Origin: a virus
DNA length: 38,962 bases
Direction: 5' to 3' (one strand)
IMG/VR virus record: IMGVR_UViG_3300048838_000316
Location: 1-38,962 of that record
Shown piece by piece: positions 1 through 38,962 of this stretch. Numbering within the stretch: the first letter of the stretch is position 1; every line of letters starts with the position of its first letter. A program made the position numbers and the translations under genes. The notes under the pieces are model-generated. The model was given only the letters and a program-made list of their open reading frames with translations, was not told the origin of the DNA and searched no databases.

Positions 1-127
1 GGACTTAATAATGTGGTACTGGATGCGCGTACCACCATCGGATTCCAAGACGCGGTGCAAGGCTCTTTGCGCCTGCAATCCATCGGTTTTAGCGCTGACC
101 AGGCCCGCGAAGCTATCCGGCAATTAG
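1..127. repeat. Terminal direct repeat, copy 1 (circular overlap)
   Basis: The first 127 bases are identical to the last 127 bases of the window. A perfect overlap of exactly 127 bp is the usual mark of a de Bruijn graph assembler closing a circle with k=127, so it most likely shows a circular or circularly permuted genome and not a biological terminal repeat. Both copies lie inside the tape-measure gene, whose reading frame continues through the joint. Confidence 0.95.
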
Positions 128-2037
128 GCATAGCCACAACCGCATCCGGAAAAAGCAGCGAGGATTTAGGCGAAGTCACAAACCAGTTGACGCAGATCAT
201 TGGACGCGGGCAAGTCTTACAGCAGGATATACGGGTTATCCTTGACCGCTTACCTATCCTGTCCAAAGTATTCAAAGAAACATTTGGCGGCGTAAATGCC
301 GAGGCAATCCGCAACAGCACCGCTAACGTCGGGGAATTTGCTGCAAAGCTTTTCACGGCCATTCAACAGGGCGAAGATTTTCAAAACGTGCAATTCAGCG
401 CCGCGAAAGCAGTGGAAACGTTCAAGGAAAGCGCACAGCTTGCAGGAGCAGCAATCGGAAAGCAGATTTTTGAGTCTTTGCGCTTGGATGAGGTTTTAAC
501 TTTATTATCCGACACCATAAATAAATTGGTAGCAGGATTCCAGAATTTAAGCCCGGAAACGCAACGCAACATTGCGACATTTGCCGCATTACTTGCGGTA
601 GCGGGGCCACTATTGATTGCATTGGGGGCACTTGCTAGGATAGTGCCAATACTTGCAGCAGGGGTTAAATCGCTTGGCTTAATTGGCGGCGCTGTTGTTG
701 TTGCTTTTGGTGCTGCGCTTTTCGCTGTGCAAGACCTGGCGGCGGAATTGGGCGGGCTTGATAATGCATTAGCTTTTGTACAAGCTAAACTATCGAAAAC
801 CGCAGCGTTTTGGAAGGAGATTTTTAGAGGCATCAGTAAAGAGGTAAATATACTAGGAAGAAGCATCAAAGCCGCGTTAGGGTTTGAAGTACTTGATGAA
901 AATGGCAGGCGGCAAACTTACGCGCAAATTTTGCGAGAAGAAGGTTTTTCCATAGTCAAAGCGCAAGAGGAGGCAAATAAAGCATTTGAGGAAAGCTTAA
1001 AAAAATATGTAGATAAGCGCAACGAAGGATTTAGAAACCAGCAAAATATTTTGCGCCAATCTCAGGAATTTGATTTTAACACGCTTGTAGGCAAGTTTCA
1101 GGGCGCGTTAGGTGATGGCACAGAAACCACAGGCACAGCAGCCGGAAAAACAAGAGAAAAACCTATTGCCCTACTCCCTAAAATTGACCCCGGCGTTGGT
1201 TCTTTGCGCGAAATATCCAATACCTTTTTTGCGCTGCCTGACCAGGTGAAAAGCATCACATCCGGCGTAATATCATTAAGCCGCGCGCTTGAATCGACTT
1301 CCAACCCGGCCACAAAGTTAAAAAGTAACATAGGCGAAATATTAACGCAAAGCCGAATTTTGGGCGCAAGTGTAGAGGAACAATACACAGGCGTAATAAA
1401 TGAAATCAGAAACACGCTTGTAGCGGTAACGCAGGAATTTGGGAGTCAAAGCGCAGTTGTTAGCGAACTTCAAAACATACTTGGAGCATACCAAGAAAAT
1501 TTCAATACGTTCTTGGATTCGCAACAAAGGCAACTAGAATTGCAGCAAGCTGTGGGCAACGCCATAGCGCAAGCGGGCGACATCATCGGCAGGAGCTTTG
1601 AGGACGCGGCCAACGGTGCGCGCGCATTTGGTAGGGCGGTTCTTGAAGCCTCTAGCGTAATTATTAGCGCGTTCATACGCGAGGGCGTGACAGGGCTTGT
1701 GAAAAACATCCTTTCAGGTACGACCGGAAAAGCATTAGGCCCGCTGGCATTAGGTGTTGCAGCGGCAGCAGGCGCGGCAGCCTCTGGATTATTCAGGAGC
1801 TTAATTTCAAAAATACAGGCGCCCAAACTCGCAGCGGGCGGCCTTGCAACCGGCCCGACGCTGGCAGTAGTTGGCGACAACCGCAACGCGCGCGTTGACC
1901 CCGAAGTAATTGCGCCGCTTTCCAAGCTCAAGGGCATGTTAGGCGGCGAAGGATTCATAGCAGAGGCCCGTATTTCAGGCGACGATCTTTTATTACTTGT
2001 TTCACGCGCTGACCAGCGCCTTAATCTCCTTAGATAA
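1..2037 (+). CDS. Tape measure protein, C-terminal 678 residues (continues from 38575)
   Basis: This is the distal part of the tail tape measure protein, which sets tail length and probably helps DNA pass through the host envelope. Joined across the circle, the gene runs from the ATG at 38575 to the stop at 2035-2037 and encodes 765 aa. The N-terminal third resembles the tape-measure N-terminal domain, with the segment RGQVLQQDIRVILDRLPIL. A long hydrophobic stretch follows (about residues 200-250 of the joined protein, rich in A, G, L and V). The C-terminus carries the GGLATGPTLAVVGD element common at tape-measure ends. The stop overlaps the next start as TAATG. At about 1.5 angstrom per residue the length predicts a tail near 115 nm; this is an inference. 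Confidence 0.9.
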   Translation, partial: GLNNVVLDARTTIGFQDAVQGSLRLQSIGFSADQAREAIRQLGIATTASGKSSEDLGEVTNQLTQIIGRGQVLQQDIRVILDRLPILSKVFKETFGGVNAEAIRNSTANVGEFAAKLFTAIQQGEDFQNVQFSAAKAVETFKESAQLAGAAIGKQIFESLRLDEVLTLLSDTINKLVAGFQNLSPETQRNIATFAALLAVAGPLLIALGALARIVPILAAGVKSLGLIGGAVVVAFGAALFAVQDLAAELGGLDNALAFVQAKLSKTAAFWKEIFRGISKEVNILGRSIKAALGFEVLDENGRRQTYAQILREEGFSIVKAQEEANKAFEESLKKYVDKRNEGFRNQQNILRQSQEFDFNTLVGKFQGALGDGTETTGTAAGKTREKPIALLPKIDPGVGSLREISNTFFALPDQVKSITSGVISLSRALESTSNPATKLKSNIGEILTQSRILGASVEEQYTGVINEIRNTLVAVTQEFGSQSAVVSELQNILGAYQENFNTFLDSQQRQLELQQAVGNAIAQAGDIIGRSFEDAANGARAFGRAVLEASSVIISAFIREGVTGLVKNILSGTTGKALGPLALGVAAAAGAAASGLFRSLISKIQAPKLAAGGLATGPTLAVVGDNRNARVDPEVIAPLSKLKGMLGGEGFIAEARISGDDLLLLVSRADQRLNLLR

Positions 2038-4265
2038 TGGGCGTACGACTGGAAACGACATATTACACAGAAAAAGGCAATCCGCTACTGGTGCGCTTGT
2101 GGGATTCGTCGTTTTCAGGTTCAACGCTGCCCTTTTCTTGCGAACGCATAGAGGTACAATGGCGAGGCGACGAAGCCCGCGAACGGTTCTCCCCCATCAT
2201 TGGAAGCGAATGCAGCCTTTCGCTAATTGTTTCAAATTCCGACCTGGAAACGTTTGTTACGGACTTAGTAGGAGCTGAAGAAGGGCGGTTCACCGTAACG
2301 GTAGCGATGTTTGCCGGCCTGTCTGCCCCGTTTACATGGTCGGGGTATATCACTACTGATAACGTAAGAATAGAAGATACAACCCTAGAAGTAGGCTACC
2401 GGGTTGAAATTCGAGCCGTTGACGGACTGGGGCGGCTTAAAAGCGTGGATTATAATAACGACGGCACACAATACGCCGGAAAGGAAACGTTTGTTCAGCA
2501 CGTCCTAAAGGCCCTAAACAAGCTGCCATTTATCACGTCGCTTTTTGGCCCGTCCGATACGCTGCTGAACGTTGTGGCAAACTGGCATGAAAACAGCTAC
2601 ACCTACGCAGCGACCATCAACCCGATGAACCGCGCCCGCGTATCACACGGCGCGTTTTACTACCGGGACACGAAGGGCAATAACGTCTATTCAAGCGCAT
2701 ACGAGGTATTAGAAGAAATTTGCACGGCATGGGGCGCACGGCTGGTATTTTCTGGTAATGCGTTCTGGTTGATGCAGGTGGGCGAAGGTGACAACCTGGC
2801 AAGCGTGAACGTATTCCGATACACGAAAGGCGGAACAGAAAGCGTAGCAACGGCTCAGGACTTAACTATGTTTCACTTTCCGAACGCGGCGGGAAACAAG
2901 CTACTCCGGTTTTCAGGCGGAGCTTTCGAGTTCTTTGTCCCGCTGAAAAGCGTTCAAGTTGATTATAGGCATATTCAAAGCCGCAACTTGTTGGCTGGCT
3001 ACACCTGGAGCGACATCAACAATACAGAGGTGACGGTAGAAGACATCGACGATAGCGACGGCGAAGGACGGCTATCTTATACCGGAACCCTGACAATTAA
3101 CACCTCGTGGATTAACGTCACCGGCCCGGCATTCCAACCGCACTATGTTGTTCTTGCGTTTAAGGTGCAGGTTGGTAGCTTTTTTCTGAATGGCGATGTA
3201 ATTGCAACGCCCACCGGCCCGGTGGCGGATAATATGGAATGGAATAACGACAGCGCCTCCCGGATGTACGTCGTTACGCCTGTTTTTCAATTCGACGGGC
3301 AAACGATTGCTTTCCCCATCAATTTCATTACACCACCACTTGAACAAAGCGGAGATCTTACTTTTTCGTTCGACAAGTACAAGGCGTACTACGGCGCTGA
3401 TGAAATCGGGTTTGTTGTTGGTGATCCGTACCTGATTTTAGGCTACCAACTGACCAATAACTACCTGGAATTGCTTGGAGATGGGACATTTGAGAATCAA
3501 GCCGACATCTACCGATACAAATCAACAAATGACGCAACCGCATCCAAGCGCGTTGAACTCGTAACAAGCATAGGCGACGGCCCGAACCTGGCAAGCCCCG
3601 GACACATCGAAGTAAAAGATGATACAGATGAATGGGTAATTTCCGACGCGTGGCGCGTTGGGAACTTAGGAGATTACAAGGCATTTTCGCAGTTATTAGC
3701 GAACGAAACCATACGCGGGCAACTTTTGCCAGTGAAAAAATTGTCGGGCATGCCGTTTCAAAACTTGGACAGCCCTAGCAACCCGTTACGCCCGCACCTA
3801 GCGATAGATTACGACAGTGCAAAGTGGCTATTCCTCGCAGGGCGGTACAACGTGCAAACCGAAATTTGGCAGGGCGATTGGTTCAAGGTGCAAAGCGGTA
3901 CAGGCTACACGGAGGAAACCATGCAGCTAATTCCAAAAGATGCAAAGGACGGTGCGCCAACGTCGGGAGGCACAGGAGGCACAGCGCCAACGGGCGGGAC
4001 AAGTACGACAGGGGGCAGCACAGGCAGCGCGGGCAACACGGTACGGGTATTCAGGCAAGAGTTTTTAAACAATAGCGACGGCGAATTACTGATCACTGAA
4101 AACGGCGGCGCGTTGCCATTTGTTGAAATTCAGATTCAGGTGTTTCAGAACGGGCAAAAGCTCCTACCTGTTCAATACGACATTGTAAGTAGCACGATAA
4201 CCATAGACGCAGACACGCACTTTGTAGGGGCAAATTATGAAGTTTACTTTACGATAATCCAATAG
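2037..4265 (+). CDS. Tail-tip / distal tail structural protein (742 aa)
   Basis: This is a large virion protein encoded directly after the tape measure, the usual place of distal-tail or baseplate-hub proteins in siphoviruses. I do not recognise a named domain in its first 620 residues; the region is rich in beta-forming and aromatic residues, as tail-tip proteins are. A low-complexity Gly/Thr/Ser linker near residues 640-662 leads to a separate C-terminal beta-rich domain of about 70 residues. That domain resembles the C-terminal extension of the head-tail joining protein at 35798-36406. The start overlaps the tape-measure stop, and the next gene begins 2 bases after this stop, so the three are probably translated together. 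The placement is strong; the exact role is inferred. Confidence 0.65.
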   Translation: MGVRLETTYYTEKGNPLLVRLWDSSFSGSTLPFSCERIEVQWRGDEARERFSPIIGSECSLSLIVSNSDLETFVTDLVGAEEGRFTVTVAMFAGLSAPFTWSGYITTDNVRIEDTTLEVGYRVEIRAVDGLGRLKSVDYNNDGTQYAGKETFVQHVLKALNKLPFITSLFGPSDTLLNVVANWHENSYTYAATINPMNRARVSHGAFYYRDTKGNNVYSSAYEVLEEICTAWGARLVFSGNAFWLMQVGEGDNLASVNVFRYTKGGTESVATAQDLTMFHFPNAAGNKLLRFSGGAFEFFVPLKSVQVDYRHIQSRNLLAGYTWSDINNTEVTVEDIDDSDGEGRLSYTGTLTINTSWINVTGPAFQPHYVVLAFKVQVGSFFLNGDVIATPTGPVADNMEWNNDSASRMYVVTPVFQFDGQTIAFPINFITPPLEQSGDLTFSFDKYKAYYGADEIGFVVGDPYLILGYQLTNNYLELLGDGTFENQADIYRYKSTNDATASKRVELVTSIGDGPNLASPGHIEVKDDTDEWVISDAWRVGNLGDYKAFSQLLANETIRGQLLPVKKLSGMPFQNLDSPSNPLRPHLAIDYDSAKWLFLAGRYNVQTEIWQGDWFKVQSGTGYTEETMQLIPKDAKDGAPTSGGTGGTAPTGGTSTTGGSTGSAGNTVRVFRQEFLNNSDGELLITENGGALPFVEIQIQVFQNGQKLLPVQYDIVSSTITIDADTHFVGANYEVYFTIIQ

Positions 4266-4267
4266 AT

Positions 4268-5488
4268 ATGATACTAAAACCGATAGGGCCTGACTATTAT
4301 TCTGATGTGCGCGTGACAACGGAACGGGACGCTTTCGGGCGCTTTCGTGTATCGGCCCCTGAAACGCTGTTTGATTCCAAGCTCAGTACAGCGAACCATG
4401 CGCTTTTTTGGAACTTCTCGCAAGTTTCGGGAACGTGTACAAACACCTACTCAAAAGACCGTTCGTCTTATACCCTGGCAGTAGCCAACGAAACAGCCGG
4501 GCGCGGGGTATGGCAGACAAAGCAGCGGTTCAACTACCAACCCGGCAAAAGTCAATTGGTAATGATGACCGCCGTCCCCTCTGGAATGAAAGCGGGCATA
4601 ACGTACCGCGTGGGTATTTTTGACGACAATAACGGCCTGTTTTTTGAAATAGATGGGGCGGACGGATTGCGGGCGGTGCGGCGGTCAAGGGTAAGTGGCG
4701 AAGCGGTTGATACTGTGGTCAATTTCCCGCAATTCAATCTGGATGCAATGGATGGGAAATCAGGTTCCAGCGTGCTATTTGACTACACCAAATCACAGAT
4801 TTTTGTAATCGACTTTGAATCTTTACAGGTCGGCAGCGTGCGCTTTGGCCTGGTTGTTGACGGCGTAATTATCTACCTCCATCAGATGAACCACGCCAAT
4901 ATCCTGGATGCGGCGTACTTTTCAACGCCCAACCTGCCCCTCAGATACGAACTTGTGAACGACGGCACAGGCGGCGCGGCAACGCTTGAAGCGATATGTA
5001 GCACGGTAATTAGCGAGGGAGGCAGCCAGGAAACCGGTATCACGCGCTATGTGGGCACGGAAACCCATGTGGACGCGAATAGCACAGCGGCAACTTATGC
5101 GTGCGTAGGGGTACGACTGAAAGCTGCGAACCTGGACAGCGTAGTAAAGATTGCAGCAACTACGCTGATTAATATTGCAGCAAGTACGCAAGACTTTGAA
5201 TGGAAGTTGATTCTTAATCCCACCGTTGCGGGAACGTTCACTTATTCCGACCTGACCAACAGCGCGGTACAGGTGGCCTATGGCGCGACAGCCAACACCG
5301 TCACGGACGGTACAGTCCTTGCTGGCGGCTTTGCGCAGGGCAACGAAACGACGGCGGCCTTAATTAATTCCCTGTACTATCTCGGTGCGACGATCGCAGG
5401 CACGCCGGACAGCATGGTGCTTTGCGTGCGGCCTCTGAGCGCAAACGAGGACATCCATGCAGGGATCACTATTAAAGAAATCGCGTGA
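4268..5488 (+). CDS. Virion structural protein with DAFGRFRVSAPETLFDS motif (406 aa)
   Basis: The protein opens with an N-terminal block (about residues 20-36) whose motif, aspartate-alanine-phenylalanine-glycine-arginine followed by a hydrophobic-rich TLFDS element, occurs in many uncharacterised phage structural proteins of about this size. The rest is beta-rich without transmembrane segments or a signal peptide. It sits between the tail-tip protein and a long fibre, so it is probably a tail-tip or fibre-attached component. The stop overlaps the next start by 4 bases (ATGA). Receptor binding is possible but not shown by the sequence. Confidence 0.6.
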   Translation: MILKPIGPDYYSDVRVTTERDAFGRFRVSAPETLFDSKLSTANHALFWNFSQVSGTCTNTYSKDRSSYTLAVANETAGRGVWQTKQRFNYQPGKSQLVMMTAVPSGMKAGITYRVGIFDDNNGLFFEIDGADGLRAVRRSRVSGEAVDTVVNFPQFNLDAMDGKSGSSVLFDYTKSQIFVIDFESLQVGSVRFGLVVDGVIIYLHQMNHANILDAAYFSTPNLPLRYELVNDGTGGAATLEAICSTVISEGGSQETGITRYVGTETHVDANSTAATYACVGVRLKAANLDSVVKIAATTLINIAASTQDFEWKLILNPTVAGTFTYSDLTNSAVQVAYGATANTVTDGTVLAGGFAQGNETTAALINSLYYLGATIAGTPDSMVLCVRPLSANEDIHAGITIKEIA

Positions 5489-8145
5489 TGAAAAACTATA
5501 TCTGTGTTTTTGTTTTACTTTTTGTTGCGGGGGCTGCTTTCGGGCAGTTCCCCAATTCGCCCAACAAAATACGCCTGGGTAACCAGACCACAGGCGACGG
5601 CCTACTTTACCGCACGGCTGGCAGTCCTGCCTACACGCCAACGGGAATTAATAACGCGTGGGTTGCCCTGGACACGGTGACCGGAACGATCTATTATTAT
5701 GAAGGCGGGACGTGGAACGCGATAGCAAGCGGCGGCACGGACATAGATAGCCTTGTCTATGCAAGTGATACGTTATACCTATACACGCCTTCGGAAACGT
5801 TCAAGGTTGAAATCCTTGCTGGCAGCGCAACGCCTGACAGCCTGAGCTACACGGCAACAACACAGGCATTAAGCATCATAGGCTCCAACACTGTTTCGCT
5901 TCTGATGAACACAGACGCAACGCTGTTAGGCAGCAACACCAACGCACAACTCTTGCGGGTTGATACGTCTATAATCGCATCGAAAACGTGGATTGCCGGC
6001 AACGTCCTGGACACTGCCGCAAAGCTGTCTTTTTCCGGCACGCTTGGCCCGATTAAGCTCCGGGCGGGCACGGCTGACACGGTGAACTTCGATGACGGCA
6101 CAGGCACAAGCGTTTCCCAGAGCGCGGGCGTACTTCGCTACAACCTGACCAGCATAGGCACACCGGGAACGTACACGAGCGTTACGGTAGATGCCAACGG
6201 GCGGGTAACGTCGGGGAGCAATCCGGGCTATGTGACGGTAGTAGATTCGACGCGCATCATATCCGACAGCGTAGCGGTGTATTATCAGAATGGCTCCGAG
6301 GTGGGCAGGGACACGATTCGCGTGCCAAGCACAGGCGGGGGCGGAAGCATCACCGGCAGCGGAACAACAAACACCATACCCCTATGGGCAGGCTCAACGG
6401 CGCTTGGAGATTCACCCCTCACCGTAGCAATCGGCGGCGTCACAGCGACGGGCACAGGGTTTTTCAGGCTGCCCAATGGCACCACAGCGCAGAGGCCCGG
6501 AACGCCAGCAGCGGGGCAACTTAGGTACAATACCACAGCCGGAAACCTCGACTTTTACGGGGCGTCGGCGTGGGAGAACCCGGTCAAAAGCGCAACGGCG
6601 ACGGGGTTGGGTACGGCTAATTTTGCAGCGGTATTCGATGCAAACGGAAGGCTTACAACAGGGTCACGAATAGGGTACGACCAGACCGCAGGATTAACCT
6701 ATATAGATGCTGGATATGTTAATGCAGGTGATCCTCAATTTGCGTTTAGGCGCGGCGGGAACAACAATGGATTTGTTTTAAGGGCAATAAATAGCACTAC
6801 TCCATCCGGAGAAGGCTTAGTATGGTGGAACGCTGCGGCATCGGGTAGGATATTTGCATTTTACAGCGATGGTTCGATAGCTTTTGGGCAGGGTAACGGA
6901 AATAATATTACTAATTTTGCGGGCTATATTGGATCAAGTGGCCAATTTTCCGCAGGCAACGCACAGAATTATTTCTTAGGCAACGCCTCTAGCGCGACCG
7001 GCAACAGAAACGTTCTATATTCAGTGCTGGGGGGCCTTGGAAATATCACATCTGGCGCGTATGAGTTGAAAAATATGTACTTGCTTTCTGGTGGCACAGG
7101 TATAAGCGGTACGTTTTCAGGATTTGCCGTTAACTTAGATCAGCTAATGAGCAACAACGATCCGCAAAAAGGCACTTGGTACGGCATCCGTTCGCGTCTT
7201 AATCACCAACCAACCGCCGGAGATTCAAGATCGTATAATATATATGTAGGCGGAACAATTAACCATCGGGGCGAAAATACATCTATTTCTTCTGGCGTGA
7301 CGATAGACCCGACAATAGCAGCAGTAGCATCAGGGAGTTATAGAGGGTTGGAGCTGACGCAAAACAGCCAAACCGCTATATATCAATCCGGTGCAAGCGC
7401 AGTAAATAACCTAGCAGGCTCTACCCGCATCGGCTCCACCTCTGCCCCTGCCCGTCGCCTCCACGTTTCCGGCGTGGTGCGCTTGGATTCACTTGCATCA
7501 TTCACCCCGACGCGCATAGTAGGCGCGGATGCAGATGGGGACTTGGGCGCGCTGACACTAGGCACAGGCGTAACGATCGACGCGGGCGTGTTGAACGTGG
7601 CAGCTTCTGGAGTTTCCGACGGCGACAAAGGCGACATCACCGTGTCAAGCAGCGGAGCGACGTGGACAATAGACAACAACGCGGTGACCACTGCGAAAAT
7701 AGCAGACGCGAATGTAACGGCCGACAAGCTTGCAAGCGGGGCCGCAGGTGGGGCGAAGTTGGGCGGGCTGACTTACTTAAGCGTAGATGACGCAGATGTG
7801 GACTTAAGCAATTATCTGACAATCGACTGGATAAGCAACTATTCGCAGCTTGTTGTCTGGCTGCGCATCGGAAACACCGCAAGCAGGACAGTGACTTTCC
7901 CGGAGCCGTCAAGTACATACGCAGGGAAAATAGTTGAAGTGTTTTTCGGAACAACAAACGGCGGTACGCACTTCGGGCAGATCACAAGCGGCGGCACAAA
8001 CCGCCTGACGTACCGGGATGGAGTAAACGTCGCAACCGCAACAACGTACGACGGAGGACAAACACTGAAATACGCACGGGTTATTTGCAGTCAGGACCCA
8101 AACACGCTCGCGTATCAGTGGCTAATTATGGACGAACGCAATTAA
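5485..8145 (+). CDS. Long tail fibre with an N-terminal signal-peptide-like segment (886 aa)
   Basis: The fibre-like body is rich in G, T, S, N and A. It contains the element QRPGTPAAGQLRYNT and the DNNAVTTAKIADANVTADKL repeat-type segment, both frequent in phage and Bacteroidota fibre proteins. A compact C-terminal region of about 90 residues may be the receptor-binding tip. Unusually for a virion protein, the first 21 residues (MMKNYICVFVLLFVAGAAFGQ) are a good Sec signal peptide: two basic or polar residues, a hydrophobic core, then AAFGQ. The start overlaps the preceding gene by 4 bases and no later methionine lies near, so the hydrophobic segment is probably translated. The membrane-targeting function is inferred. 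Confidence 0.7.
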   Translation: MMKNYICVFVLLFVAGAAFGQFPNSPNKIRLGNQTTGDGLLYRTAGSPAYTPTGINNAWVALDTVTGTIYYYEGGTWNAIASGGTDIDSLVYASDTLYLYTPSETFKVEILAGSATPDSLSYTATTQALSIIGSNTVSLLMNTDATLLGSNTNAQLLRVDTSIIASKTWIAGNVLDTAAKLSFSGTLGPIKLRAGTADTVNFDDGTGTSVSQSAGVLRYNLTSIGTPGTYTSVTVDANGRVTSGSNPGYVTVVDSTRIISDSVAVYYQNGSEVGRDTIRVPSTGGGGSITGSGTTNTIPLWAGSTALGDSPLTVAIGGVTATGTGFFRLPNGTTAQRPGTPAAGQLRYNTTAGNLDFYGASAWENPVKSATATGLGTANFAAVFDANGRLTTGSRIGYDQTAGLTYIDAGYVNAGDPQFAFRRGGNNNGFVLRAINSTTPSGEGLVWWNAAASGRIFAFYSDGSIAFGQGNGNNITNFAGYIGSSGQFSAGNAQNYFLGNASSATGNRNVLYSVLGGLGNITSGAYELKNMYLLSGGTGISGTFSGFAVNLDQLMSNNDPQKGTWYGIRSRLNHQPTAGDSRSYNIYVGGTINHRGENTSISSGVTIDPTIAAVASGSYRGLELTQNSQTAIYQSGASAVNNLAGSTRIGSTSAPARRLHVSGVVRLDSLASFTPTRIVGADADGDLGALTLGTGVTIDAGVLNVAASGVSDGDKGDITVSSSGATWTIDNNAVTTAKIADANVTADKLASGAAGGAKLGGLTYLSVDDADVDLSNYLTIDWISNYSQLVVWLRIGNTASRTVTFPEPSSTYAGKIVEVFFGTTNGGTHFGQITSGGTNRLTYRDGVNVATATTYDGGQTLKYARVICSQDPNTLAYQWLIMDERN

Positions 8146-8156
8146 AAATAGCAACC

Positions 8157-8888
8157 ATGAAACGAATATTGATTTTTCTCCTATGCAGCCTATCTGCATT
8201 TCTTGCCAGCGCACAGACCGGCGAATACTCTGATACGATGTATCTGGAAATTCAAGGAGAACAGCGCTATCTATACCATATCCGCACGTTCGAAGACGGC
8301 ACACAGCGCGGATTACTTGACGGCGCATTCCGTATTCCTGTGGACAGTGCAACGGCTGCCAACTATATCGCAGGGCAGATATGGCAGGTGGCTAACGACT
8401 ACTGGCAGCGGGAAACGGCCCGGATTAACGCGGGAACGTATATCCGTAAGATCACGGAGCTTGACAGCCTATCTATTCAGCAATTCGGCATCAGCGCGCG
8501 CAACGTAGCAAGGGATGCGGCAAAGCCGGAGATACTGACGTACAAGGCCGAGGCAGGACAGGACACTACTTTCTTATGGCGTTGGCGCATATTGAAGACA
8601 GGAGCGGCTGGCGTGGATGCGCAGATCGTGGAGCGCTTTTCTACCAAAGTACTCCGACTGATACCGGCAAGCGGCCCCGGCGCGGGCACAGAAATTATTT
8701 TCACAGTGGACAATACCAACGTTTTCAGAATGAGTTATGACGGCGCAACGCGGTACTTTTTCCGAAACCCGACAAAGCCAAATGAATGGCAGGCGTACGA
8801 CGCAAATAAAGCGGTAACACACCGATTAGTAAGAAGCGTGAACGCGCGCGCAACAGCCGCGTTCAAGGCGCAAAACGCAGAGCAATGA
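8157..8888 (+). CDS. Exported or virion-associated protein of unknown function (243 aa)
   Basis: I chose the ATG at 8157, preceded by an A-rich leader, over an upstream GTG because it gives a clear signal peptide: MKRILIFLLCSLSAFLASAQ, with probable cleavage before or after the AQ pair. The mature part is soluble and mixed in composition, with no family I recognise. It follows the fibre gene and overlaps the next gene by ATGA, so it belongs to the same late transcription unit. It may be a fibre-associated protein or a periplasmic assembly factor; the sequence does not decide between them. Confidence 0.6.
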   Translation: MKRILIFLLCSLSAFLASAQTGEYSDTMYLEIQGEQRYLYHIRTFEDGTQRGLLDGAFRIPVDSATAANYIAGQIWQVANDYWQRETARINAGTYIRKITELDSLSIQQFGISARNVARDAAKPEILTYKAEAGQDTTFLWRWRILKTGAAGVDAQIVERFSTKVLRLIPASGPGAGTEIIFTVDNTNVFRMSYDGATRYFFRNPTKPNEWQAYDANKAVTHRLVRSVNARATAAFKAQNAEQ

Positions 8889-9409
8889 GGCAGACCGTGA
8901 AAGCAGGAAAACACGACTTTCGACCCAACGCGCTACCGATTCCGTACAACGGAGATTTTACCCGCGTGCTAAAAGTGGACTTTACGCCGTCGTGCTGGTA
9001 CGAAAAGTACAGTTTCGATTGCGGCGAATCCTGGAATAAAGCGGGCGGGTTCACGGCGTATTGGAGCCGCAACAATGCGAACAGCCTGTTACTCGCATGG
9101 CGACCGTCCGAAGGCTTCGGACATTTCGAGATGTGCCTATATGCGAACGACGCGCGCGGCGGATGGAAGGCAACGGCACCGCTGACGATGCGCGAAGATG
9201 AAACAGCTGCGGCAATATTCACGCGGCGCGGCTCAGGTCTGTCTGTGCGCCTGGAAATATGGAAGGGCACGGAAAAAGTACAGGAAGGCAAGAGCGAGAT
9301 CGTATCTACAATTCCGGGGAGCTTGCGCGTTGTTGGCGCTTGGTTCGGTGGGCAATGCCCGGCCCCGGAGGACATGGAGATTTGGGTAGGATGGAGTAAA
9401 TTAGTATAG
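8885..9409 (+). CDS. Small late protein, possibly lectin-like (174 aa)
   Basis: This soluble 174-residue protein has many Trp, Tyr and Phe residues and alternating polar/hydrophobic segments, and it lacks a signal peptide and membrane segments. The pattern suits a single beta-sandwich domain such as a carbohydrate-binding module, but no diagnostic motif is visible. It is coupled to the preceding exported protein by a 4-base overlap and is the last gene before the lysis genes. A role in the fibre or tail tip is inferred from position only. Confidence 0.5.
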   Translation: MRQTVKAGKHDFRPNALPIPYNGDFTRVLKVDFTPSCWYEKYSFDCGESWNKAGGFTAYWSRNNANSLLLAWRPSEGFGHFEMCLYANDARGGWKATAPLTMREDETAAAIFTRRGSGLSVRLEIWKGTEKVQEGKSEIVSTIPGSLRVVGAWFGGQCPAPEDMEIWVGWSKLV

Positions 9410-9455
9410 ATAACCCGGCGGCGAAGCCCCCCTAGCTGCCACAACACAAAAACGG

Positions 9456-9917
9456 ATGGAGCTAAAACACTTCAAGCTATCAGAGTTCGACAGCCCGGAC
9501 GCGCGCGGCAGCGGGGGGAATATGCGCGCCTCTACCCTCGTGAAACTCGACGAGGCCCGGCGCTTGTACGGCAAGCCGCTGCGAGTGACAAGCGGATTCA
9601 GAACGAAAGAATACGCGCAAGTACTCAGGGAGCGCGGTTATCAGGTAGCGAAAAACAGCGCACATCTCACAGGCTACGCAGCGGACATCATGCCCCTGGA
9701 CGCTCTGGAAAGCGACCTCACGAAATGGGCAGAGCTATTAGATGCACTTTGGAACGCTGGCTTTCGGCGTTTCGGCATCATGGGCCAGGCAATCCACATA
9801 GACGACGACCCGACGAAATCAAGCCCGGCGCTGTGGAACTACAACACAACGCGTTACCCGGTGTGGGCAATGGTACAGAATTGGTATGCAAAGAAAAGCG
9901 GAGGGAGGAATGGATAA
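9456..9917 (+). CDS. M15-family D-Ala-D-Ala carboxypeptidase-like endolysin (153 aa)
   Basis: The enzyme is a zinc peptidase predicted to cleave peptidoglycan cross-links. The M15 signature SAHLTGYAAD is present with zinc ligands H70 and D77, and the second motif IHIDDD gives H114. An upstream element RVTSGFRTKEY matches the family's SGYRS-type strand. At 153 residues it has the size of a single-domain peptidase and no cell-wall binding domain. There is no signal peptide, so release to the periplasm would depend on the holin-like protein encoded next. The two genes overlap by 8 bases, which supports a lysis module. Confidence 0.88.
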   Translation: MELKHFKLSEFDSPDARGSGGNMRASTLVKLDEARRLYGKPLRVTSGFRTKEYAQVLRERGYQVAKNSAHLTGYAADIMPLDALESDLTKWAELLDALWNAGFRRFGIMGQAIHIDDDPTKSSPALWNYNTTRYPVWAMVQNWYAKKSGGRNG

Positions 9918-10254
9918 GCTGAAAGCGTTGTTTGATGCGATTGAACACAATCATTTGATTCTAACTTTTGGCGGGGTTGTTGGTGCGCTCTTGGGAGCGA
10001 TGCAAAAGAAATTGGGGTTTATCCCTGCGCTTGCATCCATGATCTTAGGCGGCTCTTGCGCGGCGGTGGTGGGGCCCTGGTTGGTGGAAGTCATCAGCGA
10101 CAAAGCCAGCCCAGCGGTTTACAGCTTCATCGGCTTCATGATCGGGTTGCTTATTAAGGAAGTAACGGAGATTGTTTTCAAGGTCTTGGACCAAATCGAG
10201 CAGGACCCCGCGTTTATTACGGATTTTATTAAGCGCCGTGCAAAGCGCAAATAA
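9910..10254 (+). CDS. Holin-like membrane protein (114 aa)
   Basis: The ATG at 9910 was chosen over an upstream in-frame codon at 9886 because it follows an unusually purine-rich GGAGGGAGGA stretch and gives a compact protein. Three hydrophobic segments lie near residues 18-34, 39-62 and 72-94, rich in glycine. A charged C-terminal tail ends in RRAKRK. This layout, and the 8-base overlap with the M15 peptidase gene, fit a holin that opens the inner membrane for the peptidase. The exact holin class cannot be fixed from the sequence alone. Confidence 0.7.
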   Translation: MDKLKALFDAIEHNHLILTFGGVVGALLGAMQKKLGFIPALASMILGGSCAAVVGPWLVEVISDKASPAVYSFIGFMIGLLIKEVTEIVFKVLDQIEQDPAFITDFIKRRAKRK

Positions 10255-10280
10255 AAAAGCCCCGGCGAAAGAGCCGAGGC
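10251..10280 (-). terminator. Rho-independent terminator of the first minus-strand cassette
   Basis: An 8-bp stem (10259-10266 with 10273-10280, loop 10267-10272) is followed on the minus strand by TTTTTTAT. Position 10262/10277 is a G-U pair in minus-strand RNA but an A-C mismatch in plus-strand RNA, and no U-run follows on the plus strand. The signal therefore serves the minus strand and should let plus-strand late transcripts pass. Confidence 0.85.
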
Positions 10281-10291
10281 GTATGTTAATT

Positions 10292-10621
10292 CTAGTATTC
10301 GCCTTCAAAAACTTCCCACATAGCGCCAACAGCGTAAAGCTGCTGGATGTCTTTTTCGGTCTGTGATTCATCACCAGGCCATTGAGCATCGCCAGTGTCG
10401 CCTTCTTCGTTGTGGCTAGGAATCCAGTACACGCCGTTGCCGTTGTTGAAGAGTCTAACGTGGTAGTTTTCTTTTTCCCAAGCCTCAGCTTGGAACAAGC
10501 TGGTTCCTTGACAGTCCGCAACTCCTTGATACAGGCTGCTGAAATCCCAGCCTAATTTTTCAAGGTCGGAAAACTCAACGTGAGCAGAAAATCCGTCGGT
10601 TGTTTTGATGCTGTTTCTCAT
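10292..10621 (-). CDS. Moron-like cassette protein A, unknown function (109 aa)
   Basis: This small acidic soluble protein is encoded against the flanking late genes. The start at 10621 was chosen because a strong promoter lies about 45 bases upstream; the longer open frame would begin beyond that promoter. The C-terminal half is rich in D, E, W and N and has no known motif. It has its own promoter (10665-10695) and terminator (10251-10280), the layout of a phage moron: a gene expressed independently of its neighbours. Its leader contains CCATACAAAAA, as do other leaders in this genome. Host takeover, superinfection exclusion and anti-defence roles are all possible; none is shown. Confidence 0.75.
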   Translation of the reverse strand: MRNSIKTTDGFSAHVEFSDLEKLGWDFSSLYQGVADCQGTSLFQAEAWEKENYHVRLFNNGNGVYWIPSHNEEGDTGDAQWPGDESQTEKDIQQLYAVGAMWEVFEGEY

Positions 10622-10654
10622 CTTCTTAATTTTTGTATGGTTAATTACTTCCTT

Positions 10655-10718
10655 TCTGACATAACAAAGATAAGAAACATTTTTAAACATGCAAACATTT
10701 TTTAAAAATAATTTAAAA
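10655..10718. repeat. 64-bp promoter repeat, copy 1
   Basis: This segment matches 12606-12669 with 3 differences in 64 bases, in the same orientation. It contains the whole minus-strand promoter plus an A+T-rich stretch that runs up to the start of the subtilase gene on the other strand. The similarity ends where the two coding regions begin. Confidence 0.93.
10665..10695 (-). promoter_or_regulatory. Bacteroidota-type promoter for cassette A
   Basis: On the minus strand the -33 box TTTG (10692-10695) and the -7 box TATCTTTG (10665-10672) are exact matches to the Bacteroidota consensus, with a 19-base spacer. Transcription would begin near 10657-10660 and give a leader of about 37 bases. Confidence 0.88.
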
Positions 10719-10722
10719 AAAG

Positions 10723-12294
10723 ATGAAAAAAATCTTTCTTTTCCTTCTATTCCCTGCCATGCTTTCGGCTCAGATACCAAAAAAAGAACTGAAAGACCTG
10801 GAACGCTCCTACAAAGAACAGCTTAAACAGGGCTATGATGTGGTACTCGACCCAATTCAAAATTTCATACTTCAAGAGGTCAACCCGGCCAACATCCGAA
10901 ATTGGGGCGTGGACTACACGCAAAGCAAAGCCCTGGAACCGATCATTAGACAGCGCGCAAAGCAGACCGTTCGCGTCTATGTTTTCGACACGGCGGGCGA
11001 CCTCGACCACCCCGACCTGGAAAAGGCAGAACGACCCGGCGCAATATTCACCGGCGAAGCGTCAGGCGCTGATGGGCACGGGCACGGCACGCACGTAGCC
11101 GGAACGATCGGCGCGCTTGGAAGCTATGATCTGGGCATCGGGCGTATGCTTTCCGAAATCGGCAGGCTTGAAATTGTACCAGTCAAGGTACTTAACAATT
11201 CAGGCAGCGCACTATACAATTGGATAGCGAACGCGGGCGAGTGGGCAATAGCGGATATGGCGAAGGTAGAAAACAAGGGTAAGCGCTTTGTCTGGAATTA
11301 CAGCCTTGGCGGCGGAGGAAGCGACCCGACCGTGAGCGCGGTAATGGCGAAGGGAATGCAAGCAGGGGCAACCATTTTCGCGGCCTCTGGCAACAGCTAT
11401 CAACGCGGCGTAGGATTTCCGGCCCGTGATGTGAGCGCGAAAGCCGTTGCAGCCTTGCAACAATCCGGCGCAGGCGTGGAACGCGCACCCTACTCGACCA
11501 CCGGCCCGGAGGTGTGGATAGCAGCGCCAGGAAGTAATATCATGAGCACGCTCCCCGGAGGCGCATACGGGGCTATGTCGGGTACTTCTATGGCTACCCC
11601 TAGCATGGTAGGACTTTTCGCCGTTGTGGCGTCCTGTAACCCTGGATGCAGCAACGCGCAAGTTCTGAACGCGGTTCAACAATTCGCCGTTGACCTTGCA
11701 CCGGGCGGGAAAGATGAGGAAACCGGATTCGGCGCGTTGCAACTTGGAAACATCTTGGAAAAACCGCTTTGTGATGGGAACACACCAACGCCCGACCCGA
11801 AGCCCGACCCAAAGCCGGAGCCGCAACCCGACCCCGTGAAGCCAGAGCCGACAAAGCCGCTGCGCTGGGTAACGGTAGCAATACCGGAGGCGGTGACAGT
11901 GAAGTGGCGGCCGATGAACGAACAGAATTTCAGGGAAACGAAAGTAATCTTTACGGTGGCGATTCAGACCACGAAGCCGGCAGCGACGGCGGCAAAGGAA
12001 CTCAGGGAATATGTACTCAATCACTTTTCTAACCGCGCCTATATCTTACTGGTGGATGCTGACGACGCCGATGCGGGGTATTGGGCGGCCTACTTCCTGG
12101 AACTGATTTCAAGCAGGGCCGCAACGCCGCTTAAGCTCAATACCGAATACGTCTATGTGCTGACCCCTGGCGCGGCGTGTATACTCACTGACCCGGTGGC
12201 TGGTGGCAAGGCGGGGCCAACGTGGAAAGCAAGCGTAAAGGCGGGGGTTTTCACGGTGAACTTTGAAACCGGGAAACCGGAAACATGGAAATAA
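10723..12294 (+). CDS. Secreted subtilisin-like serine protease (S8 family, 523 aa)
   Basis: An apparently complete S8 peptidase with a signal peptide (MKKIFLFLLFPAMLSAQ, residues 1-17). The catalytic aspartate is D89 in YVFDTAGDLDHPDL, the histidine H121 in GHGHGTHVAG, the oxyanion asparagine N224 in AASGN, and the serine S289 in GTSMATP. A Pro/Asp/Lys/Glu-rich linker at about residues 353-375 leads to a C-terminal region of about 150 residues without a known motif. The propeptide, if any, is short (residues 18-80). The gene lies just after the lysis genes and between two minus-strand cassettes. No plus-strand promoter is evident before it, so read-through from the late operon is likely. It may act in the periplasm or outside the cell, or help virion maturation or release; the target is unknown. 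Confidence 0.92.
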   Translation: MKKIFLFLLFPAMLSAQIPKKELKDLERSYKEQLKQGYDVVLDPIQNFILQEVNPANIRNWGVDYTQSKALEPIIRQRAKQTVRVYVFDTAGDLDHPDLEKAERPGAIFTGEASGADGHGHGTHVAGTIGALGSYDLGIGRMLSEIGRLEIVPVKVLNNSGSALYNWIANAGEWAIADMAKVENKGKRFVWNYSLGGGGSDPTVSAVMAKGMQAGATIFAASGNSYQRGVGFPARDVSAKAVAALQQSGAGVERAPYSTTGPEVWIAAPGSNIMSTLPGGAYGAMSGTSMATPSMVGLFAVVASCNPGCSNAQVLNAVQQFAVDLAPGGKDEETGFGALQLGNILEKPLCDGNTPTPDPKPDPKPEPQPDPVKPEPTKPLRWVTVAIPEAVTVKWRPMNEQNFRETKVIFTVAIQTTKPAATAAKELREYVLNHFSNRAYILLVDADDADAGYWAAYFLELISSRAATPLKLNTEYVYVLTPGAACILTDPVAGGKAGPTWKASVKAGVFTVNFETGKPETWK

Positions 12295-12321
12295 AAAAAG
12301 CCCCGGCGGGAGGGCCGAGGC
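12293..12321 (-). terminator. Rho-independent terminator of the second minus-strand cassette
   Basis: The stem (12300-12307 with 12314-12321) is identical in sequence to that at 10259-10280; only the 6-base loop differs. On the minus strand it is followed by TTTTTTTAT. The plus strand has a weaker TTTT after it, so it may also end some subtilase transcripts. Confidence 0.85.
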
Positions 12322-12334
12322 TTTTGGGAATGTG

Positions 12335-12574
12335 CTAGTATCGTTTTACGATGACATTCCATGGATACATGTGGGGACCGCAGTCCCCAAGATAAAGCGT
12401 TTCCCCCTTTTCGGGGATACACTGCAGGTCTTCACAGACCATGTCGGGTGCGACGTCCATCGGGAGATCGCTCTCCCGAACGTAGATGACCTTTTCGACC
12501 ATGTCGCGTAGGTCGTATCCGCTTCTGACATGAAGCGCTACTCTTTCGTTTTGGGTTTTTTTATTTTCTTGCAT
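12335..12574 (-). CDS. Moron-like cassette protein B, unknown function (79 aa)
   Basis: This small soluble protein has four cysteines or near-cysteine clusters but no recognisable zinc motif. It contains an acidic segment ESDLPMDVAPDMVCEDLQ and ends in VIVKRY. It shows no clear similarity to the cassette A protein, although the promoter and terminator of the two cassettes are near copies. The start at 12574 is the first ATG downstream of the promoter at 12616-12646 and follows the A-rich leader AATTTAAACAC. Independent expression against the direction of the neighbours suggests a moron. Confidence 0.72.
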   Translation of the reverse strand: MQENKKTQNERVALHVRSGYDLRDMVEKVIYVRESDLPMDVAPDMVCEDLQCIPEKGETLYLGDCGPHMYPWNVIVKRY

Positions 12575-12605
12575 GTGTTTAAATTTTACGCCATCGCTTC
12601 ATTGC

Positions 12606-12669
12606 TCTGACATAACAAAGATAAGAAACATTTTTAAATCTGCAAACATTCTTTAAAAATAATTTAAAA
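12606..12669. repeat. 64-bp promoter repeat, copy 2
   Basis: This is the second copy of the segment at 10655-10718, with 61 of 64 bases identical. It holds the promoter of cassette B and ends about 30 bases before the start of the plus-strand gene at 12700. Confidence 0.93.
12616..12646 (-). promoter_or_regulatory. Bacteroidota-type promoter for cassette B
   Basis: The minus-strand -33 box TTTG (12643-12646) and -7 box TATCTTTG (12616-12623) are separated by 19 bases, as in cassette A. The predicted start is near 12608-12611, with a leader of about 35 bases. Confidence 0.88.
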
Positions 12670-12699
12670 TATTTTTTCACTCCTTAAATTGTTGCAACA

Positions 12700-13200
12700 A
12701 TGACAAAGGAAATTCTTTTTCTCGATTCACAACTTGACACCCTGGAAGCACAGCAGGGAGCAACCGCGCGCGGCGGATGGGAAGGCGCTGAAAACATCCT
12801 GGGCAAAGCGGCTCAGATCATCGCCATTCTTAAGGGCTTGTTCGAAACCCTACCGAAGGGCAAAATTACGTTCTGGTGGGTACTTGGAAACGCTGGCGAG
12901 ATTGCCAGCGCTATCCTGGCGCTTATCTCCGTGATCGCTGCGCAGGCAGTCAAGGCCCTGGACGCGAAGGCGTTCACAGTCGCACTTGACAACGAAATTG
13001 CAGCGCTGACGGCAGAGAAAGCCGACGCCCCGGCGGACGTGGCGAAGTGGCTAGAAGTCGTCATCCAAGTGGCGCTCTTGATTGTTGACTTCATCAACAC
13101 CACAGACTTCAGGGGGAAGATCGACCTGTTTTTCATCCTCAGGCACGCGGGCAAAATATCCAAGCTGATCCAGGATATTTTTGCAGCGGTGAAAGGTTAA
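12700..13200 (+). CDS. Membrane-associated protein with an internal duplication (166 aa)
   Basis: Two related units can be seen. Residues 54-72 (GKITFWWVLGNAGEIASAI) and residues 139-157 (GKIDLFFILRHAGKISKLI) align, each preceded by a hydrophobic helix. Residues 64-87 are hydrophobic enough to cross or lie on a membrane. I know no family with this pair. The start codon overlaps a perfect 12-base palindrome, TTGTTGCAACAA (12689-12700), which could be an operator or a structured ribosome site. The gene is alone on the plus strand between a minus cassette and a convergent minus operon. A role in lysis or in membrane alteration is possible. Confidence 0.65.
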   Translation: MTKEILFLDSQLDTLEAQQGATARGGWEGAENILGKAAQIIAILKGLFETLPKGKITFWWVLGNAGEIASAILALISVIAAQAVKALDAKAFTVALDNEIAALTAEKADAPADVAKWLEVVIQVALLIVDFINTTDFRGKIDLFFILRHAGKISKLIQDIFAAVKG

Positions 13201-13225
13201 TCATATTCGTGAGGCCACGAAAATG

Positions 13226-13256
13226 AAAAAAGCCCCTGGATCACTCCGGGGGCTTT
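13226..13256. terminator. Bidirectional terminator between convergent genes
   Basis: A strong hairpin pairs 13232-13240 with 13245-13253 (loop TCAC) and is extended by flanking A-T pairs. On the minus strand TTTTTT follows and on the plus strand TTTGCCGTTTT follows. It lies just after the stop of the 12700-13200 gene and includes the stop codon of the minus-strand gene ending at 13241, so it can serve both. Confidence 0.8.
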
Positions 13257-13528
13257 GCCGTTTTAATCAAATTTACCCTGCCCTCAATCCACCCCATGTA
13301 AAACGCGCCGTATTCGTATTCCTGAAACCCGGCGGCGTGTATTTCCCGCACGTTGCCTATCAATTCCGGGCTGCTTATAGATATTGGCGTTTTCAGCGCG
13401 GCAATGGCCACATCTAAGGCTATGCCTATATCCGTAGCTGATGCGGGCAATGGCGGCATATCTTCGCCCCGGTAGCGGCGGTATGCGTTGAACGATTCGA
13501 GGATTTCGATAGCTTCGTTGAGTTTCAT
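13241..13528 (-). CDS. Small phage protein of the EAIEILE..N..RR type (95 aa)
   Basis: The first half (KLNEAIEILESFNAYRRYRG followed by an LGIALDVAIAAL-like element) recalls a short motif common in phage hypothetical proteins, where an EAI-x-ILE-x-HN-x-WRRG block precedes LG-x-ALD. The second half seems unrelated and contains YGAFYMGWIEGR. Its role is unknown. It is the last gene of the minus-strand operon, 3 bases after its neighbour, and its stop codon sits inside the terminator stem. Confidence 0.7.
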   Translation of the reverse strand: MKLNEAIEILESFNAYRRYRGEDMPPLPASATDIGIALDVAIAALKTPISISSPELIGNVREIHAAGFQEYEYGAFYMGWIEGRVNLIKTAKPPE

Positions 13529-13531
13529 GTT

Positions 13532-13882
13532 TCAATATTTTTCAATTAGATAATAGACCAATCCTCCCCACCCCGCCCACGCTCCGCACAGCACCCCGAC
13601 CGCGAACAACAAGCGCCAACCTAAGAAGCCCAGGCGGAACCACTCTGTACGCCCTGAGCCGATGCGTAGGGGAGCTCTACCGCTGCGCAGGGTGCGCTTA
13701 AGCCATAGTTCAACGTGTTCATAGAACAGCACGGGCGCAAAGAAGATGCCGATTTGTATTCCCGGCGTTGTGTGCTGAATCTCCCTCCATCGCTTCGCCC
13801 TGCGTCCGAGGCGGGCAACGCCGACCTTGAAACGCGGGCGAAGCAATGAAAGGTTGAGTTTGATGTAGATTATACCGATCAT
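13532..13882 (-). CDS. Basic membrane protein of unknown function (116 aa)
   Basis: The protein is strongly basic in its N-terminal two thirds (many Arg and Lys) and ends with a hydrophobic segment, WRLLFAVGVLCGAWAGWGG, followed by a short tail. A second weaker hydrophobic stretch lies near residues 43-55. It starts 4 bases after the stop of the 436-aa membrane protein and probably works with it at the membrane. I recognise no family. Confidence 0.6.
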   Translation of the reverse strand: MIGIIYIKLNLSLLRPRFKVGVARLGRRAKRWREIQHTTPGIQIGIFFAPVLFYEHVELWLKRTLRSGRAPLRIGSGRTEWFRLGFLGWRLLFAVGVLCGAWAGWGGLVYYLIEKY

Positions 13883-13886
13883 GGCG

Positions 13887-15197
13887 TTACGGTTTTTCGT
13901 TGCGCAACATCCCCTCTAAGCGGTTAATTTCGCGTTGCGCTTTTTCAATGCCAGCCTGCACCGTTGCGCCGTTACCTATGCCGTTCAACATCTTGTGTCG
14001 GTATGCGCGTAACTTGGAGCGTTGCGCACGGATTGCGCCGCGTATAACTTCCGGTTCTAAGCTAGTTGAAACGTGGGCTTGGCGCGTTGCGTTGCGCCTG
14101 AATTTCGGCCTGCGTTGCGCCCGTTGCGTTGCGCTTTGTTGCGCCGTTGCGCTTGGAATATTCGGCGCAACGCTTTGCACTTGTACGGGCGTTGCGCTTG
14201 CGTTCATAGGCCCCGCCACAACCCCTAACCGCGCCTTGCTGCGTGCCCAATCATTCACGCCGCCAAACGCGAAAACAAGCGCATCCATACCTAAATCAAA
14301 ACTTTCTCGCAGCACGTCGATCAGGTCTTTGCTATCAGGTACAGCCCGAAGACTTCCTAAGTTAAGAAGCAGCAGGATAGACAGCGCACCTGAAAACAGC
14401 GTTAAGTAGAAAATAATCGCCTTGCTATTCCCTAACCTGTTTTGCCACGTTTCAACCGCTGCACTTTGCGCGGCAATGATCTGCGCTGTTTCAACGTCCT
14501 TGCCAGTGAGGAGCGCCGTCTTTGCTTCCTGAGCGCGTTTTAGCGTGTTAGTGGCCTCTTGTACCGCCTGCGCTGCGGTCGCCTCGTGACGGGCAACGGC
14601 AGCCCGTTGGCGCTTGAAAGCCGGGGCAGTGCGCACCCAGGAATTGCCGGAAAGATATAAACGGGCAAATTCGCCGCCTTGCGCTTTAACGCCGTCCGTG
14701 TTAGAGGTCTTTGCTTTGGCTTGCGCTGCTTTGAGGGCGGATTCAGCTCTGGTAATTTCCGCGTTGGCTTCACGGAGTAGGGCAGCGCGGTTTGCATCGC
14801 CTTGAATTTTCGTTGCCTGCATATCCTTATACGTTTCGCTCTTGTCTTCTACGCTTGCATCCGCAAGGACGGGCACAGCGCGGAGGGAAAAGATCATAGA
14901 CCCGGCATAAGCAGCGAAGCCGATCAGCAGGGCAAAGCCCCACGCGGAGCGGGTAGGCATGGCCTCCTGCTTAAAGATGTGTTTGACCGCGCTTTCCAAG
15001 CTAGAGAACGCCACGCCGTCGAATACAAGCAGCGTGACGACGCTAAGCAGGATGGTAAGTAATGCGGAAACAATGCCAGCACCGAAGTAGCCTTCGGCGA
15101 AGTTCCTCCAAGTGATCCAGGCAGTCAAGAACGTGCCCGCTGCCAGGGCGTACCGCGCAAGGCGGTATGTGGAAATGATGCTATCTGTGTTTTTCAT
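13887..15197 (-). CDS. Multi-pass membrane protein with a long coiled coil (436 aa)
   Basis: Four hydrophobic segments are visible: about residues 12-32, 38-60, 84-106 and 259-281. Between the third and fourth lies an Ala/Glu/Lys/Gln-rich helical region (about 118-250) that should form a coiled coil. The C-terminal 120 residues are low in complexity, rich in A, Q, R, S and T, and end in a short helical segment. This overall layout occurs in some phage and bacterial membrane proteins of unknown function. No enzymatic motif is present. Because it is a large membrane protein in an early-type operon, superinfection exclusion or anchoring of phage complexes is plausible. The start follows the CAAAAACAAAACACAG leader. 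Confidence 0.7.
   Translation of the reverse strand: MKNTDSIISTYRLARYALAAGTFLTAWITWRNFAEGYFGAGIVSALLTILLSVVTLLVFDGVAFSSLESAVKHIFKQEAMPTRSAWGFALLIGFAAYAGSMIFSLRAVPVLADASVEDKSETYKDMQATKIQGDANRAALLREANAEITRAESALKAAQAKAKTSNTDGVKAQGGEFARLYLSGNSWVRTAPAFKRQRAAVARHEATAAQAVQEATNTLKRAQEAKTALLTGKDVETAQIIAAQSAAVETWQNRLGNSKAIIFYLTLFSGALSILLLLNLGSLRAVPDSKDLIDVLRESFDLGMDALVFAFGGVNDWARSKARLGVVAGPMNASATPVQVQSVAPNIPSATAQQSATQRAQRRPKFRRNATRQAHVSTSLEPEVIRGAIRAQRSKLRAYRHKMLNGIGNGATVQAGIEKAQREINRLEGMLRNEKP
13899..14197. repeat. GTTGCGC-type short repeat array within a coding region
   Basis: Twelve plus-strand copies of GTTGCG(C/T) begin at 13899, 13934, 13963, 14021, 14086, 14091, 14114, 14123, 14128, 14138, 14146 and 14191. 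One inverted copy, GCGCAAC, lies at 14165, and the palindrome GTTGCGCAAC at 13899-13908. The copies fall in the 3' part of the 436-aa gene and are used in all three coding phases (for example as SAT, AQ and RN). A repeat at the protein level does not explain that. Confidence 0.7.
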
Positions 15198-15222
15198 ATC
15201 TGTGTTTTGTTTTTGACGTGAA

Positions 15223-15672
15223 TTATTCTTTCTTTTTCCCTATCGCCATGCTTTGCCGGTAATTAATCCCCTGTAAAGTTTCCTCTTTCTGAATTACCCC
15301 GTACCATCCCCGGCGCTCGAATTCAGCAGCAAGTACTGCGTCGGACGCTTCGCGCAGGTACTCGAACATGGTGATAGGCTTAGACTCAGCAGGAATAGGG
15401 AGTTCGGGTGGGGTGGGCTTGCTTTGTTTTGGCTTATCCGCACAAGCTTTTTTCAACATCTGCCAATGCCTTGTAGTCATGGCTTCCGGGCCTGTGTAGG
15501 TGTACGCGCCTGCGTTTCCCTGGTTGTGAACGACAACCCATCCAAGATTGCGGTAAGATTTCATTAACCGCACCCCACAACCCGCTATTCGTGTAGCGTT
15601 GCTAAGATTGCGCGTTTTGCCCTCTGACACAAGGGCATGAAATTTCTTCCAAGAGCTATTAATTTCTTTCAT
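15223..15672 (-). CDS. Putative DNA-binding (winged-helix-like) protein (149 aa)
   Basis: The N-terminal half (about residues 22-80) has a helix-turn-helix-like pattern, LSNATRIAGCGVRLMKSYRNL, followed by a hairpin-like WVVVHNQGNAGAYTYTG segment. Together these suggest a winged helix. A Pro/Lys-rich hinge leads to a C-terminal helical part containing LAAEFERRGWYGV, a type of motif seen in short phage proteins. If correct, this is the best regulator candidate in the minus operon. The assignment rests on pattern only. Its start follows the leader ACAAAAACACAAACACAG. Confidence 0.45.
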   Translation of the reverse strand: MKEINSSWKKFHALVSEGKTRNLSNATRIAGCGVRLMKSYRNLGWVVVHNQGNAGAYTYTGPEAMTTRHWQMLKKACADKPKQSKPTPPELPIPAESKPITMFEYLREASDAVLAAEFERRGWYGVIQKEETLQGINYRQSMAIGKKKE

Positions 15673-15704
15673 CTGTGTTTGTGTTTTTGTATTTTTGAAT
15701 TATC

Positions 15705-15759
15705 AAAACCCGCCTCGCCTCTCTTGGCTTTGCCATGATGCGCATGTTTGGCGGGTTTT
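15705..15759 (-). terminator. Terminator-like inverted repeat inside the minus operon
   Basis: AAAACCCGCC (15705-15714) pairs with GGCGGGTTTT (15750-15759). The intervening 35 bases contain a small nested TGGC/GCCA hairpin. On the minus strand the structure follows the stop of the 15766-16077 gene and is followed by a weak T-rich run. It could reduce transcription into the downstream genes. Confidence 0.4.
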
Positions 15760-15765
15760 CTGTTT

Positions 15766-16077
15766 TCAATTCCACTTATCCAAGTTCGTAATTTCAAGCC
15801 CGGCGGCCTCCAATGCTTTGCGCCGGGATTCAAGCTTTGTTCGTAGTTCGCTGACGCGGGCAATAGTTGCCTTTTCTTCCGCGTCTAATTCCAGTGTGAT
15901 CTCAGTACCATTCGACCCGGTTTTTTCTGAGCCTTCGGTACTTGTAATTGTCGGCAGGGTGGGCGGGGGCTTTGCCGGTCTTACGGGGCCGGCGGCGAGC
16001 TTTCCCGCGTCCCGGATTGCGAGGTAAAGCACCCAGCAGCCGAAAGCGGTTCCTGCGATGGCTTCCGGGTAGATCAT
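15766..16077 (-). CDS. Small membrane-anchored protein (103 aa)
   Basis: One N-terminal hydrophobic segment (about residues 4-22), a Pro/Thr/Gly-rich linker (32-56) and a C-terminal charged helix (60-98, with EEKATIARVSELRTKLESRRK) suggest a membrane anchor carrying a cytoplasmic or periplasmic coiled coil. Spanin-like topology was considered, but the gene is far from the lysis module. The start overlaps the stop of the preceding gene as ATGA. Function unknown. Confidence 0.6.
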   Translation of the reverse strand: MIYPEAIAGTAFGCWVLYLAIRDAGKLAAGPVRPAKPPPTLPTITSTEGSEKTGSNGTEITLELDAEEKATIARVSELRTKLESRRKALEAAGLEITNLDKWN

Positions 16078-16325
16078 CGCAGCGGGGGATTGTCTAGTAT
16101 TGCGGCGCTATCCTTAAGCCAGGATTGCGGCGGGCCGGGTTCGGTGACGGTTTGCGCTTTCTCGTCTTGTAGGTTTTGCCAGGCTGCGGAAATGATGTTA
16201 CGCAGGCACTCCGGGTTAGCTACATAGCGCTGTTCAAGTTCCGCCATTGCGGCCCGGAGTTCGAGAAACTTGGCTTTAGTTTCTGCAGAAACTTCAATAG
16301 CCATTACGATTTTTTTCTTTGACAT
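16074..16325 (-). CDS. Small helical protein, first gene of the minus operon (83 aa)
   Basis: A soluble protein with an N-terminal helical segment containing VSAETKAKFLELRAAMAELE, and no known motif. It is the promoter-proximal gene of the minus-strand operon (promoter at 16354-16387). The start is preceded by the leader CACAAAAACAAAAACAG, which recurs in front of two other genes of this operon. The short distance between promoter and start gives a leader of roughly 20-25 bases. Function unknown. Confidence 0.65.
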   Translation of the reverse strand: MSKKKIVMAIEVSAETKAKFLELRAAMAELEQRYVANPECLRNIISAAWQNLQDEKAQTVTEPGPPQSWLKDSAAILDNPPLR

Positions 16326-16353
16326 CTGTTTTTGTTTTTGTGATTGAATAAGA

Positions 16354-16387
16354 CAAAGGTAAAAATATTTTTAAAATAAAGTGCAAA
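16354..16387 (-). promoter_or_regulatory. Promoter of the minus-strand operon
   Basis: On the minus strand the -7 box TACCTTTG (16354-16361) fits TAnnTTTG, and a TTTG lies at 16384-16387. The 22-base spacer is a little longer than usual. It is divergent from the plus promoter at 16414-16421, and the two share an A+T-rich control region. Confidence 0.68.
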
Positions 16388-16413
16388 AATATTTTAAATT
16401 TCAAAATCATTCT

Positions 16414-16421
16414 TATCTTTG
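16414..16421 (+). promoter_or_regulatory. Promoter (-7 box) of the plus-strand early operon
   Basis: The -7 box TATCTTTG is exact, but only T-rich sequence (TTTT at 16392-16395) stands at the -33 position. Two copies of the palindrome AAAATATTTT (16362-16371 and 16386-16395) lie between the two divergent -7 boxes and could be operators. The first downstream gene begins at 16461. Confidence 0.72.
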
Positions 16422-16460
16422 TATTGCGTTCAATGGTGAGCGCGTAAAAACCATACACAG

Positions 16461-16679
16461 ATGAAAAAAATACAAATTCCAAACTTACATATTGACACTC
16501 CAGTAACTTTACCAGGCTTTCAAATCATTCGTTATGTTGACGACTTTAACACGGTCGTTATCATAGAAGACGAATACACCCCGGACGAAGCAGTTTTGTT
16601 CTTCACGCATCCGGCAAAGTCCGTGACGATCTGGAAAGTGGCGCAAGACGAAAACGGCGTTCTTTACATTTGGCTTTAA
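16461..16679 (+). CDS. Small early protein, unknown (72 aa)
   Basis: A soluble 72-residue protein that is beta-rich by composition (many V, I, T and Y) and ends with a short hydrophobic VLYIWL. It is the first gene after the divergent promoter, about 33 bases from the predicted transcript start. Its leader AAAACCATACACAG directly precedes the ATG. No family is recognised; such first early genes often encode host-takeover proteins, but that is only a general expectation. Confidence 0.6.
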   Translation: MKKIQIPNLHIDTPVTLPGFQIIRYVDDFNTVVIIEDEYTPDEAVLFFTHPAKSVTIWKVAQDENGVLYIWL

Positions 16680-16713
16680 TGGCTTTAATTTTTCAACTCA
16701 AAACCATACAACC

Positions 16714-16986
16714 ATGATCCAAGTTTATTTTTTCGGCCCTGACCTGGTGGCCTTTATTGAAGAAGAAACACAGACCAGCGTCGTCCTGACAATTGATGAG
16801 GCGATGACCCACGTCCGGCTTCTTTCTACCGGTGAGGGCATTGCAACATTTCGCGGGGGGGCATTTGGCGAGGTGGAACGCTACATTTATTCCTGGTCAA
16901 CGCCCAACGTTGTACAGGCTATCATTGGCGACCACAGACAGCAGATCGTAAACAATTACACAATCAATAAAAACAGAAACGCATGA
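16714..16986 (+). CDS. Small early protein, unknown (90 aa)
   Basis: A mostly beta-type soluble protein without motif, signal peptide or membrane segment. It resembles its neighbour at 16461 in size and in having a hydrophobic N-terminus. The leader CAAAACCATACAACC before the ATG matches that of the neighbour, so the pair probably share translation control. The stop overlaps the next start by 4 bases. Confidence 0.6.
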   Translation: MIQVYFFGPDLVAFIEEETQTSVVLTIDEAMTHVRLLSTGEGIATFRGGAFGEVERYIYSWSTPNVVQAIIGDHRQQIVNNYTINKNRNA

Positions 16987-17438
16987 TTCAGGCGATTGTA
17001 AAATTCGCAGCGGGCAACCCCCGCGACACCAAGCGCGGCCCGCGCATTAACGCTGTTGTTACTTTGCCCGACGGCTCCGAACAAACTATTTGGGACGCCC
17101 CCGGCGGTATTGTTTCCTCCTGGAAAAAAGGGCAGGCCGTAACCCTGGAGCAAAACGGGCAATATTACAACCCGGTAAAAGGCGACGCAACGCAGGGCAC
17201 AACGCAGCCACAGGCGCAAAGCGCCCCGGCGCTTACCCGCGTTGACCTCGACAACGAAGAAGCCCGCGAACACCTGTACAAGCGCGCAGCGGCGTTCACC
17301 GATGTGTACCGCTCAATATATGAGCGCCTGCGCACAGGTGACACAGACGACCCGCTGGATATTGCGCAGCCGGTAAACCCGGAAGACCTTAGCAGCGCAG
17401 CGGCGACGATCTTTATTCAACTGATGCGCAATGCGTGA
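16983..17438 (+). CDS. Putative OB-fold single-strand DNA-binding-like protein (151 aa)
   Basis: The first 65 residues have the pattern of a small OB-fold: a beta strand, GNPRDTKRGPRINAVVTL, then DGSEQTIWDAPGG, then KKGQAVTLEQNG. Similar segments occur in phage proteins suspected of binding single-stranded nucleic acid. A Gln/Pro/Ala-rich linker (66-80) precedes a helical, acidic C-terminus. The position in the early operon, upstream of the replication genes, agrees with such a role. The family assignment is tentative. Confidence 0.45.
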   Translation: MIQAIVKFAAGNPRDTKRGPRINAVVTLPDGSEQTIWDAPGGIVSSWKKGQAVTLEQNGQYYNPVKGDATQGTTQPQAQSAPALTRVDLDNEEAREHLYKRAAAFTDVYRSIYERLRTGDTDDPLDIAQPVNPEDLSSAAATIFIQLMRNA

Positions 17439-17697
17439 CGAAGAGCAATACCGCGCCGAAATATGGGAAGGCGAAGTCTTCAGGGGCTTCGCCGCTACCT
17501 TCAACCAAATACTAAGGATTGAGGACTTATTACGCACTTGCACGCTACCGGAAACTGAGGTAAGATACTGGACAGCATACGCCGAACACTTACCAGAAGA
17601 CCAAGCAACCGGGCTTATCCGACGCTTGGAAGCCAACCAAGCGGAAAGCAGCGACCCCCGACAGCAATTTATTGACCGCTTAAAAATTATGCCATGA
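17431..17697 (+). CDS. Small early protein, unknown (88 aa)
   Basis: A soluble, mainly helical and acidic protein with no recognised motif. It overlaps the previous gene by 8 bases and the next by 4, so it is tightly coupled within the early operon. The C-terminal region ESSDPRQQFIDRLKIMP looks flexible. Function unknown. Confidence 0.6.
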   Translation: MRDEEQYRAEIWEGEVFRGFAATFNQILRIEDLLRTCTLPETEVRYWTAYAEHLPEDQATGLIRRLEANQAESSDPRQQFIDRLKIMP

Positions 17698-18113
17698 AGC
17701 CCGCAAAAGACACGCTATCACAGGCCCGCGCCTTTTTGGCCAACGCCGAAACCCTGCTTTCAAGCGGCCCCGGTGCGGATGACCTCGACGGCATGGCAGC
17801 ATGGATAAGCGAGATGAACGCAGCTTTTGCCCGTCTGGCGCAGCTTGCCGGGGAGTGTGAGGCCGTTTACGCGCGCTTGGTGCAGCACGAACTTAGCACA
17901 ATTGAAGACGAAGAGCTTAAGAAAATTAAGCACTCCTCAACACTTACCGAACTATGGGTTAGGGGCAAATACCCAGAAGCCTACGCCACAGTGGCGAAGA
18001 TGGAGCGCATGGCCCGCGTGTTTACTGAGGTATTGCAGAATAGCCGTACGCTGCTCGCATCGTACCGGCAGGAAAGGGAATTTGATTTACGGACGCAAAT
18101 AAGACAACAATGA
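17694..18113 (+). CDS. Helical early protein, unknown (139 aa)
   Basis: Almost the whole protein should be alpha-helical, with long runs free of Pro and Gly. The second half has a distinct signature, TELWVRGKYPEAYATVAKM, followed by NSRTLLASYRQER. A coiled-coil or helical-bundle fold is likely. It is coupled by 4-base overlaps on both sides. I know no function for this pattern; it may bind nucleic acid or another early protein. Confidence 0.6.
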   Translation: MKPAKDTLSQARAFLANAETLLSSGPGADDLDGMAAWISEMNAAFARLAQLAGECEAVYARLVQHELSTIEDEELKKIKHSSTLTELWVRGKYPEAYATVAKMERMARVFTEVLQNSRTLLASYRQEREFDLRTQIRQQ

Positions 18114-18412
18114 AAAAAGTAAAAGCACTGAGCCGGCCCGCAAAGCCCACAAAGACCCCGCGCCACGTCTTAAAGCAGACGAAAGCCGACAGGCTAAACG
18201 TCAAGTTCAAGCCCCCTGCAGCGGTTGACCGGTCACTAAGCGCGCCCCGTGCAAATTACCAAAAGCCCGGAACCGCTGACATCAAAGTACAAGCGACGGC
18301 CCGGCAGGATGACGACATTGGGCGCTTGATGCAGGAATGCAGCGCCGCAGGGTGGCAGGATTACATTATTATTCATGGGCATTATACTGTCTTTGCCCGC
18401 AAAACCGCGTAA
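18110..18412 (+). CDS. Basic early protein, unknown (100 aa)
   Basis: The N-terminal half is strongly basic and disordered (many K, R, P and T), as in nucleic-acid-binding tails. The C-terminal 35 residues (RLMQECSAAGWQDYIIIHGH and a short strand) look like a small alpha/beta unit. It overlaps the previous gene by ATGA and ends 1 base before the small membrane ORF at 18414. Function unknown. Confidence 0.58.
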   Translation: MKKVKALSRPAKPTKTPRHVLKQTKADRLNVKFKPPAAVDRSLSAPRANYQKPGTADIKVQATARQDDDIGRLMQECSAAGWQDYIIIHGHYTVFARKTA

Positions 18413-18413
18413 C

Positions 18414-18494
18414 ATGGACATCTTTGGAATCTTAATTGTCGTACTTTTCGCCTGGCTGCTATCCGATGCGGGCGAACAAAAGCAAAGCAGATGA
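18414..18494 (+). CDS. Very short membrane peptide (26 aa)
   Basis: The sequence MDIFGILIVVLFAWLLSDAG is a single hydrophobic helix, followed by six polar residues. The gene is too short to be found by length filters. It fits perfectly in the operon: the start comes 1 base after the preceding stop and its stop overlaps the next start as ATGA. The helix could be an inner-membrane anchor or a small regulatory peptide. Confidence 0.55.
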   Translation: MDIFGILIVVLFAWLLSDAGEQKQSR

Positions 18495-18730
18495 AAACCT
18501 ACACCTTCGCAACCTCCGGCGGCATTGTGACCGCCCAGGGCTTCACCCGTGACGACGCGCGCAACCGCCTTCGCGCCGCGTTCCCGCACCTGAGCATCGT
18601 GCCCGACGACGACCGCAGCGAAGCGCAGCGGCTTATTGACGAAGAAATCCGGGAGGACAAAGCCCGCGCAAGGACTGAGGGCGCAGAGTTCGATTACTAC
18701 GAACCCGACCCGAACGAACTACCTTTTTAA
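18491..18730 (+). CDS. Small acidic early protein, unknown (79 aa)
   Basis: A soluble protein with an N-terminal strand-helix unit (TFATSGGIVTAQGFTRDDAR, then RLRAAFPHL) and a strongly acidic second half ending in DYYEPDPNELPF. The N-terminal pattern, a short beta strand followed by a helix with R-x-R-L, recalls small phage proteins of the early region. The acidic tail could mimic DNA. Function unknown. Confidence 0.58.
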   Translation: MKTYTFATSGGIVTAQGFTRDDARNRLRAAFPHLSIVPDDDRSEAQRLIDEEIREDKARARTEGAEFDYYEPDPNELPF

Positions 18731-18747
18731 CCGCTAAAACTACAATT

Positions 18748-18927
18748 GTGAAAAAAACTATTGAACGCATCGACTCCGCCCGGTGGCTACTGGCCGCCCT
18801 GGCTTTCCTGCTTACCATGCTCCTGCTTAACGCCTGCGCTTCGCCGCTGCCGACCCGGCGGGATGCGGTAGAGGTAGCGCCGCTGCCGGTGTGGGTAATT
18901 CGTAACCTTGAAAAAACAACGCAATGA
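18748..18927 (+). CDS. Putative small lipoprotein with a GTG start (59 aa)
   Basis: A GTG at 18748 opens a 59-residue protein: KKTIERIDSARW, a hydrophobic helix LLAALAFLLTMLLL, then NACASPLP. This fits a lipoprotein signal with the lipobox LNAC. The mature peptide is only about 30 residues and Pro-rich. The stop overlaps the start of the next gene as ATGA, which supports the frame. Small outer-membrane lipoproteins such as Rz1 have this size, but this gene is far from the lysis module. Surface exclusion is another possibility. Confidence 0.55.
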   Translation: MKKTIERIDSARWLLAALAFLLTMLLLNACASPLPTRRDAVEVAPLPVWVIRNLEKTTQ

Positions 18928-19184
18928 AACACATTGAGGATGAATTGCTACCCAAAAAAAATAAGCTACAATCAAGCGGCAAAGGCAAAGACAAAACGTT
19001 TTTTGTTGAAATCCTAGACGCGGAATTAGATATTTTGCACTGCGATTTTCAATTTGACGGATGCGTTACTATTAATACTGAAAATTATAGCTACTTGGCG
19101 CTTACAGTAGAAAACCTTTACGCCTTAATCGCTTTGATTAATGAATCCGAAATAAAGTATGAAAAAATGTTTGAAAAGAAATAA
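18924..19184 (+). CDS. Small early protein, unknown (86 aa)
   Basis: A soluble protein with a charged N-terminus and a core containing FVEILDAELDILHCDFQFDG. A helical C-terminus contains LTVENLYALIALINESE. It is the last gene before the promoter and the structured leader. The -33 box of that promoter lies within its last codons. Function unknown. Confidence 0.6.
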   Translation: MKHIEDELLPKKNKLQSSGKGKDKTFFVEILDAELDILHCDFQFDGCVTINTENYSYLALTVENLYALIALINESEIKYEKMFEKK

Positions 19185-19201
19185 ACCTTTTCTTATCTTT
19201 G
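19170..19201 (+). promoter_or_regulatory. Promoter for the leader RNA and replication genes
   Basis: TTTG (19170-19173), a 20-base spacer and TATCTTTG (19194-19201) match the Bacteroidota consensus exactly. The predicted start is near 19207-19210. The -33 box overlaps the end of the preceding gene. Confidence 0.88.
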
Positions 19202-19207
19202 TTTCAT

Positions 19208-19309
19208 CAAAAGAGCTATGCGCAGGTCTCCTACCCAGCGCATAGTTACTACCGGAATAATTTTCCGATGGGCTGAGAGTGTAGGAGCTTTCAGCCCTTT
19301 TTTTATTTT
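19208..19309 (+). ncRNA. Structured leader RNA with complementary hairpin loops
   Basis: About 100 bases from the predicted transcript start contain three hairpins. P1 has a 10-bp stem (19214-19223 with 19238-19247) and a 14-base loop. P2 is CGGAA (19253-19257) with TTCCG (19263-19267). P3 has a 10-bp stem (19270-19279 with 19288-19297), an 8-base loop and a T-run. The loop of P1 holds CTCCTAC (19228-19234), and nearly the whole loop of P3 is its complement GTAGGAG (19281-19287). The loops can therefore pair over 7 bases as a kissing complex or as an antiterminator. This resembles an attenuator or a small regulatory RNA; I recognise no known riboswitch class. The end is set by the terminator. 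Confidence 0.7.
19270..19309 (+). terminator. Rho-independent terminator ahead of the replication genes
   Basis: The P3 hairpin of the leader is followed by TTTTTTTATTTT. It stands between a strong promoter and the ATG at 19324, so replication gene expression should depend on escape from this terminator or on read-through. Its loop is complementary to the loop of P1. Confidence 0.85.
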
Positions 19310-19323
19310 AAAAAGTAGTGACT

Positions 19324-20400
19324 ATGAAAGAGTTATTGTTAGCGCTGAATCAGAGGCCCATCTCTTATTATCCGATTTATGCAAAAATCCTAAACAGCGT
19401 TCATGCTGGTATTCTATTGTCGCAATTGATGTACTGGTGGAGCGCCGTGCATGGAAGGGAGTTTTACAAGACTGATGCTGAGATAGCAGACGAAACATCC
19501 CTGAGTAGCGCAGAGTTAAGGACAGCCAAAAAGATTTTAAAAGAATCCGGCTTTGTGACAATCAAAGCAAAGGGCGTACCTGCAAAAACACACTACATTA
19601 TAAACCACGTTTTTTTACAAACTAGTTTAGCGGAATTCGCAAAACTGGATTCGTTGAAACAACAAATCTGCTTTAGCGATTTTAGCGAAACTATTACAGA
19701 GAATACTACAAAGACCACACAGAGAGAAGAACCCGTTTTCGATGAAAACGCCTCTCCTTCTTTTTTTCTTGAAAAACCAAAGCGCAAAAAAGAAGACTAT
19801 TTAGAACTGATTGCGCAGGTAGTGGATTATTTGAACGTGGCAACAGGCCGTAAATTTGGCTACACTACAAAGACGACAGAAAAAAGCATAATAGCCCGCG
19901 CAAAGGAGGGGTATGCGTTTGAAGATTTCGCCGTCGTGATCGACTGCAAGACTGCCGAATGGCTGCACGATTCCGAATTTTCTAAGTATTTGAACCCGGA
20001 AACACTTTTTGGGAACAAGATGGAAAAGTATTTGGTTACCGCCCGCGCTGAAAACGCCGCCCGTGCCAACACCGACACCGCCCTAAAAGATACCGAACTC
20101 GACACAGCAACAGCCGAAAAGTACGCTGCATACATCAACCACGCACAGGAGAAGTACGCCCAACTTTGGAATAGCAGCGTCCGGGTATTTTCGCACAGTG
20201 AATTTATTGACTACCTGGAAAACCGTTCGCTGCCTGCGATTCAATACGGCCTGACCACACAAGAGAAGAAGCGCCTACTTTTGGATGTGCATGACCGATT
20301 GAACGCATCGGCTGATTTGAGAAAAAAATATTCCAAAACGATTGACGCATTCCACGCTGCTGCCCGGCAGGTCTTGCGCCAAGAAACGATCAAGCTATGA
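19324..20400 (+). CDS. Replisome organiser / replication initiation protein (358 aa)
   Basis: The N-terminal 100 residues form a winged-helix type domain with a typical phage-initiator opening (ISYYPIYAKILNSVHAGILL, then YKTDAEIADETSLS, a helix-turn-helix). An acidic, Ser/Thr-rich linker (about 110-150) leads to a domain matching the conserved phage C-terminal replication domain (Phg_2220_C type): VVDYLNVATGRKFGYTTKTT with an LNPETLFGNKMEKYL end. The last 110 residues are helical. It should bind the origin and recruit the helicase encoded next (4-base overlap). I chose the ATG at 19324 over the GTG at 19318. The gene lies behind the leader terminator. Confidence 0.75.
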   Translation: MKELLLALNQRPISYYPIYAKILNSVHAGILLSQLMYWWSAVHGREFYKTDAEIADETSLSSAELRTAKKILKESGFVTIKAKGVPAKTHYIINHVFLQTSLAEFAKLDSLKQQICFSDFSETITENTTKTTQREEPVFDENASPSFFLEKPKRKKEDYLELIAQVVDYLNVATGRKFGYTTKTTEKSIIARAKEGYAFEDFAVVIDCKTAEWLHDSEFSKYLNPETLFGNKMEKYLVTARAENAARANTDTALKDTELDTATAEKYAAYINHAQEKYAQLWNSSVRVFSHSEFIDYLENRSLPAIQYGLTTQEKKRLLLDVHDRLNASADLRKKYSKTIDAFHAAARQVLRQETIKL

Positions 20401-22262
20401 ACTTGCTCAATATAGCCCTGGAATATCACGCCGCCGAGCTTCGCGTTGTGCCTATCCGAGAAGATAAGCGCCCGGCTGTGGCCTCCTGGAAGCAATACCA
20501 GACCGTGCAAACGGAAAACGATGTGCGGGAAATGTTTACCCAGGATCAATACGGCATTGCGATTCTTACCGGCATTGACGGCCTGGAATGCGTCGATGTG
20601 GATAGCAAGTACGACCTTACCGGCACACTAATTGAAGACCTACAAACCGCGAACGACTGGATAAACGACAAAGACGGGCAGTTTCAACGCCTGACGATTC
20701 AGCGCACGCGTTCCGGGGGTTGGCACATCCTGTACAAGTGTCCGCATCCAGAGGGGAATAAGAAACTAGCGGAGCGCCCCGCAAGCGGTGACGAAGACCC
20801 GAACACCACGCCCGTACTTCTGGAAACGCGCGGTATTGGCGGCTACATAGTTGCAGCCCCTACGCCGGGATACTCCCTGTATTTTGGATCGTTCAAAGCT
20901 ATACCCGCTATTAAGCAAAGCACCCGCGATACACTTATCCGGGTATGCCGGTCTTTCGATCAATCCGTTAAGCCTGACCCGCAAACCGCATACCGTGAAA
21001 AACCCAAAGAAGAAATCAACACGCAGCGGGATGGTTTAACGCCCTGGCAGGATTATAACGAACGTACCGATGCAGTGGATGTATTGCAGGCGCATGGATG
21101 GACGGTAGTGTATGAAGACGGGGAGCGCATCTATATGAAGCGCCCCGGCAATACTGATGCAAAGACCAGCGGGAACTACCATAAAACCAAAGGCGTTTTT
21201 GTATCACATACCACGTCAACGCCACTGCCTACGGGCGTAGGGTTAAACGCTTTTTCAGTTTATGCGCACCTAAAGCACGGCGGTGATTTTAAAGCCGCTG
21301 CCCGTGCACTGAGTTCTGAGGGCTATGGAGCAGCCCCGCAAGCCCGGCAAGAGGTGCAAGCGATTCAGCAGCGAACGCCCGAACAAGTCCAAGCGCAGGA
21401 CGATGCACTTATTGCCTTTGTAAAATCTACGCGCTTTGACCTTTCGGCTCCGATTACTGAGGAAGCCGCAACGCTGACCGTTTCCCCGCCGGATAGCGGG
21501 CAGGTGTACAAGGTAGGCGGTCGTTCCATGATTGGCGCTATTGTCGGAGAACAGAAAAGCGGCAAGAGCTTTGTATGTCAAAACATAGTTGCCAGCGCGC
21601 TAATGGGCGGTTATCAATCTGCGCACTTTTCGCAGAAGATGGAAAAGGACGACCGGATATTGTATTTTGACACAGAGCAAAGCGAATATTTTTACAAGCG
21701 CTCCCAGGCCCGAATCTATGAGATTGCCGGAATATCAGAGAATGACCCGCGTTATGAGGCGTACCACTTGCGCCGTTTGCCGGTAGATCAACGCTTGAAA
21801 GCAGTGGAGTACTTTATCCGCAACGGCAAAGCGCCGAGCTTTATAATCATTGACGGCATTGTTGATCTTTGCCGCAACTTCAACGACGAGCGCGAAAGCG
21901 CCGATTTGATGAATTTACTTTTGCAGTGGACAGACGAAACGCAGGCGCTTCTAATCACGGTGCTTCACTTAACAAAGGGCAACGGCTTTATGCGGGGGCA
22001 CTTAGGAACGGCATTGCAAAACAAGTGCGATTTTAGTATAGAAATAGCGCTTGATAAAGATTGGCCCGGCGCATTCAGTGTAAAAAGCAGGGATAGCCGT
22101 TTTCCTCCGTTTCCTAAGTTTTCATTTATCCGTGATCCAAAAACGGGACTTACTACGTCACAAAGCAGCTCGCAGTTTCCAAGCACCGCCACCCCTGAGT
22201 TACTCCCCTGGCACGCGGTGGCCAACGAAAGGCAGCCGGAGGGGGAGGATTTGCCGTTTTAA
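20397..22262 (+). CDS. PrimPol-helicase fusion replication protein (621 aa)
   Basis: The N-terminal domain (1-190) is a bifunctional primase-polymerase: the metal-binding DVD at residues 67-69 (GLECVDVDSKYD), the SGGWH motif at 106-110, and ETRGIGGYIVAAP at about 143-155. After a linker region (200-365) comes a RepA/RecA-like ATPase. It has Walker A GEQKSGKSF near residue 385 and Walker B FIIIDGIVDLC near 482-492, plus a later TVLHLTKGNG segment. It should prime and unwind the phage DNA. No separate DNA polymerase is encoded, so the host polymerase or the PrimPol domain must do the synthesis. The start overlaps the replisome organiser by ATGA. Confidence 0.88.
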   Translation: MNLLNIALEYHAAELRVVPIREDKRPAVASWKQYQTVQTENDVREMFTQDQYGIAILTGIDGLECVDVDSKYDLTGTLIEDLQTANDWINDKDGQFQRLTIQRTRSGGWHILYKCPHPEGNKKLAERPASGDEDPNTTPVLLETRGIGGYIVAAPTPGYSLYFGSFKAIPAIKQSTRDTLIRVCRSFDQSVKPDPQTAYREKPKEEINTQRDGLTPWQDYNERTDAVDVLQAHGWTVVYEDGERIYMKRPGNTDAKTSGNYHKTKGVFVSHTTSTPLPTGVGLNAFSVYAHLKHGGDFKAAARALSSEGYGAAPQARQEVQAIQQRTPEQVQAQDDALIAFVKSTRFDLSAPITEEAATLTVSPPDSGQVYKVGGRSMIGAIVGEQKSGKSFVCQNIVASALMGGYQSAHFSQKMEKDDRILYFDTEQSEYFYKRSQARIYEIAGISENDPRYEAYHLRRLPVDQRLKAVEYFIRNGKAPSFIIIDGIVDLCRNFNDERESADLMNLLLQWTDETQALLITVLHLTKGNGFMRGHLGTALQNKCDFSIEIALDKDWPGAFSVKSRDSRFPPFPKFSFIRDPKTGLTTSQSSSQFPSTATPELLPWHAVANERQPEGEDLPF

Positions 22263-22303
22263 AAAATTATCGATTTAGCACAAAATGTTTAAAACGAAAT
22301 AGT

Positions 22304-22311
22304 TATCTTCG
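22304..22311 (+). promoter_or_regulatory. Possible weak promoter before the zinc-finger gene
   Basis: TATCTTCG differs by one base from the TATCTTTG used elsewhere in this genome. No clear TTTG lies 19-21 bases upstream. It is the only candidate in the 69-base gap after the helicase gene, and the leader ATCAAAAACCACTACC follows. Confidence 0.4.
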
Positions 22312-22331
22312 TAACATCAAAAACCACTACC

Positions 22332-22583
22332 ATGCACAGCCGACTAATACCCACCCGCCAACAAATAGCCTGGGATCAAAACGACGGCGTTTTGACCTGT
22401 GCCAACTGCGGTACATCTCGCGCAAAAGCCGGAGCGCCGCGCAACAACTGCCCCGCCTGCGGATATTGGATTTGCCGGGCCTGTGCTGCTAAACTTAGGG
22501 CAGCCCGGCAAGATTGCGCTTGTTGTCGGAGGGCAAACGCGAATGAAAAAATTTACAAAGGATCATGGCACGGAGTAAGGTAG
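22332..22583 (+). CDS. RING-like / treble-clef zinc-binding protein (83 aa)
   Basis: Nine cysteines are arranged as C23-x2-C26, C40-x2-C43, C48-x2-C51 and C62-x-C64-C65. This is close to a cross-brace RING or double treble-clef, enough for two zinc ions, but it lacks the central histidine typical of RING. The tail is basic. A role in protein binding or nucleic-acid binding is likely; ubiquitin ligase activity should not be assumed. The gene overlaps the VRR-NUC gene by 19 bases, so the two products are probably made together. Confidence 0.7.
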   Translation: MHSRLIPTRQQIAWDQNDGVLTCANCGTSRAKAGAPRNNCPACGYWICRACAAKLRAARQDCACCRRANANEKIYKGSWHGVR

Positions 22584-22954
22584 GCAGCGAACATAGCATA
22601 CAGGCCGCCGTTGTCCGTTGGTTCCGATTCCAGTACCCCGGCAAATCGCGGCTACTTTTCAGCATTCCAAACGGGGCTATGCTTTACGGCGATAGATTCC
22701 AACGCGCAAGGCAATGGAAGAAATTGGAAGAAGAGGGGGCTGTAGCGGGCGCGCCGGATTTGTTTCTTAGCATACCATCCGGGCAACTACATGGCCTATA
22801 TATCGAAATGAAAACGCCGGAAGGCAGCCAAAGCGATAAACAGGCCGCATTCGAAGCCGATGCGATACAGGCAGGGTATGGCTACGCTATGCCCCGGAGC
22901 TTGGAGGAAGGAATAAATGTGATAACAAGCTACCTAAAAGCGGGTAGCTATTAA
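22565..22954 (+). CDS. VRR-NUC domain nuclease (129 aa)
   Basis: The whole protein is one VRR-NUC domain of the PD-(D/E)XK superfamily. It has E9 in the first helix, G-A-P-D65 before a strand, E81-x-K83 in YIEMKTPEG, and Q93 in SDKQAAF. Such phage proteins are structure-specific nucleases and may resolve Holliday junctions or other branched replication products before packaging. Its length is normal for stand-alone VRR-NUC proteins. It closes the replication module. Confidence 0.88.
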   Translation: MARSKVGSEHSIQAAVVRWFRFQYPGKSRLLFSIPNGAMLYGDRFQRARQWKKLEEEGAVAGAPDLFLSIPSGQLHGLYIEMKTPEGSQSDKQAAFEADAIQAGYGYAMPRSLEEGINVITSYLKAGSY

Positions 22955-22959
22955 AATAA

Positions 22960-23054
22960 TTCCCGGCTTCCCAGGTTTGGAAGCTGGCGCGGTTGCTTTA
23001 CCGTAGTGGTTATGGTGTGCTGATGGGCCGTGCGCGGTGGACTGGGGCCGGGAA
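22960..23054. other. Structured intergenic element (possible non-coding RNA)
   Basis: This lies in the 194-base gap between the nuclease gene and the glycosyltransferase gene. TTCCCGGC (22960-22967) pairs perfectly with GCCGGGAA (23047-23054) and encloses further helices. One is CTTCC/GGAAG with a 7-base loop (22967-22983); the other is GCGC-type pairing of 22987-22992 with 23028-23035. A closing stem with internal branches suggests a folded RNA on either strand. It is not a canonical tRNA (no TTC in the 7-base loop, no clear D-arm) and no U-run follows. Confidence 0.45.
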
Positions 23055-23101
23055 AAACATAGGTGTCTTTTCATTCTTGTATGGTTTTAGGTTAGTAATT
23101 C

Positions 23102-23128
23102 GCCGCCGGAGCAGAAAAGCCCGGCGGC
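23102..23128 (+). other. Hairpin in the leader of the glycosyltransferase cluster
   Basis: GCCGCCGG (23102-23109) pairs perfectly with CCGGCGGC (23121-23128) around an 11-base loop, 20 bases before the ATG at 23149. No T-run follows on the plus strand, so it is not a normal terminator. It may affect mRNA stability or translation of the cluster. Confidence 0.5.
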
Positions 23129-23148
23129 AACTTTAAAAAAAATCAGAT

Positions 23149-23925
23149 ATGGCACTAATCGCAATGGCAGTGTACGATACAGAAGAGAACAAGCGTTTTG
23201 ACCTGACCCGCCAAACGCTTGACAGCTTGGTTAACCGCGTCAACCTGGATAGGCACCAGATAATCATATCTGACAATCGTAGCTGTGGCGATACCATAGC
23301 GCTTTTGAAAGAGGTTGAGCGCTTTGGCCTTGCCACCGTGATTTACAACGATTCCAACCTAGGAACCGCCGCTGCCATAAATAAAGCCTGGAAGCAGCGC
23401 AAGCCCGGCGAAGTCTGCATAAAAATGGATAACGACGTGGTAATTCATTACGACGGGTGGGCCGACGAAATTGAGGAAGCGTTTAGGCGTGATCCGAACA
23501 TCGGCATTTGCGGGCTTAAGCGGAAAGATTGCATAGAAAGCCCGGAGCGCACAGACTGGTATAAGTCTGAATTATACATGCTTCCCCATAAGCCCGGCGA
23601 AAAGTGGATAGTTGGTGAAATCGTCAATCACGTTATGGGAACGTGTCAAGGGTACAGCCCCACGCTACTGGATAAGATTGGGTATTTGTACCAACCGCGC
23701 CTGTACGGCTTTGACGACGCACTAGCAGCCGCCCGTTGCAAAGTAGCAGGATTCCTGAGCGTGTTTCTCCCGCACATCGAAATTGACCACATCGACCCCG
23801 GCGACACCGCATACCAGGGATGGAAGGAAAAAGTTGCAGGTGAGGACATGGCAGAATATAACCGCATTGTGAACGGCTACTTTGACGGATCAATTCCTAT
23901 TTACTATAATCCTTTTGAGGCATGA
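23149..23925 (+). CDS. GT-A (GT2-like) glycosyltransferase (258 aa)
   Basis: A family 2-type fold: the N-terminal nucleotide-binding part (VYDTEENKRFDLTRQTLDSL, then IIISDNRS) and the metal-binding D94-N-D96 in IKMDNDVVIHYDGW. Acceptor-side elements follow, such as VMGTCQGYSP and YQPRLYGFDDALAAAR. It should transfer a sugar from a nucleotide sugar to a glycan, protein or nucleotide acceptor. No membrane segments are present, so it acts in the cytoplasm. It opens a co-transcribed cluster; its stop overlaps the next start by 4 bases. Confidence 0.85.
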   Translation: MALIAMAVYDTEENKRFDLTRQTLDSLVNRVNLDRHQIIISDNRSCGDTIALLKEVERFGLATVIYNDSNLGTAAAINKAWKQRKPGEVCIKMDNDVVIHYDGWADEIEEAFRRDPNIGICGLKRKDCIESPERTDWYKSELYMLPHKPGEKWIVGEIVNHVMGTCQGYSPTLLDKIGYLYQPRLYGFDDALAAARCKVAGFLSVFLPHIEIDHIDPGDTAYQGWKEKVAGEDMAEYNRIVNGYFDGSIPIYYNPFEA

Positions 23926-24575
23926 AAATAAAGGTATTGACATTTAGCAACATGCCTGACCATCCAGGATTGCGCGCGCTTGAACTGTCGCTAATTAAGC
24001 ACGGTTGGGATTACAGCATCATAACCGGAAGCTGGCAAGGATTCGGCACAAAGCCGCAAAGCGTGTACAACTCCCTGAAAGACCTGGAAGAACACGGCTA
24101 CACACATGTTTTATTCACCGACGCGCATGATACCGTTTTCTTGCAAAGCCCAGACGCGCTTAAGCGTCAAGTCTTTGAACCCGGCTTTGCGTACATCAGC
24201 GCCGAAAAAGCTTGTTGGCCTGACGCTGGCCGCGCCACAGAATATGGTTATCATACCCCGCCGCCTTCGCCCTGGTGTTACGTCAACAGCGGGCAATATC
24301 TTATGCCAATCCCTATGTTTCGGGAAATATTCGAGTTCATGCCTTGCGAAGATCGGGAGGACGATCAAAGATGGTTAACGACCGCGTATTTGTCCCACCG
24401 CTGGAAAATGATACTAGATATCAACTGCAAAATCTTCCAATCCATCGCATTCCCGGCAATGGGGGATTTTATGATTAAGGACGGAAAATTGCTCAACACC
24501 ATAACCCGCACGCAGCCGATCGCAGCGCATGGGAATGGGAAAACACCATTAGAATGGCTGTACAACTTGAAGTAG
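23922..24575 (+). CDS. PLOD-like GT-A glycosyltransferase (217 aa)
   Basis: The motif HVLFTDAHDTVF (D67 and D70 as the metal-binding DxxD), the acceptor element YVNSGQYL and the DDQRWLTTAYL segment match the glycosyltransferase domain of procollagen-lysyl glucosyltransferases and related bacterial and viral enzymes. HGNG near the C-terminus is the usual last motif. The domain is complete, about 215 residues. It overlaps the first glycosyltransferase gene by 4 bases and the next gene by 22, so the products probably work on the same substrate, which is unknown. Confidence 0.78.
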   Translation: MKIKVLTFSNMPDHPGLRALELSLIKHGWDYSIITGSWQGFGTKPQSVYNSLKDLEEHGYTHVLFTDAHDTVFLQSPDALKRQVFEPGFAYISAEKACWPDAGRATEYGYHTPPPSPWCYVNSGQYLMPIPMFREIFEFMPCEDREDDQRWLTTAYLSHRWKMILDINCKIFQSIAFPAMGDFMIKDGKLLNTITRTQPIAAHGNGKTPLEWLYNLK

Positions 24576-25153
24576 ATGGAATAGGTTACGACTTGTTAGA
24601 ACGTGCTATTGAACGCGTTAAGGGAATTCCGGGAATGTTCTTGGAGATTGGGACCAGACGTGGAGGCTCTTTGCAATTGACTGCTGAAAAGACATTAGCG
24701 CTTGATTCGTATCGCGTTATGGTAAGCGTTGACCCGTACGGAAATATCCCATACAATGACGGGAAAGAAGTCACACGGTACGACTACACAAATGTTATGC
24801 GTAATGAAACATTGAGCAACCTATTCCAATATGTGCAAAACAAGCCCATGCACTTAATAGCGCTCACACTTACCGACGACGACTTTTTTAATTTATTTGA
24901 CAACGGCATTCCCGTATATCAAGGGAACCGAATGGTGTACAATGATTACGCCTTTGCCTTTCTTGACGGCCCGCACGACACGAAAAGCATTTTGCGCCAA
25001 GTGGAATTTCTTGCACCCCGGATGCCAAAAGGCGGAAATATCGTAATAGACAATATTGATTTTTTTGATCTTGACTACATTTTGCGCATGGCAAGAGCAA
25101 CATATACAGAAGTGGAACGCAACATTCAAAAAATAGCCCTATGCAGACTTTAA
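24554..25153 (+). CDS. Class I SAM-dependent methyltransferase-like protein (199 aa)
   Basis: Motif I is FLEIGTRRGG (29-38), followed by a second strand ending in VSVDPYG. A motif-IV-like strand reads AFAFLDGPHDTKS, and NIVIDNIDFFD forms a later strand. The pattern fits the Methyltransf_24 type used on sugars and small molecules. The protein starts within the previous gene and ends inside the next (overlaps of 22 and 13 bases). Target preference cannot be read from the sequence. Confidence 0.72.
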   Translation: MAVQLEVDGIGYDLLERAIERVKGIPGMFLEIGTRRGGSLQLTAEKTLALDSYRVMVSVDPYGNIPYNDGKEVTRYDYTNVMRNETLSNLFQYVQNKPMHLIALTLTDDDFFNLFDNGIPVYQGNRMVYNDYAFAFLDGPHDTKSILRQVEFLAPRMPKGGNIVIDNIDFFDLDYILRMARATYTEVERNIQKIALCRL

Positions 25154-25851
25154 CCCAATTTGCCGACACTTGGCAGAACAGCGAAACGCACGCGAGGCAC
25201 GTTGTTGAAACGTTCACGGACGCGGTCAACGCAGACTTGGACTTAAAAGCGCTCAGGGATTTTGTAGAGCAGCGCGGCTATGGATTCGGCGAACGCTGTT
25301 TTTACCATATGTGGAAACTAATCATTCAGGAGTTGCGCCCCGGCTTCAAGTTCCTGGAAATAGGCATTTTCAAAGGCCAAATCCTTGCGCTTGTTCGGAT
25401 GCTTGCAGGCCCGCACGCGGAAATATACGGCATAACCCCGCTTGACACCTCCGGCGGAATGCCAGAAGGCAACTACGCCAAAGACATAGCCGACTTGCAC
25501 CTGGCTTTCAACCTGCCCCTGAGTTACACGCTGTGGGAGCATCGCAGCGATGACGCGATTGCTATATGGGCAGCCAACGAAAACGGCCCGTTTGACGTTG
25601 TATATATTGACGGCGGGCACAGCTACCAAGAGGCCAAACACGACATTGAAGTTTACGGCGCATTAGTCAAGCCCGGCGGATTCTTGGTTGTTGACGATTG
25701 CGCAAACGCGTTTTCGATGCCCTGGGGCTATTTTCGGGGCATTCAAGATGTTTCACTAGCAGTGGACAATACTTTACCGCCGCATACACTAAGTACTGAA
25801 TGGCTGCATTTAGGTTGTGTGATGCACAATCGGATTTGGAAAAAATTGTAA
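25141..25851 (+). CDS. Class I SAM-dependent methyltransferase (Methyltransf_24-like, 236 aa)
   Basis: Motif I FLEIGIFKG (71-79), then an acidic strand end near residue 95. The family-typical YIDGGHSYQEAKHDIEVY (158-175) is followed by LVKPGGFLVVDDC. The YIDGGHSY block is characteristic of sugar and natural-product O-methyltransferases of the Methyltransf_24 group. It is a second methyltransferase in tandem with the one before it, and the two differ in sequence, so they probably act at different positions or acceptors. Confidence 0.82.
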   Translation: MQTLTQFADTWQNSETHARHVVETFTDAVNADLDLKALRDFVEQRGYGFGERCFYHMWKLIIQELRPGFKFLEIGIFKGQILALVRMLAGPHAEIYGITPLDTSGGMPEGNYAKDIADLHLAFNLPLSYTLWEHRSDDAIAIWAANENGPFDVVYIDGGHSYQEAKHDIEVYGALVKPGGFLVVDDCANAFSMPWGYFRGIQDVSLAVDNTLPPHTLSTEWLHLGCVMHNRIWKKL

Positions 25852-25852
25852 T

Positions 25853-26233
25853 ATGCCGTACTTGCCAAAACCAGTTAAGAAAATGGTTCCCGGATGGGAT
25901 AGAGCCAACCAGGGAAAATTTTACCAGGGCGCAACGTGGCGGAACTTGCGAACGCTGCATTTAGCTCAGTACCCGCTTTGCGCGGTCTGCCTGGCTATCA
26001 ATCAGCGCCCAGTAACTATGTACCGCATGACGGTAGATCACATTGTAAGGATCGAAGCAGGCGGAGCAACGCTTGACATGCGCAATTTGTGGACGCTTTG
26101 CCAGGAGCACAACGCCCGCAAGACCGCCTTAGAGGCGCATGGGTTGACATTGGAAAGCGAGGGCAAAGATGGGTGCAAATACCCTACGCAAAAGGCGATT
26201 GACTACTTAATTCAGAAAATCGCGAACATATGA
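25853..26233 (+). CDS. HNH endonuclease (126 aa)
   Basis: A compact HNH domain with zinc-binding C43-x2-C46 (CAVC), the catalytic D62-H63 in VDHIVRIEAGG, and then LWTLCQEHNARKT with C83, H86 and N87. Small HNH proteins of this size next to terminase genes often take part in DNA packaging. This one lies 3.6 kb before the terminase and inside a glycosyltransferase cluster, so a separate nuclease role is also possible. It begins 1 base after the methyltransferase gene. Confidence 0.85.
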   Translation: MPYLPKPVKKMVPGWDRANQGKFYQGATWRNLRTLHLAQYPLCAVCLAINQRPVTMYRMTVDHIVRIEAGGATLDMRNLWTLCQEHNARKTALEAHGLTLESEGKDGCKYPTQKAIDYLIQKIANI

Positions 26234-26508
26234 AAAACTTTCAAGAAACGCAGCCGGGCAAAGAATGGAAATGGGAGGCCAATGGTAAACGGTACGTTGC
26301 AAAATATGTAGCTAAAATACAATCTGAATGGCTTCGAGATGGGTTTGATTGCGTTTTCCATATATACCATACAGATATAAAACAAGACGGCAACGTTGTT
26401 GCTGTGGTTAGAATCTCAAAGCATATTTATTTCCTTCCAAACGGCGCACCAATGCCCGTGATTGATGAAAGATTTTTTAACCCTATTCTAAAAACCCTGC
26501 CTGAATGA
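26230..26508 (+). CDS. Small protein of unknown function in the glycosyltransferase cluster (92 aa)
   Basis: A soluble protein rich in Lys, Trp, Tyr and Ile, probably an alpha/beta unit with strands near GKRYVAKYVAKIQSE and VVAVVRISKHIYFLPNG. No motif is recognised. It is coupled on both sides by 4-base overlaps, so it belongs to the same operon as the HNH gene and the GT-B glycosyltransferase. Confidence 0.55.
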   Translation: MKNFQETQPGKEWKWEANGKRYVAKYVAKIQSEWLRDGFDCVFHIYHTDIKQDGNVVAVVRISKHIYFLPNGAPMPVIDERFFNPILKTLPE

Positions 26509-27575
26509 AAATAGCCATTATAGCCAAGCGCATCGAAAGCGCAGTCACCTACTACCGAGCCAACGCGGTATTTTCCGAGCTTTGCCGGGCCAACAACTGG
26601 CAATGTGGCATATACGAACCGCGCACGCTGACCGATGATTTCTTACATACGTTCGACATCGTATTTTTCCACCGGCCTATCCTGCCCTCTGAAACCTTTG
26701 TCCTATGGAAAGCAAAGAAAGCAGGGATAAAAGTATGGTTGGATATAGATGATCTACTTTGGGCTATTCCACTAGCCAACCCAGCCCGAACGATGTTTAG
26801 CCCAGACGATCAAAGCGAACTCCTGACCAATATCATTAATGCCGACGTGGTGACATGTACTACAAAGGCCTTGGCAGACGCAATACAGCAGCAATTCAAC
26901 CGTACAGCTATAATCATACCCAACGCATATAACGACCGACACGGCGAAGCGCAGGCGTTCAACAAAGAACCCAAGCGCAAGACAATACTATGGCGTGGAA
27001 GCAATACCCATGATGGGGATTTGTTTGTACATCGGTCTGCATTCCGCGAATACAAAGACTTACAACATCTATTCTTTGGCTCCCTGCCCTGGTATCTACA
27101 TGAGCAATATGGTGGCCACTTAAAGACGCTGTATCATTCCAACTTTACGCAAACTATTATCCAATACCTGGAAGAACTGCGTAAGATTAACCCCACGTTT
27201 ATGATTGTCCCACTAGAGGACAACGAATTCAACAGGGCAAAGTCCAACATCGCAGCCATTGAGGCGACCATGTACGCAGGTGCGGTGACGATCTATCCAA
27301 GCTATATGCCGGAGTTCACTAAGTTCCCAGGCATACCGTACGACAATGCCGCGCATCTTGGAAAGATACTCGCAGAGATCGACCGCGAACCAGCGGCTCG
27401 CTTTGCCCATGTACACCGCGCAGCGGTTGACTATGTGAACGCCACGCTCAAACTAAGCGACGTTAACCAAGCGCGCGCGCAGGTGGCACAGTGGCTCACT
27501 GAGCAACACACAACAGCGACCGGGAAGAATGCGGGCACTGACTTGACTGTGAGATTGATTAAAGATCATTCATAG
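26505..27575 (+). CDS. GT-B (GT4-like) glycosyltransferase (356 aa)
   Basis: A two-Rossmann glycosyltransferase: the N-terminal domain starts with MKIAIIAKRIESAVTYYRAN, and its end contains ADVVTCTTKALADAIQQ and IIIPNAYND. The C-terminal nucleotide-sugar domain contains KRKTILWRGSNTHDGD and a PLEDNEFNRAKSNIAAIEAT block, equivalent to the E-x7-E region of GT4 enzymes. It has no membrane segment. It is the last and largest glycan gene of the cluster. A C-terminal tail of about 20 residues is low in complexity. The acceptor is unknown. Confidence 0.83.
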   Translation: MKIAIIAKRIESAVTYYRANAVFSELCRANNWQCGIYEPRTLTDDFLHTFDIVFFHRPILPSETFVLWKAKKAGIKVWLDIDDLLWAIPLANPARTMFSPDDQSELLTNIINADVVTCTTKALADAIQQQFNRTAIIIPNAYNDRHGEAQAFNKEPKRKTILWRGSNTHDGDLFVHRSAFREYKDLQHLFFGSLPWYLHEQYGGHLKTLYHSNFTQTIIQYLEELRKINPTFMIVPLEDNEFNRAKSNIAAIEATMYAGAVTIYPSYMPEFTKFPGIPYDNAAHLGKILAEIDREPAARFAHVHRAAVDYVNATLKLSDVNQARAQVAQWLTEQHTTATGKNAGTDLTVRLIKDHS

Positions 27576-27642
27576 TATGTGATAAATAATCTAGTGGCTG
27601 CGATTTTCAATAAAATTTCGTATATTGTGGAAAACAAAAACC

Positions 27643-28713
27643 ATGAAACGAAATTGCAATCAATGCGGCAAAGAATACGAAGCTAGGGACGCAGATGTTA
27701 AAAGGGGTTGGAGCCTGCATTGCTCAAAGTCTTGCGCGACTAAGAGTAGGAATAAAGGCCCACGAATGCAAAAAAAAGCATCTTTGGTTTTTTTGCAGGT
27801 AATAGAAAAATTTGGCAAAAATGCAATTTTCCCTAATGTTGCCCCTAAAACAATAAATGAAAAATTCAATATAATCTGCCCCGTTCATGGCGAAGTTGAA
27901 ACATGGCTAAGTAAGTATAAAAAGATAAAGCAAGCTTGTTGGAAGTGTGGAATTGGGCTTATTGTTGTGAAAGATGGACACAAGCAATGTAAAGACTGTA
28001 AAGAATGGAAGCCATTAGATCAGTACAAGTTAGAGAAGGGTAAAAGGCCAAAGCCTCGCTGCATTGAATGTGATAAGAAATTCAATGTTGCCAGAAGCGT
28101 CAACAGGGATAAAGAAAAAGTAAAAGCTAACCAACAAAGGGCGTTAGCTAAAAAACAGGCAATAAGACAAGAAACGTCTTGGATAGGCAAAAGCAGTAAG
28201 ATTATTGTAAAGCAATGCGAACAATGCGAAAAGGCTACTACATATAAAGGCACAGTAGGTAAAAGGTTTTGCAGTGTTGAATGTTCAAGAAAATTTGTTT
28301 CAGTTAAGTTCACCGGTAGGAAGTTAAATAGATCTATTAAAGAGTATAGTTGTAGAACTTGTAAAAGTTCCTTTCTATCAACAACGCCAGGGCAATGCAG
28401 TGAATGCAAAGAAGTAGCTTATAAAATCAACAAAAAAGCTCAAAAGAAAAAGAGAAGAGCCGCGCTCCGCACTGTTGCAATTCAAGCAGTTATCGATAAA
28501 AAAGTATTTGACCGCGATAAATGGAAGTGTTGCAACTGTAGATGCAAGGTTCAAAAAGTAGATATACTTAGAGATAATGCAGCCGAGGTAGATCATATTG
28601 TACCTATTTCTTTAGGCGGTCCACATTCTTACAGCAATGTCCAAACCTTATGCAGGAAATGTAACCAAGAGAAAAATAACAATTATTATGGGCAATTAAT
28701 TCTAAGCATATGA
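27643..28713 (+). CDS. HNH endonuclease with N-terminal zinc fingers, homing-type (356 aa)
   Basis: Several Cys-x2-Cys pairs are spread along the N-terminal two thirds (CNQCGKEY, CWKCGIG, CKDCKEWK, CIECDKK, CEQCEK, CRTCKSS, CSECKE). The C-terminal HNH domain (about residues 285-350) reads KWKCCNC, AAEVDHIVPISLGG, then TLCRKCNQEKNN. I chose the ATG at 27643, after the AAAACAAAAACC leader, over an upstream TTG/GTG-type start. The gene is much richer in A+T and lysine than its neighbours and has gaps on both sides, typical of a selfish homing endonuclease that moved in recently. Confidence 0.82.
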   Translation: MKRNCNQCGKEYEARDADVKRGWSLHCSKSCATKSRNKGPRMQKKASLVFLQVIEKFGKNAIFPNVAPKTINEKFNIICPVHGEVETWLSKYKKIKQACWKCGIGLIVVKDGHKQCKDCKEWKPLDQYKLEKGKRPKPRCIECDKKFNVARSVNRDKEKVKANQQRALAKKQAIRQETSWIGKSSKIIVKQCEQCEKATTYKGTVGKRFCSVECSRKFVSVKFTGRKLNRSIKEYSCRTCKSSFLSTTPGQCSECKEVAYKINKKAQKKKRRAALRTVAIQAVIDKKVFDRDKWKCCNCRCKVQKVDILRDNAAEVDHIVPISLGGPHSYSNVQTLCRKCNQEKNNNYYGQLILSI

Positions 28714-28860
28714 TACAACTTATTGTAAATCAATAACATACCACCCCCCAATCAAATCTCTAAACCTTTACTTACTTCGATCGCAGCCCCTAACCCCGCT
28801 AACACGGAGCAAAAAATCTGATTTGTAACGGTGGTGTTTATAAAAGTGTAAAATATAACC

Positions 28861-29478
28861 ATGAAAGGAATACTTTTCGACGGCGAACGCGACGTTTTCA
28901 CAACATATAAGCCAGAACGCAGCAAAAGCGCCGTTTCAATCAACAAAGCGATGCAAAAGAAGCTCCTGCGAAAAGAAGCCGCGTCTGAGATCATACAAAG
29001 CATAGGCGGAATTCCAAAACCGGGAGAATTTGCGGAAGTACTTAGCAACGGACAAAGCAACGCGGGCGGATTTTATGAAGTTATCCGAGATACATGGGGC
29101 AAAGTTGAATATTTAGCTTTGGCCACCTGGATTATTAACCGTGATTACATTGATATGCTTTTCAATGATCTAGAAAGCGGGAAATTAGGCGGTATGGTGT
29201 TTCTTATTTCTAACCGCATGAGCCAACTTGGAAAAGGGCACGGCCCAAACTTCAATGTGCTGAAAACAAAAGGCATGGCTCACCCGCGTTGTGAGTTTCG
29301 CGTTGCAAACTCCCATGCAAAAGTTTTTGCCATGACCAACGGCAAAGATTTTATTACTGTTTCCGGCTCTGGAAATTGGAGCGAAAACCCGCGATTGGAA
29401 ACGTACTGCATTAGTAACGACAAAACGCGGTTTGAGTTCCATAAAAATTGGATGCTGGAAATATCAAAAGCCAAATAA
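28861..29478 (+). CDS. PLD-like superfamily protein (205 aa)
   Basis: The C-terminal third has NSHAKVFAMTNGKDF (H-x-K), then TVSGSGNWSENPRLE, the second half of a phospholipase D-type HKD motif with GSGN-x-S and a final glutamate. The aspartate at the usual place in H-x-K-x4-D is not present. Single-motif PLD-like proteins are frequent near phage terminases; they may be nucleases acting as dimers. It ends 1 base before the small terminase gene. A 147-base gap precedes it without a clear promoter. Confidence 0.68.
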   Translation: MKGILFDGERDVFTTYKPERSKSAVSINKAMQKKLLRKEAASEIIQSIGGIPKPGEFAEVLSNGQSNAGGFYEVIRDTWGKVEYLALATWIINRDYIDMLFNDLESGKLGGMVFLISNRMSQLGKGHGPNFNVLKTKGMAHPRCEFRVANSHAKVFAMTNGKDFITVSGSGNWSENPRLETYCISNDKTRFEFHKNWMLEISKAK

Positions 29479-29479
29479 G

Positions 29480-29860
29480 ATGGAAGACACCAGAGGTATT
29501 GAGCTTATTGTTTCGCTTCGCGCAAAAGGCGAAAAAAGCGACAGCGCAATAAAAGCCGCGTACAAATCCGAAATTGGAAGTGTAAAAAATTACGCTAAAG
29601 ATTCAAAGGCAGCAAAAGCGGTAATAGCTGAATACTTCCAAAAAAACATGGAGGAATTGAGCGCCGATGTTTCTATGCACCTTTGGGATTTGTACGCGAA
29701 AAACTACAAATTACAGGATTACCGCGAATGCCGCGCAATCCTGAAACAAATCACTGATCTAACGCAAACAGTTGGCGAAGTTGCGCAGCCGATAGCCAAA
29801 GAACCCAGCTCCATCTTAAAAGCCATTTTCGACCACCCCAAAAAAGCACAGAATGAATGA
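29480..29860 (+). CDS. Small terminase subunit (putative, 126 aa)
   Basis: The gene is assigned mainly by position: a 126-residue, mostly helical protein whose stop overlaps the start of the large terminase. The N-terminal segment GIELIVSLRAKGEKSDSAIK could be a DNA-binding helix-turn-helix, followed by helices suited to oligomerisation. The start at 29480 gives a normal length and comes 1 base after the PLD-like gene. It should recognise the packaging site. Confidence 0.65.
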   Translation: MEDTRGIELIVSLRAKGEKSDSAIKAAYKSEIGSVKNYAKDSKAAKAVIAEYFQKNMEELSADVSMHLWDLYAKNYKLQDYRECRAILKQITDLTQTVGEVAQPIAKEPSSILKAIFDHPKKAQNE

Positions 29861-31581
29861 GGCTATGGGAAAAATACATCCACGATGTAGAAACCCACGC
29901 CCGGCCAACGGGTGAACTAGAGCGTTTATGCGTTGGCCGGTTCAAAGACCTGTGCCAAAACCCGGCTTATTATTTTGACGTTGACGAAGTAGAGCGCAAA
30001 CTCAGGATTATTGCCATCCTAAAACACACCAAAGGCAGCTTCAAGGGCGTGCCGTTCAATATCCTGCCCTGGCAAGCCTTTTTTTGGGCATATATTTTCG
30101 GGCTGAAACACAAAGACGATAATACCCGCGTTGTCCGGGAGGTACTGCTTTGCATGGCGAAGAAAGGCGGAAAATCCGAGGTGGGTGGCGCTACCGGCGT
30201 ACTAATGACGTTCTTTGATGACGAACAAGGCGCGGAATGTTACAGCGCTGCAAACTCTTCCGACCAAGCCGAGTTTTCCTGGAATGCGGGCGCGGTAATG
30301 TGCAAGCAACTGTTAGACGATGAGCCAAGCCTTTCGAGCATGATTCGGGTATATGACAGCGTAAACAACCGGAAAATCATCAACCTGCAAAACGGATCTT
30401 TTTTCAAAACGATAGCCGCCGAAAACAAAACGCTTGACGGCGTGAACCCGCACTTTGCCCTAATTGACGAGTTTCACGAAGCCCGCGACGACAGCATTCC
30501 CAAGAACCTGCGCTCTGGTATGGTGCAACGAAAGCAACCCCTACTAATGTACGTTACCACGCGCGGATTCAACAGCAACGGCGAACTCGCAAAGCTGGAA
30601 CGAAAGCACATTGCGCTACTCAGGGGCCAAAGCAAAGACGATAGCGTAATGGGGCTTATTTTCGCGTTCGACCCTGAAGATGAGGACAAGCTAAAAACGG
30701 ATTGGGGTAAGCCCGTTGAAGAAGTAGATAAAAGCTACTGGTACAAGTCAAACCCCGGTTTAGGTGTTGCGCCTTCCATCCGGGGCATTGAAGGAATGTA
30801 CACGGACGCAATAAACGAGGGTTTAAGCGCTCAAACCAACGTTTGGGTAAAGAATTTCAATATTTGGGTGCGTCAATCAAAGACCTGGTTAAACATACAA
30901 CATTGGAACGCTTGCAGCGGCGTGATTGACCTGGATTCACTTAAAAGTAAAATCTGTTATGCAGCGTTTGACCTTTCGACAAAGTGGGATTTAACCGCGT
31001 TTGGGTTATTATTCCCTGCTCAGGACGGGCTTGAAAAAAATGTGTATATTTGTACATACTACTGCCCGGAAGACGGTATTATCTTTCGCTCCAACCGGGA
31101 TAAAGTGCCATACCGTGAATGGGCCGCGCAAGGGGTGTTAACAGCAACGCCCGGCAACGTAATCGACTATGAATACATCCGCGCCGACATCGAAAAGGCG
31201 CACGAACTTTACCAGGTGCAGCGCGTGTATTACGATCCGATGTTTGCAACCGAAACCGCGATTAAGTTAGGCGAAGCGGGCATAACCTGTACACCGATGC
31301 GGCAGACCATGTATCAGTTCAACGAGCCGATATTGAAGCTTGAAGAATGGATTTTATCCGGGGCGCTGAACCGAGGCGACGACCCAATACTTAACTGGAT
31401 GTTTGAAAACGTCGCCATAAAGCGCAATCAAAGCGGCCTGGTGATGTTTGACAAAGACAAAGCGAGCGAAAAGATAGATGGAATTGTCGCTATGGCGATG
31501 TGTACGGCGGCATATCTGGATGCGATGAAAGGCGACGAAGAGGAAAGCATCTACAACGAAAGGGATTTTCTTTTCATGTAA
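29857..31581 (+). CDS. Large terminase subunit (HK97-like, 574 aa)
   Basis: The packaging motor and nuclease. The ATPase has a Walker A-like AKKGGKS (residues 101-107) after the VVREVLLCM strand, and Walker B HFALIDEFHE with D204 and E205. The RNase H-like nuclease domain begins with YAAFDLSTKWDLTAFGLL (first catalytic Asp) and ends with a KIDGIVAMAMCTAAY element (last catalytic Asp). Length is typical for the HK97-like Terminase_1 group. Start and stop are coupled: it overlaps the small subunit gene by 4 bases, and a short gene follows 14 bases later. Confidence 0.93.
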   Translation: MRLWEKYIHDVETHARPTGELERLCVGRFKDLCQNPAYYFDVDEVERKLRIIAILKHTKGSFKGVPFNILPWQAFFWAYIFGLKHKDDNTRVVREVLLCMAKKGGKSEVGGATGVLMTFFDDEQGAECYSAANSSDQAEFSWNAGAVMCKQLLDDEPSLSSMIRVYDSVNNRKIINLQNGSFFKTIAAENKTLDGVNPHFALIDEFHEARDDSIPKNLRSGMVQRKQPLLMYVTTRGFNSNGELAKLERKHIALLRGQSKDDSVMGLIFAFDPEDEDKLKTDWGKPVEEVDKSYWYKSNPGLGVAPSIRGIEGMYTDAINEGLSAQTNVWVKNFNIWVRQSKTWLNIQHWNACSGVIDLDSLKSKICYAAFDLSTKWDLTAFGLLFPAQDGLEKNVYICTYYCPEDGIIFRSNRDKVPYREWAAQGVLTATPGNVIDYEYIRADIEKAHELYQVQRVYYDPMFATETAIKLGEAGITCTPMRQTMYQFNEPILKLEEWILSGALNRGDDPILNWMFENVAIKRNQSGLVMFDKDKASEKIDGIVAMAMCTAAYLDAMKGDEEESIYNERDFLFM

Positions 31582-31595
31582 ACCGGGAGGGATAA

Positions 31596-31841
31596 ATGGA
31601 TATGGAGCAAATACGCAATTTTATCCGAACATTGGAAAGCGATGAAACGTATTTTTCGCTGATCCAAGTCCGTCACCAAGTCAAAGCCATAACTTTGCGC
31701 GAAGCCTGGCAGAGCGTGGAAGATGAACGCCACGCACTAGGGTTGAACCCGAAGCACCAAACCTATCAAGCTTACCGGACGGCTCGCCACCGTTACCACC
31801 GGGGCGGCGGGGAAATTACCCGTTTTCAAGATGAAGAATAA
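31596..31841 (+). CDS. Small protein between terminase and portal, unknown (81 aa)
   Basis: A charged soluble protein with a helical first half (DMEQIRNFIRTLESDE, then VRHQVKAITLREAWQSVEDE) and a basic, His/Arg/Gly-rich C-terminus. No family is recognised. It is the last gene before a strong terminator, so it closes the packaging transcription unit. An ATG 6 bases further on is an alternative start. Confidence 0.58.
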   Translation: MDMEQIRNFIRTLESDETYFSLIQVRHQVKAITLREAWQSVEDERHALGLNPKHQTYQAYRTARHRYHRGGGEITRFQDEE

Positions 31842-31873
31842 GGGACTTTTATGGAGATTGGTTATTTTTTGGG

Positions 31874-31905
31874 AAGCCGTTACAATTTGTAACGGCTTTT
31901 TTATT
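31874..31905 (+). terminator. Rho-independent terminator after the terminase unit
   Basis: AAGCCGTTAC (31874-31883) and GTAACGGCTT (31889-31898) form a perfect 10-bp stem with a 5-base loop, followed by TTTTATT. It separates the packaging genes from the portal gene that follows about 50 bases later. Confidence 0.92.
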
Positions 31906-31935
31906 GTCACATCCGTAACACCATAACCCCCGACC

Positions 31936-31954
31936 TTTGCACAAAGCGTGCAAA
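31936..31954 (+). promoter_or_regulatory. Hairpin abutting the portal start codon
   Basis: TTTGCAC (31936-31942) and GTGCAAA (31948-31954) form a perfect 7-bp stem with a 5-base loop, and the ATG of the portal gene follows at once. In mRNA this would cover the ribosome landing zone, so it may be a translational operator. Upstream, GACCTTTG (31932-31939) is one base from a -7 box, but a start there would leave almost no leader. Confidence 0.5.
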
Positions 31955-33244
31955 ATGGGTTTTTGGGATAATATCAAAAGTTGGTTTGTTGTAGATATTC
32001 CGGCCCCGGTTCCAACACCGGAACCGCAACGCGCAACGCTGCCCAAGCACATCACAGATGAATGGTTTTCAGGCCTTTCCTCCTCCAAGTCCGGCGTTGC
32101 GGTCACGCCCAACAATTCCCTGGCAATTACCGCGTTTTGGCGCGCAATTAATATCCTATCGGGCGTTATCGCCTCCCTACCGTTTGATGTGTACGAAGTA
32201 ACCGACGACAGCGCAATCAAGCGCCGCACACATCCGCTTTCCCGCGTCCTTCGCCGTTCCCCTTCGCAGCTATACACGAAATTTGACTTTTTCCAGACGC
32301 TTATTCTGCATTTATTCACCTACGGCAACTTTTACGCGCAAATTCGGCGCAACAACTTAGGGCAAGTGCGTAGCCTGGAAATACTTGATCCGAACAAGGT
32401 CAAGGTTGACACCAACGCACGCGGGGAGGTGGTCTATGAAGTTGACAACGCCTCTGGAAAGGTGCGGATAATGTGGTACAACGTCCTGCATGTTTCTGGC
32501 CTATCCTGGACAGGCTTGCAGGGCATGAACATCGTGGAAGAGTTCAAAGATGTGTTAGGCACAGCCATAGCCAACCAAGATTATTTAGCCAACTTTTACG
32601 GCAATGGCGCCACGCTTTCCGGCGTTGTTTCCGTGCCGCAAAAACTCGACAGCGAATCCTATACCCGCCTGCGCAACTCCTGGAATAACAGCTACTCAGG
32701 CACGCACAACGCGGGTGCAACGGCAATCCTGGAGCAAGGCGCATCGTACCAGAAAGTGGGCTTAAGCCCGCAAGAGGCCGGCAGCGACACGGCAAAAAAA
32801 ATGAGTATTTCCGACGTGGCCAGAATTACAGGCGTTCCGCAATTCCTCCTGGAAGACCTCGACCGCGCAACGTTCAACAATATAGAGCATTTAGGGCAGT
32901 TGTTTGTAACCTATACAATCCTACCCCTGTGCCGCAACCTGGAGGCGGAACTTTCCCGCAAGCTACTCACAGAAGATGAGCAGGACACGCACGAAATACG
33001 CGCTGACCTGCATATTCTTTTGCGCGCTGATACGGAAAACCGCGCTAAGCTGATTGAATCCATGATGAAATGGGGCATCATTAACCGCGATGAGGCGCGC
33101 AGCATTGAGGGACTTAACCCGATCGCAGACGGCAGCGGGCAGGCGTATTACATCCCCATGAACATGATTGACCCGACAAAAGAAGAACCCGGCGAAGACG
33201 AAGCCGCAAACAACATAAGTGATGAAGAAAGACAAGCCCAGTAA
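31955..33244 (+). CDS. Portal protein (HK97-type, 429 aa)
   Basis: The dodecameric ring at the capsid vertex through which DNA enters. Typical HK97-family signs: an N-terminal Pro-rich segment, NNSLAITAFWRAINILSGVI, then HPLSRVLRRSPS, the FQTLILHLFTYGNFYAQI helix, and ARITGVPQFLLEDLDRATFNN near residues 290-310. Length is normal. The start at 31955 was chosen over an upstream frame extension at 31937 because MGFWDNIKSWF is a common portal opening. The gene overlaps the protease gene by 23 bases. Confidence 0.92.
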   Translation: MGFWDNIKSWFVVDIPAPVPTPEPQRATLPKHITDEWFSGLSSSKSGVAVTPNNSLAITAFWRAINILSGVIASLPFDVYEVTDDSAIKRRTHPLSRVLRRSPSQLYTKFDFFQTLILHLFTYGNFYAQIRRNNLGQVRSLEILDPNKVKVDTNARGEVVYEVDNASGKVRIMWYNVLHVSGLSWTGLQGMNIVEEFKDVLGTAIANQDYLANFYGNGATLSGVVSVPQKLDSESYTRLRNSWNNSYSGTHNAGATAILEQGASYQKVGLSPQEAGSDTAKKMSISDVARITGVPQFLLEDLDRATFNNIEHLGQLFVTYTILPLCRNLEAELSRKLLTEDEQDTHEIRADLHILLRADTENRAKLIESMMKWGIINRDEARSIEGLNPIADGSGQAYYIPMNMIDPTKEEPGEDEAANNISDEERQAQ

Positions 33245-33995
33245 CGCGCCCTATTTCCGGGTATTGACCACGCCGGAAAGTTACGACACGGCGGAGCTAT
33301 ACCTGTACGGCTTTATAGGACAGGAAAAGTGGTGGGAAGACGACCCGACGGAGCCGTTAACGGATTTGGCAGTGGTACAGGCGATTAAAGACCTGGAAAA
33401 AGATTACAAGCGTATTAACGTACGCATCAACAGCCCAGGCGGTTCTGTGATGCACGGCGACCCGATAATCACCGCGCTGAAAAGCAGCCCGGCGGAAATT
33501 CACACTTATGTAGATGGCATTGCCGCGTCTATGGCTTTTGACATTTGGGTAAGCGCGAAAAATCGCCACGCATCCACACACAGTAAAATGATGGTTCACG
33601 CCACGTCAACAATCACAATGGGCACGGCCCAGGATATGCGCCACGCCGCTGAAATGCTTGAAAAGTTCGATGAAACCAGCATAGCGAGCATGGCAGAGGC
33701 GACCGGCATGGACGAAGATGAGATTAAGACGCGGTTCTATGATTACCGGGATCACTGGCTCAGCGCCAAAGACGCGCAAAAAATGGGGTTCATTAGCGAG
33801 GTAGAAACCTACGCCGTAAGCGCGCCGGCCCCGGAGCCTGAAAAGCTGACATTCCGGCAACTACTAACCATTGCTGGGCGAGTTTCATGGCCTGAAGAAA
33901 AGACAGATACAGAACAAGCCCCGCAGGAGGGTTTTGAAAAGGAACTTTGGCGGGCGGATAACCTGCGCCGCCGCAATTCGATAATTCAAAATTAA
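33222..33995 (+). CDS. Prohead protease, ClpP-like (257 aa)
   Basis: A ClpP/SppA-type serine protease of the phage head maturation group. RINSPGGSVMHGD (69-80) precedes the serine S103 in VDGIAASMAFDIW, and H126 lies in KMMVHATS. The domain covers the first 190 residues; the C-terminal 60 residues (acidic, then Arg-rich) may bind the capsid or scaffold. It should cut the N-terminal delta region of the capsid protein encoded next. The ATG at 33222 was preferred to a GTG 3 bases upstream. Confidence 0.88.
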   Translation: MKKDKPSNAPYFRVLTTPESYDTAELYLYGFIGQEKWWEDDPTEPLTDLAVVQAIKDLEKDYKRINVRINSPGGSVMHGDPIITALKSSPAEIHTYVDGIAASMAFDIWVSAKNRHASTHSKMMVHATSTITMGTAQDMRHAAEMLEKFDETSIASMAEATGMDEDEIKTRFYDYRDHWLSAKDAQKMGFISEVETYAVSAPAPEPEKLTFRQLLTIAGRVSWPEEKTDTEQAPQEGFEKELWRADNLRRRNSIIQN

Positions 33996-35231
33996 ATGCT
34001 TATGAGAACCGAGAAACAAATTCTCGAACAACGGGCGCAGGTTGACTATATCCAGCGCTCTATCTTGAAGAAGGCAAGCGACGAAAAGCGCGCCTTAACC
34101 CCAGATGAAAGCGCCGAATGGGATCGCGCCGACGTGGATTTTCAAGCCCTAACCAAAGAGCTTGACATGGTACGCGCAATCCACGAGCGCGAAGGCGTAA
34201 GCTCCGAACAGGTTGCACCTGTTTTCACGCAGCCGCAAGACCCTACGCAAGCCAAGCGCGAAGCGTCGGACAAGTTTTTCAGGGGCTTGATTAACGGCGA
34301 AGGCATGACCCTTGACCAAGCTATCCAGCTTGCCAACAACCCCATGCGCGCATCCACTTCCAGCGCAGGCACTGGCCTTTATGCTATGCCAGAGGAATTT
34401 ATCTCCCGCCTGGAACTCAAAATGAAGGCGTTTGGCGGTATGCTTCAAGCCTCCTACCTGCACCGTTCCAACAGCGGTAACCCGATGCGCTGGCCTACAC
34501 ATGACGGCACAAGCGAAACGGGCAACTGGGTAAGCCAGCCCCGGAGCGCTGACATTGTACCGCGCGGCCTGACTTTCGACCGCAATTCTTTCAGCGCGCA
34601 CACCTGGTACGACATCGTGGGCCTTGACTGGGAATTTATCCAGGACGAAGAGGTTGGGCTTGTTGGCGGACTCTTGGCTGACCTGATTGGCGAAGCCGCA
34701 GGACGCGCCCTGAATAAAAAGTTCACGGACGGCGACGGCTCTGGCGTACCTACGGGCATCCTGGACGGCACAGGCGGCGCAGCACAAGGCAAAGAAACCG
34801 CAGCAAACAACGCGATTGTCAAAACGGAACTGATTGACCTGATTCACAGTGTTGATCCGGCGTATCGCATGGGGCCGAATGTTGCCTTTATGATGAACGA
34901 CAGCATTTTGTCGTACATCCGAAAACTGGATTACGGCACGACTGACGATCAGCCCGTTTGGCAGTCGTCAATGGCACAAGGCGAACCCGACCGCATCCTG
35001 GGTTATCGCTATGTGATTAACCAGGATTTCCCATCTCTTGCAGCCTCCGCGAAAGTTGCTGCATTTGGCGACTGGAGCAAGTACGTTATTCGCCAAGTAC
35101 GCGATGTGAACATCGTACGCTTGAACGAAACCTTTGCGGCCCGGATGCAAACCGCGTTCCTGGGATGGCTTCGCGTGGACGGCAAATTGATTCAACCGGC
35201 GGCAATCAAGTTGCTGCAAATGAAAGCGTAA
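33996..35231 (+). CDS. Major capsid protein with N-terminal delta domain (HK97 fold, 411 aa)
   Basis: Residues 1-70 form a charged coiled coil like the HK97 delta domain, which acts as a built-in scaffold and is removed by the protease. The capsid fold begins near residue 105 with ASTSSAGTGLYAMPEEF, then NPMRWPTHDGTSETGNWVSQ. GDGSGVPTGILDGTGGA and the WSKYVIRQVRDVNIVRLNE C-terminal part follow. No separate scaffold gene is present, which fits. The start immediately follows the protease stop. Confidence 0.93.
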   Translation: MLMRTEKQILEQRAQVDYIQRSILKKASDEKRALTPDESAEWDRADVDFQALTKELDMVRAIHEREGVSSEQVAPVFTQPQDPTQAKREASDKFFRGLINGEGMTLDQAIQLANNPMRASTSSAGTGLYAMPEEFISRLELKMKAFGGMLQASYLHRSNSGNPMRWPTHDGTSETGNWVSQPRSADIVPRGLTFDRNSFSAHTWYDIVGLDWEFIQDEEVGLVGGLLADLIGEAAGRALNKKFTDGDGSGVPTGILDGTGGAAQGKETAANNAIVKTELIDLIHSVDPAYRMGPNVAFMMNDSILSYIRKLDYGTTDDQPVWQSSMAQGEPDRILGYRYVINQDFPSLAASAKVAAFGDWSKYVIRQVRDVNIVRLNETFAARMQTAFLGWLRVDGKLIQPAAIKLLQMKA

Positions 35232-35810
35232 ATGAATACAGCGTTCAAAACGGGGAATATTGTAATAGCAACCGCGCCAGCGGACGAACCGTTAACCCTG
35301 GCAGAGGTGAAAGCCTGGCTTAAGGTGGACGGCTCCGACGAAGACGCGCTATTAACTGCGCTAATCACAGCGGCCCGCGCAAGTGCTGAAAAGTACATGC
35401 AGGCGGCATTGTTGGAGCAGCGAATTATTGAAATATTCTCCGATTTTGAGCGCAACGGCATACGGCTTTCCCTTTGGCCCCTGGTGAGTGTCGAAGCGGT
35501 AAAATACAAGGACACGGGCGGAAACGCGCTTACACTTGACGCGTCGTTTTACGGCGTGGACACCTCTGCGCGGCCCGGCCTTGTGTACCGTAAAGAAAAT
35601 GCGCTGTGGCCTATGCTTGAAATTGCCCCGGATGCGGTCACAGTAGAATATACCGCAGGGTATGAAACAGCCGACGACGTGCCGCAGCCGATCAAAACAG
35701 CCATGCTGCTAATGATTGCCGACTGGTACGACAACCGCACTGACAGCGCCCGCACATTGCCCACAGCAGCCGAAAAACTGCTCAATCAATACCGCGTATG
35801 GATGTTTTAG
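35232..35810 (+). CDS. Head-tail connector (gp6-like adaptor, 192 aa)
   Basis: A typical gp6-like connector: LTLAEVKAWLKVDGSDEDALLTALITAARASAEKYM at the N-terminus (quoted here only as its recognisable start, LTLAEVKAWLKVDGSDEDAL), a beta insertion with YGVDTSARPGLVYRK, and a C-terminal helix AMLLMIADWYDNR. It should bind below the portal as the adaptor ring. It starts directly after the capsid gene and overlaps the next by 13 bases. Confidence 0.87.
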   Translation: MNTAFKTGNIVIATAPADEPLTLAEVKAWLKVDGSDEDALLTALITAARASAEKYMQAALLEQRIIEIFSDFERNGIRLSLWPLVSVEAVKYKDTGGNALTLDASFYGVDTSARPGLVYRKENALWPMLEIAPDAVTVEYTAGYETADDVPQPIKTAMLLMIADWYDNRTDSARTLPTAAEKLLNQYRVWMF

Positions 35811-36406
35811 GAAAATACCGGAAAACGGAACGCATTGGGCGACTATCGGAGCGCGCGCAATTACACTACGCTACCGAAACCGTTAACGCTTATGGCGAGC
35901 GTGTACAGGCATGGGCAAGCATTGGAACCGTATGGGCAAACGTAGAGTACAATCTTTTGCGCTCAAAGGAGGGTGAAGAGGCAGGGCAAGAAACAGCGAT
36001 GCAAAGCGTAATGTTCACAATCCGCAAACGCGCGCTTATTGACGAAAATTGGAGAATATACCACAATGCCCGGCTGTACGATATTGAAGCTATCGGAGAA
36101 AGCAACGACCGGCAACTGATGACGCTGAAATGCCATATGATTTTCCCCGGTGTGCTGACAACGCCAGAAGACGGCTATCCGATTGAATCGTCTATCCTGG
36201 CATTCACGGAAAGTTTCACCGGCCTAACAAGCGACCGCGTGACGGTAACTGTTTACGGCGGGCGCATACCAACGGACAAGGCGCGGGTTTTGGTGCATCT
36301 CAACGGGCAATTCATTACGCAATACACCATTGCAAGCGATAAGATCATTTTTACAGGCTTTACGATTGAACCAACAGATACGGTAACGGTAACTTTCTTT
36401 ATATGA
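35798..36406 (+). CDS. Head closure protein with an extra C-terminal beta domain (202 aa)
   Basis: Residues 1-119 match the head-tail joining stopper (SPP1 gp16-like): LGKYRKTERIGRLSERAQLH, then a barrel with QSVMFTIRKRALIDENWRIY and YDIEAIGESNDRQLMTLKC. The remaining about 80 residues are not part of that family. They contain GGRIPTDKARVLVHLNGQF and end in TVTVTFFI, and resemble the C-terminus of the 742-aa tail-tip protein. The extension may be exposed on the neck. Overlaps the next gene by 4 bases. Confidence 0.78.
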   Translation: MDVLGKYRKTERIGRLSERAQLHYATETVNAYGERVQAWASIGTVWANVEYNLLRSKEGEEAGQETAMQSVMFTIRKRALIDENWRIYHNARLYDIEAIGESNDRQLMTLKCHMIFPGVLTTPEDGYPIESSILAFTESFTGLTSDRVTVTVYGGRIPTDKARVLVHLNGQFITQYTIASDKIIFTGFTIEPTDTVTVTFFI

Positions 36407-36792
36407 CCGGCAAAGCCATATACGCGATTTTGAGCGCGGCAAGCGCTGTTACAAACCTGGTAAGCACGCGCATATACCCGGAAATGGCGACGCAAAAAGC
36501 CGCTTACCCGTTCCTGGTTTATACGATTTCAGGCACAGCGCCAAGCGATACCAAAGACGGCGTTTCAGGCCTTGACGTGGTGGAATTTTCGGTAATGAGC
36601 TACGCGACAACATACGACGCGGTAAACACCATAGCCGCCGCCGTGCGCACAGCGCTCGACCGCACAAGCGGCACGCATGGCACGGTAAATGTGCAAAGCA
36701 TCCGTTTCCAGGATCAGCGATCGAGCGAAATGGATTGGGATAAAAATATTTTCATCATTGAACAAGCGTACAGCGCACGGATAATTAGATGA
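36403..36792 (+). CDS. Tail completion / tail-to-head joining protein (DUF3168-like, 129 aa)
   Basis: The opening GKAIYAILSAASAVTNLVS, then RIYPEMATQKAAYPFLVYTI, and DVVEFSVMSYATTYDAVNTI are the three hallmark segments of DUF3168 / gp17-like tail terminator proteins. Length is normal. The order connector, closure, terminator is as in other siphoviruses. It overlaps the next gene by 4 bases. Confidence 0.82.
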   Translation: MTGKAIYAILSAASAVTNLVSTRIYPEMATQKAAYPFLVYTISGTAPSDTKDGVSGLDVVEFSVMSYATTYDAVNTIAAAVRTALDRTSGTHGTVNVQSIRFQDQRSSEMDWDKNIFIIEQAYSARIIR

Positions 36793-37046
36793 TCGTAACC
36801 ATAACGCACGAATATGAGGGGTGGAAACCGGGCGACGAACCCGACTTATTGCCCGACTATGCAGCCCGGTTGGTTGCGGCGGGCGTGGCAATCATTCCAG
36901 AAGATCAGACGCGACGCGATTACACGCCGAAGGCAAAAGAAGCAGAGCCCGAACCGCAAAAAATTGAAGTACACAATTATTTCTTAGCGCCGGAAGACGA
37001 CGAAGCCCCGGCCCCAAAAAAGATTTCAAAACGTAAAAAAGCATAA
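36789..37046 (+). CDS. Small tail-region protein, unknown (85 aa)
   Basis: The first 40 residues (EYEGWKPGDEPDLLPDYAAR then LVAAGVAII) resemble short phage proteins that carry a GWKPGD-like block and sit between the tail terminator and tail tube genes. The rest is disordered: acidic and Pro-rich, then a basic KKISKRKKA end. A decoration or assembly role is possible. It ends 2 bases before the tail tube gene. Confidence 0.6.
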   Translation: MIVTITHEYEGWKPGDEPDLLPDYAARLVAAGVAIIPEDQTRRDYTPKAKEAEPEPQKIEVHNYFLAPEDDEAPAPKKISKRKKA

Positions 37047-37048
37047 CA

Positions 37049-37456
37049 ATGGCGACAATAATCAACGGCACGAACTTGCGCATCTATTTGGGCGGCGTGG
37101 CTATCGGAGAGGCTACATCTTGCTCCCTGGACTTGTCGATGGAAACACGGGAAACGCTGACCAAAGACAATGTGGGCAGCTACACCAGCGTGGAACCCGG
37201 CAGACGCAGCGCAACGCTTTCCACTGAGGGCCTTGTTTCTTACGACACGGCAAACAAGAAAGTTACCGACATGGTGACCGCTTTCAATAATGGCGATACG
37301 CTTATAGCGCGGTTTACAACAGGCGTTGCATCTTCCCCGTATTGGGAAGGCAGTGTAATTCTTACCGCGTTGACACTAAGCGCAGCAGTGGAAGAAAACG
37401 CAACGTACAGCGCAACGTTTACCGTAAAAGGCGCAATTACTCAGGGAACGGTATAA
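37049..37456 (+). CDS. Major tail protein (tail tube, 135 aa)
   Basis: The short tail tube subunit of the TP901-1-like group: NGTNLRIYLGGVAIGEATSC at the N-terminus, then LSMETRETLTKDNVGSYTS, LSTEGLVSYD, and the C-terminal strand ATYSATFTVKGAI. It forms hexameric rings stacked along the tape measure. The length is at the short end, with no added Ig-like domain. It is followed 12 bases later by the tail chaperone gene. Confidence 0.87.
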   Translation: MATIINGTNLRIYLGGVAIGEATSCSLDLSMETRETLTKDNVGSYTSVEPGRRSATLSTEGLVSYDTANKKVTDMVTAFNNGDTLIARFTTGVASSPYWEGSVILTALTLSAAVEENATYSATFTVKGAITQGTV

Positions 37457-37468
37457 AAACAAAAGGTA

Positions 37469-37774
37469 ATGGCAAAAACAAAAATCAGATTGCACTTTTC
37501 AAGCCGCGAGCTTGACGACTTTTTTGGCGACATCCCACTGCCTGAAATGCAGGAGCGCGCATCTAAATTCAGTTTCCGGGATATGCTGACCATTACACAC
37601 CTGGCATTGAAGGCCGGCGCAAAGAAGGAAGGCAGGGAATTCTCCGACGATCTGGAGGCGGTTCACGCGCTTATAGATACACACCCCGGATTGATCGGCG
37701 AAGCAATGGATGCGTTCAACAAGGGCGTAGCTGATGTGATGGGGGGAAACGTACCACAGACGGCGGAGGTGTAA
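37469..37774 (+). CDS. Tail assembly chaperone, short form (gpG-like, 101 aa)
   Basis: An acidic, helical protein encoded between the tail tube and the tape measure, the standard place for the chaperone that coats the tape measure during assembly. Near the end of the frame lies the heptamer GGGAAAC (37744-37750), read as G GGA AAC. This matches the lambda-type slippery site G GGA AAG. Ribosomes slipping by -1 there would continue into the open frame that ends at 38106. The short form stops at 37772-37774. Confidence 0.82.
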   Translation: MAKTKIRLHFSSRELDDFFGDIPLPEMQERASKFSFRDMLTITHLALKAGAKKEGREFSDDLEAVHALIDTHPGLIGEAMDAFNKGVADVMGGNVPQTAEV

Positions 37775-38106
37775 CCCTTCCCCGTCTGTGGGCGTACGTC
37801 GCCGCAAGAGGTTATGATTATGACCGCGCCAAAGACCTGACGCTATCTGAGCTTAACGCGGTACTCGCAGAGATGCAGCGCCGGGACGATGACAGGGAGC
37901 GCGGGGCATGGGAGCGCGCGCGTTGGATTGCAGCGGTACTACTAAGCCCGCACGCAAAAAAAGGCAAAAGCATCCAACCCCGCGACCTGACTGTTTTCCC
38001 CTGGGAAAAGCAGGAACGCACGGAGCAAGACGATGCAGAAGCAGCCGCAAAGCGGGCGGAACTTTTCGCGCAATGGGATAATGAAATACAGGTGAAATAT
38101 GGATAG
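37750..38106 (+). CDS. Tail assembly chaperone, -1 frameshift extension (gpGT-like)
   Basis: The -1 frame is open from the slippery site to 38106 without its own credible upstream start; the first ATG at 37873 would cut a well-formed domain. After 94 residues of the short form, the extension adds 118 residues, beginning RTTDGGGVTLPRLWAYVAAR and ending in QWDNEIQVKYG, for a total of about 212. The middle (KDLTLSELNAVLAEMQRRDD) is helical. Such fusions bind both tape measure and tail tube in siphoviruses. The stop overlaps the next gene by 8 bases. Confidence 0.8.
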   Translation, partial: RTTDGGGVTLPRLWAYVAARGYDYDRAKDLTLSELNAVLAEMQRRDDDRERGAWERARWIAAVLLSPHAKKGKSIQPRDLTVFPWEKQERTEQDDAEAAAKRAELFAQWDNEIQVKYG

Positions 38107-38575
38107 CGTAAAAGTTGAAGGAATACCGGAATTACAGCTTACACTAAAAACATACTTCAAAAAAGTAAGCATTCCGCCCGAAAAAGGCAAACTATTGGCG
38201 GCTGCCGGGGCTGAAATACGCAAAGAGGCATCTAAAGCGCCAACGCCAAAAAGCAAAAAAACACATTATTATTACCCAAGAAAAAGAAAGCGTATTTCAA
38301 TTGAACCCGGAAACCTTCAACGCTCTATGAAAGTTTACCGCACGCGTGACGGAGATGTTGAAGTAGGGCCAAGAGTAAAACGTAGCCTTTTAGGCGTTTC
38401 TGAAATAGGGAAGACAGCGGCAACGTCGTCTGGTTATTACGCGCACATGATTTTTAAAAGCGCGGCAAATTTTAGAACAAAGATACTGGAGCCTGCAATG
38501 TCTAGGGCAGAACAAAAAGCAATTAAGGCGGTGCAAAAAGCCTTTGAAAAATTCCACAATCAAAATACTAGATAA
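38099..38575 (+). CDS. HK97 gp10-like tail/neck protein (158 aa)
   Basis: Family signs: a short N-terminal GIPELQLTLKTYFKKV segment, then AAAGAEIRKEASKAP and GNLQRSMKVYRTRDG followed by VEVGPRVKR. The GYYAHMIFKSAANF element comes late and a basic C-terminal helix ends the protein. The family normally lies upstream of the tail tube gene, next to the closure protein. Here it lies between the frameshifted chaperone and the tape measure, which is unusual. Start and stop overlap both neighbours (8 bases and TAATG). Confidence 0.72.
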   Translation: MDSVKVEGIPELQLTLKTYFKKVSIPPEKGKLLAAAGAEIRKEASKAPTPKSKKTHYYYPRKRKRISIEPGNLQRSMKVYRTRDGDVEVGPRVKRSLLGVSEIGKTAATSSGYYAHMIFKSAANFRTKILEPAMSRAEQKAIKAVQKAFEKFHNQNTR

Positions 38576-38962
38576 TGGCCGGCGGGAATAGATTAAATGT
38601 AGGGCTTTTTCTTGACACTGGGCCATTTGAGCGCGCGATGAATAGAACATTGCGCCGCCTGGATTTTTTCGGGCGCAAAATGGAAAGCGTCGGGCAAGAT
38701 CTTACTACACGTTTGACTATTCCTTTGGGCATCGCAGGCGCGGCAGCGGTGCAAACATTCCTGCAATTTGATAAGCTAGAAAAGGGGTTGCAAGTCTTTT
38801 CAGGTAGCGCAGAAGGCGCGCGCAAGCAAATGGAAGGACTTAATAATGTGGTACTGGATGCGCGTACCACCATCGGATTCCAAGACGCGGTGCAAGGCTC
38901 TTTGCGCCTGCAATCCATCGGTTTTAGCGCTGACCAGGCCCGCGAAGCTATCCGGCAATTAG
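38575..38962 (+). CDS. Tape measure protein, N-terminal part (continues at position 1)
   Basis: The ATG at 38575 overlaps the previous stop as TAATG. The protein opens with MAGGNRLNVGLFLDTGPFER, then LRRLDFFGRKMESVGQDL, the usual beginning of siphovirus tape measures, followed by a hydrophobic TIPLGIAGAAAVQTF. The unique part (38575-38835) encodes 87 residues, and the frame continues at base 1 to give 765 residues in all. The frame is broken only by the contig end. Confidence 0.9.
   Translation, partial: MAGGNRLNVGLFLDTGPFERAMNRTLRRLDFFGRKMESVGQDLTTRLTIPLGIAGAAAVQTFLQFDKLEKGLQVFSGSAEGARKQMEGLNNVVLDARTTIGFQDAVQGSLRLQSIGFSADQAREAIRQL
38836..38962. repeat. Terminal direct repeat, copy 2 (circular overlap)
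   Basis: Identical to bases 1-127; see copy 1. Removing one copy restores an uninterrupted tape-measure gene, which is good evidence that the contig is a complete circle. Confidence 0.95.

Follow-up and report, generated by a model that had tools for sequence, protein, structure and literature searches.

What might be the role of an RNA leader that carries two mutually complementary hairpin loops and stands between a promoter and the replication genes of a phage? The question is raised by a 38,962-base IMG/VR virus record (the whole of which is called the window here), in which an original prediction had placed, exactly between a consensus promoter and the replication genes, a 10-bp hairpin with the loop CTCCTAC, a small 5-bp hairpin, and a 10-bp terminator hairpin whose 8-base loop is almost all GTAGGAG. 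The locus is organised as follows:

19170-19201, + strand: promoter, with a -33 box TTTG (19170-19173), a 20-nt spacer and a -7 box TATCTTTG (19194-19201)
19214-19247, + strand: hairpin HP1, 10-bp stem (19214-19223/19238-19247) with inner GG/CC, from folds
19228-19234, + strand: kissing strand A, CTCCTAC, displayed by HP1, its complementarity to strand B kept in all ten leaders described below
19253-19267, + strand: HP2, a 5-bp spacer hairpin (arms 19253-19257/19263-19267)
19270-19304, + strand: HP3, intrinsic terminator, 10-bp stem (19270-19279/19288-19297) and T7 (19298-19304)
19280-19287, + strand: HP3 loop, 8 nt, TGTAGGAG
19281-19287, + strand: kissing strand B, GTAGGAG, in the HP3 terminator loop and complementary to CTCCTAC
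19318-20400, + strand: replication initiator/replisome organiser, Phg_2220_C, with a GTG start at 19318 or an ATG at 19324
20397-22262, + strand: Prim-Pol primase-polymerase with an AAA domain (PF09250, E 1.6e-14; PF13481)

Most of the predicted anatomy is thus found as described, including the promoter, HP2 and HP3, the near-complete occupation of the terminator loop by GTAGGAG, and the position in front of replication genes. The gene directly 3′ of the leader encodes a product matching PF09524 (E 1e-23) and phrog_428, replication initiation protein (E 9e-38). For HP1, the 10-bp stem stands, but CTCCTAC is not the whole loop: it is part of a 14-nt loop (AGGTCTCCTACCCA), reduced to 8 nt (TCTCCTAC) once the inner GG/CC pairs form, in which case the HP1 and HP3 loops are alike in shape, G[1 nt + 7 nt]C. 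HP3 has the GC-rich hairpin and the directly 3′ U tract of an intrinsic terminator (10 bp, T7), and it is the sole strong terminator within 16300-23200. The promoter is of the Bacteroidota sigma-ABfr type by its match to the consensus TTTG/TAnnTTTG (PMC7366714). A scan for promoters of the sigma-70 type gave no evident one on the minus strand at the leader, and the search for iterons or origin repeats nearby gave just two weak repeats of two copies each, both within the initiator gene. Elsewhere in the window, genes for a family 2 glycosyltransferase and a methyltransferase, perhaps with a role in DNA or capsid modification, separate the replication genes from the terminase (23149-25153), and a block of minus-strand ORFs, one of 436 aa, is divergent from the early genes (13532-16325); those tested had no Pfam match, and three had no PHROG match.

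Could the complementarity of the loops be a coincidence? It had been called unlikely by chance, and the numbers agree: the probability of a 7-nt match between a random 14-nt loop and a random 8-nt loop is 0.0008, and the window contains the leader pattern a single time, against 0 of 100 shuffles with any copy. The fold energy of the leader is -47.5, against -26.9 (sd 3.1) in shuffles (z -6.65).

A stronger answer comes from relatives. Nine further leaders of the same order were found in IMG/VR contigs (L029, L032, L079, L081, L168, L017, L021, L104 and the weaker L202), which together with the window make up the ten leaders discussed here. They were reached by four routes, which differ in whether they select for pairing. 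The first, which looked in viral contigs for the exact loop pair with T6 after it, does so; after folding, L029 and L032 were the only true leaders among its 26 matches. The second made no such selection, since it followed relatives of the YqaJ-like exonuclease encoded just upstream of the L029 and L032 leaders; it led to L079 (CTACCAC/GTGGTAG) and L081 (CTGCTAC/GTAGCAG), whose loops are different and still complementary. The third was a scan for the promoter and GTGTNNNAGC...T5 with the HP1 loop left free: among 45 stretches, a 7-nt match was present in the L029, L032, L079 and L081 contigs and in the new L168 (CTTCCAC/GTGGAAG) and L202 (CTACCAC/GTGGTAG), and all remaining stretches had loop matches of 5 nt or less. 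Because L079, L081, L168 and L202 were thus found through a neighbouring protein or a pattern with a free HP1 loop, the complementarity in these four was not selected for. The fourth route, a scanner requiring pairing, was run over all contig DNA collected, and gave L104, in which the loops are exchanged (GTAGGAG in HP1, CTCCTAC in the terminator), as well as L017 and L021, both GCATCAC/GTGATGC. Requiring the promoter as well left the leaders named here and some weak matches in the wrong place. In the first pairing scan the one match from shuffled DNA scored 39, whereas the leaders detected in that scan scored 54-58.

The kissing leaders are set off from the rest of the 27 distinct promoter-terminator-ATG leaders in the collected DNA; L193 and L174, which have promoter and terminator but no loop match, were excluded. 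Apart from L029 and L032, the first two pattern scans of viral contigs mostly matched coding sequence by chance, a scan of genome contigs for the exact loops gave three chance matches in Firmicutes without the fold, and what scored as a further copy on the contig of L104 (L219, 16.9 bits) proved to be a terminator on its own. In the records searchable whole there is one leader copy per record. No close relatives were found by initiator protein or by DNA. Nor did the cultured Bacteroidota phages examined for their Phg_2220_C, DUF6291 or Prim-Pol genes (FpV9, TCUEAP3, elemoC, 11b, tooticki, Harreka, phi13:2, RAP44, tant8-1, P2559S and phi38:1) show a kissing leader; in these the intergenic space is often absent. 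In two of them, Flavobacterium phage 11b and Cellulophaga phage phi13:2, leaders of another kind with a promoter and a terminator lie near DUF6291 (L159 ~2740-2870; L162 ~2870-2995); they contain long-range complementary segments (CGGGCAGG...CCTGCCCG; CTCTCACAA...TTGTGAGAG) resembling antiterminators and show no loop kissing.

All ten leaders have a perfect 7-bp loop-loop match, made from five loop sequences (CUCCUAC, CUGCUAC, CUACCAC, CUUCCAC and GCAUCAC in HP1) plus the exchange in L104. Along the helix, pair 1 is C-G or G-C, pair 2 U-A or C-G, pair 3 any of the four Watson-Crick types, pair 4 C-G, U-A or G-C, pair 5 U-A, C-G or G-C, pair 6 A-U, and pair 7 C-G, or G-C in L104 only. Watson-Crick pairs fill 70 of 70 loop-loop cells, against an average of 44 when the loops are re-dealt (P = 1e-5); re-dealing the six distinct variants gives P = 1/720. 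These permutations ignore kinship, yet the variants are distinct and the initiator proteins just ~25-32% identical. The predicted loop-loop energy computed across variants stays between -8.9 and -9.3 kcal/mol. In the six leaders that were aligned, 93.3% of cells pair (71.9 when shuffled), the covariation score is 0.680 (0.196 shuffled, at most 0.123 slid), both partners have changed in 9 of 11 HP1 pairs, and pairing in the kissing helix is complete (100%), two of its pairs being doubly changed. As is expected from its symmetry, the leader also matches the covariance model as its reverse complement (window 19210-19296, minus strand; 26.5 bits, E 2e-4).

The original prediction would have been abandoned had homologues kept the terminator and lost complementarity of the CTCCTAC/GTAGGAG type; the pairing is retained in 10 of 10. 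The compensatory changes that it proposed to look for are present in stems and loops of unrelated contigs, with seven Watson-Crick pairs between terminal loops, where a kissing-loop RNA calls for 5-7. Of its two structural proposals, a kissing complex or an antiterminator, the covariation bears out the former; no antiterminator competing with the terminator stem is conserved in the folds of eight leaders. Pairing between the HP1 loop and the terminator loop in the leader of the replication genes is therefore strongly supported by comparative sequence analysis. Since compensating mutations preserve the fit of the loops in widely divergent phages, this leader is, on comparative grounds, a real control element so far undescribed, and not a coincidence.

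Two simpler accounts of the loops can be weighed against the same variants. Mimicry of a Shine-Dalgarno sequence (AGGAG/CUCCU) was rejected, as GUGGUAG, GUGGAAG and GUGAUGC do not fit. The loops might also be two operator copies for a DNA-binding protein, complementary merely as inverted copies, and such an inverted repeat would likewise give paired changes and the independence of orientation observed in L104. However, in every leader the copies sit in hairpin loops, with HP1 stems that covary independently, and they lie on the promoter's transcript, one of them in a terminator loop, which makes this explanation extremely improbable.

What is conserved outside the pairing itself is limited. 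Both loops have one or two unpaired 5′ nucleotides followed by the seven pairing ones, with G-C closure in nearly all cases, and this symmetry of shape is the reason that they can be exchanged in L104. The conserved parts are the two loops and their closing G-C pairs only, with no conserved internal loop or junction. This bears on the suggestion of a ligand-binding riboswitch with a kissing expression platform: cobalamin riboswitches do use the loop of the expression hairpin in this way (PMC10907184), but the leader offers nothing resembling a ligand-binding core, and no Rfam family matches at its gathering score, the best sub-threshold score being that of the L20 leader (RF00558; 22.4 bits against a gathering score of 58.7). 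A riboswitch thus appears very unlikely, and with no conserved core outside the two loops a ligand sensor would be the least likely of the functions first offered, an attenuator, a ligand sensor or a trans-acting small RNA, all of which remain inferences from sequence.

The order promoter, leader, start codon is fixed. The -7 box is TATCTTTG in eight leaders and TATATTTG in L017 and L021, whose U tracts are short and interrupted; the HP2 position holds a hairpin of different sequence, predicted or drawable, and the terminator is at the same place in all relatives, with an ATG 0-19 nt past the T run in eight. The genes behind differ and are mostly replication genes: Phg_2220_C in five, DUF6291 and DUF7833 in L104, HTH_36 in L168 (a protein resembling replication initiators), Prim-Pol in L017 and L021 (in L021 after a small ORF), and HNH in L202, which has a weak 4-bp HP1 and adjoins no replication gene. 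In L029, L032, L079 and L081 the YqaJ exonuclease gene is followed by the leader and then the initiator, and in L017 and L021 by the gene for a small DUF3127-like protein (by resemblance), the leader and Prim-Pol; in many cases, therefore, the leader sits where recombination genes give way to replication genes. L029 and L079 share 93% identity in the exonuclease and 91% in the promoter, against 32% in the initiator and 62% in the next gene. As leader and initiator differ together beside a near-identical exonuclease and promoter, they seem to travel as a cassette.

In L029 (2813-2910, minus strand) the HP1 and HP3 stems share GGCCAC, so that folding predicts a long duplex between HP1 and HP3 (-51 kcal/mol) to be more stable than the two hairpins apart, which is not seen in other leaders. 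Between the exonuclease gene and the leader, and among early genes in an Elizabethkingia phage, sit tRNA-like or mini-helix sequences (L029 ~3061-3019, minus; L032 ~1830-1760, minus; L079 ~3790-4050, plus; L072 1585-1650, plus). They have acceptor-like ends and a T-arm GGTTCGANTCC, with no normal D or anticodon arm, and are not recognised by ARAGORN or Rfam.

How could such a leader work? We favour, with a probability of roughly 55%, the reading that it is a conserved phage transcription attenuator of replication genes. The promoter would start a transcript that folds into HP1, HP2 and the terminator right before the start codon; most transcripts would end there as a ~95-nt RNA, and read-through would express the replication genes. 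Because the folding of HP1 is finished by the time the terminator loop comes out of the polymerase, HP1 could catch that loop with the 3′ arm still in the enzyme, within the time window of termination, and so shift the balance between stop and read-through. We lean only slightly towards cis capture of the nascent loop slowing terminator closure and favouring read-through, with any occupant of the HP1 loop, such as an already released leader RNA with a free terminator loop, restoring the stop. Against attenuation, there is no conserved antiterminator, unlike in classical attenuators, and the kissing terminator could merely be the stable end of a small RNA; the interrupted U tracts of L017 and L021, and the weak HP1 of L202 and its place before an HNH gene, also count against it. 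The terminator might passively insulate the replication genes from upstream transcription, with kissing protecting the RNA from nucleases; HP1 does start a few nucleotides from the start site, so that the contact joins the 5′ region to the 3′ terminator. Yet a constitutive stop after the leader's own strong promoter would shut off the gene that follows at once, making a purely passive terminator improbable.

A second difficulty concerns kissing in cis. In L032 and L081 the linkers are very short with HP2 folded, and to judge by their length an extended coaxial complex within one molecule would be hard to build; the little room left keeps a trans model alive. The leader would then be mainly the gene for a ~95-nt RNA whose loops pair between molecules, as a dimer or as released RNA on a nascent leader, giving dosage feedback on replication in the manner of plasmid copy-number RNAs, with sense and counter-sense loop on one RNA. 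Such a role would suit the strong promoter and terminator in all leaders, loops alike in shape and even exchanged, as expected for partners on different molecules, the change of loop type together with the initiator gene, and the concentration of variation in the loop centre, as in incompatibility groups. On the other hand, kinetics favour local pairing inside a single RNA, no further target was identified, and lytic replication in general needs no copy control; we consider a trans-acting RNA possible, though unlikely. Somewhat more doubtful still is a self-contained control of the copy-number type, in which the terminated leader RNA would be its own counter-transcript, its terminator loop pairing in trans with nascent HP1, and the loop variants would be orthogonal groups moving with the initiator as cassettes. 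The leader suggests that commitment of a phage to DNA replication is under the control of RNA, and the natural orthogonal loop pairs (five plus one exchanged) make cis and trans kissing control of termination testable.

Several known systems share parts of this design. The L20 leader also combines long-range pairing with a terminator, but the phage leader has no ribosomal protein gene behind it. In ColE1, RNAI and RNAII have fully paired 7-nt loops, as here, lying on opposite-strand RNAs. The phi29 pRNA, which serves packaging, is a phage RNA that likewise has two mutually complementary loops; it is not known to have a terminator role. A possible further case for comparison is HMP_4078, a palindromic 109-bp Bacteroidetes candidate near phage D5 and integrase domains (PMC8040213). 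In the open-licence literature we found no account of a phage leader in which the terminator's own loop pairs with a hairpin further upstream.

The closest comparisons are with two regulators. In the pT181-type attenuator, the RepC leader and an antisense RNA control plasmid replication (PMC4878617); as in the phage, an intrinsic terminator lies before a replication initiator gene, and kissing hairpins, which the phage leader appears to share, decide between stop and go. There, however, the partner is an opposite-strand antisense RNA and an antiterminator helix excludes the terminator stem, whereas in the phage both loops are on one transcript, no such helix is seen, and the terminator loop itself is a partner. 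In cobalamin riboswitches (L5-L13) an aptamer loop pairs with the loop of the expression hairpin in the same RNA (PMC10907184), as the phage loops do; unlike these, the phage leader has no aptamer core, and its hairpin is an intrinsic terminator where that of env8 carries the ribosome site. Precedents exist for a kissing attenuator (pT181) and for a kissing expression platform (cobalamin riboswitches); to these the leaders add a covariation-supported class of structured RNA in uncultured phages, in which the loop of an intrinsic terminator would itself be the base-pairing partner.
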